Assembly: GCA_020627535.1 (NCBI GenBank)
Contig: JAHDGU010000010.1
Span: forward strand, 62,001-126,000
Direction of reading: 5' to 3'
Origin: Saprospiraceae bacterium
Lineage (GTDB): Bacteria; Bacteroidota; Bacteroidia; Chitinophagales; Saprospiraceae
DNA: 64,000 nucleotides
Translations under genes and position numbers: made by a program
Shown: positions 1 through 64,000 of the stretch, piece after piece
Layout of the letters: the number at the start of each line of letters is the position of its first letter
How positions within the stretch are numbered: position 1 is the first letter of the stretch
Notes under the pieces: model-generated
Seen by the model: only the letters and a program-made list of their open reading frames with translations
What the model was told of the DNA's origin: nothing
The model's database searches: none

Positions 1-3000
1 ATGATCCGCAGCGCACACCTCCGAGTATCACGACAGGCATATCTGCGGAGGATCTCATCAAAGAGAACTTCATCAATGCAGCTTGCTTCGAGGTGGATAA
101 TGTCATCTTCAATGGTGATGCCAATCGTGGCATCGGACAGTTTAGCAATGCCCTAGACGTCTTTGACTTTGAAGAAGGAATCATCATGGCCTGCTGCAAT
201 GTGACGGAGATTCCAGGTATGAACTTCGGGACCAATGATACCGGCGGCGACGACAATATCGGTGGAGGTAGTGACCCTGATCTTGTCGCTCTCGCTGGAG
301 CAGGCATCAATGATGCGCAGGTCATCACTTTCACCTTTACACCTACCGTAGAGCAGATCAGCTTCAACTATGTCTTCGGCTCAGAGGAGTATTGTGATTA
401 TGTCAATTCACCGTTCAATGATGCCTTCGGTTTCTTCCTGAGTGGTCCTGGGATCGCAGGGCCTTTTCAAAATGGTGCGGAGAATATTGCTTTACTCCCT
501 GGGACAGGCACACCGGTGACCATCAACAATGTCAACTACGGACTCAATGATGAGTTTTATGTGACCAATGTCCCTCCAGGCCAGGCACAAGGAGCAGGTG
601 GCTGTCCAGCGGGAGAGGTTGATGCCCCAGCTACCAATCCCGACGATATCGTCCTTGACGGATACACGGTAACCCTCACCGCTGTGGCTAATGTCATTCC
701 ATGCGAGGAATACACGATCAAGTTGGCCATCGGAGATGCAGGAGACGATGTCTTTGGCTCAGCGGTCTTCCTAGAGGCCAATAGCTTTTTCTTTGGAGAT
801 GGTGTGGACTTTGAGGTCAGCTTTGAGTCAGCGACGGGGATGAGCCTCTTTGAAGATTGCAATGACGATCAGGTCTGTATCACCTTCACACGAGATGGTG
901 ACGAGCAGCTCAAGCCCATCGAGATTCCTATCAATGTCGATCCTGCTTCCACGGCTACAGAGGGCGAGGACTTTGAGATCCTGCCAGATACACTCGAGTT
1001 TCCTGGCGGGCTGACAGAGTTTACCTTCTGCTTTGAGGCATTCCCTGATGACATCGAAGAAGGGCAAGAAATCGCCATACTCCTCATAGAAAATGTCTGC
1101 GACTGTGATGATCCGATGATCGAGATCCCGATTGAAGAGGTACCGCCATTGGACGCATCGATCACCGGAGCAGATCGAGTATGCCCTGGAGAAGAATTTG
1201 AACTGACGACGACCATCATCGATGGCGTGCCAGGATATACGTACACCTGGAGTACGGGAGACGACACAGAGAACATTACAGATGCCATAGATGAGGATAC
1301 CGAGTACTTTGTGACCATCACTGATACTTGTGGACAGCAGACAGTACTCGACACGATCGTAGAGGTCGTCACGCTGCCCGCTGCCGATCTGACGGGCGAG
1401 GGATATCTCTGCGAAGGTCAAGAAGACTGTCTCGAGCTCAGTGTAGAGCTCACCGGAGACAATCCGTGGCTCTTGGTCTACAGCGTAGATGGCGTCAATG
1501 TGACCGTCCCAGATATCGTAGAATCACCGTACATCATTGAGGTCTGCGAGGCAGGCACTTACGCTCTAGAGTCGGTGAGTGTGGTAGGATGTTTTGGTGA
1601 GGTCTCGGGTGAAGTAGAGATTCCGATCTTTCGTGTAGACTTCTCTGCTGATATTGAGAATGTACTCTGCTTTGGCGATAGCACTGGTAGCATCGATATC
1701 ACTGTCACTGATGGTCTCGGACCTTTTGTCTATGAGTGGGCGCCCATAGACTCAGACCAGGAAGACCTGATGGACATTCCTGCAGGTGGGTATTCTCTCA
1801 CTGTCACGGATGATCGAGGCTGTATGGATGAAGAAGTCTTCGAAATCTCACAGGCAGATCCACTCATCTTCGAGTTGGAAGATTTTTCACCGGTCACTTG
1901 TGATGGACCATTCACGGGCGCATTTGATATCACGATCCTCAATGGTGTCGGCGAGATACAATACGATTGGGAAGATCCGATAGACGACGTCGAAGACCCA
2001 CAAAATGTCCCAGCAGGATTTTGGGATGTGACCATCACAGATGGCAATGGCTGTATGATCATCATCGAAGATCTTGAGATGCCTGTCGATGACAGGATAC
2101 CAAGCGCTGAGGCCGGTGACAGCATGACCATCACCTGTGAAGATCCTCAGGTCAACCTTGATGGCGAAGCCAATACACCACTCTCCGGTAATCCTCAGAT
2201 CAATTGGTCCACAGAGACTGGCAACATCGTCTCTGGGCAAAACACAGAGATGCCGCTCGTCGACGCACCGGGTATCTACTATATCGAAGTCACCAATCCA
2301 GATGGTAGTTGCCCTACGATCGACTCAGTATCCGTAGGTCTCGACACCATCTCACCGACGATAGATGCCGGTCCGGATACATTGATCAATTGCTTCAATC
2401 CGATCATACAGCTCGGCACAGACAATCCTGAAGGTCATGATCTGGTCTGGTCCACGCCAAATGGGAATATCCTCAGTGGTGCATTGACTGATAGTCCAAG
2501 CGTCGATCAAGCCGGTCTCTATTATCTGACAGCCATCGACACCAGCAATGGTTGTAGTAGTCTTGATAGCGTGATGGTTGCTGTGGATACCGTAGCACCA
2601 GATGTGCAGATTGCTCTACCAGACACCATCGACTGTGGTAGACTGATCATCACACTTAACGTTAGAGGAGCTAGCTCAGACGACTTTGATTATCTCTGGG
2701 AGAGCACAGATGGCAGTATCCTCAGTGATCCGACACTCGACAGTATATTGATAGACAGCTCAGGCAACTACAGCCTACAGATCACCAATCTGCTCAATGG
2801 ATGTACTAGCACTGATGAGGTCGAGGTCTTTGACAACCTTGTGACTTATGACATCACTGCAGAAGAGATACTGGATATCACCTGTGACAGGCCCTCAGTC
2901 ATCATAGATGCATCCGGTTCACAGATGGAGACCCATCTCATCCCAAGCTGGACAGGGCCAGCTGGTAGCATCCTAGATGGAGAAGACAGCTATATTGTCA

Positions 3001-6000
3001 CAGTCGGCGCGGCGGGTGTCTACACCCTACTCTTGCGAGACACGATCAGCATGTGTCAGACACAAAGAGAGTTTATCGTATCATCGGACCTGGAAGAGCC
3101 CGGAGCAGAAGCCAGCTTCATCGATACACTAAGTTGTTCGCAGCAGATGACACAGGTCATCGCCAGCTCCGACAGTACAGGAAATGACATACTCTATCTA
3201 TGGACTACGACACAAGGTGAGATCCTAGAAGGCGATAGCTCTCAGATCGCAACGATCGGTGCGCCAGGCAGCTATACTCTGACAGTGCTCGACATCATCA
3301 CAGGCTGCAGCAGCGTGGTCGAGCTGATTGTACCCGTGGATACAACAGCACCGCAAATCACCATCATCGATGAGCAGCCTACCATCAGTTGCAAGACGAC
3401 GGAGCTCTCTCTTGAGCTCTCCATATCTGGTGATGATAGAGATCTCATCTATGAGTGGAACGCGACCGCTGGAGGCAACATCGTCTCTGGAGATATGACG
3501 AGTATGCCCAATATCGATGCTCCAGGCATATATACTGTCGTGGTCACAGATACCGCGCTGGGATGCAGCTCTTCTGATATGATCGAAGTACTTGGAGACT
3601 TTGACGAACCGGTGATCTCATTGCAAGATACTGGCAGGCTCAACTGTATCGTCTCTATGACAGACATCATCCTCATTGTCGATGATCCTGATGACAACTT
3701 AAGCTACGACTGGACGAGCCCTGATGGTGAGATCATCGGAAGTACAGAAGAAATCGACATATCTACTGATAGCACTGGACTCTACATCGTCACCGTGACG
3801 GATACAAGCAATGGTTGCACGACGATGGACAGTGTCATAGTCGTCAGAGATCAGACGAGACCCGATATCGCTCTAGCAGAAGTAGATGTTCTCAGTTGTG
3901 ACGTCGGTCAGGTCGTCCTCGATGGATCTGGTAGCACCGGCCGAGAATTGACCTATGACTGGCGCGTGCTAGGCGGCGCGGGACTGCCCGATGGCGATCA
4001 AGCCAGCACGCAGGTGGATGAGCCCGGCACCTACGAGTTGATTGTCACCGATGGCTTGAGTGGATGCACGAGCAGGGCACAGATTCAAGTGGAAATTGAT
4101 ACCATATCACCGATAGCAGTAGCTCTAGCTGGTGATACGCTCAACTGTGCCATCTCGAGCATCATGCTCAGTGGTGATGGATCGAGCACCGGAGATCAAT
4201 ATATCTATGAGTGGAGTGGTCCAGCTGGGTCGATCGTATCTGGGCAAGGTACGCTCAGCCCAGAGGTCAATGATGTCGGCACTTACACCCTCACTGTCAC
4301 AGATACGAGCAATGGATGCTCCACAGAGGCGATGACCTTTGTCGCGGCAGATCAAAATACTCCTGCGGTCCTTTTTGCGGAAGCACCGACCATCAACTGC
4401 CAAGCAAGTACTGTCACGATCGATGCAGAATCCTCTAGTCAAGGCAATGACTTTGATTTTGTCTGGAGCTATGAAGGCAACGACATTGCTGGAGAGACCG
4501 GCGCCTCACTCTTGGTGGACGAGCCAGGAACCTATATCCTCACCATCACCAATAGCAGTAACCTCTGCGTAGATATTGACTCTGTCGTCGTGGGCATAGA
4601 TACTGTGCAGCCAATGATCAACCTCGCTGATGTCGACACCATCAAGTGCAGTCGATCAAGCATCATCCTAGATGCTAGTGGCTCAAGTCAAGGGGACAAT
4701 TTTGTCTATGTCTGGACACTAGCTGATGGCACTGATCTAGAGGGTACAGACCAGATCATGGCTGATCAAGGAGGGCAATACAGTCTGACCATCAGAGATC
4801 AAGACAATCTATGCAGCAATACCATCCTCATCGATGTGCCAGAAGACCTGAGCGACCCGCTAGCCTCTATCGCCGAACCCCTGATACTTGACTGCAACAA
4901 TCCTGTCATCACTCTTGAAGGATCGCATGGCAGTATGGAAGCTGATGTCACTTATGTCTGGCGACAAGACGGGACCATCGTCTATGAGGGACAAGCGGCA
5001 GATCTTGAAGTCACCAGTCCGGGGAGCTATAGCCTCACTGTGATCGATCTGAGCAGCGACTGCGAGAGCGTGAGTACCGTCGATGTCCTAGAAGATAAGT
5101 CAGAGCCCGTGGCGCGCATAGCGGAAGCAGATGTTCTTACCTGTGACCAAGAGATCATCACGCTGGATGCAAGTGGAAGTAGCACTGGGGATCGATATAC
5201 AGTCAGCTGGGAGACGGAAAACGGCCTCATCGTCAATGACACTGACCCACTAGCTGTGACGGTAGCTGAATCAGGTATCTACAGTCTCACCATATTGGAC
5301 GAGATCAACGGCTGCAGCGCTGTCGCGCAAATGGAGGTCAACGAGAATCGGACAGATCCCAGTGCGGACATCCAGGCAGTGCAGATTGCTTGTGAAGCGT
5401 CCACAGGAGGCATCGCCGTGAGTAATGTTGTCGGTGTCGAGCCGATCAGCATATCGATAGACGGTGGTGCGACATTTAGCAGAGACTTGTCTCTCAGTGG
5501 ACTCGCACCTGGTGACTACAACGTAGTCCTCATGGATGGTACTGGATGTGAAATCCAGCAAGCCGTGAGCATCGCAGAGCCTATCGTATTGACGGCAGCG
5601 ATACTCGAAGATCAGGCACGGATCAAACTCGGTGAGGACCATCAGATAGATCTAGAGATCGATATCCCACAAGATCAGATTGCCTCCATCTCTTGGAGTC
5701 CAGAAGAAAGTCTGTCTTGCACCGACTGCGAAGATCCAATTGCTACTCCGACGAGTACCACCACGTATACTGTAGAGATCACGGCGATCAATGGCTGTAG
5801 CATCACTCTGCGCATGATCGTCATCGTTGACGAAAGCCCGGATATCTACATCCCGAATATCTTCTCGCCCAATGAAGACGGGATCAATGATCGCTTCACT
5901 GTCTATGCCAATGAAGAGCAGGTCCTCAGAATCACCAGGATCAGTGTGTATGACCGTTGGGGTGGACTGGTCTACAGGGCCACAGATATTCCACCCAATG

Positions 6001-6134
6001 ACGAGAGCACAGGATGGGACGGCACCTTCAAGGCAGAGGATCTCAACCCGGCCGTCTTTACCTATGTGGTATATGTGCTTCTCAGTAATGGTCTTGAGAT
6101 CCAACGGACGGGAGATATTACATTGACGCGATAG
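1..6134 (+). CDS. Giant T9SS-exported adhesin, 5' end outside window
   Basis: The reading frame is open to the left edge (codons from base 3), and residues before the first possible GTG at 93 (SAEDLIKENFINAACFEV) look like the start of a choice-of-anchor L domain, so the true start is upstream. Visible order: choice-of-anchor L domain (about residues 1-260), a Calx-beta-like segment, one PKD-like domain with CPGEEF, two SprB-like repeats (CFGDSTGSIDITV), 13 Ig/PKD-like repeats, one more SprB-like repeat, and a gliding-motility-associated C-terminal domain (FSPNEDGINDRF, VYDRWGGLVY). In known Bacteroidota proteins this last domain is the type B signal for T9SS export and surface attachment. 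The role is inferred to be adhesion or gliding; the ligand is unknown. Cysteine pairs in each repeat suggest disulfides outside the cell. Confidence 0.9.
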   Translation, partial: DPQRTPPSITTGISAEDLIKENFINAACFEVDNVIFNGDANRGIGQFSNALDVFDFEEGIIMACCNVTEIPGMNFGTNDTGGDDNIGGGSDPDLVALAGAGINDAQVITFTFTPTVEQISFNYVFGSEEYCDYVNSPFNDAFGFFLSGPGIAGPFQNGAENIALLPGTGTPVTINNVNYGLNDEFYVTNVPPGQAQGAGGCPAGEVDAPATNPDDIVLDGYTVTLTAVANVIPCEEYTIKLAIGDAGDDVFGSAVFLEANSFFFGDGVDFEVSFESATGMSLFEDCNDDQVCITFTRDGDEQLKPIEIPINVDPASTATEGEDFEILPDTLEFPGGLTEFTFCFEAFPDDIEEGQEIAILLIENVCDCDDPMIEIPIEEVPPLDASITGADRVCPGEEFELTTTIIDGVPGYTYTWSTGDDTENITDAIDEDTEYFVTITDTCGQQTVLDTIVEVVTLPAADLTGEGYLCEGQEDCLELSVELTGDNPWLLVYSVDGVNVTVPDIVESPYIIEVCEAGTYALESVSVVGCFGEVSGEVEIPIFRVDFSADIENVLCFGDSTGSIDITVTDGLGPFVYEWAPIDSDQEDLMDIPAGGYSLTVTDDRGCMDEEVFEISQADPLIFELEDFSPVTCDGPFTGAFDITILNGVGEIQYDWEDPIDDVEDPQNVPAGFWDVTITDGNGCMIIIEDLEMPVDDRIPSAEAGDSMTITCEDPQVNLDGEANTPLSGNPQINWSTETGNIVSGQNTEMPLVDAPGIYYIEVTNPDGSCPTIDSVSVGLDTISPTIDAGPDTLINCFNPIIQLGTDNPEGHDLVWSTPNGNILSGALTDSPSVDQAGLYYLTAIDTSNGCSSLDSVMVAVDTVAPDVQIALPDTIDCGRLIITLNVRGASSDDFDYLWESTDGSILSDPTLDSILIDSSGNYSLQITNLLNGCTSTDEVEVFDNLVTYDITAEEILDITCDRPSVIIDASGSQMETHLIPSWTGPAGSILDGEDSYIVTVGAAGVYTLLLRDTISMCQTQREFIVSSDLEEPGAEASFIDTLSCSQQMTQVIASSDSTGNDILYLWTTTQGEILEGDSSQIATIGAPGSYTLTVLDIITGCSSVVELIVPVDTTAPQITIIDEQPTISCKTTELSLELSISGDDRDLIYEWNATAGGNIVSGDMTSMPNIDAPGIYTVVVTDTALGCSSSDMIEVLGDFDEPVISLQDTGRLNCIVSMTDIILIVDDPDDNLSYDWTSPDGEIIGSTEEIDISTDSTGLYIVTVTDTSNGCTTMDSVIVVRDQTRPDIALAEVDVLSCDVGQVVLDGSGSTGRELTYDWRVLGGAGLPDGDQASTQVDEPGTYELIVTDGLSGCTSRAQIQVEIDTISPIAVALAGDTLNCAISSIMLSGDGSSTGDQYIYEWSGPAGSIVSGQGTLSPEVNDVGTYTLTVTDTSNGCSTEAMTFVAADQNTPAVLFAEAPTINCQASTVTIDAESSSQGNDFDFVWSYEGNDIAGETGASLLVDEPGTYILTITNSSNLCVDIDSVVVGIDTVQPMINLADVDTIKCSRSSIILDASGSSQGDNFVYVWTLADGTDLEGTDQIMADQGGQYSLTIRDQDNLCSNTILIDVPEDLSDPLASIAEPLILDCNNPVITLEGSHGSMEADVTYVWRQDGTIVYEGQAADLEVTSPGSYSLTVIDLSSDCESVSTVDVLEDKSEPVARIAEADVLTCDQEIITLDASGSSTGDRYTVSWETENGLIVNDTDPLAVTVAESGIYSLTILDEINGCSAVAQMEVNENRTDPSADIQAVQIACEASTGGIAVSNVVGVEPISISIDGGATFSRDLSLSGLAPGDYNVVLMDGTGCEIQQAVSIAEPIVLTAAILEDQARIKLGEDHQIDLEIDIPQDQIASISWSPEESLSCTDCEDPIATPTSTTTYTVEITAINGCSITLRMIVIVDESPDIYIPNIFSPNEDGINDRFTVYANEEQVLRITRISVYDRWGGLVYRATDIPPNDESTGWDGTFKAEDLNPAVFTYVVYVLLSNGLEIQRTGDITLTR
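2088..5341 (+). repeat. 13 tandem Ig/PKD-like protein repeats, ~82-84 aa each
   Basis: Units begin at about 2088, 2343, 2583, 2830, 3087, 3337, 3601, 3848, 4097, 4350, 4598, 4845 and 5093, a period of 240-264 bp. Each starts with an acidic-x-x-x-P linker (DTISP, DTVAP, DQTRP), has an early Cys (LNC, LSC, ITC), a central YxW strand, a GxYxLTVTD strand and a late Cys (NGC). The DNA copies have diverged strongly while the protein pattern stays constant, so this is an old expansion and not a recent duplication. Confidence 0.85.
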
Positions 6135-6155
6135 CTCAGGAGGTTGCTACTTTTG
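6123..6155 (+). promoter_or_regulatory. Possible Bacteroidota promoter for the 6160 lipoprotein gene
   Basis: TTG at 6123-6125 and TACTTTTG at 6148-6155 fit the Bacteroidota pattern TTG-(17-23)-TAnnTTTG with a 22-base spacer. The box ends only 4 bases before the ATG at 6160, so transcription from it would give an almost leaderless mRNA. It overlaps the end of the adhesin gene. A chance match is possible. Confidence 0.3.
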
Positions 6156-6159
6156 TGAC

Positions 6160-6789
6160 ATGAAGCATCTAGTCCTTGTTGTACTTACTACCCTAGTCTT
6201 GATGGCCTGTGACAAATCCGGCACACAGTCTCTTGATGGCTCTGCTACCAGCTCCAGCCAAAAAATCTCTAATGGCAAGCTCAGCGCAGATTCATGGACG
6301 CTGTACAACAATGGATTTAATGTATACGAGATCGGGGGAGGATTTGACAAGACACAGATTGCCGGTGGCCTCGGTGTACATTCCTTCAACGTCTCCAAGA
6401 AAGACAGCCTCGGCAATGCTTCCAAGACACAGGCGCATGTCCTGGTAGATCAAGACAAAAACAATCTGGCATCGATCTCTATGGATCCCTACAATCTGCA
6501 GATAGAAGTCATCTCCATCAAGTCTCCAGAGTACAAGACCGCAGAGGGCATCGGCGTAAGTAATACACTCTCTGACTTCATCCAAGAATATCCTGATTAC
6601 AAAATCTATTTTGAGCGAAGCAATACGATGATCTACGTGAGCTCACCACTCTATCCAGATGTGCGCTTTGCCCTCGACCAACAGGCCTATACCGGTGGCG
6701 CGGACAAGCTCGGCACCAGTGAAAAAGCCAAGCTCGACTACACAGATTTTCTAGCGATTACAGAGATTACGGAGATTTATTATCAGTAG
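6160..6789 (+). CDS. Lipoprotein of unknown function (209 aa)
   Basis: The N-terminus MKHLVLVVLTTLVLMACDKS is a type II signal peptide with lipobox LMAC, so the mature protein should be lipid-anchored on Cys17. The rest is a soluble domain of beta-rich appearance. The segment GIGVSNTLSDFIQEYPDYKI followed by SSPLYPDVRFALD vaguely recalls DUF1131-type lipoproteins, but I cannot assign a family. It lies 25 bp after the adhesin stop and 1 bp before the next small lipoprotein gene. A possible promoter sits directly upstream. Confidence 0.8.
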   Translation: MKHLVLVVLTTLVLMACDKSGTQSLDGSATSSSQKISNGKLSADSWTLYNNGFNVYEIGGGFDKTQIAGGLGVHSFNVSKKDSLGNASKTQAHVLVDQDKNNLASISMDPYNLQIEVISIKSPEYKTAEGIGVSNTLSDFIQEYPDYKIYFERSNTMIYVSSPLYPDVRFALDQQAYTGGADKLGTSEKAKLDYTDFLAITEITEIYYQ

Positions 6790-6790
6790 G

Positions 6791-7210
6791 GTGTGGGGCA
6801 GCAAGTTCTTTGGTATAATAATCGGCGTGACAATTTTGTCTGGCTGTAGTTCTCAGGTCGTCATTGGAGAAAAGGTCAATTCCTTTAGCCATTTTACTGA
6901 CTCGAATACATTACTGATGGTATCACCATCTCAACTTGTTGATGGCTATCAATTCACTGAGAATGATGTTGTATTCACATTAGGTGTAGAGAATGATCAG
7001 GTTGTTTATCAATCGACAAGAGATATGAATTTTGTCACAGACGAATTGAAGTGTGGTGATCATTTACCTGAATACTATCTAGACAGAGTCGTTCGGGAAG
7101 ACGGATGGGGGTGTTATGTTCTACTTGATTCTGGATGGAATGCCGCATTTTACTGTGGGAATGGGCAGAAAGGAAGCGGAAAGGTTGAATGGTTTTTTAA
7201 GAGAGTGTAA
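6791..7210 (+). CDS. Small lipoprotein-like protein (139 aa), GTG start
   Basis: The only start compatible with the signal sequence is GTG at 6791, one base after the previous stop. MWGSKFFGIIIGVTILSGC gives a hydrophobic segment and lipobox LSGC. The mature part is acidic and ends in an aromatic Gly-rich tail (GWGCYVLLDSGW, WFFKRV). No family recognised. Base composition is visibly more AT-rich than in the adhesin gene. Its position directly before repeat copy 1 matches that of the 7512 gene before repeat copy 2, so it may be an immunity-type protein of a cassette (inference only). Confidence 0.6.
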   Translation: MWGSKFFGIIIGVTILSGCSSQVVIGEKVNSFSHFTDSNTLLMVSPSQLVDGYQFTENDVVFTLGVENDQVVYQSTRDMNFVTDELKCGDHLPEYYLDRVVREDGWGCYVLLDSGWNAAFYCGNGQKGSGKVEWFFKRV

Positions 7211-7256
7211 TTCTTGCAGATTAGCTGGTTATATCTCCACGCAAGGCTGCTATCAT

Positions 7257-7441
7257 CTGATTGTCCCAGAAGTGCCTCCTCGATCCAATACGCTCATTCA
7301 CTAATGGTTAGAATATCCATGCAGGTACCGCAGTAGAGACAGAATTCTTGAAGTGGAGCTGAAATGATAGCCGCTAGATATGCACGACGGGTAGAATTGA
7401 GCATAGTCCTTCGAGGAGACACTCCTCGAAGAATCGAAAAA
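7257..7441 (+). repeat. Cassette repeat copy 1
   Basis: Imperfect direct repeat of 7768-7955. Shared blocks include CCAATRCGCTCATTCACT near the start, GTGGAGCTGAAATGATAGC in the middle, and TTGAGCATAGTCCTTCGAG with AGAATCGAAAAA at the end. In one frame both copies read toward LEVELK and stop (TGA at 7362-7367 region); an overlapping ATG at 7364 opens the frame that continues into tail A. It contains a perfect 10-bp inverted repeat with 3-base loop at 7409-7431. Confidence 0.75.
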
Positions 7442-7519
7442 TACATTACAGCATTGAGGACTGGAGTAAAAGTGAGAACTAGGATCCCTAGAACAAATAA
7501 TTCGGCAGTATATGACTAA
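7352..7519 (+). pseudogene. Orphan C-terminal protein tail A (toxin-like remnant)
   Basis: Open frame of 55 codons ending in TAA at 7517-7519; an ATG occurs at 7364. The first part (ARRVELSIVLRGDTPRRIEK) is shared with tail B; the rest (YITALRTGVKVRTRIPRTN) is unique. The stop overlaps the ATG of the next gene at 7512. A conserved lead-in followed by a unique tail and an overlapping small gene is the usual arrangement of displaced polymorphic-toxin tips and their immunity genes. No toxin family is identified, and the tail is too short to be a complete protein. Confidence 0.45.
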
Positions 7520-7766
7520 AGTCGCCATCAAATATCAAGATTTACATCATTTTCTCAAGTATGTGGAGAGTGAACATTTTATGCCTAGTATTATTGTTCA
7601 CAATGATCTTGTCTACTTAAAGTTTAGTGATGATCAGGCGGAGTATATCTCAGAAAAAATCAAGTATGCACTAATTGAAGAAGGGTTTGACATGAACTAC
7701 AATCTAAATTCAAAAGGCGTTATTTTACAAAGGCTAGTAGATTCATTTGTTAAATCGGGTTGGTAG
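7512..7766 (+). CDS. Small protein, possible immunity protein (84 aa)
   Basis: Starts MTKVAIKYQDLHHFLKYVES; soluble, no signal peptide, mixed acidic/basic, one domain. No family recognised. Its ATG lies inside the last codons of tail A (8-base overlap including the TAA), which implies translational coupling, and its stop at 7764-7766 is followed after 1 base by repeat copy 2. The context suggests an immunity or antitoxin-like role; the sequence alone does not show it. AT-richer than the conserved genes around the patch. Confidence 0.6.
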   Translation: MTKVAIKYQDLHHFLKYVESEHFMPSIIVHNDLVYLKFSDDQAEYISEKIKYALIEEGFDMNYNLNSKGVILQRLVDSFVKSGW

Positions 7767-7767
7767 T

Positions 7768-7955
7768 CTGATTACCCGAGGAGTGACTCCTTGGCCCAAT
7801 GCGCTCATTCACTCAATAATTGAAAACCAAAGTAGACCTAAATGTGATCAAGACAGTACTCTTGAGGTGGAGCTGAAATGATAGCTGCTATGTGTGCATG
7901 ACGTATTGAGTTGAGCATAGTCCTTCGAGGAGATACTCTTCGAAGAATCGAAAAA
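7768..7955 (+). repeat. Cassette repeat copy 2
   Basis: Second copy of the 7257-7441 repeat, beginning directly after the stop of the 7512 gene. The inverted repeat recurs at 7923-7945; one C-to-T change leaves a G-T (G-U in RNA) pair. In the frame shared with tail A, the last 18 codons differ mainly at third positions (CGG/CGT, GAA/GAG, GAC/GAT) or conservatively (Val/Ile). This suggests that this frame was once translated. Confidence 0.75.
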
Positions 7956-8075
7956 AAACCGGAAGCAGCTAGAGGTGCTGGTCTTTATGGTAGAGGCACA
8001 TCAAATTATGACCCAAATGGAGCTTACGCTGATCTTACTCAAGAAAAATACATAAAGAAAAGAAATGAGAAATAG
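7902..8075 (+). pseudogene. Orphan C-terminal protein tail B (toxin-like remnant)
   Basis: Open frame after an in-frame TGA (7899-7901), ending in TAG at 8073-8075. It begins RIELSIVLRGDTLRRIEK as in tail A, then diverges to a Gly/Asn-rich end (GAGLYGRGTSNYDPNGAY, then ADLTQEKYIKKRNEK). The in-frame stop shows that the lead-in is broken. The end overlaps the start of the 8065 gene by 11 bases. Interpreted as a displaced toxin C-terminus; no catalytic family assigned. Confidence 0.45.
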
Positions 8076-8583
8076 CATCTTCATCCTGTTGGCAGTTTGT
8101 CAGTTTACGATTCATGCTCAAAACCTGGATGCATATCAAAACCTGGCTATCCGGTTAATGATCGCTAATGAATACGGACTTCATTCTACTACTGATTCAC
8201 CAATAGATGTAGACTATTTCCATACGATCCCCGAGCTTAAATTACTCGATTCAAAAAATTTCCGATCAAGTATAGAGTTTTACTCCATACCATTCCAACC
8301 TTACTTACGTCTAATAGATGGATCCCTACTCCATCCACCGCTCGTTACCTATGATACCCCACCGATGATAGTTGCAGTTGATAGGAACTCCAAGGTCATT
8401 TACAAAGTTTCGGGCTTCCAAAGTCTTGATTGGGAACAAATCATCACATACGGAACAAACTATGACTCTAGGAAGAAAAAAAATAAGCTAGATATCTATA
8501 TTGAAGAAATTCAAATCTCAATTTTATCTTGCTTCAACAAAAAACAAAAGTTGTGCTCTTGTTCCAAGATGCTGAAGAGCTAA
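8065..8583 (+). CDS. Exported protein of unknown function (172 aa)
   Basis: MRNSIFILLAVCQFTIHAQN is a typical Bacteroidota signal peptide with cleavage near HAQ. The mature part has no recognised family; it has a Pro/Tyr-rich middle (SIPFQPYLRLIDGSLLHPPL) and a Cys/Lys-rich end (CFNKKQKLCSCSK). Its start overlaps the end of tail B by 11 bases, as the 7512 gene does with tail A, so it may be the matching immunity protein acting outside the cytoplasm (inference). The abrupt Lys-rich end may be truncated. Confidence 0.55.
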   Translation: MRNSIFILLAVCQFTIHAQNLDAYQNLAIRLMIANEYGLHSTTDSPIDVDYFHTIPELKLLDSKNFRSSIEFYSIPFQPYLRLIDGSLLHPPLVTYDTPPMIVAVDRNSKVIYKVSGFQSLDWEQIITYGTNYDSRKKKNKLDIYIEEIQISILSCFNKKQKLCSCSKMLKS

Positions 8584-8806
8584 TTTCTAACTTGACCACA
8601 AAAGAGCAATAAAGCAGCTTGGTCAAATTGATACTAGATCGATCAACAGACTCTAATTATGAATTCTCTGCTAGTGACAAAATTCTCACACAAAAAAATA
8701 AAGACACTTTAGAGCGCCGGAGTTAAGAAATCTCCTACAATTCAAAAGAACAATCAGCTCCGACAAACAAAGCAGATGACTACAAACTGCAAGCTATTAT
8801 TGAAAA

Positions 8807-9226
8807 ATGAAGGAATCATTTTACAATCGGTTTGATCAAGGAACATATACTGGACCGACGGAAGACGAGCGCCAGCTCCTTGATCAATATTTCTCAGAGC
8901 TATTAGGTGAGAAGGTAAGCTCTGATATCAATGGCATATATCATCAATTGGAATCACGATTAGACTATGTCAAATTTGATCCAGATGGAAGCTATGCGGA
9001 AATTATGCAGTCATTTAAAATCAATCTCTTTGAGGATAAAGATCATTATGTCATATCCGACTATCCAACGGAAGTGGTGAAGATCGGTCAAAAAGAGTTG
9101 ATTAAAGCCTGGGATGAAGTTTGGACGCCCCCAGCAGATGACGCAATGATTGTTGTAGCAGGACTGGAACTATGCCTTTTGCTTACACACTACGGTTGTT
9201 TGTATTATCGGCGCAGAGAAAAATAA
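8807..9226 (+). CDS. Small acidic protein of unknown function (139 aa)
   Basis: Starts MKESFYNRFDQGTYTGPTED; soluble acidic N-terminal two thirds, then a hydrophobic stretch (AMIVVAGLELCLLLTHYG) near the C-terminus and a basic tail (YYRRREK). No family recognised. The 223 bases before it (8584-8806) hold no convincing gene; a 24-codon open frame there ends in TGA overlapping this ATG (ATGA), possibly another cassette tail, but it shares no sequence with the two repeats. AT-rich like the rest of the patch. Confidence 0.5.
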   Translation: MKESFYNRFDQGTYTGPTEDERQLLDQYFSELLGEKVSSDINGIYHQLESRLDYVKFDPDGSYAEIMQSFKINLFEDKDHYVISDYPTEVVKIGQKELIKAWDEVWTPPADDAMIVVAGLELCLLLTHYGCLYYRRREK

Positions 9227-9308
9227 ATAATAAGAGCACCATTTCATACTCGAAAGGAGATCCATTAAACATTCAAAAATCTCGCTCGCGACACCAAGCT
9301 CCTAGCCC

Positions 9309-10631
9309 TCACCCCTCCACCGCAGCGAATATCCCAGCATACAGTCCTTCAAAGTCAAAGTCCATCTGCATACCACTCAGCACAGTGATCACCATCTTCT
9401 TGCTAGGAATGACAAGCACTCTTTGACCGCCAAATCCATTCTCGAAATACGCATCCGGTGGCACATTGGGGATGCTGAGCTCTCCGTGATTGAGCCAGAT
9501 CTGTGCCCCGTAGGCGCCGTCTGATCCTGCGGCGGGACTTGTGCTCCACTCCACCCATCCAGCTGGCAGCACTTGCTCACCATCCCAAAGTCCGTCTTGA
9601 AGATAAAGCTGACCAAACTTGGTCCAGTCTCTCGCGGTCGCCCAGCCATAGGAAGACAGTACAAAATCACCCTGACCATCTCTCTCAATCAAAGCGGATC
9701 TCATCCCGAGCTTATCAAAGAGTTCACGCTGAGGGAAACTGTGATAGGACTCCTCATCTTCATGTCGAGACCTCAGGATACCACTGAGGATATTGCTCGT
9801 CCCGCTGGAGTAGTACCAATCAGTCCCTGGTTCACTACCCAGCTTTGAGCCTTTGGCATAGTCATAGCAGCCGGGTCGCATGTAGAGCATGCGAGTGACA
9901 TCAGAAATCATGAAATAGTTTTCGCTAAACTTCAGGCCACTATTCATCTGCAAGAGATGCGATAGCTTGATACTCTTGCGTTCATCACTCTCCCATTCTG
10001 GTAATAGTCGTTCATCATCTAGTGATATCTTACCTTGTTGTACCAAGCGACCGATCAAAGCATTGGCCATCGTCTTGGTCATAGACCAGCCAAGCAGTCT
10101 CGTGGAGGAGGACACTCCTTCGCCGTAGCCCTCTGCGATGAGATGACCATCATAGGCCACACAGATGGCCAAGGTAGATGCATTTTGCGTAAGCATCGTA
10201 TCCAGATGTACCTGGAGTGCATCATAGTCCACCTTATCCACTACAGTCGTGTCCTCGCCATCTCCATAGGGCCAAGCTCGTCTAGTGTCAAATCTTACCA
10301 CATTGAGTTTGATATCAGATACTGGAGTTTCCTCAAAATGAGCACCACAGCCGCTTGCATCACATCGAAAGTAAGCCGTACTGCTCACACCAAAGAGTGA
10401 AGCCTTGACGCTCTGCTCCTCCTCATCGATCTTGTAAGGAACATACTTGATAGGCACAAAGCCCAGATCAATCGCCAGTCGGTCTTCGCCAAATCCCGCA
10501 ATAAAGTGACTACTACAGGCATACTTGGCCGTATAGGCTGTCATGATCTTGAGTGCACTCCGCAGAAAGAAGAGCAGTGCAATGAGAATGATTCCAATGA
10601 CAATGGCTGTGATCAATTTTCTTGGATTCAT
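9309..10631 (-). CDS. Membrane-anchored serine hydrolase, beta-lactamase class C family
   Basis: The N-terminus has one membrane segment (ITAIVIGIILIALLFFLRSA, residues ~8-28), so the catalytic domain is probably periplasmic. The catalytic SxxK is in GWSMTKTMANALIG; the Tyr motif is YYSSGTSNILSG; the C-terminal part (SSYGWATARDWTKFGQLY, then GAQIWLNHG) matches the penicillin-binding-protein-like/6-aminohexanoate-dimer-hydrolase group. 440 aa is normal for that group. The substrate cannot be told from sequence; these enzymes include esterases, amidases and D-Ala peptidases. Stands alone on the minus strand, convergent with the 8807 gene. Confidence 0.85.
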   Translation of the reverse strand: MNPRKLITAIVIGIILIALLFFLRSALKIMTAYTAKYACSSHFIAGFGEDRLAIDLGFVPIKYVPYKIDEEEQSVKASLFGVSSTAYFRCDASGCGAHFEETPVSDIKLNVVRFDTRRAWPYGDGEDTTVVDKVDYDALQVHLDTMLTQNASTLAICVAYDGHLIAEGYGEGVSSSTRLLGWSMTKTMANALIGRLVQQGKISLDDERLLPEWESDERKSIKLSHLLQMNSGLKFSENYFMISDVTRMLYMRPGCYDYAKGSKLGSEPGTDWYYSSGTSNILSGILRSRHEDEESYHSFPQRELFDKLGMRSALIERDGQGDFVLSSYGWATARDWTKFGQLYLQDGLWDGEQVLPAGWVEWSTSPAAGSDGAYGAQIWLNHGELSIPNVPPDAYFENGFGGQRVLVIPSKKMVITVLSGMQMDFDFEGLYAGIFAAVEG

Positions 10632-10758
10632 GATGAAAATGGTGTATCCGCCTCAAGATACACCTGATTGAGCAATTGGCATTCTGGCATTCTGCTGTAC
10701 ATCACTTCTCAAAGGCATCATTCGTTAATCGGTGTTCGATATTCAATTCGCCCTTGTC

Positions 10759-11712
10759 TTACTCTGAGATACCGACCGGAAACTTACTCCAGTACAAGCC
10801 CAGCAAGAGTGCGCTGATCATATCCCACACGCCCCACCAAGCCACGATCAAGAGCATTCCTCCGAGATCTGGAAAGAAATTGAGAATCAGTATGATGGCA
10901 AGGCCACCATTTTGGATGCCGGTCTCGATCGAGACGGCTCGACTATCGGCCTTGGACATACCCCAGAGCCGTCTGGCGTACTGGTAACCAAAGAAGAGAG
11001 CAAGCAGATTGTGTAAGATCACCAGCCAAAAGATATACTTCATGTAGCGCCGGATATTCTCATGATTTTCCAATAGTGCTCCTACAATGAAGGCCAAGAA
11101 TATGAATAATGAGATCCATCGCACTGCTTTCTTGATTTTCTGCACGAATACTGGAAAGCGGTGCGCCAAGAACATGCCCAGAGTCATTGGAATGATGAGC
11201 AGCACCGTGACGATTTCAACGATTTTGCCGAAAGGCACCCTCAGGCTTTCCTGTGGCACATCCGCCACACCTGATTGTATCCATATCGTACTTGCTGAAA
11301 GGAATACAAGTGGCGTGATCACCACGGCCGCGACTGTAATGACCGATGTCATCAGGATCGACAGTGCCGTGTTGCCATGCGCCAAGTGCACAGTAAAGTT
11401 GCTCAGGTTGCCACCGGGGACACTGGCGATCAACAGGAGTCCCATCCCAAGACTTACCATCGGTTGCCATATCCACAGTAAGATGAGCGTCAATATGGGC
11501 AACAGGATGACTTGACTGCTGAGTCCAATAAGAACCTTCTTGGGAGATTTCAAGACTGCCAACAGATCTCCTAGTTTGATATCCAGCGCGACACCAAACA
11601 TGAGGAAGGCCATGAGAAAATTGAGTAAGGCAAGATTGTCCTCAACCAGATTAATGGTCAAGTTGTCAAATGTCTCCAAAGGATCGTTTTGAATTTGAAG
11701 CAAGGTAAGCAA
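10759..11712 (-). CDS. Bile acid:sodium symporter (SBF/BASS) family transporter
   Basis: 317 aa with about nine hydrophobic segments. Two family signatures are visible: SVPGGNLSNFTVHLAHGN in the first half and IETGIQNGGLAIILIL in the second, which in characterised homologues form the sodium and substrate sites. An inner-membrane uptake carrier for an organic anion, coupled to sodium; the substrate is unknown (bacterial members carry bile acids, pantoate and others). Divergent from the helicase gene, with only about 40 bases between the two starts. Confidence 0.85.
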   Translation of the reverse strand: MLTLLQIQNDPLETFDNLTINLVEDNLALLNFLMAFLMFGVALDIKLGDLLAVLKSPKKVLIGLSSQVILLPILTLILLWIWQPMVSLGMGLLLIASVPGGNLSNFTVHLAHGNTALSILMTSVITVAAVVITPLVFLSASTIWIQSGVADVPQESLRVPFGKIVEIVTVLLIIPMTLGMFLAHRFPVFVQKIKKAVRWISLFIFLAFIVGALLENHENIRRYMKYIFWLVILHNLLALFFGYQYARRLWGMSKADSRAVSIETGIQNGGLAIILILNFFPDLGGMLLIVAWWGVWDMISALLLGLYWSKFPVGISE

Positions 11713-11751
11713 CTGTGGTCACATCTTGCGACTTTTAGACATATATATTAG

Positions 11752-14700
11752 ATGCCAGATTCCCACACCATCATCGATCGTGCTCGAGAGCGTCTCGTGA
11801 CGATCATAGAGAACCAAGACAAAGAAGCGCATCTCTTTGAGCTCCGCAGGATATACATACTTCTATTGCATGATATGGCTGAGCGGACAGAGGTATTTCT
11901 CTCTAGTCTCTTTGCCCGTGTGAGCTATCTCGCCGGTCTCCAATCCTGGAATCGTCAGCAAAAGCGGCTGATGCACGTCTATCGTCGCATCGCAGAAGGC
12001 AAAGAACAGTTTGAGCCAGAGACTGAGTATAAACTTGCCATTCACAGCCTTGGATTTTTGCTCAGCACGCTCGGTCGTCCGCTAGAGATCGAGACAGATG
12101 CTGGTGTAGAGCTTCTGTCATCGCTAGAGGAAGAAAAAGCGCGTCAGAGCTATAAGCGCATTGCCTTTGTCCAGATTCTCGAGCGTCAAGATGCCGGCAA
12201 ATACCTCATCATTGACGAAGATGAAGCACATACAGAGCTCACCATGGATCTTGCTCATAAGCACAATGAGTCACTGCACTGGCTCGATGATGTGCTGGGC
12301 CAAAGGATTGAACTACCTGTGCTCGCGAGCCTGCACAATGTGGATGTGATGGAAGATGGGCTTTATGTCCCTAGATCTATATCTCTTGAGCCTGATTACC
12401 TCTTTAATGTCACTGACATCGCCGGTGCCTATGTGGGACGCAGCATGGAACCTGTCGCCCATCTCATCAAGCGCTATCTGCCGCAGACCAGCAATCCCAA
12501 GCTGGTCTTGGGAAATGTCGCGAACTACTTCCTGGATCAGCTCATTCGAAATTCCCAGCTGAGCTTCGAGACTCTTTTTCAAGAGACCTTTCAGCAATAT
12601 GCACTGTCTTATCTTGTCATGGACGAGCGAGAGCTCAGAGATATCTATCGTGAAGCGCGACATCACTATCACAATCTCAGATCACTCATCACAGAGACAT
12701 TTCCTGATCTCGGGATCACGAGTCGGAGTAGTCAAGTGGAGCCGAGCTTTTACTCTCACCAGTACGGGCTGCAGGGACGGCTCGATTTACTGGCCGTAGA
12801 TCCACGCAATGCCTCGTCACCGAAGATCGTCGAGCTCAAGTCTGGTCGTCCCTTCATGCCCAATGGTCATGGCATAGGCAATAGTCACTATGTCCAGACC
12901 TTACTATACGACCTACTGGTCAGAAGCATATCTGACCACAAGCAGATTCCCCAAAACTTCATTCTCTACTCCTCACTCTCAGAGCGCGGACTTCGCTCAG
13001 CACCGTCTATCAAGCAACAACAGGATGAGGCGCTCATGGGACGAAATCTGCTCTTCATGCAAGAGTATCAGATGATGCTCGGCAAGACAGACCTTCTCGC
13101 ATCCAGCGATGAAAAAGCACAGCATAGTCTAAGAGGCTTTGCGCTCAGAGACCTACAGCGGATACATGCTACCCTGGCACAGCTGGATGCAGTCGAGTAC
13201 AGTTACTTCAAGGCTTTCAACGCCTTCATCTCTCGTGAGCTCTACCAGAATAAGATTGGTGAGTATGGTGGTTTGGACAGACGCGGAAATTCCTCTCTCT
13301 GGCGGGACAGCATCGAGGAGAAGGTCGAGAGATTTGAAATATTGAGTTTTCTCGAGATTGCTGGTCAGGAACGAGACGGCATGGATCACATGCTAGAGCT
13401 TAGGCTTTCGCCAAAAAGCAACAGACTCTCGAGCTTCAGATCAGGAGACATCGCTGTGCTTTATCCGCTGACAGATCCAGTACAATCTGCTGTGAAGAAT
13501 CAAATTCTCAAGGGCAGTATCATCGAACTGTCTGAGGAGCACATCGTGTTTAGACTTCGTCATCCGCAGTACTACGATCAGTACTTCGAGTCGCACCAGT
13601 ACTGGAACCTAGAGCCAGACTCTCTAGATACTGGCTATCGTCGGATGTATCAGGGCCTCTTTGCATGGGCAGAAGCTCCCAAGAGGTCCAGAGAGCTCAT
13701 GCTTGGACGCCGCGCACCAGAGTATCAGGACCCAAAGATCAGCTACCACTGGGATGAGCGACTGACCACATCACAGCGATCGCTACTTCATGAGCTCAGC
13801 AAGACGAAAGACTATAGACTCGTATGGGGCCCGCCCGGTACTGGCAAGACCAGTGTGATCCTGAAGCACTTCGTCAAGTATCTGTATGACACAAGCCAAG
13901 CATCACTGATGCTCATCGCCTACACCAATCGTGCGGTAGATGAGATCTGCAAGTCTCTGGAAGAGATACAATTGCCGTACCTACGGATCGGCTCCAGATA
14001 TAGCACGCATCCCGACCACAGAGGACAGCTGTTCCAAGAGCGTGTCAAAGCCTATACCAAGCGGAGCGAGATCCGCGCTTGCATCGATGAGCATCGTATC
14101 ATCGTAGGCACACTCGCATCTATAGAGAGCAAGCCAGAGATCTTTGCACTGAAGAAAATCGACACCGCGATCATCGATGAAGCATCTCAGATCTTGGAGC
14201 CCAATTTGGTCGGCCTGCTCCCGAGATTCCGTCGCTCAATCTTGATCGGTGATCATCTGCAGCTGCCCGCCGTCGTGAGGCAGCGCAGCAAGGATAGCAA
14301 GATAGAAGACGATTCGCTCCTCAAGCTCGGCTATAGAGACTGCGCGGATTCACTCTTCTCTAGACTCATAGGACAAGCCAGAGAGAAGTTCCCAGAGGCC
14401 ATCCTCAGTCTGCATGAGCAAGGGCGTATGCACCAGGAGATCGTCAGTTTTCCATCAGAAAAGTTTTATCAAGGAACACTGAGAAGCTTCACCACAGTGC
14501 CAAGACTGACCGCCCCACTACCTGATCAGATCAAATCAATCCTGCCTCATCGCGTGGTATTTATCCCCGTAGCTGCTGAACAAGAAGATCAGATGTACAA
14601 GTACAATCGAGCAGAATCGGCAGAGGTCGTAAACCTTGTCACCAAACTACTAGACACAGGCTCAGTCACGAGTGAGCAGATTGGCATCATCTGCCCCTAC

Positions 14701-15018
14701 AAGGCACAGATCGCTCAGATACGTGGTGATCTGGAGAATGCTGGCCTTCGACATCCAGATATGACCGTAGATACTGTCGAGCGATATCAGGGCAGCGCAC
14801 GAGACTATATCATCCTGAGCACCACAGTGCATCGATCAGATCAGATCCAGCAGATATCATCCCTCACGGTGGATATGACGGTAGACCGCAAGCTCAATGT
14901 TGCCCTCACCAGAGCCAGAGAAGCACTCATCGTCATCGGTAATCCTGCTGTCCTCAGCCTCTCGCCTATCTACAAGTCATTTATCGACAGATATCAGATC
15001 GAGCGCACTACTGCTTGA
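11752..15018 (+). CDS. Dna2-like nuclease-helicase (PD-(D/E)XK + SF1 helicase)
   Basis: 1088 aa. The N-terminal ~650 residues contain a Cas4/RecB-like nuclease core at about 341-365 (GRLDLLAV, then VELKSGRPFM). The C-terminal part is an SF1B (Upf1/Dna2-type) helicase: Walker A GPPGTGKTS at ~693, motif II IIDEASQ, motif III LIGDHLQLP, motif V TVERYQGSARDYI and motif VI NVALTRARE. Likely role: single-strand processing in DNA repair or replication. The four cysteines that bind Fe-S in Dna2/Cas4/AddB nucleases are not seen; no Cys occurs in the N-terminal region. The 3' end overlaps the convergent 15008 gene by 11 bases. Confidence 0.85.
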   Translation: MPDSHTIIDRARERLVTIIENQDKEAHLFELRRIYILLLHDMAERTEVFLSSLFARVSYLAGLQSWNRQQKRLMHVYRRIAEGKEQFEPETEYKLAIHSLGFLLSTLGRPLEIETDAGVELLSSLEEEKARQSYKRIAFVQILERQDAGKYLIIDEDEAHTELTMDLAHKHNESLHWLDDVLGQRIELPVLASLHNVDVMEDGLYVPRSISLEPDYLFNVTDIAGAYVGRSMEPVAHLIKRYLPQTSNPKLVLGNVANYFLDQLIRNSQLSFETLFQETFQQYALSYLVMDERELRDIYREARHHYHNLRSLITETFPDLGITSRSSQVEPSFYSHQYGLQGRLDLLAVDPRNASSPKIVELKSGRPFMPNGHGIGNSHYVQTLLYDLLVRSISDHKQIPQNFILYSSLSERGLRSAPSIKQQQDEALMGRNLLFMQEYQMMLGKTDLLASSDEKAQHSLRGFALRDLQRIHATLAQLDAVEYSYFKAFNAFISRELYQNKIGEYGGLDRRGNSSLWRDSIEEKVERFEILSFLEIAGQERDGMDHMLELRLSPKSNRLSSFRSGDIAVLYPLTDPVQSAVKNQILKGSIIELSEEHIVFRLRHPQYYDQYFESHQYWNLEPDSLDTGYRRMYQGLFAWAEAPKRSRELMLGRRAPEYQDPKISYHWDERLTTSQRSLLHELSKTKDYRLVWGPPGTGKTSVILKHFVKYLYDTSQASLMLIAYTNRAVDEICKSLEEIQLPYLRIGSRYSTHPDHRGQLFQERVKAYTKRSEIRACIDEHRIIVGTLASIESKPEIFALKKIDTAIIDEASQILEPNLVGLLPRFRRSILIGDHLQLPAVVRQRSKDSKIEDDSLLKLGYRDCADSLFSRLIGQAREKFPEAILSLHEQGRMHQEIVSFPSEKFYQGTLRSFTTVPRLTAPLPDQIKSILPHRVVFIPVAAEQEDQMYKYNRAESAEVVNLVTKLLDTGSVTSEQIGIICPYKAQIAQIRGDLENAGLRHPDMTVDTVERYQGSARDYIILSTTVHRSDQIQQISSLTVDMTVDRKLNVALTRAREALIVIGNPAVLSLSPIYKSFIDRYQIERTTA

Positions 15019-17401
15019 TGAGTTTTTGGACTGGGCCGTGGGCCTCATCAGACAGCAACTGGAAAAAGTACAGTCCTGCAGGTAGCTCTTCTCCAAATGT
15101 GATCATGGCCTCTGATACGACAGATTCTTGGATCAGTTGTCCTTGTGCATCTCGAAGCTGCCAACTGAGTTGATCGCTGATAAGAGCCTCGTCCAATAGA
15201 ATCTCAAAGATGTCCTGACTTGGATTGGGTAATACTTGAGCCGCCAAGCTTTCATCAAGCTGCAAAGTCGCAGTACTCTCAGATTCAAACACACGGAAAT
15301 TATCGATTCCAGCCTCCACTGCATCGTCGAAACCGCTCTCACTCGTGATGAATCGTATCCGCATATCTGTTGTAGCCTCTAGGTGATCAGACACCAAGAT
15401 CTCTCCTGAGTCAAACCACTGATTGGGCGAGGGAAACTCATTGCGTATTGTGTCGATCACTACGCTGGTAATGCCGTTATCTAGTACAACGACCATTTCC
15501 TCAGTTGTCGGGTTACCCTGAAAGTCACTGGCCCAGTACCAGTGCTCATAGCTCAGGGCAGGACGCTCATAGCTCGTGAGGTCAAAGCTCGGCGACTCAA
15601 GTATCGTGGTACCAAAGACAAATCCAGCATTGAAATCTGCAGTATTTGCTGTCACAAAACACTGGGAACCTAGATCATCACTATCATCCTCAGGTGCCAG
15701 CAATATCTGACCATCGGGGGATGTGACGGCTATCGGGTTGCCTCTCTCCCACTCACCAGAAAATCCTTGTAGGGATGTTGTCCATCCAAGATCTAGGCTA
15801 AAGACATCAGTGATACCAGCAAAAAGCTCGATCGTCAAGCTTTGGTTACTCGGCGATGACTCGAAGTTTTGTGCATTGATAAATTGATATTCGTACCCCC
15901 ACTGACCGACAACAAGATCATAAGTGCCGATGGTAAAATCTGGAATGGCTACAATTCCACCAGCATCAGCCTCATACTCCGCTGAAAAGCCATCTGTTTC
16001 AATCATGACTTTGGACCCTGGAAGTGGCATGCTCGTCGCTGCATCTATCACCCGAAGTTCAAGAGCGACAGTCGGCAATCTCTTCAGCTCAAAATCCACC
16101 AAGGTCACCTCCTCTGAAGCCAGCTCAATACTGTCAATCGTCTTGGGCTCATAGCCAAAGACACTTGCAGTAGCCGAAAAATAACCCGTATCCACTGTGC
16201 CTGTTTTGTAACTTCCGTCCACGCCGGAGTTCTCAAAAGTCAAGAGGGTCGTACCTGACATCTCGACGCGTGCATTAAAAATACCGATCCCTGTCACGCT
16301 ATCCTTCACGACTCCTTCCAAAAACGAAGCTCTCTTGTATGTCGGGCCCAGCACCACAAGTCCACTATTCATATCACCGATCAAGATATTACCTGATGGC
16401 AAAAATGGATACGCTCCCCATGCTCCGGCAAATCCTACTGCATCTGGGAAGAAAGTATCAAAGTTTCCTACTTCCACAAGATTATCTGGACGACTAGCAT
16501 CTACGACGATACAACCATCCGTATAGTAGGAGATAATCAGGTAGTCATCCCACACATGCACATTGTGAGGCACTACGCCGTCCCCGAGAGTTGCTGTAGG
16601 TCTATAAGCGTCCAAAAACTTGATATCGTCCAGATCACTCACGTCATAGGCTGCAACCGGCGCATTGCCTAGCTCGTCCGTGGTAAATACCGTCAGTCCA
16701 TCATCTGATAGCCATGCATTGTGCGTAAACTCAAACGGAGTCGCCTGTGTCGCAAGCAGCTCTACACTGTCCTTATCACTGACATCGTAAATACCAAGTA
16801 CACCAATATTGATCTCACTGCTGTAGGCGATATTATCACGTACATAGATATCATGGCTATACTCTGGGGCGCCAAGCCCCACGACACGCGGGGTATCTGG
16901 ATTGGTAAATACATCCACAAATAGAAGTCCACCATTGTTGGCATCACAACCTGAGAGATAGGCGTAGCCAAACTCATCGATATAGATGTTATGACAGGTG
17001 TTGACGGGGGCTTGTCCTTCAAAGAAGTCAGTAGTATTTCTCCAGCTCACTGTATCTGGCAGGTCAGAAAGATCGATGACCAGCAGACCATCAGTCGTAC
17101 CTGCTTCATCAGCCGTCACATAGGCATGACTCCCCCATGTCTTGATATCCCTCCAAGTACTTCCTTGCTGAGGAATAAAGACCACCTCCTGTGGGTCTCT
17201 CGGATCAGTTACATTGACCACAGACACACCATCAAATGTGCCCATGATCGCATATTCACTGCTATCAGGTGCCACATAGCCCCATATGTCATTTCCGACA
17301 CTTTCGTACGGGAAGTTTGACAAAAACTCAATATTGAGCTGGGCGGTCATTGTTGAAAGTCCAAGACACAAGGAAAAGAAAAGGGTAAAGATTGATTTCA
17401 C
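15008..17401 (-). CDS. Choice-of-anchor B secreted protein with T9SS sorting domain
   Basis: Signal peptide MKSIFTLFFSLCLGLSTMTA, then about 340 residues of choice-of-anchor B/LVIVD beta-propeller repeats (YAIMGTFDGVSVVNVTDP, LLVIDLSDLP, NTCHNIYIDE, HNAWLSDDG). A carboxypeptidase-regulatory-like segment follows (GVVKDSVTGIGIFNARVEM), then a jelly-roll-like domain and a type A T9SS tail (VLPNPSQDIFEILL to ELPAGLYFFQL). Expected to be exported across the outer membrane and attached or released; the function of the propeller is unknown. The last 11 bases overlap the end of the helicase gene. No terminator is seen between the two convergent genes. Confidence 0.9.
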   Translation of the reverse strand: MKSIFTLFFSLCLGLSTMTAQLNIEFLSNFPYESVGNDIWGYVAPDSSEYAIMGTFDGVSVVNVTDPRDPQEVVFIPQQGSTWRDIKTWGSHAYVTADEAGTTDGLLVIDLSDLPDTVSWRNTTDFFEGQAPVNTCHNIYIDEFGYAYLSGCDANNGGLLFVDVFTNPDTPRVVGLGAPEYSHDIYVRDNIAYSSEINIGVLGIYDVSDKDSVELLATQATPFEFTHNAWLSDDGLTVFTTDELGNAPVAAYDVSDLDDIKFLDAYRPTATLGDGVVPHNVHVWDDYLIISYYTDGCIVVDASRPDNLVEVGNFDTFFPDAVGFAGAWGAYPFLPSGNILIGDMNSGLVVLGPTYKRASFLEGVVKDSVTGIGIFNARVEMSGTTLLTFENSGVDGSYKTGTVDTGYFSATASVFGYEPKTIDSIELASEEVTLVDFELKRLPTVALELRVIDAATSMPLPGSKVMIETDGFSAEYEADAGGIVAIPDFTIGTYDLVVGQWGYEYQFINAQNFESSPSNQSLTIELFAGITDVFSLDLGWTTSLQGFSGEWERGNPIAVTSPDGQILLAPEDDSDDLGSQCFVTANTADFNAGFVFGTTILESPSFDLTSYERPALSYEHWYWASDFQGNPTTEEMVVVLDNGITSVVIDTIRNEFPSPNQWFDSGEILVSDHLEATTDMRIRFITSESGFDDAVEAGIDNFRVFESESTATLQLDESLAAQVLPNPSQDIFEILLDEALISDQLSWQLRDAQGQLIQESVVSEAMITFGEELPAGLYFFQLLSDEAHGPVQKLIKQ

Positions 17402-17620
17402 AGGTAAGTGTTTTGAGTGAAGAGTATAAAGACGCTTGAATGTAAGGAGAATCCTATCAGCGTTGAACCTTATTCGACCAAGCTTGATATATCATTGACA
17501 TTCGACGATTTGATCTCTTTGTCCTAGGAATGACGATAGAGAGATACAGAACGTTACAGGGCTTTCGCCCAAAAAAACCGCAATTTTGCAGCACCAAATA
17601 TTTTAAACACAATACACACG

Positions 17621-18469
17621 ATGAAAAGAGCATTTTTTTCCATCCTATTTGTAGCCTTCGCTGTGGCGATGACTGCCCAAGTACAAACTCCAGCACCAAG
17701 CCCTTCTTGCAAGATGGAGCAAATGGTCGGATTGACCAAAGTATCTGTTGACTACTCACGACCAGGTGTCAAAGAGCGTAAGATCTTCGGAAGTCTCGTA
17801 CCTATGAATGAATACTGGCGCACAGGAGCCAATCAGTCTACCAAGTTCACATTTGACAAAGATGTCATGGTAGCTGGTCAAGAGCTCAAAGCAGGAACCT
17901 ACTCACTATTCACCAAGCCAGGTGCAGAGAGCTGGGAGATCATATTCTACTCAGACCTGAGCAGAAACACTCCACCAGCAGAGTGGGATGAAGCTGCGAT
18001 CGCAGCAAAGGCAAACGTAAGACCTGTCACAAACTCTATGAGTGTAGAGACTTTCACTATCGATATCAACGATATCAGAGATGACAAAGCGATCATTCAT
18101 GTCAAGTGGGACAATGTCATCGTACCGATTCCACTAGAAGTAGGAACTGACAAGCAAGTGATCAGCAGCATCGATGCTGCGATGGCCGGCCCATCTGCCA
18201 ATGAGTACCGCAATGCTGCAAACTACTACGCCAAGACTGGACGCGACATGAACAAAGCTCTTGAGTGGATCAATAAGTCTCTTGAGCTCAACCCAGGAAG
18301 ATTTTGGGTTCTTAGAGATAAGTCAAACATCCAAGCCAAGCTAGGAGATTTCGCAGGAGCCATTGCTACTGCCAAAGAATCTATGGCTGCTGCTCAAGAA
18401 GCTGGAAACATGCAATACGTCAAGTTTAATCAAGACGCTATCGCTGAGTGGACAAATATGAAGAAGTAA
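17621..18469 (+). CDS. DUF2911 family exported protein with TPR-like C-terminus
   Basis: Signal peptide MKRAFFSILFVAFAVAMTAQ. The DUF2911 part shows the family pattern: VSVDYSRPGVKERKIFGSLV, YWRTGANQSTKFTF, LKAGTYSLFTKPG and WEIIFYSDL. The last ~75 residues form a TPR-like pair of helices (NYYAKTGRDMNKALEWINKS, then AKLGDFAGAIATAKES). Biochemical function unknown. The 219 bases upstream hold no gene; CAATTTTG near 17580 is one base off the TAnnTTTG box. A strong terminator follows at 18524-18555. Confidence 0.9.
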   Translation: MKRAFFSILFVAFAVAMTAQVQTPAPSPSCKMEQMVGLTKVSVDYSRPGVKERKIFGSLVPMNEYWRTGANQSTKFTFDKDVMVAGQELKAGTYSLFTKPGAESWEIIFYSDLSRNTPPAEWDEAAIAAKANVRPVTNSMSVETFTIDINDIRDDKAIIHVKWDNVIVPIPLEVGTDKQVISSIDAAMAGPSANEYRNAANYYAKTGRDMNKALEWINKSLELNPGRFWVLRDKSNIQAKLGDFAGAIATAKESMAAAQEAGNMQYVKFNQDAIAEWTNMKK

Positions 18470-18523
18470 GACCTACTTCAATGAGGTCTCATTTGTAGAC
18501 CTCTAATGAAATAAATATCTTGG

Positions 18524-18555
18524 AGAGGTGAACGATGTGTCGTTCACCTCTTTTT
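18524..18555 (+). terminator. Intrinsic terminator of the DUF2911 gene
   Basis: A perfect 12-bp stem (18524-18535 with 18540-18551), 4-base loop TGTG and a T5 run. It ends 22 bases before the ATG at 18577. An in-frame ATG at 18535 lies within the stem, which argues against using it as the start of the following gene. Confidence 0.9.
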
Positions 18556-18576
18556 ATTTCGAGAAATGAACAACAC

Positions 18577-19584
18577 ATGAAAAGCCTCCACTCCTTCTTC
18601 CAATTTTGCCTCCTCTTGATCTTGCCACTAGGTCTCCTGCATGCTCAAGACACCTTCTCCATTGTTGCAGCGGATGAAGAGACTGGAGAAGTGGGTAGTG
18701 CTGGTGCGAGCTGCCTAGACGCTAATGTGATCTCAGAAGGCGCCAAGATCATCAGCGACATTCTTCCCGGAAAAGGGGCAATCCACACACAAGCTGCCTA
18801 TCGCCAAGGCAATCAGACCAATGCACGCAGACGCATGGAGCGCGGGGATAGCCCAGAAGAGATCATCAGCTACATGAGAAGCAATGACATAGATTTCAAC
18901 TCCAGTGTCAGACAGTATGGCGTCGTAGATATAGACGATACCGGCCAAGCCCGAGCCGCAGCATTTACAGGGAGCAATTGCCTAGATGTCAAGAATCATC
19001 GCATCGGAGTCAACTATGCCATCCAGGGGAACATCCTCATCTCTGAAGGTATACTCGATAGCATGGAAGCGAGGTTTCTCAGGGCAGAGGGAACGCTCTC
19101 TGATCGCCTTATGGAAGCACTTCAAGGTGCCAACGTACCCGGTGCAGATAGCAGATGCTTGGCAGAAGGTGTCAGCAGTCAATCCGCGTTCATCGCTGTA
19201 GCTAAGCCTGACGACTCTGAGGAAGATCTCTATCTTGACATCAATGTTCCTATCACCGAGTACGGCGTAGAGCCGATCGATGTACTCCAAGAGCAATATG
19301 ACCTTTGGAGAAGTACGGGTACCAGTGAAATATTGAGATCAGATCAAATCAGCTTATTTCCCAATCCGACTCATGGTGATATCAGAATCCAAATTTTGGA
19401 TAAGGAGCTCAAAATTGCTAGTGTATCTGAGCTAGACGCTGGTGGACAACTACTGTGGATACGTAAGCTTGACACTCAAAGCCAAGACCTCCGCCTGAAG
19501 CTCCATGGCAAGGGTACGAGCTACCTGGTCTTCAGAAACGCCGCGGGTAATCTACTCGGCGGCCAGAAAGTCATCATACACTAA
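18577..19584 (+). CDS. DUF1028 (Ntn-hydrolase-like) exported protein with T9SS tail
   Basis: Start at 18577 gives a clean signal peptide (MKSLHSFFQFCLLLILPLGL, cleavage after HAQ); the upstream in-frame ATG at 18535 would be inside the terminator stem. The DUF1028 domain begins directly at the mature N-terminus (DTFSIVAADEETGEVGSAGA) with ARAAAFTGSNCLD and YAIQGNILISEG further on. The family is structurally an Ntn-hydrolase, activity unknown. The last ~75 residues (FPNPTHGDIRIQIL to SYLVFRNAAGN) resemble a type A T9SS sorting domain, so this copy is probably secreted. Confidence 0.88.
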   Translation: MKSLHSFFQFCLLLILPLGLLHAQDTFSIVAADEETGEVGSAGASCLDANVISEGAKIISDILPGKGAIHTQAAYRQGNQTNARRRMERGDSPEEIISYMRSNDIDFNSSVRQYGVVDIDDTGQARAAAFTGSNCLDVKNHRIGVNYAIQGNILISEGILDSMEARFLRAEGTLSDRLMEALQGANVPGADSRCLAEGVSSQSAFIAVAKPDDSEEDLYLDINVPITEYGVEPIDVLQEQYDLWRSTGTSEILRSDQISLFPNPTHGDIRIQILDKELKIASVSELDAGGQLLWIRKLDTQSQDLRLKLHGKGTSYLVFRNAAGNLLGGQKVIIH

Positions 19585-19588
19585 GACT

Positions 19589-20911
19589 CTATGCATTGCG
19601 CTTGCCTGTGTATGAGCGATAGGCATAGTACACGAGCACACCAGATGAGAGGACCACGAGGCCACCGATCGTCTGGACAGGCCTCTCTACCAAGGTACTA
19701 ATAAGAAACAGTGTACCTACGAGTATGAAAAATCCAGGGAGCCAAGGATATAGCCATACGCGGAATGGACGTTCCGACTGAGGCCTTGTCTTGCGGAAAA
19801 TGAAGAGACATGCAGCACCCAGGATCAAAAAGACCATGTCAATAAAGGTCACATAGGTGATCAGATTGTGAAAGGTCTGCCATGCAACCAGCAGAATAAG
19901 GGACATTGCCACCTGTAGGAGAATTGCGATATGAGGTGTCCGATAGGTCGGATGTACGCGAGCAAGAGCCTTGAAGAAGATCCCGTCCTCCGCCATGGCG
20001 AAGTAGATCCTGGGAGCACTCATCGTGTAGATACTAATCGTCCCTACGATGGATAGTACGACCGCTGCCGCAACCAACTTAGCACCATAAGGCAAAACTT
20101 TTTGCAAGGCGTCTGCTGCGACGCGATTGCTGGCTGTCAACTCTTCTATGCTCAAAAACTTCAAGTAGGCCCAATTGGCGCTCACGTACAGCAATGTCAC
20201 GATCAAGGCTCCAAGAATCAGAGCACGAGGTACAGTCCGATGTGGATTTTTCGTCTCTCCGGCCAGAAAAGTGGCATGATACCATCCACCATAGGACCAT
20301 AGCACACCTACCAGCGCGACAAAGATTGCTGTGAAACGAATCTCAGCCGGGCTACTTGCAGCCTTTTCGGACATGGCGGCATCTGGAGGAGAAGCCATAC
20401 ACAAGGCCACAAAGACAATCGCAATCAGAGCAGCAATCTTCAATCCTGTCAGGCCACTGATGATCCATTGGCTCACGTTGATCCCTAGAATATTGATCAA
20501 ACTCAGGCTGATGATGATCCCTGCAGCAATCCACATTTGCGCGTCAGCGCCTATCTCTACAAAAAATCCCAAGAAATCAACACAAGCCACACCAAGAGCA
20601 GCAAGGGCTCCTGTATTGATCACAGTCAGAAACACCCAGCCATAAAGAAAAGCCATCAGGGGACCAAAAGCATCTCGGATGTATACATATACACCCCCTG
20701 CCTTGGGATACATAGAGCCGAGTTCAGCAAAAGTCAAGGAACCAGTGATCGTGATCACACCACCGAGAAACCAAACCAATAGGATCAAGCCGGCGTCTGG
20801 AACCTCAGATGCAACCCCATTGGGCGTCATGAATATGCCAGAACCAATGCAGGCTCCAGCAGCTATCATCGTCAGCCCTGGCAAGGTGAGAGCACGCTTC
20901 AGTTTTTCCAT
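19589..20911 (-). CDS. APC-superfamily amino acid permease
   Basis: About 12 hydrophobic segments over 440 aa. The start of TM1 has the APC signature GACIGSGIFMTP, and the periplasmic/TM6 region (LWSYGGWYHATFLAGETKNP) is typical of the amino acid transporter (LAT-like) group. Imports or exchanges amino acids across the inner membrane; the specific substrate is not readable. The start is taken as the second Met (MEKLKRALTLPGL), since the first would add only five uncharged residues (MYFAV). Convergent with the DUF1028 gene, 4 bases between stops. Confidence 0.87.
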   Translation of the reverse strand: MEKLKRALTLPGLTMIAAGACIGSGIFMTPNGVASEVPDAGLILLVWFLGGVITITGSLTFAELGSMYPKAGGVYVYIRDAFGPLMAFLYGWVFLTVINTGALAALGVACVDFLGFFVEIGADAQMWIAAGIIISLSLINILGINVSQWIISGLTGLKIAALIAIVFVALCMASPPDAAMSEKAASSPAEIRFTAIFVALVGVLWSYGGWYHATFLAGETKNPHRTVPRALILGALIVTLLYVSANWAYLKFLSIEELTASNRVAADALQKVLPYGAKLVAAAVVLSIVGTISIYTMSAPRIYFAMAEDGIFFKALARVHPTYRTPHIAILLQVAMSLILLVAWQTFHNLITYVTFIDMVFLILGAACLFIFRKTRPQSERPFRVWLYPWLPGFFILVGTLFLISTLVERPVQTIGGLVVLSSGVLVYYAYRSYTGKRNA

Positions 20912-20944
20912 GACTGCAAAGTACAAAAAAGACTCATGTAGGGG

Positions 20945-20963
20945 ATGCGATCCATGATCGCAT
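20945..20963. promoter_or_regulatory. Inverted repeat in a divergent promoter region
   Basis: ATGCGATC-CAT-GATCGCAT is a perfect 8-bp dyad with a 3-base centre. It lies between the divergent starts of the permease (20911) and the protease (20989). There is no T run, so it is not a terminator. The position suits an operator for a dimeric regulator, but none is identified. Confidence 0.35.
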
Positions 20964-20988
20964 ATAAGACAAATTCAAAAAAATCCTG

Positions 20989-22236
20989 ATGAGTACTTTC
21001 ACATATATGCGGTACTGGCTTGCAGCACAGCTCTTGATCATCTTTCTCTCCTCTTGCACACTAGAGGCCCAGCGATCAAGCTTGTTTTTATCAGATGAGC
21101 GCGATGTCGTCATCCCCTTTGAGTACGATCAGGAGTTTATCATCGTGGAAGCCGTAATCGATGGACGGGTCAAGGTCAGGCTTCTTGTTGACACCGGGTC
21201 AGAGTTTACGATCATATTCTCTAAGTTTCTGACCGATCTGATGGGACTCGAGTACTACAAGCAGATAGATCTCCTCGGATCCGACCTGAGTCGTAAGATC
21301 AAAGCGCATATCAGTGAGCGTGTCAGTATAGGGCTCGGCAAGAATGCCTCTGTAGAACGGAGTCTCCTCGTCCTTGAAAATGGCTCAGTGCAGATGGACA
21401 AGATGCTCGGTATGGAAATCGATGGCATCCTGGGTGCAGAAGTGTTCAAGGCCATGCTCTGCCATATCGATTATGGAAAAAAGAAACTACGCATATCTCG
21501 CCCGACCAATCTGAAGCGCATGACGAAGAGACATCAGGCAATCCCCACCCTGATCAACTCCAACAAAGCGCATATCTACACAGCACTGACCATCGATAGC
21601 GTAAGACTCGACAGCATCCTCTTGCTCTTGGATACGGGTAGCGCTATACCTTTCATGGTGCATGATGACACACTAGATGAGCTCGTACTGCCTGAGGACT
21701 TGACTACTGGCGTCCTTGGCATCGGTCTTGGAGGCTATGTCAAAGGCTACAAAGGTCGGATCGAAAAGCTCGAGATCGACGAGCTTGACATCGAAGACGT
21801 AGTGACCAACTTTCATAGTGTGGACAGCCTGTACTCAAGTCAGCTCGAGTTTTTGCGCAATGGACTGCTCGGCAACCGCTTTCTCCAACACATGGACCCG
21901 ATCATTGACTACTCAAGAGGAACGGTGTACTTCCGTCCCAATATCAAAGCTCTCAAAAAGAGCAAGCATGATCGCAGTGGCCTATTTGTGATTGCAGCAG
22001 GCGTCAATTTCAGTTCGTTTCATGTAATCCACATAAGCTCAGGATCACCTGCCGATAGGGCCGGCCTTAAGTCTGGGGATATCATCCGCAAACTCAACGG
22101 GCTATCTGCCAAAAGTCTCAGTGTGGAAAAGATTCAAAAGCGCTTGCGGGCTAAGCCCGACAAATTGATCAAAATGCAGATCCTGCGTGGCTTTGAGACA
22201 ATTGATGTGGAATTTCGCTTGCGAGACTTGATCTAA
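20989..22236 (+). CDS. Retropepsin-like aspartyl protease with PDZ domain, lipoprotein
   Basis: The N-terminus MSTFTYMRYWLAAQLLIIFL-SSC has a lipobox (LSSC); an alternative start is Met7 at 21007. Two pepsin-like half-sites are visible: LLVDTGSEFTIIF at ~66 and LLLDTGSAIPFMV at ~209, each with the catalytic DTG, so both lobes are in one chain. A C-terminal PDZ domain follows (ISSGSPADRAGLKSGDIIRK). This architecture is common in Bacteroidota; the target is unknown. The cell-envelope location follows from the lipobox. Confidence 0.85.
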   Translation: MSTFTYMRYWLAAQLLIIFLSSCTLEAQRSSLFLSDERDVVIPFEYDQEFIIVEAVIDGRVKVRLLVDTGSEFTIIFSKFLTDLMGLEYYKQIDLLGSDLSRKIKAHISERVSIGLGKNASVERSLLVLENGSVQMDKMLGMEIDGILGAEVFKAMLCHIDYGKKKLRISRPTNLKRMTKRHQAIPTLINSNKAHIYTALTIDSVRLDSILLLLDTGSAIPFMVHDDTLDELVLPEDLTTGVLGIGLGGYVKGYKGRIEKLEIDELDIEDVVTNFHSVDSLYSSQLEFLRNGLLGNRFLQHMDPIIDYSRGTVYFRPNIKALKKSKHDRSGLFVIAAGVNFSSFHVIHISSGSPADRAGLKSGDIIRKLNGLSAKSLSVEKIQKRLRAKPDKLIKMQILRGFETIDVEFRLRDLI

Positions 22237-22267
22237 TTGGGCTGCAAGTATGATTCTTTGATGCGGC

Positions 22268-22301
22268 TTGCGCCAAAATGACCTACAATCTCTTATCTTT
22301 G
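22268..22301 (+). promoter_or_regulatory. Promoter of rplU-rpmA
   Basis: TTG at 22268-22270 and TATCTTTG at 22294-22301 with a 23-base spacer match the Bacteroidota consensus TTG-(17-23)-TAnnTTTG. The box is 28 bases before the rplU ATG. The same octamer occurs upstream of rpsL. Confidence 0.65.
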
Positions 22302-22329
22302 CACTCCTATTTTCAAAAAATCGCGAACC

Positions 22330-22635
22330 ATGTTTGCAGTAGTCAATATCGCTGGTCAGCAGTTTAAGGTATCTCAAGGCCAGGAGATCTATGTGCACCG
22401 CCTCGATGCGGAAGAAGGAGCTTCATTGAGCTTCGGTGATGTCATGCTCACCAGTGATGGTGACAATACAGCTGTAGGTACACCTACACTTGCCACTGCC
22501 GTCAAAGCCACAGTCCTAGAGCACGTCAAAGGAGACAAAGTCATTGTCTTCAAGAAGAAAAGAAGAAAAGGCTTCAGAAAGAAAAATGGCCATCGCCAGT
22601 CTTTCACGAAGATCAAAATCGATTCCATAAGCTAA
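22330..22635 (+). CDS. rplU: 50S ribosomal protein L21
   Basis: 101 aa beginning MFAVVNIAGQQFKVSQGQEI, with the L21 signature near the C-terminus (KVIVFKKKRRKGFRKKNGHR). It binds 23S rRNA domain VI during 50S assembly. The length matches the bare L21 domain; several Bacteroidota L21 proteins carry a C-terminal HhH extension that is absent here, and a similar extension is found on L27 in the next gene. 14 bases separate it from rpmA, so the two form an operon. Confidence 0.97.
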   Translation: MFAVVNIAGQQFKVSQGQEIYVHRLDAEEGASLSFGDVMLTSDGDNTAVGTPTLATAVKATVLEHVKGDKVIVFKKKRRKGFRKKNGHRQSFTKIKIDSIS

Positions 22636-22649
22636 TAAGACTTTAGACC

Positions 22650-23393
22650 ATGGCACATAAGAAAGGTGTAGGTAGTACAGATAATGGAAGAGACAGTAAT
22701 AGTAAACGTCTCGGTGTAAAACTATTTGGTGGCGAAGCTGCTATCGTGGGTAACATTATCGTCCGCCAACGAGGTACAAAGTACCATCCAGGTGAAAATG
22801 TAGGTCTAGGTAAAGACTTCACCATCTATGCGCTTGCTGATGGCACAGTCAAGTTTCACAGAGGTCGCAAAAACCGCGTCTATGTGAGCATCGACCCATT
22901 TGAAGATCCATATGCAGGGCTCAAAGCACCAGCCAAAAAAGCTGCTGCCAAGCCCAAAGCCGAGCCTGTAGCTGATGACTCAGCAGCTCAAGCAGAAGCT
23001 GAAGCTCAGGCTGCTGCAGAGGCTGCCGCAAAAGCAAAGGCTGACGCTGAAGCAAAGGCCAAGGCAGAAGCTGCTGCCAAAGCAAAGGCCGAGGCAGAAG
23101 CCAGTAAAGAAGAAGCAGCGCCAGCTCCTACTCCAGCCCCGGAAGAAGCCAAAAAAGAGCTCTTCGGGAAGATTGGTACAGCTGATGCCAGCAACAAAGA
23201 CGATCTACAGAAAATCAAAGGTATCGGACCTAAGCTTGAGGGCATCCTCAATGAAATGGGCGTATACACTTTTGAGCAAGTGAGCAAGATGGGTGACCGT
23301 GAGTATGATCTAGTAGATTCCATGCTCAGTGCCTTCCAAGGGAGAGGAAAGAGAGATGAGTGGAGCAAGCAAGCCAAAGAGTTTTTGAGCTAG
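22650..23393 (+). CDS. rpmA: 50S ribosomal protein L27 fused to Ala/Lys linker and HhH domain
   Basis: Residues 1-~88 are a normal L27 ([37 protein letters not shown]), whose N-terminus reaches the peptidyl-transferase centre. Then come ~85 residues of Ala/Lys/Glu repeats ([15 protein letters not shown]), probably a long helix, and a C-terminal helix-hairpin-helix domain ([20 protein letters not shown]). 247 aa against about 85 for a usual L27. The frame is uninterrupted and the terminator lies 20 bases after the stop, so the fusion is the real gene. The HhH domain probably contacts nucleic acid; its role on the ribosome is unknown. Confidence 0.93.
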
Positions 23394-23413
23394 TCGATCT
23401 CCGATGAAGATAT

Positions 23414-23449
23414 AAAAAAGCCTTCCGAATCGCTTCGGAAGGCTTTTTT
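23414..23449. terminator. Bidirectional terminator between rpmA and the M43 protease gene
   Basis: A 16-bp perfect stem (23414-23429 with 23434-23449) with loop TCGC; A6 on the left and T6 on the right give a U run in both directions. It lies between two convergent genes (stops at 23393 and 23487). Confidence 0.92.
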
Positions 23450-23486
23450 CTTTTCAAGGAGACAAATTGATGAGCGCAACTATTGT

Positions 23487-25388
23487 CTACAAGACCAGCT
23501 CCTTCGTGATGGTCTGATCTCCATCCTGTAGTCTCACATAGATCACTCCACTTGGAGGTAGACTGAGTGCTGCAAGGTCGATCACATCTTTCCTGGAGAG
23601 ATCCGCTTTCTTCATGATGACTTGACCATTGGATGTGAGGATCTCTAGCTGTACATTCCTTTTGGCGAAAGCCGCTCGATAGCTCAAGTATTGGCCATGA
23701 AGCTTGACAGTGTTGACCAGTGACAGGTCCATCTGTGGTGCAAATCCGTAGGTGCAATCATCATACTCATACTGGCATACCCAGTCCCACTCCACCTCGC
23801 AGCAGTAAGGATCGATCGACTGTACCCACTCGACGCACTCGTCGTCATCATTGTACTGGCCAGTGTATGGATCGATAGATGGTACGCAGCCCTCACCTTC
23901 AGTATCTGAGCAGTCTTCATACGCCTCTTGGCAGATGCCATCCCACTCTACTTCGCAGCAGTAAGAATCATTTTGGATGACTTCCTCTATGCAGGCTTCA
24001 TCCTCAAGAGGCTCTCCCGTGACTGGATCTATTGCCTCAGCCTCACAGCCTTCGTCACAGCCTATGGTGCTAAAGCTTTTGACGGAAGTCCAAGGGCTAT
24101 TGCCTACAGGGCAAGTGGCTCTCACACGAGTCTGATAAGACTTACAGACCTTGAGACCAGAGATCGTGACACTCGGCTGAGAGCTCGCTTTGCTCGTCCA
24201 GCTTGAGCTTCCGCTCTCGCGATACTGGAATCTATATCTTGTCGCATTCGGCACATTGTCCACACTGAGTTTGGCCTGACTCTCACTGAGCACATCGATG
24301 GTCATATTGAGCGGGAGCTCGCAGACTTGTGGGTCTTCTTCCTCTTCCTCTTCATCAGAGTCTTGCTCGGAGCAGACATTCGGCGCATTGTTGGTCAATA
24401 TAGAGAGGCTAGAACTCACATAATTGTCCATGCGAGTAGACTGACCGGCGCTAAACATGTACATGCAAGCGTCATTGGTGTAGTCCATGTAGTTCATGTG
24501 CATATCTGTCGAGCCACAACTACTCTGCCCTACGGATGGGCACCCTCCATAGCTATCATTGGAGACTGGTGTATCACTGACACCGTCATCATCACCACAG
24601 CCACCATTATTGCCCCAGATATGCTCAAGCAGTAGATAGTGTCCCACCTCATGGGTGGTGGTTCGTCCCAGATTGTAAGGAGCTTCAGGGCTCACCTGCC
24701 CGCAGCCTGCTCCAGAGCCAAAGGCTCCTGCGTCGATCACAACACCGTCACCGTTGCCACTGCCACCGAGCGGAGCATATCCGAGGAAACCAAGATTTGG
24801 CCTCACGAAGATGTTAAGATAGCCTGACCAGGCATTGGACTGATCTCCACTTACTTGATTGAAGGTGACTGCAGGATCCCCATCAACGAGACCAAATCCG
24901 CTCGGGTGATTCTGATCTGCAATGCAAAAGCGGACACAGGTAACACCATTGTTGACACCTGGGAAGCTCGAAGACGCATTGTCGGTCCACTGATTGATGT
25001 CATCATTGGTGGCAGCAAAATCAGCATTGAGGATGTCGATCTGATTTTGCGCTAGTTCTCGCAGGCAGTCTTCATCTGGCGACGACACATTCTGGAAGTG
25101 AATGGCCACTGCTATGAGCTCAGGTTCATTACAGTCTGAGCGAAAATCACTCATACGCTCCATCTTTTGAAGTTTGTTGCGGTGCGCTTCTCTGTACTCT
25201 GGGTTTTCCATGAGATGCTTGACATGGTGAGCATGTCCACAGGGCCTCCTGGCCGATGTGCTTTGATTTTGGGTTTCCTCTTGAATTTCTTCTTCGACGA
25301 TTTGATGCTGGTTTAGCTGATCTTCTTCACAAGAAGTGAATAGGCAAGCTATGCAGAAAATCGTCAACATTAGCTTCATTGCTTTCAT
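23487..25388 (-). CDS. M43-family zinc metalloprotease, lipoprotein with T9SS-like tail
   Basis: The N-terminus MKAMKLMLTIFCIACLFTSC has lipobox FTSC. The catalytic domain shows the zinc motif HEVGHYLLLEH and a Met-turn region (MNYMDYTNDACMYMF), as in cytophagalysin/pappalysin-type M43 enzymes. A fibronectin III domain (RYRFQYRESGSSSWTSKASS) follows, then two ~45-residue Cys modules, each with YCCEVEWD and CQ, and a C-terminal ~75-residue domain like a type A T9SS tail (VQLEILTSNGQVIMKKADLS). An extracellular or surface protease. Odd: a lipobox and a T9SS tail normally imply different anchoring routes. Confidence 0.88.
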   Translation of the reverse strand: MKAMKLMLTIFCIACLFTSCEEDQLNQHQIVEEEIQEETQNQSTSARRPCGHAHHVKHLMENPEYREAHRNKLQKMERMSDFRSDCNEPELIAVAIHFQNVSSPDEDCLRELAQNQIDILNADFAATNDDINQWTDNASSSFPGVNNGVTCVRFCIADQNHPSGFGLVDGDPAVTFNQVSGDQSNAWSGYLNIFVRPNLGFLGYAPLGGSGNGDGVVIDAGAFGSGAGCGQVSPEAPYNLGRTTTHEVGHYLLLEHIWGNNGGCGDDDGVSDTPVSNDSYGGCPSVGQSSCGSTDMHMNYMDYTNDACMYMFSAGQSTRMDNYVSSSLSILTNNAPNVCSEQDSDEEEEEEDPQVCELPLNMTIDVLSESQAKLSVDNVPNATRYRFQYRESGSSSWTSKASSQPSVTISGLKVCKSYQTRVRATCPVGNSPWTSVKSFSTIGCDEGCEAEAIDPVTGEPLEDEACIEEVIQNDSYCCEVEWDGICQEAYEDCSDTEGEGCVPSIDPYTGQYNDDDECVEWVQSIDPYCCEVEWDWVCQYEYDDCTYGFAPQMDLSLVNTVKLHGQYLSYRAAFAKRNVQLEILTSNGQVIMKKADLSRKDVIDLAALSLPPSGVIYVRLQDGDQTITKELVL

Positions 25389-25607
25389 GCTTATCGTTTT
25401 TGCTTAATTGAGTAAATGATGTTGATAGTCGTGTACACATCTGACTGACAATGGCAAAACCAGCTGACCCTCATTTTTCGCATTTGCAAGCACCATAGCA
25501 ATCACCCCTATCCTGAAAATCCAGAGCATAACATGGACTTACACCAAGATCTAAACAATTGAAAATCCGCCCTTTAGCTCTCAAATATTTTTTTGTAGCA
25601 TTGTGTA

Positions 25608-27302
25608 GTGAATCATAGGGTCGTTAAGATATTGAGTTGGCAAATCCTGCTTTGTGGCCTGACCATGGTGCCGTGGGCACTATCATCTCAGGATCATGCA
25701 GAGCAGATCGAAGACATCTTTGGGGATCTATATGAGACAAAGGATAGCACGGCGCATTTACCACTCCTGCAGGAAGCTCTGGCTGTCGCCAAAAAATCAG
25801 GCTGCAAAGACTGTCAAATAGATGTCTATGTGGCGATGCATGAATGGCTGGACCCTCCAAGTGGATCCAGCTACTTTAGCCTAGCCAAGGGTGTGGCTGC
25901 ATCTACACTCGCGTCAGATGATGACATCTATCTCAAGCTCTACGAGGCAGAATCACGATATCTCAATGACAGCCTCAATGAGTCTCTATTTGTACTCTTA
26001 GCCCTGATGAAAGAAATCCCAGACTCGATGACAGTCGAGCTCGCTCAGACGCATCAGTTGGCAGGCGCTGTGATGCATGATCTAGATAATTTGCCCTTAG
26101 CGGTAAGAAATTACCGTCTTGCCAGGGACTTCGCTACCGAAGCAGGGGACAGTGCAATGATCATGGATATCCTGATCGAACTCGGTGATGCACATCTTAA
26201 TCTCAGAGAATTTGACGAAGCTGATGCCATCTTCGAGCAGCTACTTGCGATGTCTAGTGATGATAGATATACCGATCAGCATGCATTTGCCTTGCTCAAC
26301 CTTGGGCAGTCTGCGCGGATGCAGGAAAACCACTTGCTGGCCATAGAGGAGTTTGACAGATTGAATGACCATCTATCAGAAAAGGACAGTCTACAGTATC
26401 TCAGAGCAGCACTCTATACAGAACGCGCCCACTCACTAGCCGCACTTGGAAAACTAGACCAAAGTCTAGCAAGCGCACTAGAGGCTGAAAAATACATGAC
26501 CGACTTTGGTCAAGCGAAAGTCCAATGGGAAAATCAAGTGCTACTACAATCGCTCTACGAAGATCAAGGCGACTATGCCAATGCCTACAAGTACCAAAGT
26601 CTCGCGACGGTATCTGCTGCTGAACAAGAACTCAACTATGACAGAGAAGAACTACGTCGACTCAAGCGGGAGTTAGAGGTTGCTGTTGCAAAAAAGGAAA
26701 CTGGAGAAGAAGAAATCCGGGCAAAATATATTCGTCTTCGCAACTACTGGATTGCAGCCATTGCGGGACTTGCATGTATTGCCGCAGCCATAGTTTTTGT
26801 CCTGAGCTATCGGCTCAAGACACTCAAATTGACAAAACTCGAGTCGGATCACCAGCTACTCTCAGCTGACTATGCGCTCAAGGATCAGGACCTCGCCGCT
26901 CAAGCAATCTCCATGTCACATAGTAATGAAGTGATTCGTAAAAGTTTGGAGGACTTATCCAATCTTAGAAATGGAGTCGCTCAGAAACATCAACGATTGA
27001 TCAGTACCATCATGGAACGACTGTCTGACGCACGCAATGGCAAAATTCAAGATGACTTTGATCTCAATTTTGCAAGAGTGAATCAACAGTTCTACGAGAA
27101 GCTCACAAATCAGCACCCTGATCTGAGCCCAGGAGATCTCAAGTTATGTGCGCTGCTCAAGATGAATATGAGCTCCAAGGACATTGCAAATCTGCAGTAC
27201 AAGTCTGTAGGAAGTATAGAAGTCGCAAGATCACGCTTGCGCAAAAAACTTGGCATATCCAATAGCAAGACCAATCTTGTCAAATATCTCATCAGCCTCT
27301 AA
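25608..27302 (+). CDS. TPR sensor-like protein with LuxR-type HTH, membrane-anchored
   Basis: GTG start at 25608 (MNHRVVKILSWQILLCGLTM) gives a signal peptide ending ALSSQ. TPR-like helices fill residues ~25-340 (LAGAVMHDLDNLPLAVRNYR, LLNLGQSARMQENHLLAIEE), followed by a coiled coil, a membrane segment at ~378-398 (YWIAAIAGLACIAAAIVFVL), a second coiled coil and a C-terminal LuxR-type HTH (LSPGDLKLCALLKMNMSSKD, then KLGISNSKTNLVKYL). This periplasmic TPR/cytoplasmic HTH layout is a frequent Bacteroidota regulator type. Target genes unknown. The AraC-type gene follows after 11 bases, probably cotranscribed. Confidence 0.88.
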   Translation: MNHRVVKILSWQILLCGLTMVPWALSSQDHAEQIEDIFGDLYETKDSTAHLPLLQEALAVAKKSGCKDCQIDVYVAMHEWLDPPSGSSYFSLAKGVAASTLASDDDIYLKLYEAESRYLNDSLNESLFVLLALMKEIPDSMTVELAQTHQLAGAVMHDLDNLPLAVRNYRLARDFATEAGDSAMIMDILIELGDAHLNLREFDEADAIFEQLLAMSSDDRYTDQHAFALLNLGQSARMQENHLLAIEEFDRLNDHLSEKDSLQYLRAALYTERAHSLAALGKLDQSLASALEAEKYMTDFGQAKVQWENQVLLQSLYEDQGDYANAYKYQSLATVSAAEQELNYDREELRRLKRELEVAVAKKETGEEEIRAKYIRLRNYWIAAIAGLACIAAAIVFVLSYRLKTLKLTKLESDHQLLSADYALKDQDLAAQAISMSHSNEVIRKSLEDLSNLRNGVAQKHQRLISTIMERLSDARNGKIQDDFDLNFARVNQQFYEKLTNQHPDLSPGDLKLCALLKMNMSSKDIANLQYKSVGSIEVARSRLRKKLGISNSKTNLVKYLISL

Positions 27303-27313
27303 ATGTCCATTTC

Positions 27314-28198
27314 TTGCTGAAGGAAGATCTCCCAGTCATCGGCTATCACAATGAGTCCAATCCAGATTCTGGATTTGATATTGTCAAGCACGAAGACCTG
27401 AAACAAAGGAATGATATCGGGCACAATCCCGAGATCACCCATCGTGTCAGCTTCTATATCGTACTTCTTGTGCGAGATGGTCAGGGCCATCACAGCATCG
27501 ATTTTCAAGACTACAAGCTGCAGACGCGAGATGTCCTGACCATCAGAAAGGATCAGGTACATCGATTTCATTTTTCCTCCGAGTTGAAGGGTGATCTCCT
27601 CTTGTTCCGAGAGGACTTTCTTGTCAGCTATCTAGAGCAAATCGAAGCCCTCAAAAGTTTACAACTGTTCAATGAATTTTTGATCGCGCCGCGGACGACT
27701 CTTTCGGAACTTGACTACAAGCAAATGAAGGATAGTGTCAATCGGATGAAAGCAGAATATGAGATGATGCCAGATCCCTATGCGCTACAAATCATCCGTA
27801 GCGAACTGCACATCCTGATTACAAGACTCTTCCGTATAAAGTATCAAACGAACCAGAAGGTATTAGGTAAAAAGCATCTCGCTGAGTTCATCAAATTTCA
27901 AGAGCTGGCAGAGAAGCATGCTTCTAGCGTGCATACCGTCATAGAATATGCGCAGCTGATGGCGACCAGCACTAAGACGCTAAATACCATATGTAAGTCC
28001 ATCATCAACAAGACAGCCAAGGTCATGCTCGATGAGATTAGGATCATGCAAATCAAGCGTCGCCTGCTCCATACGACCGACTCTATTAAGGAAATAGCCT
28101 ATGCCACAGGCTTTGAAGAGACGAGCAATTTTTACAAATTCTTCAAACGACTCGCCTCGCAGACTCCAGAGAGTTTTCGGCAAGAGCACGGAGGATAG
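27314..28198 (+). CDS. AraC-family transcriptional regulator
   Basis: The N-terminal ~150 residues form a cupin-like sensing domain (YIVLLVRDGQGHHSIDFQDY, then VLTIRKDQVHRFHFSSEL). The C-terminal part is the double HTH of AraC proteins (MATSTKTLNTICKSIINKTA and DSIKEIAYATGFEETSNFYK, then FFKRLASQTPESFRQ). The only start that keeps the N-terminal strand is TTG at 27314; a nearby ATG is out of frame. It follows the TPR-LuxR gene by 11 bases. The SnoaL-like lipoprotein gene downstream, with a structured leader, is a candidate target (inference). Confidence 0.87.
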   Translation: MLKEDLPVIGYHNESNPDSGFDIVKHEDLKQRNDIGHNPEITHRVSFYIVLLVRDGQGHHSIDFQDYKLQTRDVLTIRKDQVHRFHFSSELKGDLLLFREDFLVSYLEQIEALKSLQLFNEFLIAPRTTLSELDYKQMKDSVNRMKAEYEMMPDPYALQIIRSELHILITRLFRIKYQTNQKVLGKKHLAEFIKFQELAEKHASSVHTVIEYAQLMATSTKTLNTICKSIINKTAKVMLDEIRIMQIKRRLLHTTDSIKEIAYATGFEETSNFYKFFKRLASQTPESFRQEHGG

Positions 28199-28249
28199 AC
28201 TTCTGTTCCGATTTCTACACTAGAAGGGAGGGATTGTATATCCATTAGG

Positions 28250-28278
28250 CTCATCTCCGATGAGAGCTTTGTCTCATC
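28250..28278 (+). promoter_or_regulatory. Three-part alternating hairpin or operator in the leader of the 28295 gene
   Basis: The order is CTCATC, 3 bases, GATGAGA, 6 bases, TCTCATC. The middle element can pair with either the left copy (6 bp) or the right copy (7 bp), so the two hairpins exclude each other. It ends 16 bases before the ATG. It could be an RNA switch, a duplicated half-site for the upstream AraC-type protein, or chance. Confidence 0.3.
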
Positions 28279-28294
28279 AACAAATCACTACACT

Positions 28295-29158
28295 ATGAGA
28301 CTAGCTATTTTGGCGACAGCCACCACACTACTTCTATCCAGCTGCGATGCACAGCAATCAAGTAACAACGAATCAAGTAAAGAACAAACCATGGAAATCA
28401 GTAACAAACAAAAGACCATTGCACTCCTCGAATCCTTGAGCACAGGCGATCCGACACCCATCAGCTACATCAATCCGGATAAATACATCCAACACAATCT
28501 GGATGTAGGAGACGGCCTGGCGGGTTTTGGAGAGGTGATGCAAAATGCACCTGAGGGAGGATTCAAAGCCAAGGTGGTAAGGGCCTTTGAAGACGGAGAG
28601 TATGTAGTGACCCATACGGAATACGATTTTTTTGGGCCTAAGGTGGGATTTGATGTCTTCAGATTTGAGGATGGACTTATCGTAGAGCACTGGGACAATC
28701 TCGCAGAGATAACACCACCCAATCCGAGCGGCCGCACGCAGCTAGACGGACCAACACAAGTGAAGGATCTGGATCAGACGACTGCCAACAAGGCAAAGAT
28801 TGAAGGATTTATCAATGAGGTCCTTCTCAATGGCCAAGGAGATAAGATTACTGAGTATATCAGCACAAAAGAATACGCTCAGCACAACTCTGCAGTAGCT
28901 GATGGCCTAGAGGGATTTGGTGCAGCTATGCAGTACTTCGCAGAAAATGGGCTTGTTATGGAGTATAAGAAAGTGCACAAGGTGCTTGGCCAAGGGAATT
29001 ACGTGCTCGCCATGTCCGAAGGGGTCTTCGGGAAAGGTGATACTGTCGCTTTCTATGATCTGTTTAGACTAGAGGATGGCCTGATCGTAGAGCACTGGGA
29101 TGTGATTCAAAATATCCCTGAAAAGTCCGCTTGGAAAAATGACAACGGCAAATTCTAG
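28295..29158 (+). CDS. Lipoprotein with two SnoaL/NTF2-like domains
   Basis: MRLAILATATTLLLSSCDAQ has lipobox LSSC. Two tandem copies of a SnoaL-like (NTF2-fold) domain follow, at ~38-140 and ~165-280. Each has a QHN motif (YIQHNLDVGDG and YAQHNSAVADG) and ends in the same strand (DGLIVEHWD). 287 aa fits two ~125-aa units. SnoaL-like proteins are small cyclase- or isomerase-like or of unknown activity; the QHN...EHWD type is common as a single domain in bacterial envelopes. A duplicated copy on a lipid anchor is less common. A terminator follows. Confidence 0.85.
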   Translation: MRLAILATATTLLLSSCDAQQSSNNESSKEQTMEISNKQKTIALLESLSTGDPTPISYINPDKYIQHNLDVGDGLAGFGEVMQNAPEGGFKAKVVRAFEDGEYVVTHTEYDFFGPKVGFDVFRFEDGLIVEHWDNLAEITPPNPSGRTQLDGPTQVKDLDQTTANKAKIEGFINEVLLNGQGDKITEYISTKEYAQHNSAVADGLEGFGAAMQYFAENGLVMEYKKVHKVLGQGNYVLAMSEGVFGKGDTVAFYDLFRLEDGLIVEHWDVIQNIPEKSAWKNDNGKF

Positions 29159-29181
29159 TGATTGTATTGATAATGTGTAGA

Positions 29182-29215
29182 AAAAAGGCCTTGCTCTGAT
29201 GAGCAAGGCCTTTTT
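29182..29215. terminator. Bidirectional terminator between the SnoaL-like gene and msrB
   Basis: A 15-bp perfect stem (29182-29196 with 29201-29215), loop TGAT, and A5/T5 arms usable on both strands. It lies between the convergent stops at 29158 and 29238. Confidence 0.92.
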
Positions 29216-29237
29216 GATTTCTAGCTGCATAGAATCG

Positions 29238-29597
29238 CTATTGCTCAGGAATAAACTTGAGCGAGATACTATTCACACAATGTCTAGTATTCTTGTCGGT
29301 AAATCTCTCCCCGATAAAAACATGACCAAGATGTCCATCACAGTTACTGCAAAGGATTTCTGTCCTTCGGCCATCAGCATCCGTTTCGCGCCTCACTGCT
29401 CCTGCGATCTCATCATCAAAACTCGGCCACCCACATCCACTGCTAAACTTGTCAGTGCTTCGATATAGTGGAGCATCGCATCTACGACAGACATAAGTAC
29501 CCGGCTCGTAGTGCTTGTCATACTCGCCGCTATAAGGCCTTTCGGTTCCCTTGTGGATGATGATCCTCTCCTCCTCTGGCGTCAGCGGATTATACAT
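29238..29597 (-). CDS. msrB: Peptide-methionine (R)-S-oxide reductase MsrB
   Basis: Reduces methionine-R-sulfoxide in proteins. Zinc ligands CRRC and CSNC are present, as is the catalytic Cys in [11 protein letters not shown], with GCGWPSFDD and GHLGHVF as family signatures. The start [12 protein letters not shown] at 29597 lies one base after the msrA stop; the longer frame from 29624 would overlap msrA by 26 bases and adds nothing conserved. No signal peptide is seen from this start. Second gene of an msrA-msrB operon. Confidence 0.95.
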
Positions 29598-29598
29598 C

Positions 29599-30249
29599 TT
29601 ACTGGGCCTTGAGTTTGTCTTCAAATTTCTTGCGAAACTTGCTGAGCTTAGGATTGATCACCACGCGGCAGTAACCTTGGCTCTTGTTATTGTTGTAGTA
29701 GTTCTGGTGGTAGTCCTCCGCAGGATAAAACGTACTTGCAGCCGTCAGCTCTGTAACAATAGGATCATCCCATAGCTCTGTTGCCAATTCTGTCATAGAC
29801 TTTTGGGCGATAGCCTTATCCTTATCATTGTGATAGTAGATGGCAGAGCGATACTGTGTACCAACATCTGCCCCTTGACGATTGAGCGTCGTAGGATCAT
29901 GTACAGTCCAAAACACATCAAGGATCGTCTCGAGGCTCACTACGGTGGGATCGTAGATCACTTGAACGACTTCAGCATGGCCGGTAGTCCCATTGCAGAC
30001 CTCCTTGTAGCTAGGATTGTCTACGTGACCGCCCATATAGCCTGAGACCACCTTGCGGACTCCTTCTAGCTCGAGGAAAACAGCTTCGATACACCAGAAG
30101 CATCCACCGCCAAGTGTAACAATGTCTAGATCATTCATAGAGATTTCCATTTTGGGTTCTTGACTGATCGGATTGTTTGCATTGACATCGCAGGTAATCA
30201 GGGATGCCGCAATCAATACGGTCGAAAAAAGAGCATTCATTGTTTTCAT
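29599..30249 (-). CDS. msrA: Peptide-methionine (S)-S-oxide reductase MsrA, lipoprotein-like N-terminus
   Basis: The catalytic motif GGGCFWC and the family signatures [29 protein letters not shown] and YHQNYY are present. The start [20 protein letters not shown] at 30249 gives a signal peptide with lipobox LITC, so the enzyme is probably envelope-anchored. A longer frame from 30312 would bury this signal; a start at MEISMNDLD would give a cytosolic form. Reduces methionine-S-sulfoxide. Upstream member of the msrA-msrB pair. Confidence 0.93.
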
Positions 30250-30319
30250 GTCGTATAAACTTATGGACGCAGTATTGGGTTCGCTGTGCAAGTTAGGATT
30301 TAAGAGTCTCATAAGACAA

Positions 30320-30354
30320 AAAAAGCGTCAACCACTGAGTGATTAACGCTTTTT
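30320..30354 (-). terminator. Terminator after rplQ, end of the ribosomal cluster
   Basis: Outer 9-bp stem (30320-30328 with 30346-30354) around a 17-base loop. On the minus strand it is followed by a T7 run (part of the stem). It lies 26 bases after the rplQ stop. Confidence 0.75.
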
Positions 30355-30379
30355 GATATTCTTAGAGTTGTCTTAGGGA

Positions 30380-30862
30380 CTATTCCTCTTCCTGTGTAGC
30401 CACTGGTGGAGGAGTTGCCGTGGTACCAGAAGCTTTTCTACGAGATCTCCTCGTCTTCTTCTTAGCACCAGCCTTCCCAGACATCTTCTTATTCTCGTAA
30501 GTCGTATTGAAGTCTACAAACTCAATCATGGCCATCTCTGCAGCATCACCTTGTCTGAAGCCAGTCTTGATGATACGAAGGTATCCACCTGGTCTCTCGG
30601 CTACAGCGCTCGCAATAGGCCCGAAGAGCTCCTTGATAGCGTCTTTGCTCTGAAGATAGCTAAAGACCACACGGCGATTGTGCATCGTGTCGGTCTTGGC
30701 CTTGGTGATCAATGGCTCTGCGTAGACGCGCAGCGCTTTGGCTTTGGCCAGAGTGGTATTGATTCTTTTGTGCTCAACGAGCGAATTGGTCATGTTCATG
30801 AGAAGGGCTCTTCTGTGCCCTTTCTTGCGACCGAGATGGTTAAACTTCTTACCGTGTCTCAT
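30380..30862 (-). CDS. rplQ: 50S ribosomal protein L17
   Basis: The N-terminus [20 protein letters not shown] and [20 protein letters not shown] are typical of L17. 160 aa against 127 in E. coli: the extra C-terminal ~35 residues are Lys/Arg/Ala/Thr-rich ([15 protein letters not shown]) and end acidic (TQEEE). Such tails are common in Bacteroidota L17. Last gene of the cluster, directly after rpoA as in most bacteria, with a terminator behind it. Confidence 0.97.
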
Positions 30863-30938
30863 GATGAATAATTGATTTGCTTCGCGACACTAATCAGCCC
30901 AAGGCGATCGGTAATTCGCAATATTGAAATTTGTAATT

Positions 30939-31940
30939 CTAGTCTTCTTCTAGCTTATACTTGCTGAGGTCCATACCGAAAGTAAGTCCTTTCTGCTGGA
31001 GAAGTTCTTCAATCTCCACGAGAGACTTCTTACCAAAGTTTCTAAACTTAAGGAGCTCATGCGTATCAAACCTTACAAGCTCACCAAGAGAATTGATCTT
31101 AGCAGCTTTTAGGCAATTGTATGCTCGAACTGAAAGATCCAGATCTTCAAGTGAAGTTTTGAGCAGCTTGCGCATGTGGAGAATATGCTCATCGACTACA
31201 TCCTCATCCTTTTTGTTTGCGTCCTCGAATGTGATATTGTCATCAGTGATAAGCAGTAGATGTTGTATCAAAATCTTGGACGCTTGCTTGATCGCTTCCT
31301 CAGGATGGATAGTTCCATCTGTCTTGATATCTATCTGTAGTTGCTCGTAGTCAGTTCGCTGACCTACACGCGTATTGGTGATATTGTATGCTACATTTTT
31401 GATAGGCGTGTAGATGGCATCTACTGGGATGACACCAATCGGGGCATCCTTCGCCAGAGTTTCACTCGCCGGCACATACCCACGACCTTTCGTCACAGTC
31501 AGCTCCATCTCGAGATTGACACTTGCCTCCATCGTACAAATTTTGTGCTCTGGATTGAGTATCTGGAAAACATTGGTAAAGCTCTCAATGTCGCCAGCTA
31601 CAAATGTATCCTTACCGGTGATGGTCAAGTAAATCTTATCTTCTGTACCATCGTAGTCCTCTAGCTGAGGCTTAAGTCTTACTTGCTTGAGATTGAGAAT
31701 GATGTCGATGACATCCTCTACTACTCCCTTGATCGTAGAAAACTCATGCTCTACACCAGCAATTCTCACAGCTGAGATCGCAAAACCCTCTAGGCTACTG
31801 AGCAATACTCTACGGAGGCTGTTTCCTATTGTCTGGCCAAAACCAGGTTCCAATGGCTTGAACTCGAATGAACCTTCGAAGTCCGTAGCCTTTTGCATCA
31901 ATATCTTATTAGGCTTCTGGAAATTGAGAATCTCACTCAT
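30939..31940 (-). CDS. rpoA: DNA-directed RNA polymerase alpha subunit
   Basis: 333 aa, normal length. The N-terminal dimerisation domain has PGFGQTIGNSLRRVLLSSLE. The C-terminal domain has the helix-hairpin-helix region used for DNA and activator contacts (LLKFRNFGKKSLVEIEELLQ). Alpha dimers start RNA polymerase assembly. It sits between rpsD and rplQ as in the classic alpha operon. Confidence 0.98.
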   Translation of the reverse strand: MSEILNFQKPNKILMQKATDFEGSFEFKPLEPGFGQTIGNSLRRVLLSSLEGFAISAVRIAGVEHEFSTIKGVVEDVIDIILNLKQVRLKPQLEDYDGTEDKIYLTITGKDTFVAGDIESFTNVFQILNPEHKICTMEASVNLEMELTVTKGRGYVPASETLAKDAPIGVIPVDAIYTPIKNVAYNITNTRVGQRTDYEQLQIDIKTDGTIHPEEAIKQASKILIQHLLLITDDNITFEDANKKDEDVVDEHILHMRKLLKTSLEDLDLSVRAYNCLKAAKINSLGELVRFDTHELLKFRNFGKKSLVEIEELLQQKGLTFGMDLSKYKLEED

Positions 31941-31980
31941 GTGTGTAATAAAGGTTTGCTTGAATGAATAAGTAGGAGAC

Positions 31981-32592
31981 CTACTTAGAATAAAGTTCTA
32001 CAATCAACTGCTCGTTGATGTTTTCTGGAATGGCTTCTCTTTCTGGGTATTCTAGGAATTTCCCTTCTTTCTTATCACCATTCCACTCTATCCAAGGGTA
32101 TTTTCTCACATCTGATCTTGTACTAATGCTGTGAGTGATAACCTCTAGATTTTGCGACTTGCCCCTGATGCTGACGATATCACCTGGTCTTACATGGCAT
32201 GACGCGATATTGGTCACTACACCATTGAGTAAGATGTGCTTGTGATTGACAAGCTGTCTTGCAGCACTTCTCGTAGGAGCAATTCCCATACGAAATACTA
32301 CATTATCGAGTCTAGACTCTAGATACTGCAATAAGATTGTACCGGTCACACCACTTTTGCGGCTCGCTCGATCAAAAAGGTTACGAAACTGGCGCTCTAG
32401 CACACCATATGTGTACTTAGCCTTTTGCTTTTCCATCAGCTGCAGAGCGTAATCAGACTTTTGTCTTCTCCTTCTGGTATTACCGTGTTGACCTGGTCCG
32501 TACTTTCTTTTCTCGAGAGCCTTGTCATAACCAAAAATGGCTTCTTTAAAAGCTCTCGCTTTTTTCGTCTTAGGTCCTGTATATCTCGCCAT
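31981..32592 (-). CDS. rpsD: 30S ribosomal protein S4
   Basis: 203 aa. [20 protein letters not shown] is the N-terminus; the S4 RNA-binding region is [20 protein letters not shown], then [11 protein letters not shown]. The zinc-binding Cys cluster of some S4 proteins is absent. A primary 16S binder and, in model bacteria, the translational repressor of the alpha operon. Confidence 0.98.
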
Positions 32593-32616
32593 GAGTCTTA
32601 GCTGTATTCTGGATAA

Positions 32617-33000
32617 TTATACTCTACGTTTCTTGGGTGGTCGACAACCATTGTGAGGAATGGGTGTGACGTCATTGATGCGTGTAACACGGATGCCATT
32701 TGCATCTAAGGCTCTGATTGCGCTTTCTCTACCTGATCCTGGACCTTTCACAAACACCTCTACAGTCCTGAGGCCTGCATCATAAGCCACTTGCGCAGCA
32801 TCCTGAGCAGCCACCTGAGCAGCATATGGCGTATTTTTCTTGGAACCTCTGAATCCTGCCTTTCCAGCACTCGACCATGAGATCACTTGTCCCGCTTTGT
32901 TGCAAAGGGAGATGATCACATTGTTGAATGTAGCTTGGATGTGAGCCTGACCTTCTGGGTCAACCTTGACGTTTCTTTTGACTTTTCTTGCCTTAGCCAT
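32617..33000 (-). CDS. rpsK: 30S ribosomal protein S11
   Basis: 127 aa with the S11 signatures [20 protein letters not shown] and [20 protein letters not shown]. Sits on the 30S platform near the E-site codon. Its start overlaps the rpsM stop by one base. Confidence 0.98.
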
Positions 33001-33377
33001 TATTTCGTAGCTTTCTTCTTGTTAGCGACTGTCTTTTTCCTACCCTTTCTTGTACGCGCGTTAGTCTTGGTACTTTGTCCTCGAACTGGCAAACCTTTTC
33101 TATGACGTAGACCTCTGTAACACTTGATGTCCATCAATCGCTTGATATTCATCTGTATCTCAGATCTGAGCTCACCCTCGACCTTGTAATCATTCTGAAT
33201 CAGGATGGTAATATCCTTGATATTGTCATCCGTCCAATCTTGAATCTTGGTAGTGTACTCAACGCCACACTTGTCTAGTATCTCACGTGCACGCGATCTA
33301 CCGACTCCATATATATATGTGAGACCTATTTCTCCTTTCTTATTCTTCGGAAGGTCATTTCCTGCGATCCTTGCCAT
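33000..33377 (-). CDS. rpsM: 30S ribosomal protein S13
   Basis: 125 aa: [20 protein letters not shown], then [19 protein letters not shown] and [20 protein letters not shown]. Located in the 30S head, forming bridges to the 50S. The C-terminal basic tail reaches toward the P site. One-base overlap with rpsK. Confidence 0.98.
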
Positions 33378-33392
33378 TGGCTCTGATTTTTA

Positions 33393-33509
33393 TTACCCTT
33401 GTCTTTGCTTGAATCTAGGATTCTTCTTGTTAATCACATAGAGCTTTCCCTTTCTGCGAATGATCTTGCAGTCAGCTGATCTCTTTTTGATACTGGCTCT
33501 TACTTTCAT
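33393..33509 (-). CDS. rpmJ: 50S ribosomal protein L36
   Basis: A 38-aa gene read by hand between rpsM and infA: ATG at 33509, TAA at 33395-33393. It starts [20 protein letters not shown] and ends [12 protein letters not shown]. Only one Cys remains, so the Zn ribbon of the CxxC-type L36 is missing; this is the zinc-independent form. The gene order infA-rpmJ-rpsM supports the call. Confidence 0.95.
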
Positions 33510-33520
33510 AGTGCCTTGGT

Positions 33521-33739
33521 TTACTTATATCTATAAGTGATCCTCCCTCTTGACAAGTCGTATGGAGACATCTCCACCGCTACTTTATCACCAGGTAGGA
33601 TTCGAATATAATTCATCCTCATTTTTCCAGATATGGTTGCTACAATCTCATGATCATTTTCAAGACGGACGCGAAACATGGCATTGGATAATGCCTCGAT
33701 AATAACGCCATCTTGCTTGATCAGGTCCTGTTTCGCCAT
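33521..33739 (-). CDS. infA: Translation initiation factor IF-1
   Basis: 72 aa, the standard length. [20 protein letters not shown] and the OB-fold end [15 protein letters not shown] are diagnostic. Blocks the A site during initiation. It lies between map and rpmJ; 27 bases after map and 11 before rpmJ. Confidence 0.98.
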
Positions 33740-33766
33740 AGCTTTCCAAAATTGGAGTGCAAATAT

Positions 33767-34576
33767 CTACTTTTTTGTCGAGATCAATGTGAGATAGTCA
33801 TTACTTTTTATCTGCTCATCGATTCTCCCATGATCACTGAGCACATCAGGCTTTTCATCCCTCACTATGACATCGTGCTCGTAGTGTGCACTAAGCTTAC
33901 CATCTTTGGTGAGGATACCCCATCCATCGCGCATTTGGCGGACACGCCTCGTGCCTTGATTTATCATAGGCTCAATCGCTATTGCCCATCCATCTTTCAA
34001 TCTAGGGCCACTCCCTCTTCTACCGTAGTTAGGCACATCAGGCTTTTCATGCAGATTGCGCCCCAGACCATGCCCTACCAGCTCCCGTACTACACCGTAG
34101 CCATGGATCTTTTCTGCATGATGCTGAATACTACTGCCGATATCTCCGACTCGATTACCCACAATAGCCTTACTTACACCGATCTCAAGACACTCTCTTG
34201 TCACTGACAGGAGCTCATAAGTCTCCTCGGGAATTGGAGCTATCGCAAACGTAAATGCCACATCACCGTAGTATTCATTCTTCAAGATTCCACAATCAAC
34301 GCTGATCACATCACCTTCTTGAAATACATAACCATTGGGAATGCCATGCACAATACAGTCATTGATCGAGATACAAAGAGATCCCGGAAATCCTCGGTAC
34401 CCTTTGAATCCTGGCACCGCTCCATGATCTCTTATGTATTCTTCTGCTTTTTGGTCAATATCATTACCTGTAAGCCCAGGTTTGATGATAGTGGCCATGT
34501 ACGACAGGGTATCACTAGCCAAGAGGCTAGAAATACGCATGAGTTCTACTTCTTCTGGAGTTTTTGATTCGATCAC
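33767..34576 (-). CDS. map: Type I methionine aminopeptidase
   Basis: 269 aa. The metal ligands are in VDCGILKNEYYGDVAFTF (two Asp), GHGLGRNLHE (His), AIEPM (Glu) and YEHDV (Glu); the substrate His is in HGIPNGY. Removes the initiator Met from nascent chains. Located directly after secY (12 bases) with no adk between them, as is usual in Bacteroidota. Confidence 0.97.
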   Translation of the reverse strand: MIESKTPEEVELMRISSLLASDTLSYMATIIKPGLTGNDIDQKAEEYIRDHGAVPGFKGYRGFPGSLCISINDCIVHGIPNGYVFQEGDVISVDCGILKNEYYGDVAFTFAIAPIPEETYELLSVTRECLEIGVSKAIVGNRVGDIGSSIQHHAEKIHGYGVVRELVGHGLGRNLHEKPDVPNYGRRGSGPRLKDGWAIAIEPMINQGTRRVRQMRDGWGILTKDGKLSAHYEHDVIVRDEKPDVLSDHGRIDEQIKSNDYLTLISTKK

Positions 34577-34588
34577 AGGGCGGTCGAC

Positions 34589-35947
34589 TTACATGGTGTT
34601 ACCCACCTGCATGCCTGTACGACCCATTACTTTACCAGACTTGATCAGTCCGTCATACTTTCTCATGATCAAGTAACTATTGATCTGCTGCATGGTATCT
34701 AGGGCTACACCAACAAGGATAAGTAGCGAAGTTCCACCAAAAAACAGAGCAAATGCCTGGTTGATATCCATCAACTTGTTGGCCAGAGCCGGAAGGATGG
34801 TTATAATACCCAAGAAGATGGATCCTGGCAGTGTCACTCTCGATGTGATGGTATCGATAAAGTCAGCCGTAGCTTGACCAGGCTTGATGCCAGGGATAAA
34901 AGCATTTTGTCGTTTGAGAAAGTCGGCGTGTGACTTAGGATTGACCGTCAAAGCTGTGTAGAAGTATGTGAATACAACTACGAGAATGAATGCTAGGATA
35001 CTACTAGGCAAGCTAAACGGATCAGACAATGTCTGAACGAGCTTACTACTTTGAGCGCCAGTGCCACCACCCATAGTTGCAAGTTGTGCGGGCAAAAACA
35101 TCAGTGCTTGTGCAAAGATGATTGGCATAACACCTGCGGCGTTGACCTTCACTGGGAGGTAGTCACGCACATTGCTCGCCGGCATCTGAGCACCAGCTCT
35201 ACCGACCATACGCTTGGCGTATTGTAGCGGGATACGACGAACTGCCTGGATAATCAATACGGAGGCCATCACTATGGCAAAGAATAGCGCCAGCTCCAGA
35301 ACGAAAATCAACAGATTGTTGATCTTCAGACCAAATTCTGCGATGAACGCACCAGGTAGAGCTGCTATAATTCCAATCATGATCAATAGCGAAATACCGT
35401 TACCGATACCTCTATCAGTAATACGCTCACCCAACCACATGGCAAAAATGGTACCCGTAGAGAGGATGATAATGTTCGCTGTGAAGAAGATTGCCTGAGA
35501 CAAGTTGGGATCGATAGCGCCTGCACCTTTGATAAATCCAAGGTAGGCAGATCCTTGTACGATTGTCACCGCTATGGTGAGAGCACGGGTGATTTGCGTC
35601 AGCTTTTTCCTTCCGCTCTCCCCTTCTTTTTGTTGTAATCTCTGAAAGTATGGCACGCCAAATCCCAGGAGCTGGATGATGATCGATGCCGTGATATAAG
35701 GCATGATCCCAAGTGCTAATACTGAGGCCCGCGAGAAGGCTCCACCAGTAAAGTTGTTGATCAGACCAAAAATGTCCGCTGAGTTCCCACTTCCAGTCGC
35801 CGCCTCCAAGATCTCTCTGTCCACACCCGGTAACAGCACGTGTGAACCAAATCGAAAGACAAGAATCATCCCCAATGTGAAGATGATTCTTTTCCTTAGT
35901 TCCTCAATTTTCCAAATATTGGATATCGTCTTAAAAAATTTCTTCAT
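34589..35947 (-). CDS. secY: Preprotein translocase subunit SecY
   Basis: 452 aa with ten membrane segments expected. LGIMPYITASIIIQLL (TM2), RITDRGIGNGISLLI and RTGMQVGNTM at the C-terminus are family signatures. Forms the protein-conducting channel with SecE/G. Placed after rplO as in the standard spc operon. Confidence 0.97.
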   Translation of the reverse strand: MKKFFKTISNIWKIEELRKRIIFTLGMILVFRFGSHVLLPGVDREILEAATGSGNSADIFGLINNFTGGAFSRASVLALGIMPYITASIIIQLLGFGVPYFQRLQQKEGESGRKKLTQITRALTIAVTIVQGSAYLGFIKGAGAIDPNLSQAIFFTANIIILSTGTIFAMWLGERITDRGIGNGISLLIMIGIIAALPGAFIAEFGLKINNLLIFVLELALFFAIVMASVLIIQAVRRIPLQYAKRMVGRAGAQMPASNVRDYLPVKVNAAGVMPIIFAQALMFLPAQLATMGGGTGAQSSKLVQTLSDPFSLPSSILAFILVVVFTYFYTALTVNPKSHADFLKRQNAFIPGIKPGQATADFIDTITSRVTLPGSIFLGIITILPALANKLMDINQAFALFFGGTSLLILVGVALDTMQQINSYLIMRKYDGLIKSGKVMGRTGMQVGNTM

Positions 35948-35953
35948 AAGATC

Positions 35954-36400
35954 TTAGGCAATAGTGATGGATCCACCAGATTTCTCAATAGCTTCTTTTG
36001 CGGAAGCAGAACATGCATGAGCTGTGATATTAAGCCCCTTGCTAAGTTCACCTCCACCAAGAATCTTCACCAAGTCTCTTTTTTTGATGATCCTTTTGCT
36101 TGCGAGGAAATCAATGCTGATGTCAGTCTGATTGAACTTTTCAGCGATTTCTGATAGTCGAGTGAGGTTAAATGGAACATACTCGGTCCTGTTGACAGGC
36201 TTAAATCCTCTCTTCGGCAGACGCATCTGTAGCGGCATTTGACCACCTTCGAAGTGTCTCTTGCTCTTGTAACCAGATCTAGACTTTGCTCCTTTGTGAC
36301 CACGAGCAGATGTGCGACCTTTTCCTGAACCAATACCACGACCGATTCTTTTTTCGCTTTTGACTGATCCTTTGGCAGGACTGAGATTATGAAGTTCCAT
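35954..36400 (-). CDS. rplO: 50S ribosomal protein L15
   Basis: 148 aa. The Gly/Arg/Lys-rich N-terminal arm (RIGRGIGSGKGRTSARGHKG) and FEGGQMPLQMRLPKRGFKP are typical. A late-assembly 50S protein. It is 6 bases before secY and 22 after rpmD. Confidence 0.97.
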   Translation of the reverse strand: MELHNLSPAKGSVKSEKRIGRGIGSGKGRTSARGHKGAKSRSGYKSKRHFEGGQMPLQMRLPKRGFKPVNRTEYVPFNLTRLSEIAEKFNQTDISIDFLASKRIIKKRDLVKILGGGELSKGLNITAHACSASAKEAIEKSGGSITIA

Positions 36401-36422
36401 TGCTAAATATTCTTTGTCTCTC

Positions 36423-36602
36423 TTACAGCTCTTCTACTGCAATGAGGTGATTCACTTTGTTGATCATTCCTTTAATCTGAGGTGTCAGTTCGTGCTCTCT
36501 GCTTGAATTGATCTTCCCCAATCCGAGTGCCTTGACCGTTGCCTTTTGGCGTTTTGATCTATCGATGACGCTCTTGACGAGTGTGACTTTAACTTTTGCC
36601 AT
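36423..36602 (-). CDS. rpmD: 50S ribosomal protein L30
   Basis: A 59-aa gene read by hand between rpsE and rplO: ATG at 36602, TAA at 36425-36423. It starts [20 protein letters not shown] and continues with [16 protein letters not shown], the L30 signature. Length equals the E. coli protein (59 aa). The gene order rpsE-rpmD-rplO supports it. Confidence 0.95.
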
Positions 36603-36612
36603 GATCTTCTAC

Positions 36613-37131
36613 TTATCCGTTGTATAGTTCCTCGAGGGTCAAGCCTCTTTGTCTCGCAATTTCTTTGGCACTTCTCATGCTACGGAGAGCATCAAGAGTT
36701 GCCTTGATGACATTGTGCGGATTACTCGAGCCCATAGATTTGGCAAGTACATTCTGCACACCTGCGCTTTCAAGCACCGCTCTCATGGCACCACCGGCAA
36801 TAACACCAGTACCATTGGCTGCAGGGCGCAAAAGAACTTTACCTGCTCCGTACTTTCCTTTTTGGGCGTGAGGAATCGTTCCTTTGATCAATGGGACAGT
36901 GACAAGATTTTTCTTCGCATCGTCCACCGCTTTCTTGATTGCTTCTGATACGTCTCTCGCTTTACCCAGACCGTGTCCCACTGTTCCCTTACCATCCCCA
37001 ACAACTACGACTGCTGAGAAACTGAAGGTACGTCCACCTTTGGTAACCTTAGCCACACGGTTAAGATTGACCAGTTTTTCTTGTAGCTCAGTTTCTGAGG
37101 CTTTGATTCTTTTATTGTTATCTCTTGCCAT
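36613..37131 (-). CDS. rpsE: 30S ribosomal protein S5
   Basis: 172 aa. The signatures [20 protein letters not shown] and [20 protein letters not shown], and the loop [15 protein letters not shown], are intact. A fidelity protein at the mRNA entry side of the 30S. Confidence 0.98.
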
Positions 37132-37155
37132 CTGACTTGGTGTATTCTGTCAATC

Positions 37156-37506
37156 TTAAAAATTGAAACCTCCCTCTCTAGCACCATCTGCTAGAGCCTT
37201 AACTCTTCCATGAAAAATATATCCTGAGCGATCAAAGACGATCTTCTCATAAGTACTTCCACCGACCTTATTGGCAATTAGCTTACCAACTTCTTTGGCT
37301 TGCTCCACCTTGGTCTTTCCATCTGCTTTGATCTCGCTAGAAGAAGCAGCCGCTAAGGTCTGGCCATTGATATCATCGATCAATTGGCAGTAGATGCTTT
37401 TGTTACTTCTATAGACAGAGAGTCTGGGTCGGAGAGGTGTACCTCTGAGCGCCTTTCGCGACTTTCTCTTGATCTTTTGTCTTCTTGCTGATTTACTCAA
37501 TTTCAT
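37156..37506 (-). CDS. rplR: 50S ribosomal protein L18
   Basis: 116 aa from MKLSKSARRQKIKRKSRKAL at 37506. The longer open frame to 37626 runs into rplF and has no family similarity. Signatures: RPRLSVYRSNKSIYCQLIDD and FDRSGYIFHGRVKALADGAR. Binds 5S rRNA. Confidence 0.97.
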   Translation of the reverse strand: MKLSKSARRQKIKRKSRKALRGTPLRPRLSVYRSNKSIYCQLIDDINGQTLAAASSSEIKADGKTKVEQAKEVGKLIANKVGGSTYEKIVFDRSGYIFHGRVKALADGAREGGFNF

Positions 37507-37519
37507 GACTAGCAGATTA

Positions 37520-38071
37520 TTAACCAGCTGTTTTACCAGCTTTTCTTCTGATTTGTTCTCCTTTGTACAGGATACCTTTTCCTTTGTACGGCTCAGGCTT
37601 TCTGAAGGCTCTGATCTTGGCAGCAATATGACCTACAAGCTGCTTATCGATTCCTTCAAGTCTGATCAATGGTGGCTTACCTTTTTCAGTCTCTGTGCTC
37701 AACTTGACCTCATTCGGAATGTAGAACATAATAGGGTGAGAGTAGCCCACGCTGATCTCAAGCAAATTGCCTGAATTACTTGCACGAAAACCCACACCAA
37801 CCAGTTCTAGTTCTCTTGTATACCCATCAGAAACACCTGTAACCATGTTGGCAATTAGCGATCTAGACAAGCCATGAAGCGCTTTATGACGCTTCTGATT
37901 GGTGGGTCTCTCAACGGTCAACGTACCGTCCTCAATTTTCAGAGACATATCTGGATCTAGCTGCTGCTTGAGCTCGCCCTTAGGTCCTTTGACTGTTACC
38001 AGGTTAGTGTCAGAGACATTGATCTCTACTTTCTCTGGTAATTCTATGATTGCATTTCCTATCCTTGACAT
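37520..38071 (-). CDS. rplF: 50S ribosomal protein L6
   Basis: 183 aa, two similar domains. MSRIGNAIIELPEKVEINVS and the C-terminal signature KPEPYKGKGILYKGEQIRRK are diagnostic. Located at the base of the L7/L12 stalk region. Confidence 0.98.
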   Translation of the reverse strand: MSRIGNAIIELPEKVEINVSDTNLVTVKGPKGELKQQLDPDMSLKIEDGTLTVERPTNQKRHKALHGLSRSLIANMVTGVSDGYTRELELVGVGFRASNSGNLLEISVGYSHPIMFYIPNEVKLSTETEKGKPPLIRLEGIDKQLVGHIAAKIRAFRKPEPYKGKGILYKGEQIRRKAGKTAG

Positions 38072-38089
38072 GAGTTCAAGATTGATCTA

Positions 38090-38494
38090 TTAGTATACGT
38101 AGCAGAGAAGCTCTCCACCGACATTTTCTCTTTTGGCATTTTTACCTGTCATGATACCTTTTGAGGTACTGACGATACAGATTCCGAGGCCATTAATAAT
38201 ACTCGGGATTTCCTCAGCTCCAGAGTACTTACGCAAGCCTGGCTTACTCATACGCTGGAGTTTCTTGATGACTGGCTGGTTTGTCTTACGATCATACTTA
38301 AGTGCGATCTTAATCATACCACCTTTGCCCGCATCCTCGTCCAACTTGTATCTGTAGATGTAACCTTGATCATAAAGGATCTTAGTGATCTCAGATTTCA
38401 TCTTTGACATGGGAATTTCTACGATTCTGTGCCGAGACATTTGCGCGTTTCTGATACGCGTCAAGTAATCTGCTATTGGATCTGTAACTGCCAT
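38090..38494 (-). CDS. rpsH: 30S ribosomal protein S8
   Basis: 134 aa from MAVTDPIADYLTRIRNAQMS at 38494; the frame extends to 38539 but that part overlaps rpsN and is not conserved. The C-terminus IVSTSKGIMTGKNAKRENVG is the S8 signature. A primary 16S binder and the usual spc-operon repressor in model bacteria. Confidence 0.97.
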   Translation of the reverse strand: MAVTDPIADYLTRIRNAQMSRHRIVEIPMSKMKSEITKILYDQGYIYRYKLDEDAGKGGMIKIALKYDRKTNQPVIKKLQRMSKPGLRKYSGAEEIPSIINGLGICIVSTSKGIMTGKNAKRENVGGELLCYVY

Positions 38495-38516
38495 TTTCTT
38501 TTCCTTTATCGCTGAT

Positions 38517-38786
38517 CTACCAGCTCGCTTTTGTAACACCTGGTATTTTACCTTCTAGAGCCATTTTTCTAAACATCACTCTACAGATTCCAAATTTTCT
38601 CATGTAGCCTTTTGGTCTACCTGTAAGTTGGCACCTGTTTTTGAGACGGATCGGATTTGAATTGCGTGGGAGCTTGTCGAGTGCTTCCCAGTTACCTTCT
38701 GCTTTTAGCTGTGCTCTCAAGTCAGCATACTTTGCGACCATTCGCTCACGCTTTCTTTGTCTCGCCTGTATAGATTTCTTTGCCAT
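38517..38786 (-). CDS. rpsN: 30S ribosomal protein S14
   Basis: 89 aa from [20 protein letters not shown] at 38786; the upstream extension of the frame overlaps rplE. The core [20 protein letters not shown] has single Cys residues in place of the CxxC pairs, so this is the zinc-free longer S14 type. Located in the 30S head. Confidence 0.97.
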
Positions 38787-38793
38787 TTCAGCT

Positions 38794-39351
38794 CTAGTTG
38801 TTCTGATTTTTGAAAGGAAGTCCAAGCTTAGATAGTAAGCTGAGTGCTTCGGCATCTGTATTCGCACTGGTAACGAAAGTGATATCCATACCAGTAATAT
38901 TGTTCACTTTGTCAAGGTCAATCTCAGGGAAGATGATTTGCTCGGTGATCCCAAGGGAGTAATTGCCCCTTCCGTCAAAGCTCTTATCATTGATTCCTCT
39001 GAAGTCACGCACTCGCGGCAAGGCGATACTGACCAAACGATCAAGGAACTCGTACATACGATTTGACCTCAATGTCACTTTGGCACCGATGGTCATACCC
39101 TCACGTAGCTTAAAGTTTGACACAGATTTTTTTGCTTTGATAGGAATGGCTTTTTGACCGGTGATCTGAGTCAGTTCAGTCAACGCTGCCTCTACAAGCT
39201 TTTTATCTTGTGTCGCACCTCCTACTCCTTGGTTGATGCATATTTTCTCGAGTACAGGTACTTGCATCTTAGAAGAGTATTTGAACTCCTCTACTAGCTG
39301 AGATATAATCTCATTGTAGTACTTCTCTCTAAGTCTAGGTACGAAAGCCAT
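38794..39351 (-). CDS. rplE: 50S ribosomal protein L5
   Basis: 185 aa. [20 protein letters not shown], then [14 protein letters not shown] and [20 protein letters not shown] are L5 signatures. Binds 5S rRNA and contacts P-site tRNA. One-base overlap with rplX. Confidence 0.98.
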
Positions 39352-39680
39352 TAGCTTATTGTATTTCCAGATTTTTTAGAATATCTCACGATCTTGCCAT
39401 CTTCGTCTCTGAATCCTACTCTTGTTGGATCTCCAGACTTTGGGTCTAGAAGCATTACATTAGAGACGTGGATAGGAGCTTCTTGCTCTTTGATTCCACC
39501 GGGATCGTTATTCGTTGGCTTGACGTGTTTTTTCACGATGTTCACACCTTCGACGACTACACGATCCTTCTCACGGATGATGCCTTTCACTTCGCCTTGG
39601 GCATTTTTATCCGCTCCCCTGATGACCACAACTTGGTCACCCTTTTTGATTTTGAACTTCTTGTTGGCTGCTTTGCTCAT
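39351..39680 (-). CDS. rplX: 50S ribosomal protein L24
   Basis: 109 aa with the KOW motif region [20 protein letters not shown] and [20 protein letters not shown]. Assembly initiator near the exit tunnel. Stop overlaps the rplE start by one base. Confidence 0.98.
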
Positions 39681-39690
39681 ATCGATAGAT

Positions 39691-40056
39691 TTACAGCACT
39701 TCAGGTGCTAGGGAAACGATTCTCATATAATCCTTCTCACGGAGCTCTCTGGCAACAGGTCCAAAAATCCTTGTACCTCTTGGTTCATCCGCAGCTGTCA
39801 ACAGGACTACTGCATTGTCATCAAAGCGGATATAGCTCCCATCTTTCCTTCTGATCTCCTTTTTGGTCCGAACCACAACTGCCTTGGATACTGAACCCTT
39901 CTTGATACCTCCAGGAGAAGCTGACTTCACTGTAACGACGATAGTATCACCGATACTGGCATATCTCCTTTTTGATCCTCCAAGCACACGGATACACAGT
40001 ACTTCTTTGGCACCGCTATTGTCCGCTACTCTGAGTCGTGATTCTTGCTGGATCAT
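39691..40056 (-). CDS. rplN: 50S ribosomal protein L14
   Basis: 121 aa. [20 protein letters not shown] and [20 protein letters not shown] are diagnostic. Forms bridge B8 with 16S rRNA and is the site of RsfS silencing in other bacteria. Confidence 0.98.
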
Positions 40057-40084
40057 TTCTTTAAGATTATACTCTTGTTATTAA

Positions 40085-40345
40085 TTACTTGGCCTTCTCG
40101 ATGATCTCAAGAAGTCTCCATCTTTTCTTTTTTGACATTGGTCTGATTTCGCCGATTTTCACTTTATCGCCGATACCGCACTCATTGTTCTCGTCATGAG
40201 CAGTGAATTTCTTGCTCTTCTTGAAGTACTTCCCGTAGATTGGGTGTTTTAGTCTTCGTTCGACGACAACGGTGATGGTCTTATCCATCTTATCGCTACT
40301 GACGAAGCCCACTCTTGACTTCCGTTGATTTCTTTCTTCGCTCAT
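40085..40345 (-). CDS. rpsQ: 30S ribosomal protein S17
   Basis: 86 aa with the S17 core [20 protein letters not shown] and [21 protein letters not shown] primary 16S binder. Two bases after rpmC. Confidence 0.98.
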
Positions 40346-40347
40346 GA

Positions 40348-40602
40348 CTATTTTCTTCTAGCTCTGATTTTGGATCGATTTGCCAATTGCTCTGGCGTAA
40401 ACTCTGCAATTTCTCTCCTTCTCACCTCGGTTTTCATACGAGCGATATCTCTTCTGACATCTTTGAGAGAAATCGGATTGTCAAGTCCTTTGACAGCGTG
40501 ATCAAACTTCAGTTTGGCATAAGCTGCCTCCGTTTGGGCCAGCTCATTTTTCAACTCTTCACTAGAAAAGTCTTGTAGTTCTAGATATTTTTTCGTTGCC
40601 AT
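40348..40602 (-). CDS. rpmC: 50S ribosomal protein L29
   Basis: 84 aa against 63 in E. coli. The L29 core is the helical pair [20 protein letters not shown] and [17 protein letters not shown]; the C-terminal extension ([17 protein letters not shown]) is basic. Located at the peptide exit tunnel, near trigger factor. Order rplP-rpmC-rpsQ is standard. Confidence 0.96.
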
Positions 40603-40611
40603 AATCTTGAC

Positions 40612-41031
40612 TTATGCAGAGTAATCTCTTCTTACGATAGTTTTGGTACGAACAGCCAATTTTTGAGCTGCTAATCTGAGACCTTCGCGCGCGACATGCT
40701 CTGGCACTCCATCCATCTCAAATAGGATTCTACCAGGCTTGACAACTGCCACGTAGTGGCTCAGAGCACCTTTACCCTTACCCATCCTTACCTCTTGAGG
40801 CTTGGCTGTGATAGGCTTATCTGGAAATATGCGGATCCACACCTTACCTTCCCTCTTCATATACCTGGTCATCGCGATCCTCGCAGCCTCTATCTGACGA
40901 TTGGTAATATAACCGGAGTCAAGCGTTTTGAGAGCAAAAGACCCGAATGCAATCTGGCTTCCTCGCTGCGCCAAACCTCTGACTCTACCCTTTTGCTGCT
41001 TGCGGTATTTTGTCCTTTTTGGTTGAAGCAT
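40612..41031 (-). CDS. rplP: 50S ribosomal protein L16
   Basis: 139 aa. [20 protein letters not shown] and [20 protein letters not shown] are L16 signatures. Contacts the A-site tRNA elbow. The 79 bases between rpsC and rplP hold no gene. Confidence 0.98.
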
Positions 41032-41110
41032 TTTTCCTGTATTTTTCGATTGGTGCCCTTGGATTCGCCCAAAAGTGGCGCAAAGTTAACACCATTCAAC
41101 GATTATCTTA

Positions 41111-41872
41111 TTAGTTGTTCTGTTTTCTACCCCCTCTTCTATCTCCACCTCTACCGCCTCCTTGGCGACGGTCTCCTTGTCTTCCTTCACCACCGCCTCT
41201 TCTTCTGTCTTTACGCTGAGCGCCTACATTCGGTGACAAGTCTCTCTTGCCGAGAACTTCTCCCTTACAAATCCATACTTTGAGACCGATCTTACCATAG
41301 ACCGTGAGGGCTTCCTTCTGCGCATAGTCAATGTCCGCTCTGAATGTATGCAGTGGTGTACGACCATCCTTATACTCTTCATTACGAGCCATCTCAGCAC
41401 CATTGAGCCTACCTGCTACCCTGACCTTGATGCCCTCGGCACCTGCTCTCATCGTTGACTGAATCGCCATTTTGATTGCACGTCGGTAGTTGATACGCGC
41501 CTCGATCTGCTTGGCAATTGACTCTCCTACGATATTCGCGTCTAGCTCTGGCTTACGGATCTCGATGATATTGATCTGTACATCTTTTTTGGTCAGTCTT
41601 TTGAGCTCCTCGCGGACAGCGTCGACCTCTTGACCTCCACGTCCGATGATGATTCCAGGACGAGATGTGTGGACAGTAACTGTGATTCTTTTGAGCGTGC
41701 GCTCGATCACGACACGTGAGATTCCACCTTTGCTTATACGTGCGCTCAGGTAATTTCTGATTTTCTCATCCTCTACCACATTGGCAGCGTAGGCTTTGTC
41801 AGCAAACCAGTTGGAATCCCATCCTCTGATGATCCCTAGTCGATTACCGATTGGATTTGTCTTCTGTCCCAT
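41111..41872 (-). CDS. rpsC: 30S ribosomal protein S3
   Basis: 253 aa. [20 protein letters not shown] and the KH domain [18 protein letters not shown] are diagnostic. The C-terminal ~35 residues are a Gly/Arg-rich tail ([20 protein letters not shown]). Helps form the mRNA entry channel. Confidence 0.98.
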
Positions 41873-41875
41873 GTG

Positions 41876-42262
41876 TTATTCTTCTTCGCTTGAGGTTTGT
41901 AAATCTGCTTGTAGTGGCACTTTATTTTCCACTACGAGTGTGACGTGATTGGTACGCTTGCGAATTCTATGCGCTCGTCCATGGGGAGCTGGTCTGAATC
42001 GCTTGAGCATCGTACCCTCATCTACAAGAGCCGTCTTGATATAGAGATTGTGATCATCTGCTGACGCTGACTCGGTGTTTTTGTATTCCCAATTAGCAAC
42101 TGCTGAGAGTAGCAGTTTTTCTAACCATCTCGAACCTTCTTTACTATTGAATTTCAAGATATTCAGGGCTTCACCCACCTGTTTGCCTCGTACCAAATCA
42201 ACCACCATCCGCATTTTACGGGCGGACATTGGGCAATTTCTGAGTTTCGCAACGGCTTCCAT
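41876..42262 (-). CDS. rplV: 50S ribosomal protein L22
   Basis: 128 aa. NCPMSARKMRMVVDLVRGKQ and PRAHGR-type loop PAPHGRAHRIRKRTNHVTLV are L22 signatures. The beta-hairpin lines the exit tunnel. An acidic C-terminal tail (QTSSEEE) is extra to the E. coli protein (110 aa). Confidence 0.98.
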   Translation of the reverse strand: MEAVAKLRNCPMSARKMRMVVDLVRGKQVGEALNILKFNSKEGSRWLEKLLLSAVANWEYKNTESASADDHNLYIKTALVDEGTMLKRFRPAPHGRAHRIRKRTNHVTLVVENKVPLQADLQTSSEEE

Positions 42263-42296
42263 CTTCTGTACTTTATTGATAAGTTATCTTAAGTCT

Positions 42297-42563
42297 TTAC
42301 TTTCTGTTTCCAGAGTGTCCTCTAAATGTGCGCGTCGGAGCAAATTCACCCAACTTGTGACCCACCATATTCTCTGTGATGAATACAGGAATGAATGATT
42401 TGCCATTGTGCACTGCTATAGTGAGACCGACCATATCCGGAATGATCATAGAAGATCGAGACCAAGTTTTGATCACGGTTTTCTTCTGAGAATTCTGAGC
42501 TTTCTCGACTTTCGTCAAAAGCTTGTGAAATACGTAAGGTCCTTTTTTGATAGATCTTGCCAT
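42297..42563 (-). CDS. rpsS: 30S ribosomal protein S19
   Basis: 88 aa. [20 protein letters not shown], then STIIPDM-like [20 protein letters not shown] and [18 protein letters not shown]. In the 30S head, paired with S13. Confidence 0.98.
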
Positions 42564-42572
42564 GATCAGTGA

Positions 42573-43406
42573 TTATCTTTTTTTGTTTTTTCTTCTCTGT
42601 ACGATCAGTTTGGAAGAAGCTTTCTTTGGATTTCTTGTCTTTTGACCTTTGGCCATGACACCGGTACGAGATCTTGGATGCCCTCCAGATGCACGACCTT
42701 CACCACCACCCATTGGGTGATCGACGGGGTTCATGGCGACACCTCTCACGCGAGGTCTTCTTCCTTTCCAGCGGTTACGACCTGCCTTACCGAGCACTTG
42801 TAGACCGTGATCTGGATTTGAAGTACTGCCAATCGTCGCCTTACAGGTCAAGAGGATCTTGCGCACTTCACCACTTGGCATCTTGATCGTCGCAAATCTT
42901 CCTTCGCGACCCATCAACACACCATAGGTACCTGCGCTTCTAGCTATGGCTGCACCTCTTCCAGGGTTCATCTCGATAGCGTGGATAGGCGATCCCAACG
43001 GTATATCGCTGAGGTATAGACAGTTTCCCTTGTCAGGTGAAGCACCCTTTCCAGACCTTACGACATCGTCTACCTTCAATCCATTAGGAGCGATGATGTA
43101 TCTTTTCTCACCGTCTGTATACTGTACAAGGGCGATATACGCTGAACGATTTGGATCGTACTCGATCGTGAGTACCTTGGCATCCATACCCTCTTTGTTC
43201 CTCTTGAAGTCGATGATTCTGTAGCGTCTTTTGTGACCACCACCGATGTTCCGTACAGTCATACGTCCTTTGGAGTTACGACCACCAGAATTTTTGAGAC
43301 CCACGGTGAGGCTCTTCTCTGGCTTGTTGGTCGTCACTTCTGTATGCTGCACACTGATCAAGTGGCGCGTACCAGGACTGACGGGTTTATGTTTTTTTAC
43401 AGGCAT
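42573..43406 (-). CDS. rplB: 50S ribosomal protein L2
   Basis: 277 aa. The conserved C-terminal motif [17 protein letters not shown] with the His important for peptidyl transfer is present, as is [17 protein letters not shown]. Starts [20 protein letters not shown]. Confidence 0.98.
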
Positions 43407-43446
43407 GACTTGTGTCTTTAGCTGTTTCTAAGTATTCTTAATCAGA

Positions 43447-43743
43447 TCAGATATCGCTGAAAAAATCAATTTCTTCTCCTTCTGCGAGTCTCACGATTGC
43501 CTTTTTGTACGCAGATACTCTTCCTTGTACAAGTCCTCGACGTGTATTTCTGGACTTCGCTTTGGCAGGCATCACGATCGTGTTGACAGATGCAACAGAG
43601 ACGTTGAATCTCTCTTCGACTGCTTTTTTGATCTCTACCTTGTTACATCTCCTATCTACTACGAAGCTGTATTGATTCAGATTTTCAGATAAGCCTTCTG
43701 CTTTTTCTGAGATAATGGGTTTGATAAGTACGTTCTTAGCCAT
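43447..43743 (-). CDS. rplW: 50S ribosomal protein L23
   Basis: 98 aa from MAKNVLIKPIISEKAEGLSE at 43743; a Met two codons earlier (43749) is possible. KVEIKKAVEERFNVSVASVN is the L23 signature. At the tunnel exit, docking site for trigger factor and SRP. Confidence 0.96.
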   Translation of the reverse strand: MAKNVLIKPIISEKAEGLSENLNQYSFVVDRRCNKVEIKKAVEERFNVSVASVNTIVMPAKAKSRNTRRGLVQGRVSAYKKAIVRLAEGEEIDFFSDI

Positions 43744-43755
43744 GATCAAATCGCA

Positions 43756-44379
43756 TTAAAATAGTTCATGAATTTTCTCGACCGCACTTTCTGAGATCAA
43801 GATGTGTCTGCTATTGACGATATCATAAGTATTGAGATCGCTATACTTGACCACATCTGATTTGTTCACATTGCGACTAGAGAGATATAGCACTTTATCG
43901 TAGTCTGGTGTCACAATCAAGGCAGGTCTTCCATTGGTATCGAAGTTGCGCAAGATGTTGATGAATTCAGATGTCTTTGGTGCATCGAATGTGAAATCTT
44001 CAATGACCTTTACTGCTCCTGCCTGAGCTTTTGCGCTGAGCGCACTGCGTCTCGCAAGTTGCTTGGTCTTTTTATTGAGCATGAAACCATAGCTGCGCGG
44101 TCTTGGACCGAATACGCGCCCTCCACCTTTGAACAACGGATTTTTCAATGAACCTGCACGCGCAGTACCAGTACCTTTTTGGCGCTTGATCTTGCGTGTC
44201 GATCCTTTGATCTCACCTCTTTCTTTCGCTTTGTGCGTCCCTTGTCTTTGATTGGCTAGGTAGTGCTTGACGGCTAGATAGACGACGTGTTTATTGGGCT
44301 CTTGCCCAAAAATGTCATCCGATAGCTCTACAGACTTCCCGGTAGACTCACCACTGATGTTGTGTACTTCGAGCTGCAT
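43756..44379 (-). CDS. rplD: 50S ribosomal protein L4
   Basis: 207 aa. The tunnel loop GSTRKIKRQKGTGTARAGSL and KGGGRVFGPRPRSYGFMLNK are diagnostic. In model bacteria L4 represses the S10 operon; no such leader could be read here. Confidence 0.98.
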   Translation of the reverse strand: MQLEVHNISGESTGKSVELSDDIFGQEPNKHVVYLAVKHYLANQRQGTHKAKERGEIKGSTRKIKRQKGTGTARAGSLKNPLFKGGGRVFGPRPRSYGFMLNKKTKQLARRSALSAKAQAGAVKVIEDFTFDAPKTSEFINILRNFDTNGRPALIVTPDYDKVLYLSSRNVNKSDVVKYSDLNTYDIVNSRHILISESAVEKIHELF

Positions 44380-44385
44380 GTCTCC

Positions 44386-45006
44386 TTATTTTTCGATGTA
44401 GACAATACCGCCTTTGTGGCCAGGTACTGCACCTTTAACTAATATCAAATTCTTGTCGGCAATGATTTTCACCACTTCGAGGTTTTTCACTGTCACTCTG
44501 TCTCCACCTGTACGACCTGCCATACGCATGCCTTTGAATACACGTGCTGGATAAGACGCTGCACCGATAGATCCAGGCGCTCTTTCACGATTGTGCTGAC
44601 CGTGCGTACGATCACCGACACCATGGAACCCGTGTCTTTTGACGACTCCTTGAAAACCCTTTCCCTTGGATGTGCCTGCGATGTTGATAAAGTCACCTTC
44701 AGCAATGACCTCATCAATCTTGACCAGCTCACCCACAGACTTCTCAAGAGCATAATCTCTAAACTCTCTCAAGTGTCTTTTGGGACTCGTGCCCGCCTTA
44801 TCAAAATGACCTTGCAGTGCTTTGGTCGTATTCTTCACTTTTTTGTCACCGAATCCAAGTTGGACAGCTGTGTAGCCATCACTATCCTCAGACTTGACCT
44901 GTACGACCACATTGGGCTTAGCCTCTATCACTGTGCACGGGATGTTTCTTCCTGCTTCAGTGAAAATGCTGGTCATACCAATTTTCTTACCGATTAAACC
45001 ACTCAC
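44386..45006 (-). CDS. rplC: 50S ribosomal protein L3, GTG start
   Basis: The conserved N-terminus [20 protein letters not shown] begins at a GTG (45006), matching M-S-G-L-I-G in the family; the open frame to 45051 adds 15 unconserved residues. 206 aa. The finger [20 protein letters not shown] reaches the peptidyl-transferase centre. Confidence 0.95.
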
Positions 45007-45096
45007 GATGCGTGTTTTAATTTGTTTTGTCAATGAGAGACACCATGCCACTGGCGCTGCTGCCTCCTAACCTTCTATAAGTTTCGTCCTGTAAGA

Positions 45097-45405
45097 CTAG
45101 GTCAACTTGACCTGGATATCCACTCCGCTAGGTAGTTCTAGCTTGGATAGTGCGTCCACCGTCTTTTGGGTGGGTGAATAAATCTCGATGAGCCGCTTAT
45201 GTGTCCTCAACTGAAACTGCTCCCGAGACTTCTTATTGACGTGCGGCGAACGCAGGACAGTATAGATGTCTTTCTCGGTTGGCAGAGGAATCGGACCAGC
45301 TACGACGGCACCACTGTTACGCACAGTCTTTACGATCTTCTCAGTAGACTTGTCTACAAGATTGTGATCGTACGAACGAAGCTTAATTCTTATTTTTTGA
45401 TTCAT
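45097..45405 (-). CDS. rpsJ: 30S ribosomal protein S10
   Basis: 102 aa: [20 protein letters not shown] and [20 protein letters not shown]. In other bacteria also the NusE antitermination factor. It directly follows fusA here, with no tuf between them. Confidence 0.98.
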
Positions 45406-45447
45406 AACCTAAATTCCAAATAGTTTGTCTCCTCTTCTTATTCCTTC

Positions 45448-47583
45448 TTACACGTTGACTTCACCTTTAGCCTTAGCGATCACTTCATCAGCGATGCTTT
45501 TTGGAGCGGCCTTGTAGGCGTCAAATTCCATTGTTGAGCTCGCTCTACCCGAGCTGAGCGTACGAAGCTGTGTCACATAACCAAACATCTCTGCCAGAGG
45601 CACTTCAGCTTGGATAGCAACTGCACCACCTGTGCGCAGCTCCTGATTTTTGGGAATACCTCTACGTCTGTTGAGGTCTCCGATGATCGATCCTACATAC
45701 TCCTCTGGTGTTACCACCTCAAGTTTCATGATAGGCTCAAGTAGTACTGGCTTACATCTTGGTGCAGCAGCTTTAAATCCCTCTTTGGCACAAAGCTCAA
45801 AGGCGATAGGCTTACTATCTACTGCGTGGATACTTCCGTCAAATACTCTGACTTTCATGCTATCCATAGAGTAGCCTGCCAAGATTCCATTGTCCATCAT
45901 GGCACTGAATCCCTTGACAACAGAAGGCAGCAATTCTTTAGGAATGGCCCCTCCAGTAATCGCATTGACAAATTGCAAGCGGACTTTTCCTTCTTTGAAC
46001 TCTTCACTATCAAGAAACTCTTGATCCGCTGGACCTAGGTCAAACTGCATATCAGCAAATAGACCAGAACCACCCGTCTGTTTCTTGAGCTTCTCTCTGT
46101 GAGTGAATGTCGTTGTGAGTGCTTCTTTGTAATTTACTTGAGGAGCACCCTGATTACACTCTACTTTGAACTCTCTTCTGAGACGATCGACGATGATCTC
46201 CAAGTGAAGTTCTCCCATACCGCTAATGACGGTCTGGTTGGTCTCTTCGTCATATCTTACCTTAAACGTAGGATCTTCTTCTGCCAACTTGGACAGTGCA
46301 AGACCTAGTTTATCAAGGTCTTTCTGAGTCTTTGGCTCTACTGCAACACCGATCACTGGATCAGGGAAGCTCATGCTCTCAAGGACGATAGGCTTATCAA
46401 GCGCACAAAGCGTATCACCAGTGCGAAGGTTTTTGAATCCTACACCTGCTGCAATATCACCAGCTTCGACGACGTCGATTGGCTGTTGCTTATTAGAGTG
46501 CATCTGGTAGATACGAGAGATTCTCTCTTTGGTGCCAGATCTTGTATTCAATACGTAGCTACCCGCTTCTAGTCTACCAGAGTATACTCTGAAAAATGCT
46601 AGACGACCTACGTAAGGATCTGTAGCAATTTTGAAGGCTAGTGCTGAGAATGGCTCATCAGTACTAGGCTTTCGAGTCTCGGGTTCTTCAGAGTCAGGAT
46701 TTGTTCCTTCGATTGCCTCGATGTCAACTGGAGATGGCAAGAATGCACAAACTGCATCAAGCATCGCCTGGACACCTTTGTTCTTAAAGGCAGATCCACA
46801 CATCATCGGACAGATGCTCATGTCGATCACCGCGGCACGAATCGCAGCTCTGATCTCGTCCACAGAGATACTATCTGGATCTTCGAAGTACTTCTCCATC
46901 AATGTCTCATCGTACTCCGCCACTGCCTCAAGCAGAGCTTCTCTGTACTCAGTGACTGTATCGGCGAGGTCTTCTGGAATCGGAATCTCCTCGTAAGTCA
47001 TCCCTCTATCTTCTTCGTTCCAGACGATAGCTTTATTCGTGATAAGGTCTACCACGCCTTTGAATGTCTCTTCAGCACCAATTGGCACTTGAAGAGGCAC
47101 GGCGTTTGCCCCTAATTTTTCTTTGACGTCATTGACAACATTGAAAAAGTTTGCGCCTGAGCGATCCATCTTGTTGACAAATCCGATTCTTGGCACTTTG
47201 TAACGGTCTGCTTGTCTCCAGACTGTCTCAGACTGAGGCTCTACACCCGATACTGCACAAAAAAGTGCAACAGTACCATCAAGTACGCGGAGCGAACGCT
47301 CCACCTCTACGGTAAAGTCAACGTGACCCGGAGTATCAATGATATTGATGGCAAACTCATCATCCTTCCACTTCCAACTCGTCTTGGTCGCTGCAGAAGT
47401 AATTGTAATACCTCTCTCCTGCTCTTGCTCCATCCAGTCCATGGTAGCTGCACCATCGTGCACCTCACCTATCTTGTGACTGATACCTGTGTAGTACAGG
47501 ATACGCTCAGTAGTAGTGGTCTTACCGGCGTCAATGTGAGCGGCGATACCAATATTTCTCGTGTATTTTAGGTCTTTAGCCAT
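45448..47583 (-). CDS. fusA: Elongation factor G
   Basis: 711 aa. G1 is [21 protein letters not shown]2 region [10 protein letters not shown]3 [20 protein letters not shown] and G4 NKMDRSG. Domains II-V are complete ([32 protein letters not shown]). Catalyses GTP-driven translocation. Between rpsG (23 bases) and rpsJ. Confidence 0.98.
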
Positions 47584-47606
47584 TGTATCTAGACGTTGTC
47601 CTTGTA

Positions 47607-48077
47607 TTATCTACCTCTATAGTGAGCAAATGCTCGATTTGATTCTGCCATTCGGTGTGTGTCTTCCTTTCTTTTGACCGCTGCACCTTCTCCTTTTGCA
47701 GCTGCCATGATCTCGGCAGCGAGCTTTTCAGCAAATCCTCGTCCGCTTCGTGCGCGGGCAAATTTGATCAACCACTTCATACCAATCATGCGCTTACGAT
47801 TCTGTGGTATCTCTGTGGGGATTTGAAAAGTAGCACCACCAACTCTCTTGGATCTCACCTCTACTTGTGGCGTCGTATTCTCCAAAGCTTTCTTCCACTG
47901 TTCCAGCTCATCTTCGCCTGTCTTTTCTTTAACGATATCCATCGCATCGTAGAAGAGCGTGAAAGCAACACTCTTTTTACCTTCTAGCATCAGGTTATTG
48001 ACAAACTTGGTTACTTGTTGGTCATTATACCTTGGATCAGGTAGAAGGGCTCTATTTTTTGGCTTTCTTTTACGCAT
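47607..48077 (-). CDS. rpsG: 30S ribosomal protein S7
   Basis: 156 aa. [20 protein letters not shown], then [19 protein letters not shown] and the C-terminus [20 protein letters not shown]. Primary binder of the 16S 3' domain. Six bases after rpsL. Confidence 0.98.
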
Positions 48078-48082
48078 GTCTC

Positions 48083-48457
48083 TTATTTCTTCGGTCTCTT
48101 GGCACCGTATTTTGATCTAGATTGAAGTCTATCGCTCACGCCTGCAGTATCAAGCGCTCCTCTGACGATGGTATATCGTACACCGGGAAGGTCTTTCACT
48201 CTTCCACCTCTGATGAGGACTATAGAGTGCTCCTGAAGATTGTGGCCTTCACCGGGGATATAGCAGATCACCTCGATACCATTGGTCAATCTCACTTTTG
48301 CCACCTTTCTCAAGGCTGAGTTTGGTTTCTTTGGCGTGGTCGTGTAAACACGTGTGCACACCCCTCTTTTCTGCGGAGAGCCATTGAGCGCTCTTGTTTT
48401 GCTCGTGGTCACCACTTTTTTCCGTCCTTTTCTGACCAGTTGATTGATCGTTGGCAT
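48083..48457 (-). CDS. rpsL: 30S ribosomal protein S12
   Basis: 124 aa. [20 protein letters not shown], then [19 protein letters not shown] and [18 protein letters not shown]; the two Lys positions linked to streptomycin response in other bacteria are the wild-type residues. First gene of the 33-gene run; a promoter box lies about 80 bases upstream. Confidence 0.98.
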
Positions 48458-48536
48458 ATGCTAATTTTTTATCTAATTCCGTGTCACTCAGGAACTTACA
48501 CTTACTGCATGCGCAAAGCTCCCGCAAAACGGAATG

Positions 48537-48544
48537 CAAAGATA
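48537..48544 (-). promoter_or_regulatory. TAnnTTTG box upstream of rpsL
   Basis: TATCTTTG on the minus strand, the same octamer as upstream of rplU. It is about 80 bases before the rpsL ATG, leaving room for a leader. No TTG with 17-23 spacing is found, so only the -7 element is supported. Confidence 0.5.
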
Positions 48545-48601
48545 GGAATCATGCTCTCAAGTAGTATCACTCCGCTGCAAAAAAATCCCGATTTTAGGGG
48601 G

Positions 48602-49048
48602 ATGAAGGATCTTATCATCAGACAAGGGCGTAAAGATGATCTGCCAGAGGTCTTAAAACTCGTGCATATCCTTGCTGAGTTTGAGGAAGCCAGCGATCAA
48701 GTGAGGACCGATATCGCCCACTATCAGGAGCAATATGATGCTGGGCTCTTTGAGATAATTGTAGCCGAAGCCGACGATCAGATTATCGGTATGGCTCTCT
48801 ATTACCCTAGCTTCTCGACATGGAAAGGTAAAATGATGTACTTGGAAGACTTCGTTGTAAATCCAGAGTTTCGATCTCTCGGAGTTGGTCAATTGATCTT
48901 TGACAGATTTCTCGAAGTGAGCAAGAAAGCATCTTGCAAGCTGGTCAAGTGGCAAGTGCTCGACTGGAATGAAGGAGCGATCAAGTTCTATAAGCGCAAT
49001 CAAGCCAAGATCCAGGCGGACTGGCACAACTGCCTCATCTATTTTTAG
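48602..49048 (+). CDS. GNAT-family N-acetyltransferase
   Basis: 148 aa from MKDLIIRQGRKDDLPEVLKL at 48602; the longer frame from 48440 overlaps rpsL and its promoter. The acetyl-CoA site is in LEDFVVNPEFRSLGVGQLIF, with VLDWNEGAIKFYKRNQAK at the C-terminus, close to diamine acetyltransferase-like members (small-molecule amines). The substrate is not certain. Divergent from rpsL. Confidence 0.88.
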   Translation: MKDLIIRQGRKDDLPEVLKLVHILAEFEEASDQVRTDIAHYQEQYDAGLFEIIVAEADDQIIGMALYYPSFSTWKGKMMYLEDFVVNPEFRSLGVGQLIFDRFLEVSKKASCKLVKWQVLDWNEGAIKFYKRNQAKIQADWHNCLIYF

Positions 49049-49158
49049 CGAGGATTGACTCGTATTGATTGGTGCATTTGGGCGAAAGCCTTGACATCAC
49101 CAACTTCAAAATCAATCCCATTGTATATGCAGGATATTTGAGCGAAAGCTCGATCACA

Positions 49159-50166
49159 TCACTGCCCCTCAGCTACCTTATATATATATGTATGACTCCC
49201 CTGGCGAACATAGCAGACTTCCGCATTGCTTCCATGTACGACATGCATCTTTTGGTTTGCGGTAGGTCGAGACCCATTAGCGACACGAAATCGGCGTTCG
49301 AAAATTTCCTCACCGTCGGGCTCAACTCGTGCGACCACTATGCTCGCAAGGTCTTCTTGCGTATCTCGAAGTTCAAACCATGCTCCTGACCCCGTGCCAC
49401 CGAGCCAGTGGCTGACCTCACTCGGGGCCGGACTAGGTGCCTTATGATGATTGGCCACAGCCGGTGCTTGCTTGGGCTTGCGAAATACTGACTGTAGCAC
49501 ATCATCTCTGAGCTGAGACACCGACAATCGCTCAAGGCCTGAATCTGCGACGCGATAATAATGATCATCCGCCGCTCCTGCCTTGACATTGCTCAAGGTG
49601 CTTGGTGTCAACATTCGAGACCACTGAAAGGCTTGCCAACGCTCATGCCCTTGATGGATGCAATCCATCATAAAGCTCCTGACAAATCGAGAGCAATTGG
49701 TATTGCTCGGGCGAAATGGACCATAGGGAATGAGCCCTCGGTCTTTCCATTGCCGCAGAGTCTGGCGAGCACGCTCACCATCCGCACTGTAAAAACAAGA
49801 TGCGTACAAGGCACCTGCTCCATGTGTCTTCTCTGGATGATGATAGAGATATCTCAGGATCTCATCAAGATTGGCCAGCTGTCCATCTGCACCAAAGCTT
49901 GCCTGCACATCAAGTCGCACTTCTGGATCTGTAAAGCGGCTACGCACTCGGCCATAGCCCCTCGGTGTGATATAGCGGCCAAAATCAGCATAGAAAACTT
50001 CGCGACTGGACACATCTACAAGGGCTAAGGCCGCATGTCCCGCTCTTACGTAGCCATTATTGGATATACGGCTCAGACCAAGTAGGCGATGATACCACAT
50101 ACCCTCTGAAGATGCAAGTGCCTCTGGAAAGGCAATAGGGATCAGATATACCCCGGATTGATTCAT
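49159..50166 (-). CDS. DUF6695-like protein, possible permuted NlpC/P60 fold
   Basis: 335 aa, no signal peptide. The N-terminal ~200 residues have AGHAALALVDVSSREVFYAD, then FGRYITPRGYGRVRS and NTNCSRFVRSFMMD. A GHA histidine followed by an NC(S) cysteine is the order in permuted papain-like (YiiX/NlpC-type) proteins, so a thiol hydrolase or amide-processing role is possible (inference). I recall DUF6695 for this N-terminal pattern but cannot confirm it. The C-terminal ~100 residues are separate. The gene ends 3 bases from the polyprenyl synthase start region, probably an operon. Confidence 0.6.
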   Translation of the reverse strand: MNQSGVYLIPIAFPEALASSEGMWYHRLLGLSRISNNGYVRAGHAALALVDVSSREVFYADFGRYITPRGYGRVRSRFTDPEVRLDVQASFGADGQLANLDEILRYLYHHPEKTHGAGALYASCFYSADGERARQTLRQWKDRGLIPYGPFRPSNTNCSRFVRSFMMDCIHQGHERWQAFQWSRMLTPSTLSNVKAGAADDHYYRVADSGLERLSVSQLRDDVLQSVFRKPKQAPAVANHHKAPSPAPSEVSHWLGGTGSGAWFELRDTQEDLASIVVARVEPDGEEIFERRFRVANGSRPTANQKMHVVHGSNAEVCYVRQGSHTYIYKVAEGQ

Positions 50167-50169
50167 GTA

Positions 50170-51120
50170 TCAGTACTTTCTGCCAGCTAAATAGTCAGCC
50201 AGCTCTTGCAGTGCCACAATATTAGCAAATTGGCTCAAAACTTTCATAGTCTCAGTGATTTCGGCTTTGTACCCCTCTATGTCTGCCCGCACGGCTTCAC
50301 GTATCGATAAATTCTCAAAAATCTCTTCCACTTGAGAGAGACGAAGCTTGGTATCAAGATCTGCATGATAGAGCTCGACGAATCGAGACCTTTCTGCCGA
50401 GTCTAGTTTCTCACAAGCTGTGATGTAGAGAATGGACTTTTTCTTTTGTATTACGTCGCCAGCCTTTTGCTTGCCAAGAGCTGGATGATCGCTATAGTAA
50501 TCCAGCCAGTCATCCTCCATCTGAAACGCTACTCCGAGCAGCTGACCCATACGATGCCAATGTAGGAGCTGATCCTCTGGAGCGCTTGCAAGACGGGCTC
50601 CCAGCACGAGCGCAGCAGATAACAGGTCTGCCGTTTTCTTACTGATCATTGTGATGTACTCATGACGCTGTATGATCTCGCGTTCCTCAAATTCCATGTC
50701 CATCTGCTGACCTTCGCATACACCGATGGCCATCTGACTAAACCCTGAGATCAATTGGCCATAGCATGCTCTATCCTGATATTCCTCCAAAATGCGATAA
50801 CAGTAGACCAGCATGGCGTCACCGGACAAGATCGCTCTATCAGCACCATACTTTCCGTACGCACTTGGCCGGCCTCGGCGCAATGGAGCATCATCCATGA
50901 TATCGTCATGGATCAATGAAAAATTGTGAAAATATTCTATCGCCCTGGCCAGGGCGAATACCACTTCCGTATCGGATGCATATGCTCCATAAGCAGCAAG
51001 TACAAGACGCGGTCGAATTCTTTTGCCTCCAGAGGCTAGCGTGTATGCAATCGGCTCCGCAAGCGATGGCAGCATATCGATTTGACTCTCTTCTAGATAA
51101 TTCGTAAATGATCTCGACAT
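50170..51120 (-). CDS. Polyprenyl (geranylgeranyl-type) diphosphate synthase
   Basis: The first Asp-rich motif DDIMDDAPLRRGRPS and the second DDWLDYY bind the Mg-diphosphate; GKRIRPRLVLAAYGA and the Lys/Gln of FQMEDDWLD are also typical of trans-prenyltransferases. 316 aa from MSRSFTNYLEESQI at 51120; a longer frame starts at 51135. Makes linear C15-C20 or longer prenyl diphosphates for quinones, carotenoids or undecaprenyl precursors; chain length cannot be told. The 49159 gene lies 3 bases downstream. Confidence 0.9.
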   Translation of the reverse strand: MSRSFTNYLEESQIDMLPSLAEPIAYTLASGGKRIRPRLVLAAYGAYASDTEVVFALARAIEYFHNFSLIHDDIMDDAPLRRGRPSAYGKYGADRAILSGDAMLVYCYRILEEYQDRACYGQLISGFSQMAIGVCEGQQMDMEFEEREIIQRHEYITMISKKTADLLSAALVLGARLASAPEDQLLHWHRMGQLLGVAFQMEDDWLDYYSDHPALGKQKAGDVIQKKKSILYITACEKLDSAERSRFVELYHADLDTKLRLSQVEEIFENLSIREAVRADIEGYKAEITETMKVLSQFANIVALQELADYLAGRKY

Positions 51121-51197
51121 GATCACAAATGTCATATCTCCACTAGAATTCGGAGAATGTATTCCAGATTTCTAACTTGTGGCTTCAATACTTCCTG

Positions 51198-52925
51198 ATG
51201 ACATATATGCCGACTCAAGTTTACTGTAAATCTCTTCTTCTAGCCATTTGTATCAGTTTGATGCTCTCCTCGTGTGGAGCCGATCAAATAGAAGCAGATG
51301 TGATCTTTTACAATGGTCAGATCATGACCATGAATGAGGAAGCGATGCAGGCCAACTATATTGCTGTGCGTGATGGCTTGATTGTTTCTGTAGGCGAGGA
51401 AGATGAATGGGAGCGCTTTCGCGCAAATGATACGCGTCTCATAGATCTCAAAAATGCATTTGCCATGCCTGGCCTGATCGAAGGGCACGGACATTTTCAC
51501 GGAGTAGGAGAAAGTGTCTTGAAGCTAAATTTTCTTCAAGACACCAGTTGGACAGATATCCTCAATAAAGTGAAAGATCGGCTCCAATCAGCAGAAGAGG
51601 GCGAGTGGATACTTGGCAGAGGATGGCACCAAGAAAAGTTAATGGATATTGATTTGAAAAATGTGGGTGGCTATCCACTGCACGATGAGCTGTCTGCTTT
51701 GTCGCAAGAGAATCCAATCATCTTGACTCATGCCAGCGGACATGCCATCTTGGCCAATGAAAAAGCCATGCGGCTATCAGGAGTCTCTGTAGAAACACCA
51801 GATCCTGATGGAGGTCATATTGTACGAGATCAAAATGGTGCAGCCATCGGCGTATTTGAAGAAAGAGCCATGAAAATCGTCCGCGCGGTTCACCAAGAAT
51901 ATCTTGAAGGACTGGACGAAAATGAGAGATACGAAGAGTGGCTCAAAACGACTGAAGCAGCAGTCCAGCACAGCCTAGCGTACGGAATCACTTCTTTCCA
52001 AGATGCGGGAAGCACTGATGTTTATGTGAACAACTACACCAAACTCGCAGAGGACGGAAAACTCGATATCCGCCTGTGGGCTATGCTCCGGCAACCATGG
52101 GCCGAGCTCCGTGACCTAGATATGTCATCATACCCGATTATTGATGCAGGTGAAAAATACTTTACTTGTCGAGCGATAAAATCTGAGCTTGACGGAGCAC
52201 TTGGTTCGTATGGTGCGTGGCTACTTGATGACTACAGTGACAAAGACGGATTTCATGGACAGAACACAACCAAAGTAGAAGATGTGAAAAATATCGCGGA
52301 ACTCTGCCTTGATCGAAATATGCAACTCTGCGTCCACGCAATTGGTGATCGAGCCAATCAAATCACACTAGACATCTTTGAGGCTGTCGCCCAAAAGGGA
52401 AATGAACTGAGATGGCGCATTGAGCATGCACAGCATCTGGCACCAGAAGACGTCGGTAGATTTTCTAAACTCAATGCGATAGCTAGTATGCAAGGAGTCC
52501 ATTGCACTTCTGACGCACCATTCGTGGTCAAGCGGCTTGGCGTCCAAAGAGCGAAGCTTGGCGCCTATGCCTGGCGAAGCTTATTGGATACCGGTGTCAA
52601 AATTGCCAACGGTACAGATGCTCCCGTCGAATCTCTCAATCCCTATGAAAACATCTATGCCAGTGTCACTAGAAAATATGGCAATGGCGAAGAAGCATTT
52701 TTTCCAGAACAAAAAATGACAAGACTGGAAGCCTTGAAATCTTATACCATCGACAATGCCTTTGCCGCATTTGAAGAGCAAGACAAAGGAAGTCTTGAAA
52801 TTGGCAAACTTGCAGACATGACAGTCGTAGATAGGGATCTTTTACGCTGCGCTGAAGATGAATTACCCTTAGCCAGGGCTCTAATGACGATCGTCGGAGG
52901 AGAAATAAAATATGAAGCGCAGTAG
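51198..52925 (+). CDS. YtcJ-like amidohydrolase, lipoprotein
   Basis: An N-terminal lipobox (SLMLSSC) follows a hydrophobic segment. Starts at 51198 (MTYMPTQ...) or 51207 are possible; the TTG at 51177 is less likely. The metal-dependent amidohydrolase fold shows HxH in PGLIEGHGHFHG, a conserved His in CVHAIGDRANQ, RIEHAQHL and the catalytic Asp in NGTDAPVE. YtcJ-type enzymes hydrolyse N-substituted amides or formamides; the substrate is unknown. Envelope location by lipobox is unusual only in detail. Divergent from the polyprenyl synthase. Confidence 0.87.
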   Translation: MTYMPTQVYCKSLLLAICISLMLSSCGADQIEADVIFYNGQIMTMNEEAMQANYIAVRDGLIVSVGEEDEWERFRANDTRLIDLKNAFAMPGLIEGHGHFHGVGESVLKLNFLQDTSWTDILNKVKDRLQSAEEGEWILGRGWHQEKLMDIDLKNVGGYPLHDELSALSQENPIILTHASGHAILANEKAMRLSGVSVETPDPDGGHIVRDQNGAAIGVFEERAMKIVRAVHQEYLEGLDENERYEEWLKTTEAAVQHSLAYGITSFQDAGSTDVYVNNYTKLAEDGKLDIRLWAMLRQPWAELRDLDMSSYPIIDAGEKYFTCRAIKSELDGALGSYGAWLLDDYSDKDGFHGQNTTKVEDVKNIAELCLDRNMQLCVHAIGDRANQITLDIFEAVAQKGNELRWRIEHAQHLAPEDVGRFSKLNAIASMQGVHCTSDAPFVVKRLGVQRAKLGAYAWRSLLDTGVKIANGTDAPVESLNPYENIYASVTRKYGNGEEAFFPEQKMTRLEALKSYTIDNAFAAFEEQDKGSLEIGKLADMTVVDRDLLRCAEDELPLARALMTIVGGEIKYEAQ

Positions 52926-53185
52926 ACTACTGTTGTAAAAGACACGAAGCAAGCATCCGAGAACTCCAGCGATTTTTATCGCGAATCCCAAAAACCTCTA
53001 GACCGACATGGCTCAATGCTCCAGTCAGCATGGCCTATCGCGATCAGTGTACAATAGTAGACCAGGAGCAGCACGGATAAACGTGATCAATCGTGAAGAC
53101 TGCAAAACGAGGTAATGAAGTCAAAAGCAAATCACTACAGTCTCTTAGAGTACGACTTTCGCATTTCCCGAATATTCATTACAGA
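52926..53185. other. Intergenic stretch with no gene seen
   Basis: About 260 bases between the amidohydrolase stop and the terminator of the AT-hook gene. I see no open frame with a credible start, no tRNA-like cloverleaf and no repeat. Probably the 3' regions of two convergent units. Confidence 0.6.
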
Positions 53186-53214
53186 AAAAGGCCCGTACAA
53201 CGTACGAGCCTTTT
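53186..53214 (-). terminator. Terminator downstream of the AT-hook gene extension
   Basis: A 13-bp stem (53186-53198 with 53202-53214), loop of 3, one C-A mismatch on the plus strand that becomes a U-G pair in the minus-strand RNA, then T5. It is 22 bases after the stop at 53237 but about 290 bases after the stop at 53505, which supports translation through to 53237. Confidence 0.85.
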
Positions 53215-53236
53215 CTAATCTTGAATCTGGAAATCT

Positions 53237-53504
53237 TTAATCCTCACCCATTACCGTGTCCATAAATCTTCTAAAAAGAGATTTTCTCTCAATTGCCTTT
53301 GGCTGTTCACCTTGAGCAGTTGAAGATTTCGTTGCATTGCTCTTGGCAGCAGTCTCGGTCTTTGCAGGCACTTCTACATTAGCTTTTAGACCCGTTTTTG
53401 ACGCTACCTTGCTTGGCTGCTGAGCAGGTGCAACTTGGAACTCTGTCAAGTTTGTGCTTTTCTTAATCCTTTGATCAGAAACTGGAGAGGACTTGGATGG
53501 AGGA
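53237..53504 (-). CDS. C-terminal extension of the AT-hook protein in the +1 frame
   Basis: On the minus strand the frame one base ahead of the AT-hook frame is open past the AT-hook stop for about 89 codons to TAA/TGA at 53237. It has sensible composition (NPPSKSSPVSDQRIKKST, TEFQVAPAQQPSKVASKT) and a distinctive end, KSLFRRFMDTVMGED. It has no ATG near its beginning (a TTG at about 53445 is the only candidate), so a +1 frameshift near 53505, or a one-base indel, would join it to the AT-hook protein. A real continuation is inferred from the terminator position. Confidence 0.5.
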
Positions 53505-54143
53505 TTAACTCCCAGATTTGGTTGAGCTTTTCTCAGCTGTCTTTGCTTTGGGCGGACGCCCTCTTCTAGCTGCAGTTTTTTTAGCTGCAGTTTTTTTAGC
53601 TGCAGTACTTTTCGTTTTATTGGTGCTACCCTTTGGTCTACCGCGCTTCTTTGGCGCTGCCTTGGTTGCGGTGGCAGATTTTGCAGTAGTCTTTTTGTTG
53701 GTACTACCCTTTGGTCTACCGCGCTTCGTTGGCGCTGCTTTGGTCGCTGTGGCAGATTTTGCAGCAGTCTTTTTGTTGGCACTACCCTTTGGTCTACCGC
53801 GCTTCTTTGGCGCTGCTTTTTTTGGCGTTGCTTCTTGGGCTGCAGGCTTATTTGCTGGAGCCTTCTTAGCAGTTGCTTTTTTGGGTGCAGCTTTCTTCTT
53901 AGCAGCAGCTCTTTTCTTTGCGGAGGTCGCACGCTTCTTGGCAGAAGCAGCAGCTTTTTTCGCATTAGCCTTTGCTTCTTTCTCAGCATCCTTAGCGGAG
54001 GCCTTCTTGCTCTTGAGCTCTTCTCTCAGACCTTTTAACTGGTCTCTGAGATGAGAACTCTTGAAGTTAAGTGCATCGAGATCATGCTTGTAAGAAGCTA
54101 CTAAGCTCTCCAGCTGCTCGATGGACAAATCAGAAATTTTCAT
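53505..54143 (-). CDS. AT-hook, Lys/Ala-rich histone-like DNA-binding protein
   Basis: The N-terminal ~50 residues form a coiled coil (MKISDLSIEQLESLVASYKH, then RDQLKGLREELKSKKASAKD). A Lys/Ala histone H1-like stretch (KKRAAAKKKAAPKKATAKKA) and four AT-hook motifs follow (three KRGRPKGS and one RRGRPP). It should bind the minor groove of AT-rich DNA and act in nucleoid structure. The frame ends in SSTKSGS at 53505 without a terminator nearby; see the extension entry. Tandem ACTGCAGCT-A7 repeats near 53570-53600 could promote slippage. Confidence 0.8.
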   Translation of the reverse strand: MKISDLSIEQLESLVASYKHDLDALNFKSSHLRDQLKGLREELKSKKASAKDAEKEAKANAKKAAASAKKRATSAKKRAAAKKKAAPKKATAKKAPANKPAAQEATPKKAAPKKRGRPKGSANKKTAAKSATATKAAPTKRGRPKGSTNKKTTAKSATATKAAPKKRGRPKGSTNKTKSTAAKKTAAKKTAARRGRPPKAKTAEKSSTKSGS

Positions 54144-54191
54144 TTACGTAAATTTTTTGTGTACGAAAAGCACAAATCATGCCAGATATAT

Positions 54192-54199
54192 CAAAATTA
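54192..54199 (-). promoter_or_regulatory. TAnnTTTG box upstream of the AT-hook gene
   Basis: TAATTTTG on the minus strand, 49 bases before the AT-hook ATG. It is one arm of an imperfect dyad (54192-54210) whose other arm is TAATTTG on the plus strand. No -33 TTG is found. In the divergent region with the zinc-ribbon gene. Confidence 0.35.
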
Positions 54200-54250
54200 A
54201 TCATAATTTGTAATTTCCGCACATAAGGATATAAGTCTCAGATTTTCACT

Positions 54251-54613
54251 ATGCAAAAATGTCTCAACTGCAATGAAGAATTTATCGGCAGATCCGATAA
54301 AAAGTATTGCTCTGATCAGTGCCGCAGCGAAGCATATAACAAGAAAAATGTCAAGTCGTCAAAGTACATGAGAGATGTCCACAAGATCCTCCAGCGCAAT
54401 CGACAGATACTCATGAAACTCAATCCCAGTGGTAAGGCAAGAGTCCATCGAGATCAGCTCAACAAGCATGGTTATCGCTTCGACTTCTTTACCAACATAT
54501 ACACTACTCGTGCTGGTAAAGAGTATTACTTCTGTTACGAGCACGGCTATATCCAGACCGGTGATGATTTCTTCACTCTAGTGGTAAGAGATGTTGAAAA
54601 ACTCGATCCTTAG
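54251..54613 (+). CDS. Zinc-ribbon protein, DUF2116-like N-terminus (120 aa)
   Basis: The N-terminal zinc ribbon is CLNCNEEFIGRSDKKYCSDQ-C (CxxC and CxxxC pairs). The rest is a ~75-residue domain (RDVHKILQRNRQILMKLNPS, then KEYYFCYEHGYIQTGDDFFT) that recurs in Bacteroidota proteins of unknown function. Probably a nucleic-acid-associated cytosolic protein. Divergent from the AT-hook gene, sharing the promoter region. Confidence 0.8.
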   Translation: MQKCLNCNEEFIGRSDKKYCSDQCRSEAYNKKNVKSSKYMRDVHKILQRNRQILMKLNPSGKARVHRDQLNKHGYRFDFFTNIYTTRAGKEYYFCYEHGYIQTGDDFFTLVVRDVEKLDP

Positions 54614-54740
54614 ATCTTTACGAGCTCTCAAACCTATCCTACAATTCATCCTTCTGACTTTCTCATTCTGAAGTTCTGACGAAAGAGGATCCACCTAGAC
54701 GGCGCGTCAGTAGGAAAGTTCGATTGGAGCTTTTTTGAAT

Positions 54741-55199
54741 TCACTCTATCGCAGAGACATAATGCAAACTTCCACGCACCCAACTCAGATTCTCCCTATA
54801 TAAAATGACGGAACCTTTGTACTCCGTAGCCGCCTGATCACACCGAAATGTGACTTCTGTCATTTCTTCATCCACTCGCACAATACTGAGCATCAGATCC
54901 TCTCGCGTCTCATGGTTCCAAATGATCGTATCCATTGACTCTCTATCTATTTCCACAAGCTGATCTCCGACAACTCTCAAGGCTGTGACATATTTCAATC
55001 TAGCCTGATCCAGAAGATCCTCATCAATAAGAAAATCAATGGCGGCATCAAGAATCTCATTGTAGTCGATTGGGCTCAGAAAATTTTTCTGAGCTATGGA
55101 CCTTGATTCATTCTCCATGATCAAATACTCAAAGTCACTCTCTCCTTTGCAAAAGGAAAACAGAAGCATGAGGATGGCAAATTGAGATCTTCTACTCAC
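54741..55199 (-). CDS. Exported protein of unknown function (152 aa)
   Basis: The N-terminus MSRRSQFAILMLLFSFCKGE is a short signal-like segment with a possible lipobox (FSFC). The remaining part is acidic, with alpha-helical (EILDAAIDFLIDEDLLDQAR) and beta-like (VTALRVVGDQLVEIDRES) stretches. No family recognised. It is about 110 bases upstream of the prohibitin gene's end on the same strand, so may be cotranscribed after it. Confidence 0.55.
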   Translation of the reverse strand: MSRRSQFAILMLLFSFCKGESDFEYLIMENESRSIAQKNFLSPIDYNEILDAAIDFLIDEDLLDQARLKYVTALRVVGDQLVEIDRESMDTIIWNHETREDLMLSIVRVDEEMTEVTFRCDQAATEYKGSVILYRENLSWVRGSLHYVSAIE

Positions 55200-55306
55200 T
55201 TCAGTTGAAACTCATAAAAACGCTCTGTGAGACCACCTAGTTGCCTGCTCGTTGAGACCAGAACTTCCCAATAAGCATATACAGTGTATCAAGACGTGAA
55301 GCGTGA

Positions 55307-56149
55307 TTATTGATTGCCAAGTATTAATGGCATACCTGACTCACCTGAGCCTACCACTATGACTTTGCTATTGGGGCTATTGGCTAGCTCGAGGGTGGCA
55401 TCAATTCCTTTGTCTTGGAGAATTTTATCCGTAAGACTGGCACTGAGCAATCTATTGGCCTGTGCCTTGGCCTCTGCTTCGATGATTTTCCTCTCTGCCT
55501 CTTTGCGCTCTTTTTCAAGTTTGAAATCATACTCGAGTGACTCCTGTTCTTGCTTGAGCTTTCTCTCGATTGCTTCTTCGAGGGTAGCGGGCAGTTTTAC
55601 CTGGCGGATAAGGATCGCATCTAAGTACAAATGTTTTTCCTCCATTTCCTGTGATGTGCGCTGGAATATTTCATCCTGAATAGCTTCTCTCTTTGTACTG
55701 TATAACTCTTCGGGGAGATATTTTCCGATCACCTCTCTGGTTGCAGATCTTATCTCGGGTCGGATTATCCTCTCGATGTAATCTGGCCCTACCTCATCGT
55801 GCAGATATCCTATCTCCTGAGCAATAGGTCTGTATCTAAAGGAAAGATCCACTACGATATTCAGACCATTTTTGCTGAGCACTTCCATTTTTTCAAATGC
55901 CTCATTGTAGCGTGAGTCATATATGATCATACGATCCCAAGGTGCTACCACTCGAAATCCTTGAGGATAGATTTTTTCTTTCTTCAATCCACCGGCAAAT
56001 CGCTTAAAAAGGACTCCATTGTGTCCTGGCTCGATCGTCAAAAAAGTTGTATTGGTCAGAATCAAAAAGAGAAGAAGAATCAGAAAACCAATAATGGCAA
56101 ATCTGATAATTTTTCCTTGATTGACGAATTGTGGTTGATTGGTCGACAT
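55307..56149 (-). CDS. Prohibitin family (SPFH) membrane protein
   Basis: 280 aa. One N-terminal membrane segment (IRFAIIGFLILLLFLILTNT), then the SPFH domain (TIEPGHNGVLFKRFAGGLKK, YNEAFEKMEVLSKNGLNIVV) and a long coiled coil (LEYDFKLEKERKEAERKIIE). SPFH proteins form ring-like scaffolds at membranes and are associated with proteolysis and membrane domains. Function in this organism is unknown. Confidence 0.92.
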   Translation of the reverse strand: MSTNQPQFVNQGKIIRFAIIGFLILLLFLILTNTTFLTIEPGHNGVLFKRFAGGLKKEKIYPQGFRVVAPWDRMIIYDSRYNEAFEKMEVLSKNGLNIVVDLSFRYRPIAQEIGYLHDEVGPDYIERIIRPEIRSATREVIGKYLPEELYSTKREAIQDEIFQRTSQEMEEKHLYLDAILIRQVKLPATLEEAIERKLKQEQESLEYDFKLEKERKEAERKIIEAEAKAQANRLLSASLTDKILQDKGIDATLELANSPNSKVIVVGSGESGMPLILGNQ

Positions 56150-56190
56150 GATACTTTATCTATTAGTGAACACAAAGTTTAACTCCAAAG

Positions 56191-57207
56191 CTAAGCTACT
56201 AGTTCTTGCAGCTGACGCTTAATCTCAAAAACATCCTGATCCATCATACATTTAAAGTGTCCTTTGGGACATGAAGCATTGCCGATTTTGGTACAGGGAT
56301 TACATCCCAGATCTACGCGGCTATGATGGTGCTTGACGACTTCTGCGCCATAGTACGGATACATCCCTAGATCGCGGTGAGTAGATCCCCAGAGCATGAC
56401 GATTCTTTTGCGAAGAGCAGCAGATATGTGCATCATACCGGTATCACCTGTGACGACGACTTGTGCATCTTCGATAAGTGCGGCACTTTCATGTAGACTT
56501 AGCCTTCCGGCAAATGATACGACATGGGGAAAGCTATCCGCTAGTTGCTCACCAAGTTCTTTCTCCGCCGGCCCACCGACAAGCAGAAACTTCTCTTGGC
56601 TCACACCAAGTAATTCTTGACATTTCTCAAGAGGAAACCGCTTGGTGTAGTGAGCTGCTCCAAGAACCAGCGCCACATATTTCTGTGTAGGGGATGGATC
56701 GTACTCCTTTCTTTTTTGGCGAAAGCCATGACGGTCCTGATCACTGACAAAAAAATCATGACCCGCACCATCATTAACTACTCCTAAAGGCTCCAGACTA
56801 TCAAAGTATCTGTCGACGAGGTGTACAGGGGGCATGTGGTTGTTGCCAGTATTGACCCACCACCATTTTTTCCATCTGAGCTTATTGTAGGTGATGCGCT
56901 TCACGCCCAGGGCTCTCTGGATGCGCCAAGATCTCAGATTGCGATGCAGATCAACGATGAGGTCAAAGTCATACTGCTTTAGACTTTGATGCAGTGTTGA
57001 CTGATCGGCCATCACATGAAGCTTGTCTATATATATATTGTCTCTAAGCACATCAGCAAAGCGCTGCTTGACAGCAAAATGGAGCTCGATACCGAGCTGC
57101 AGTTTGAGGCATCTCACCACAGATGTACATACCACAATATCGCCTATGGAGGATAATCTGATGACCAATATGCGCTTCAAGTCTGACACGGAGTCAAAAT
57201 TCGGCAA
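56191..57207 (-). CDS. GT9-family glycosyltransferase (heptosyltransferase-like)
   Basis: 338 aa. The N-terminal half has LVIRLSSIGDIVVCTSVVRC and the C-terminal half LSLHESAALIEDAQVVVTGD-TGMMHISAALR, both typical of ADP-heptose:LPS heptosyltransferases (GT9). The motif near the end, GCNPCTKIGNASCPKGHFKC, is seen in Bacteroidota members. Adds a heptose or similar sugar to lipopolysaccharide core on the cytoplasmic side. No other LPS gene is adjacent. Confidence 0.9.
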   Translation of the reverse strand: MPNFDSVSDLKRILVIRLSSIGDIVVCTSVVRCLKLQLGIELHFAVKQRFADVLRDNIYIDKLHVMADQSTLHQSLKQYDFDLIVDLHRNLRSWRIQRALGVKRITYNKLRWKKWWWVNTGNNHMPPVHLVDRYFDSLEPLGVVNDGAGHDFFVSDQDRHGFRQKRKEYDPSPTQKYVALVLGAAHYTKRFPLEKCQELLGVSQEKFLLVGGPAEKELGEQLADSFPHVVSFAGRLSLHESAALIEDAQVVVTGDTGMMHISAALRKRIVMLWGSTHRDLGMYPYYGAEVVKHHHSRVDLGCNPCTKIGNASCPKGHFKCMMDQDVFEIKRQLQELVA

Positions 57208-57393
57208 TATTCCAACAAGTCATTTGGCGGAAGCCAGCAGATAAGCAGAAACATAAAGGCCTGACAATGTGAAGCTTACAAATATCCCATAGTAGAATAC
57301 GTGCTGCAAAATGAACTCTGAAACGCGATTTTGTGTACTTTTACCTGTGCAGAACCAACCGCTAGAAGCTGCTGCGGCAGTGAGCGCTATCAT

Positions 57394-58470
57394 ATGGCAG
57401 GAAGATATCAATCAATCCTAGAGACGATAGGCAATACACCACTCATCAGACTCGACTCTGTGAGTCTTGAGGTGGGTGCAGAAGTTTTCGCCAAGATCGA
57501 GTCATTCAATCCCGGGCTGAGTACCAAGGACCGGGCAGCATTATTCATGGTAGAGCGAGCCGAAGATGAAGGCCTTCTTAAACCTGGCGGTGTAGTCGTC
57601 GAGGCCAGTAGTGGAAATACTGGTATGAGCCTAGCCATGATCTGCGCTGTCAAGGGCTATCAATGCGTCATCGCCATCCCCAGCAAAAGCAGCAAGGAAA
57701 AAGTGGATCAGCTCAGAGCTCTAGGAGCTCGAGTCATTGTATGTCCGGCCAATGTCTCAAAAGACGATCCTCGCTCGTACTACGAAGTCGCTCGGAGAAT
57801 CGCAGGAAATACTGACAATGCAGTGCATCTCAATCAGTACCAGAATCAATCCAATCCCTTTGCCCACTACGCGACAACTGGAAAGGAAATCTATGAGCAA
57901 ACCGAGGGCAAGTTAACCCACTTTGTAGCAACTGCAGGTACTGGTGGAACGCTATCTGGTACCGCACGATATCTGAAAGAAAAAAACCAGAATATACGCA
58001 CCATCGGTGTAGATGCGGAGGGTAGCATCCTCAAAAGCTATCACGAGACTGGCGAGATTGATCGAGACGAGCTGAAGCCTTATCTCCTAGAAGGCGTAGG
58101 CAAAAGCTACATTCCTGGCAGTATGCACATGGAGTATGTAGACCACTTCGTACAAGCAGGAGATCGGGCGAGCGCTAGGAGGGCCAAGCGACTAGCTCGT
58201 AGGGAAGCCATATTTGCTGGATACTCGAGCGGAGCCGCGATTGAAGGTGTCTATCAGATCGCCGACCAACTCAAGAAATCTGATGTCGTCGTCACCTTGC
58301 TACCAGATCACGGAAGCAAATACATGAGCAAAATCTACAATCAAGATTGGCTCAGAGAAAATCGACTGGCAGGGAAAAAATACAAACCTTATTATCAAAC
58401 ACTATTACCGACTACGATTGATCGAGTCAAACTGAGAAGATTGAAGAAATGGATTTATTTGAGAAGTTAA
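57394..58470 (+). CDS. Cysteine synthase/cystathionine beta-synthase family enzyme
   Basis: 358 aa from MAGRYQSILETIGNTPLIRL at 57394; an earlier in-frame start (57331) lies in a Cys-rich unconserved part. PLP binding: Lys in NPGLSTKDRAALFMVE, SSGNTGMSLAM and the phosphate loop TAGTGGTLSGTARYL. The C-terminal YSSGAAIEGVYQI matches the fold-type II beta-family. Probably makes Cys or cystathionine from O-acetylserine or serine. The end overlaps the next gene by 22 bases, so the two are coupled; a link between serine/cysteine metabolism and the next enzyme is possible. Confidence 0.9.
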   Translation: MAGRYQSILETIGNTPLIRLDSVSLEVGAEVFAKIESFNPGLSTKDRAALFMVERAEDEGLLKPGGVVVEASSGNTGMSLAMICAVKGYQCVIAIPSKSSKEKVDQLRALGARVIVCPANVSKDDPRSYYEVARRIAGNTDNAVHLNQYQNQSNPFAHYATTGKEIYEQTEGKLTHFVATAGTGGTLSGTARYLKEKNQNIRTIGVDAEGSILKSYHETGEIDRDELKPYLLEGVGKSYIPGSMHMEYVDHFVQAGDRASARRAKRLARREAIFAGYSSGAAIEGVYQIADQLKKSDVVVTLLPDHGSKYMSKIYNQDWLRENRLAGKKYKPYYQTLLPTTIDRVKLRRLKKWIYLRS

Positions 58471-59687
58471 AAAAACCACAGACTCTCTCTGCCTACCAGA
58501 GTTTTGCTGAAGGATATTATATCTACCCTCACCTAGAGGGCGATCTCGGACCTCGCATGACCTTCAAAGGGAAGGAGGTGGTCTGCTGGAGTATCAACAA
58601 CTATCTCGGCATGGCGAATATGCCAGAGATTCGGAAGGCGGATACAGAAGCTACGGAGAGATGGGGAATGGCCTATCCTATGGGTGCGAGAGTCATGTCT
58701 GGAGATACTAAGCTCCACCGACAACTAGAAGCAGAGCTTGCAGAATTTAGCCAAAAAGAGGCTTCCCTCCTTGTCAACTTTGGCTACCAAGGGATCGTCT
58801 CAGCGATAGACTCTCTGGTCGGTAGACGCGATGTCGTCGTCTATGATTCTGAGAGTCATGCCTGTATCATCGACGGTATCCGCTTGCTTTTCGGGAAGAC
58901 GTTTACTTTCCAGCACAATGACATGGATAGCCTCGAAAAAAATCTTGTCCGCGCGGAAATTGAGGCTGAGAAAAGCGGCGGAGGAATCATGGTCATCTCC
59001 GAGGGCGTGTTTGGCATGAGAGGTGATCAAGGGAAGCTCAAAGAAATCGTTGAACTCAAGAAGAAATTTGATTTCAGACTATTCGTTGATGACGCACACG
59101 GATTTGGCGTACTCGGTGAGCATGGTCGAGGTGCAGGTGAAGAGCAAGGTATTCAAGATGACATCGATGTTTATTTCTCAACCTTCGCCAAGTCGATGGC
59201 TAGTGTAGGGGCATTCTTCTCTGCTGACAAATACATCATTGATCACATGAGATACAATATGAGATCTCAAGTATTTGCCAAGTCACTTCCTATGCCAATT
59301 GTGGAAGGGGCGCTCAAGCGTCTAGACATGCTGCGGACTAGACCGGAGATGAAAGAAAAGCTTTGGAAGAATGTGCGTATGCTCCAGTCCGGTCTCAAAG
59401 AAAGAGGTCTAGAAATCGGGGAGACTAATACTTGTGTGACACCTGTCTATATGCAAGGCTCTCTTGAAGAAGCGACACACCTAACAAAAGATCTGCGGGA
59501 AAATCACGGTATTTTCTGTTCGCTAGTGGTGTACCCAGTAGTGCCAAAGGGTATGATCATCCTGAGACTTATCCCGACCTCAGCACATACCGAAGAGGAT
59601 ATCAGATTGACCTTGGATGCATTTGAGGCTGTCGCCAAAAAGCTTCAGGAAAAAGCCTATCCTACAGCAGAATGGGCATTTGTCTAG
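58449..59687 (+). CDS. spt: Alpha-oxoamine synthase, probable serine palmitoyltransferase
   Basis: 412 aa. The PLP Lys is in YFSTFAKSMASVGAFFS; the Asp/His of VDDAHGFGVLGEHG and the start EVVCWSINNYLGMAN are typical of the family (KBL, BioF, HemA, SPT). MDLFEKLKKPQTLSAYQ and the length match the Bacteroidota enzymes assigned to serine + acyl-CoA condensation, the first step of sphingolipid synthesis. The exact substrate (serine vs glycine) cannot be fixed from sequence. The gene overlaps the upstream cysteine-synthase-like gene by 22 bases. The convergent epimerase-type gene may be the ketone reductase. Confidence 0.8.
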   Translation: MDLFEKLKKPQTLSAYQSFAEGYYIYPHLEGDLGPRMTFKGKEVVCWSINNYLGMANMPEIRKADTEATERWGMAYPMGARVMSGDTKLHRQLEAELAEFSQKEASLLVNFGYQGIVSAIDSLVGRRDVVVYDSESHACIIDGIRLLFGKTFTFQHNDMDSLEKNLVRAEIEAEKSGGGIMVISEGVFGMRGDQGKLKEIVELKKKFDFRLFVDDAHGFGVLGEHGRGAGEEQGIQDDIDVYFSTFAKSMASVGAFFSADKYIIDHMRYNMRSQVFAKSLPMPIVEGALKRLDMLRTRPEMKEKLWKNVRMLQSGLKERGLEIGETNTCVTPVYMQGSLEEATHLTKDLRENHGIFCSLVVYPVVPKGMIILRLIPTSAHTEEDIRLTLDAFEAVAKKLQEKAYPTAEWAFV

Positions 59688-59722
59688 TTGACAACCCAGA
59701 ATAAGAGACACAATAATAGAGG

Positions 59723-59756
59723 AAAGAGAAGTCAGGTTTGGCTTCTCTTTTTTTTT
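59723..59756 (+). terminator. Terminator after the alpha-oxoamine synthase gene
   Basis: A 10-bp stem (59725-59734 with 59739-59748, one T-G pair) with loop GGTT, extended by AA-TT, then T8. 36 bases after the stop at 59687. Confidence 0.85.
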
Positions 59757-59760
59757 GCAC

Positions 59761-60765
59761 TTACAGTTCAAATTTCTTGTACCACTCTGCATATTCATTG
59801 ATCCCTTTTTCGAGATCGTATACTGGGATATAATTGAGATCTTTTTGAGCTGCTGATATATCCGTTTCCCAGCCTGGAGCTGTCAGTTCTTTCATCTTGT
59901 AGGGAGAAAGATGAAAGCTCTTTGACCTGATCAATGCGACGGCCCACATGCTGTAAGAAATACCCATCAATATCGGTCTCGGAATACGGAGCTTGATTGC
60001 TTTTGCATCCATGGCAGTTTTGATATAGCCAGAAAACTGAGCTGGGCTATAGACATTGCCATCTGTCAGATTATAGACCACTTGCTTGTGAGGCATCAGT
60101 GCCGCATCGATCGCCACCCGCGCAAGATCCAGGACATAAATAAAGGTCAATCGCTGACGGTCAGAGGCAATCCTTACATCAATACCCTTGGATATACTCC
60201 AAAGGATCTTGCCAAAGTTTTTGTCGCGAGGCCCAAAAACTCCTGTAGGTCTGAGTATCACATATGGCAAGTTGGGCATGGCCTTCAATCTTCTTTCTGC
60301 CTCTGCTTTGCTTTTGCCATATGGTGTCAGGGGGCGATAGGGCGACTTTTCATCCAGCGGTGGATCGTCGTATGACTGCAAGGGTCCAATGGCGCCCATA
60401 CTACTCATAAAAACGAATTTTTTGAAAGAAGGCTGAGTTTCCACAGTACACTTAGCGAGCCATTCTGTATACTCGACATTTCCTTGATGAAATTCCTCGA
60501 TCTTTTTGGGGCGCGTGACTCCTGCATTTTGGATCACATAGTCAAATCCTCCAGTTTTTTGGGCGAAAGCCTTGAGATCGTCCAAGAGCTTTTCCTTCTT
60601 AGAAAAGTCAAGCTCAAAAAATTTCAATCCTTCATGCTGGAGGTACTTTTTGCTGCTCGTAGCGCGTACCCCTGCATATACTTCGAGTCCTCTGCTGACC
60701 GCATGGTCCACCAGATGACTTCCCACAAAACCGCTAGCGCCGGTGATCAATATTCGTCCCTTCAT
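59761..60765 (-). CDS. Extended-SDR NAD(P)-dependent epimerase/reductase
   Basis: 334 aa from MKGRILITGASGFVGSHLVD at 60765; an earlier Met (60774) adds three residues. The NAD-binding GASGFVGSH and the catalytic YGKSKAEAERRL (YxxxK) with SSMGAIGP are typical of extended SDRs. Bacterial CerR, a 3-ketosphinganine reductase, belongs to this type, and the convergent neighbour is a serine-palmitoyltransferase-like gene. A sphingolipid role is therefore plausible but unproven; sugar epimerase or 3-beta-HSD-like activity remains possible. Confidence 0.8.
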   Translation of the reverse strand: MKGRILITGASGFVGSHLVDHAVSRGLEVYAGVRATSSKKYLQHEGLKFFELDFSKKEKLLDDLKAFAQKTGGFDYVIQNAGVTRPKKIEEFHQGNVEYTEWLAKCTVETQPSFKKFVFMSSMGAIGPLQSYDDPPLDEKSPYRPLTPYGKSKAEAERRLKAMPNLPYVILRPTGVFGPRDKNFGKILWSISKGIDVRIASDRQRLTFIYVLDLARVAIDAALMPHKQVVYNLTDGNVYSPAQFSGYIKTAMDAKAIKLRIPRPILMGISYSMWAVALIRSKSFHLSPYKMKELTAPGWETDISAAQKDLNYIPVYDLEKGINEYAEWYKKFEL

Positions 60766-60811
60766 CGCAATCAAAAGTACGACCTTTGGTCAAGGCCAAA
60801 TGCCCAAGTAC

Positions 60812-62854
60812 ATGAGTACAACGACAGTTGAAATCAGCTTCCGCGAAGCCATCTCACAAGGAATTCCAGAGCAGTTACCTCAGCCTTGTCCTCGTGATGA
60901 GTCAGTAAGTCATGCGCCCAAAAGAAATCTCCAAGGTGTATTTGATAAGGAGGATGAAAAACTAGCGCTCCAAAATGCTTTGAGATATTTTCCTCAAGAA
61001 TGGCACAATATATTGGCTAGAGAGTTTCTACAGGAACTAAGATCCTATGGACGCATATACATGTATCGGTTTCGACCTAGGTATGCCATGCACGCTAGAC
61101 CCATCGACGAATATCCAGCACAGTGCGCCGCTGCTGCCAGTATCATGCTGATGATACAAAACAACTTGGATCCTGTGGTAGCAAAGCATCCACATGAGCT
61201 GATTACATACGGAGGCAATGGAGCAGTGTTTCAAAACTGGGCACAATACCTGCTGTGCATGAAATATCTGAGTCAGATGACCGAGTACCAGACCCTCGTG
61301 ATGTACTCTGGTCATCCTCTCGGATTGTTTCCTTCTCACCCCAAAGCTCCGAGAGTTGTCGTCACCAATGGTATGATGATCCCCAATCACTCCAGCAAGC
61401 GTGACTGGAATTACTACAACGCGCTCGGTGTGACACAGTATGGTCAGATGACTGCTGGATCATACATGTACATAGGACCTCAAGGCATCGTGCATGGTAC
61501 CACCATCACATTGCTCAATGCTGGCCGCATGCTGGACTCAACCAAGGAAGATCTCAGAGGTAAACTATTCGTCACATCTGGACTCGGAGGCATGTCAGGC
61601 GCACAAGCCCTAGCTGGAGTCATCACTGGTGCAGTGACCATCATTGGCGAAATTGATCCTGATGCTGTGGACCAGCGCGTCACAGATGGATACATCGTGA
61701 GGGCCAATGTATATACGGATGCAGAAACTTTGATCTCCAGAGCACAAGATGCGATGAGCAAAGAGGAAGCCATCACACTCATTTATCAAGGGAATATTGT
61801 AGCTCTCTGGGAGGCTCTTGCCGAAAGAAATATTGAAGTCCACCTCGGATCGGATCAGACTAGCTTGCACAATATCGATGATCTAGGCTACTGCCCTATT
61901 GGTTATAGTTTTGAAGAGGCGGCAAGCTTGCTCTCGACTGATAAAGAAAAATTCCTCTCCGAGGTCCGAGCCACTCTAAGAAGGCATGTCAATGCGATTA
62001 ATACATTGAGCGCGAGGGGTATGTACTTCTGGGATTATGGCAATGCATTTCTCAAGGAGGCAGGGGAAGCAGAAGCAGATATCTGGAAGGTTCGCGGCAA
62101 GGAGTTTAAATATCCCAGCTATGTCGAGGATATCATGGGTCCACTCTGCTTTGACTATGGATTTGGTCCCTATCGATGGGTATGCTGCTCAGGCACCGAA
62201 AAAGATCTATATGAGACTGACAAAATCGCAGAGGAGGTTCTGCTCGGCTTGTATGAGATCGCTGACGAAGAGATCAAGCCGCAGCTCAGAGATAATATCA
62301 AGTGGATTCAAAACGCCAGGATAGATATTCCGATCGTAGGGTCAAAAAGCAGGATACTCTATGCCGATGCCGTCGGGCGTGTAGAAATCGCTCTGGCCAT
62401 GAATGCGGCAATTAGATCTGGGCGCATCAGTGCTCCCATTGTCTTGGGACGAGATCATCACGATGTCTCTGGCACTGATAGCCCCTACAGAGAGACTGCC
62501 AACATCTATGATGGTTCGCGCTATACCGCGGATATGGCAGTACACAATGTCATCGGTGATAGCTTCAGAGGGGCGACGTGGGTAAGCCTACACAATGGCG
62601 GCGGTGTCGGCTGGGGCGAAGTCATTAATGGCGGTTTTGGAATGTGTATCGACGGAACTGAGCAAGCAGATCAAAATATCAAAATGATGTTGTCATGGGA
62701 TGTGAACAATGGGATCGCACGACGCAGCTGGGCCAGAAATCCACATGCTGTGACGACTGCAAAGCACGCAATGTCTCTGGATCCTCATCTGACAATCACA
62801 ATCCCAGAGATGACAGATGAAAGCTTTCTTGACAATCTGCTTGATCAAAAATGA
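60812..62854 (+). CDS. hutU: Urocanate hydratase
   Basis: 680 aa from MSTTTVEISFREAISQGIPE at 60812; an alternative ATG is at 60800, and the upstream frame to 60743 overlaps the epimerase. Signatures: GGNGAVFQNWAQYLLCMKYL, MTAGSYMYIGPQGIVHGTT, the NAD loop TSGLGGMSGAQ and FGPYRWVCCSGTEKDLY with the catalytic Cys region. Converts urocanate to imidazolone-propionate in histidine breakdown. No hutH, hutI or hutG is adjacent. The stop overlaps the next gene (ATGA). Confidence 0.95.
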   Translation: MSTTTVEISFREAISQGIPEQLPQPCPRDESVSHAPKRNLQGVFDKEDEKLALQNALRYFPQEWHNILAREFLQELRSYGRIYMYRFRPRYAMHARPIDEYPAQCAAAASIMLMIQNNLDPVVAKHPHELITYGGNGAVFQNWAQYLLCMKYLSQMTEYQTLVMYSGHPLGLFPSHPKAPRVVVTNGMMIPNHSSKRDWNYYNALGVTQYGQMTAGSYMYIGPQGIVHGTTITLLNAGRMLDSTKEDLRGKLFVTSGLGGMSGAQALAGVITGAVTIIGEIDPDAVDQRVTDGYIVRANVYTDAETLISRAQDAMSKEEAITLIYQGNIVALWEALAERNIEVHLGSDQTSLHNIDDLGYCPIGYSFEEAASLLSTDKEKFLSEVRATLRRHVNAINTLSARGMYFWDYGNAFLKEAGEAEADIWKVRGKEFKYPSYVEDIMGPLCFDYGFGPYRWVCCSGTEKDLYETDKIAEEVLLGLYEIADEEIKPQLRDNIKWIQNARIDIPIVGSKSRILYADAVGRVEIALAMNAAIRSGRISAPIVLGRDHHDVSGTDSPYRETANIYDGSRYTADMAVHNVIGDSFRGATWVSLHNGGGVGWGEVINGGFGMCIDGTEQADQNIKMMLSWDVNNGIARRSWARNPHAVTTAKHAMSLDPHLTITIPEMTDESFLDNLLDQK

Positions 62855-63237
62855 GCTTGAGAGAAACTCGGCTCAAGCAACTCTTCAGGGCTCTCACAGG
62901 ATTTGGCCTGGGTGCGGTGTGCCTGGGTGTCATTGCATTGATCCTAAAGGTCTTTCCCACGCACTATCGCGTATTTGCCTACAGTCTTGCATTTCTGCAG
63001 TTGGGGACATTTGCGTACTTGCGTATTCATCGACAGCTAATAGTGGACGGAAATAAGCTTGACGCTATCCTCAAGTGGAAGACTTCTGGTGGTGCGCTTT
63101 TTCTGACCGGAGTGGCCATCATGATCGCGGCCTTGTGCATCAACTTACATGCACTACTACAATTGGGTGCCGCTATGGCTCTCCAAGGGATGATCAGCTA
63201 CTGCCACGTCTTCCTGACAGAGTATCAAATGCACTGA
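62851..63237 (+). CDS. Small membrane protein of unknown function (128 aa)
   Basis: MSLRETRLKQLFRALTGFGL has a basic N-terminus. Four hydrophobic stretches are visible: GLGAVCLGVIALILKVF, VFAYSLAFLQLGTFAYL, GGALFLTGVAIMIAALCI and ALLQLGAAMALQGMISYC. No family recognised. The ATGA overlap with the hutU stop implies translational coupling, so it may serve the same pathway, but nothing in its sequence shows this. Confidence 0.65.
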   Translation: MSLRETRLKQLFRALTGFGLGAVCLGVIALILKVFPTHYRVFAYSLAFLQLGTFAYLRIHRQLIVDGNKLDAILKWKTSGGALFLTGVAIMIAALCINLHALLQLGAAMALQGMISYCHVFLTEYQMH

Positions 63238-63310
63238 GCTTGAGAAGAGATGTCTATATTCGAGACCTCGTACATCTTTGAGAGTCCAATAGGTGTATAC
63301 AGTCAATAAT

Positions 63311-64000
63311 ATGATGAGAGTAATCAGCATCTTGATCTTGTTTATTGCTTTATTGGGTAATGCAGTCTATGCCAGCTCTGAGCCGACATCAAGACCAGAT
63401 GAAAGACCAACAGCCCTGATCATGGGTGACTGGCAGACAGTCGCACAGGCTACTCAGCAGATCATTGAATGTGACACTTGCTTCCGAATCACCCAAGAAG
63501 CTGGTGGGCAGATCGGATGCGTCTGGGATCATACGGCGCGAGATCTCAACGATGGCATCGATCTCAGTTACACCATGAACTTTGGCGACATCAACAACAA
63601 TGGTGCTGATGGCATGACAATGGTCTTCTCAACAATCCCAGATCAGTGCGGTCAGTCTGGAGCCGGATTGGGAGCAGTCGGACTGGATAATGCAATCGTG
63701 TTTGAATTTGACACTTGGTCTAATGGTGCTGCCGAGGATGATCCCGGCTTGTGTCAAGATCACGTGGGCATGTGGATCAATGATGATATCAGTGATATGG
63801 AGTTTGGTCCAGAGTGTATTGGCAGCTTCCCATTTGATAATCTAGAAGATGGAGACTTCCATGAAATCGAGTTCACTTGGGATCCGGTCAGCATGGATTT
63901 TAGTCTGAGCATAGATGGCGATGTGGAGTTGACTGGCAATTTTGATTTTGAAGGATATCTCGGAAATACAGAGTTTTTTTTAGGTTTCACAGGTAGTACT
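63311..64000 (+). CDS. Secreted L-type-lectin-like protein, 3' end outside window
   Basis: Open frame of 230 codons from ATG at 63311 (MMRVISILILFIALLGNAVY, signal peptide ending near YAS) to the right edge with no stop, so it is partial. The domain has the legume/L-type-lectin pattern: FRITQEAGGQIGCVWDHTAR, LSYTMNFGDINNNGADGMTM, VFSTIPDQCG, VFEFDTWSNG and FTWDPVSMDFSLSIDGD. Such domains usually begin larger Bacteroidota surface proteins that end with a T9SS tail; the continuation should be checked. Confidence 0.8.
   Translation, partial: MMRVISILILFIALLGNAVYASSEPTSRPDERPTALIMGDWQTVAQATQQIIECDTCFRITQEAGGQIGCVWDHTARDLNDGIDLSYTMNFGDINNNGADGMTMVFSTIPDQCGQSGAGLGAVGLDNAIVFEFDTWSNGAAEDDPGLCQDHVGMWINDDISDMEFGPECIGSFPFDNLEDGDFHEIEFTWDPVSMDFSLSIDGDVELTGNFDFEGYLGNTEFFLGFTGST

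Follow-up and report, generated by a model that had tools for sequence, protein, structure and literature searches.

The locus and the AT-hook gene

The window, that is the whole stretch of 64,000 nucleotides analysed from a Saprospiraceae contig, carries on its reverse strand a gene for an AT-hook protein, a long open stretch that runs on in the +1 frame past the stop codon of that gene, and an intrinsic terminator (Table 1). A sequence-only reading had placed the end of the AT-hook frame at 53505, where GGG AGT TAA T was indeed found, and had described a +1 continuation of about 89 codons reaching 53237; the continuation, hereafter the tail, has 89 codons (53506-53240) and ends in TAA at 53239-53237.

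Table 1. Features of the AT-hook locus, in positions of the window
Feature	Positions	Strand	Details and basis
Zero-frame AT-hook ORF	53505..54143	-	212 aa, ATG at 54143, TAA at 53507-53505; orthologue L004 and profile matches
Family-wide N-terminal segment, 47 residues	54003..54143	-	Alignment A2; match in 82 of 398 genomes
Three KRGRPKGS AT-hooks, 78-bp tandem repeat	53625..53804	-	Repeat unit a multiple of 3
Two A7 tracts (AAA AAA ACT), 15-bp repeat	53576..53597	-	Nearest possibly slippery tracts
Fourth hook RRGRPPK, zero frame	53547..53567	-	Sequence reading
Junction AGT TAA TCC	53502..53510	-	Zero-frame stop; +1 continuation opens with AAT at 53506-53504
+1-frame tail	53237..53506	-	89 codons and stop; K/A/S/T-rich; LF..FM..VM pattern at end
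Intrinsic terminator stem-loop, then T run	53188..53212	-	Fold z = -4.35

The zero-frame protein has both the N-terminal segment and the AT-hooks of an unnamed family, and matched the N-terminal profile of that family with E = 3.8e-17. From the hooks, the 212-aa protein is predicted to bind DNA; the Pfam AT_hook model scored 12.5 bits in it (below the cut-off of 17.4) and 31.6 bits, above the cut-off, in the orthologue from the same genus. Since the unit of the hook repeat is a multiple of three, a change in repeat number keeps the frame. The fourth hook is read in the zero frame, so the frame break lies 3' of it, barring an earlier slip that skips that hook. The gene has a further A7 tract at 53823-53817. 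Divergent from the AT-hook gene is a gene for a small, zinc-finger-like protein (54251-54613), which was matched in 215 of 298 family genomes and adjoins the AT-hook gene in both members of the genus.

The protein family

The N-terminal profile matched roughly one in five genomes of the taxonomic family; outside it there were seven further matches, which are excluded from the frame counts. Loci were read in 79 of the 82 genomes with a match (G337, G078 and G398 were left out), and five that were masked or cut by a contig end were set aside, which left 74 complete loci. The C-terminal domain of the family was in frame in 56 of these, split in one (G172) and absent from 17; with the split gene included it was present in 57 of 74, some of the matches being weak (28-30 bits). 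One of the domain-less loci (L151) lacks hooks and the other 16, the window gene among them, encode hook proteins. The architecture seen across the family (loci L077-L154) is the N-terminal segment, a basic linker with or without AT-hooks, and a C-terminal domain that by its look may be winged-helix-like; no Pfam or NCBIfam family matched this domain in the members tried. By our hook pattern, 19 of the 56 in-frame domain loci have at least two hook cores and 21 have none, so the label "hook family" suits only part of the family.

The window protein has 15 residues between its last hook and its C-terminus. In the 15 other domain-less hook proteins this distance was 4-20 residues, and the short product, which falls within that range, looks like a complete, tailless family member by itself. 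No match to the family C-terminal domain above 8 bits was detected downstream of the window gene on the same strand, and no tail-like extension was seen in the 15 other domain-less hook proteins (14 judged by eye, plus the same-genus orthologue).

That orthologue (L004, genome G001) is the one relative in the genus sample of two genomes, so that the tail is present in one of two. Gene order around it matches that of the window, with the zinc-finger gene on one side and an amidohydrolase gene on the other. Its product ends in KRRGRPPKKK, a terminator follows 41 nt on, and there is no tail. In G001, 315 nt separate the gene end from the stop of the convergent amidohydrolase gene; the corresponding distance in the window is 311 nt from the tail stop or 579 nt from the zero-frame stop. 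These distances hint, and no more than hint, that the tail is part of the gene, as they come from two genomes whose intergenic DNA is unalignable: aligning the congener's intergenic DNA to the window gave nothing significant.

Coding signal and homologues of the tail

The tail reads NPPSKSS...KSLFRRFMDTVMGED. The last upstream stop in the +1 frame is at 54028, and the frame is open from there to the tail stop. When the last 88 tail codons were shuffled 20,000 times with dinucleotides preserved, the +1 frame was open in 1.6% of the shuffles, and either of two frames in 3.0%. The other five frames have 3-7 stops each across the stretch; an overlapping gene on the opposite strand was ruled out, each of its frames holding 3-4 stops. 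Openness further upstream is a different matter. Among 43 family loci with hook arrays of at least 50 codons, the +1 frame was open throughout in 13 and the +2 frame in none, so the open +1 frame across the window hook array carries no evidence and should be treated with caution, as a matter of composition. The 250-aa +1 ORF that begins at ATG 53989 was rejected as a protein for that reason.

Codon usage gives little support for the tail as coding sequence. With the penalty for the final stop removed, its codon score was +3.8 over 88 codons; the other five frames, discounted in the same way, scored lower. The mean for 115 stretches of the same length from 19 long window ORFs was 12.4 (sd 5.5). 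The synonymous score is unsupportive, at 0.5 against a window-gene mean of 6.2, with two other frames of the tail stretch scoring higher (5.4 and 2.7). The amphipathic pattern at the tail end is weak evidence for coding: its moment was reached by 1.8-29% of shuffles, varying with the stretch chosen.

An open frame of at least 89 codons follows the stop in seven of the other 73 complete loci. One of these is the split G172 gene. In five (L101, L126, L143, L150 and L152) a Met occurs among the first 60 codons, and by eye these frames resemble the start of the next gene. The seventh, L079, has 125 open codons with no Met, which resemble tRNA-gene sequence. L079 shows that a long open frame 3' of a stop can occur outside the gene, rarely yet really.

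Searches with the tail gave no convincing match in 100 relatives (best foreign E 0.04), and its 30-residue end gave a best foreign E of 0.14 in 120 family genomes. Against Pfam the best score was 14.1 bits (cut-off 27), NCBIfam held no family for it, and the search against genome contigs confirmed no relative. Among 395 genomes of the class there was no convincing relative; two matches had E values of 0.006 and 0.008, which are not meaningful given the chance expectation across 395 single-genome searches, and they stop at tail residues 78 and 85. The first lies in a basic region of an ORF, ribbon-helix-helix-like by eye, that adjoins a ParA-like gene. The second (L161, G771:C9) is the C-terminus of a long protein named AsmA-like by eye, where KSKFGKFIDKI aligns with KSLFRRFMDTV of the tail (local E 0.03). 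This end is a candidate lead, not proof, for the tail as the remnant of another gene.

Terminator spacing

The sequence-only reading had the terminator 22 bases after the second stop and about 290 after the first; we measured the start of the stem at 24 nt past the tail stop and 292 nt past the zero-frame stop. A terminator-like stem was found within 400 nt of the stop in 64 of 75 family loci, and in 58 of those 64 it lay within 66 nt (the scan counted 18 domain-less loci, including the hookless L151 and the partly masked L097). At 60 random places in the window, such a stem was found within 100 nt in three cases and within 400 nt in 12. The distance of 292 nt is the second largest value in the family scan. 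Since the spacing is ordinary when counted from the +1 stop and an outlier when counted from the zero-frame stop, the tail is probably more than chance, and the position of the terminator is the strongest evidence for it. The G172 terminator lies 297 nt from the zero-frame stop and 5 nt from the +1 stop. Terminator distance may serve more widely as a hint to which stop a gene used, as it sets apart the two split genes of the family.

A second split gene and the A tracts of the family

In the G172 gene (L099/L065, G172:C124, about 16,000-16,700) the array ends GCC TCA AAA AAA AAG TAG, with the domain placed after it in the +1 frame; in G030, a congener, the domain is in one frame. The A9 of G172 is the only tract of at least nine in the 74 zero-frame family ORFs. 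Compared with shuffles of synonymous codons within each gene, the ORFs hold one tract of at least nine (20.4 in shuffles), 10 of at least eight (41.8) and 79 of at least seven (104.3). These lysine-rich genes hold about a quarter of the tracts of at least eight that the shuffles give. The family overall avoids long A tracts, some genes excepted: A7 tracts numbered three in the window gene (2.4 expected) and four in the G001 gene (1.3 expected). A single A9 at the single break of this kind suggests an indel in the homopolymer, or a read error, more than it does slippage. The two +1 splits, window and G172, lean towards a shared mechanism, but they number only two.

Recoding signals

The genome of the window has a canonical programmed +1 site in its own prfB (L155, G000:C19, about 103,300), AGGAGG TAT CTT TGA C with a perfect AGGAGG, and the same site is printed for prfB of Flavobacterium johnsoniae in the excerpt consulted of PMC8710568. 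At the AT-hook junction, TCT GGG AGT TAA TCC, there was no CTT or similar slip codon and no YTT_TRA_C. A spaced SD-like stimulator was also missing there, as GGGAG overlaps the last sense codon and does not stand three bases before a slip codon. The fold of 53530-53420 had a z of +0.35, so no unusual RNA structure was seen at the junction. No conserved tail or shift site was found in the genus orthologue, the 100 relatives, the 395 class genomes or the genome contigs. Slippage on a homopolymer at the zero-frame stop itself was rejected, there being no tract there, and so was phase variation by repeat number, the units of 78 and 15 bp both keeping the frame.

The heptamer AAA_AAA_A is in phase at 53597 and 53582. 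It is one of seven A-rich consensus heptamers in the GeneTack study, in which the criterion for transcriptional slippage is a homopolymer of at least eight or two shorter ones combined (PMC3711429). The longest A tract in the window gene is seven, and the two A7 tracts in question are 8 bases apart. In the parts of the GeneTack study consulted here, 146 of 19,430 clusters of genes with frame transitions are classed as apparent recoding; unclustered transitions, which are enriched near 3' ends, are put down mostly to errors, indels or overlapping genes, orphan genes with recoding are allowed for among them, and pseudogene clusters are also treated (PMC3711429).

The two forms of a nucleoid protein that the sequence-only reading had proposed to arise by programmed +1 frameshift therefore found no backing, since a prfB-type slippery site at the stop, a spaced stimulator, unusual RNA structure and conservation were all missing. 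Its check, a shift conserved among orthologues, came out the same way: the only same-genus orthologue (G001) has no tail, and no conservation was found in the other genomes searched.

Origin of the tail

The tail is probably a real or once-real coding sequence. The reading that we prefer, at a probability of about 70%, is a complete, tailless 212-aa protein followed by a once-coding tail that was put out of frame by an indel, a fusion, or a base-calling or assembly error. The tail would be an old or very recently used coding stretch, either the gene's own C-terminal extension or the 3' remnant of a gene joined to it. One of these ordinary events would have broken the frame 3' of the last hook (about 53547) and before the stop at 53505. 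Ribosomes would now halt at TAA 53505, and the tail would be transcribed as 3' UTR as far as the terminator. We infer both the mutational origin and the earlier coding use of the tail, and for its former reading this is so because no relative with the tail in frame was found among the relatives, class genomes and genome contigs. Besides this lack of a relative, three findings speak against the preferred reading: the junction is not homopolymeric, so that the odds of a typical sequencing error are lower; the codon usage of the tail is not gene-like; and the G172 split is also +1, as a programmed mechanism would give. Of the two origins named by the sequence-only reading, recent mutation comes close to this best reading, and a programmed frameshift found no support in signals or conservation.

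Among the alternatives, chance opening of the +1 frame in low-complexity DNA is unlikely. The low codon and synonymous scores, the missing tail homologues and an opening probability of 1.6-3% with many opportunities in 64 kb are as it would predict, and one of the 73 other complete loci (L079) has a longer Met-less frame 3' of its stop; the position of the terminator, at a gene-like distance from the tail stop and an outlying one from the zero-frame stop, argues against it, as does, weakly, the amphipathic tail end. The tail might instead be a small gene of its own, or a downstream cistron coupled to the first, read from a weak start such as TTG 53449 (70 codons), a possibility to which we give little credence. 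This TTG, 57 nt into the tail, is the nearest candidate start seen and has A's at -3 and -6, which are preferred before starts in this phylum. The sequence-only reading had seen no good start for the second frame, and this proved right, the first ATG of the tail being its codon 82; moreover, the frame is open 5' of the TTG as well, and no convincing homologues were found.

A programmed +1 frameshift, on AGT TAA T, on GGG A or on the upstream A7 tracts, or transcriptional slippage, would yield a short and a tailed form; this we regard as improbable. The tail frame is open up to the terminator, A7 heptamers stand in phase upstream, prfB shows that the genome uses a programmed +1 shift, and the G172 gene is split in the same direction. 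Against it stand the missing prfB-type YTT_TRA_C with a spaced SD-like sequence, the ordinary fold of the junction, a probably poor re-pairing from AGT to GTT, and the lack of a conserved tail or site in the genomes searched. The gene has no A tract above seven, the family has fewer tracts of at least eight than shuffles give, and slipping at the A7 tracts would drop the fourth hook. Equally improbable is the extension of this idea to the family, in which +1 slips would make a hook-only form and a form with hooks and a C-terminal part, the latter being an amphipathic tail unique to the window and the winged-helix-like domain in G172. Were slippage true, bacterial chromatin proteins would be tuned by it. 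Two forms of one bacterial AT-hook protein arising by frameshift would, to our knowledge, then be without precedent; our literature search turned up no such case either, and on AT-hook frameshifts in this phylum it found nothing on point.

Comparison with known systems

The window protein resembles the histone H1-like DNA-binding protein family NF038053 in its K/A-rich composition (E 0.00045), but its 20.5 bits stand against a cut-off of 80 and it is not a member. With its own family it shares the N-terminal segment and the AT-hooks, and the domain is missing from 15 other hook proteins as well; unlike the other complete loci read, it has a 270-bp, non-domain +1 stretch between stop and terminator. 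It shares with prfB a stop codon with a +1 continuation. Unlike prfB, it has no CTT slippery codon and no AGGAGG three bases upstream, its stop is TAA and not TGA, the shift was not found conserved, and the short form would be a whole protein and not a short stub. The unclustered frame-transition genes of GeneTack, as far as the excerpt of PMC3711429 describes them, differ from the window tail, which has no homologue to prove the old frame; they are alike in being single cases near the 3' end, with no conserved site and with the short product intact.
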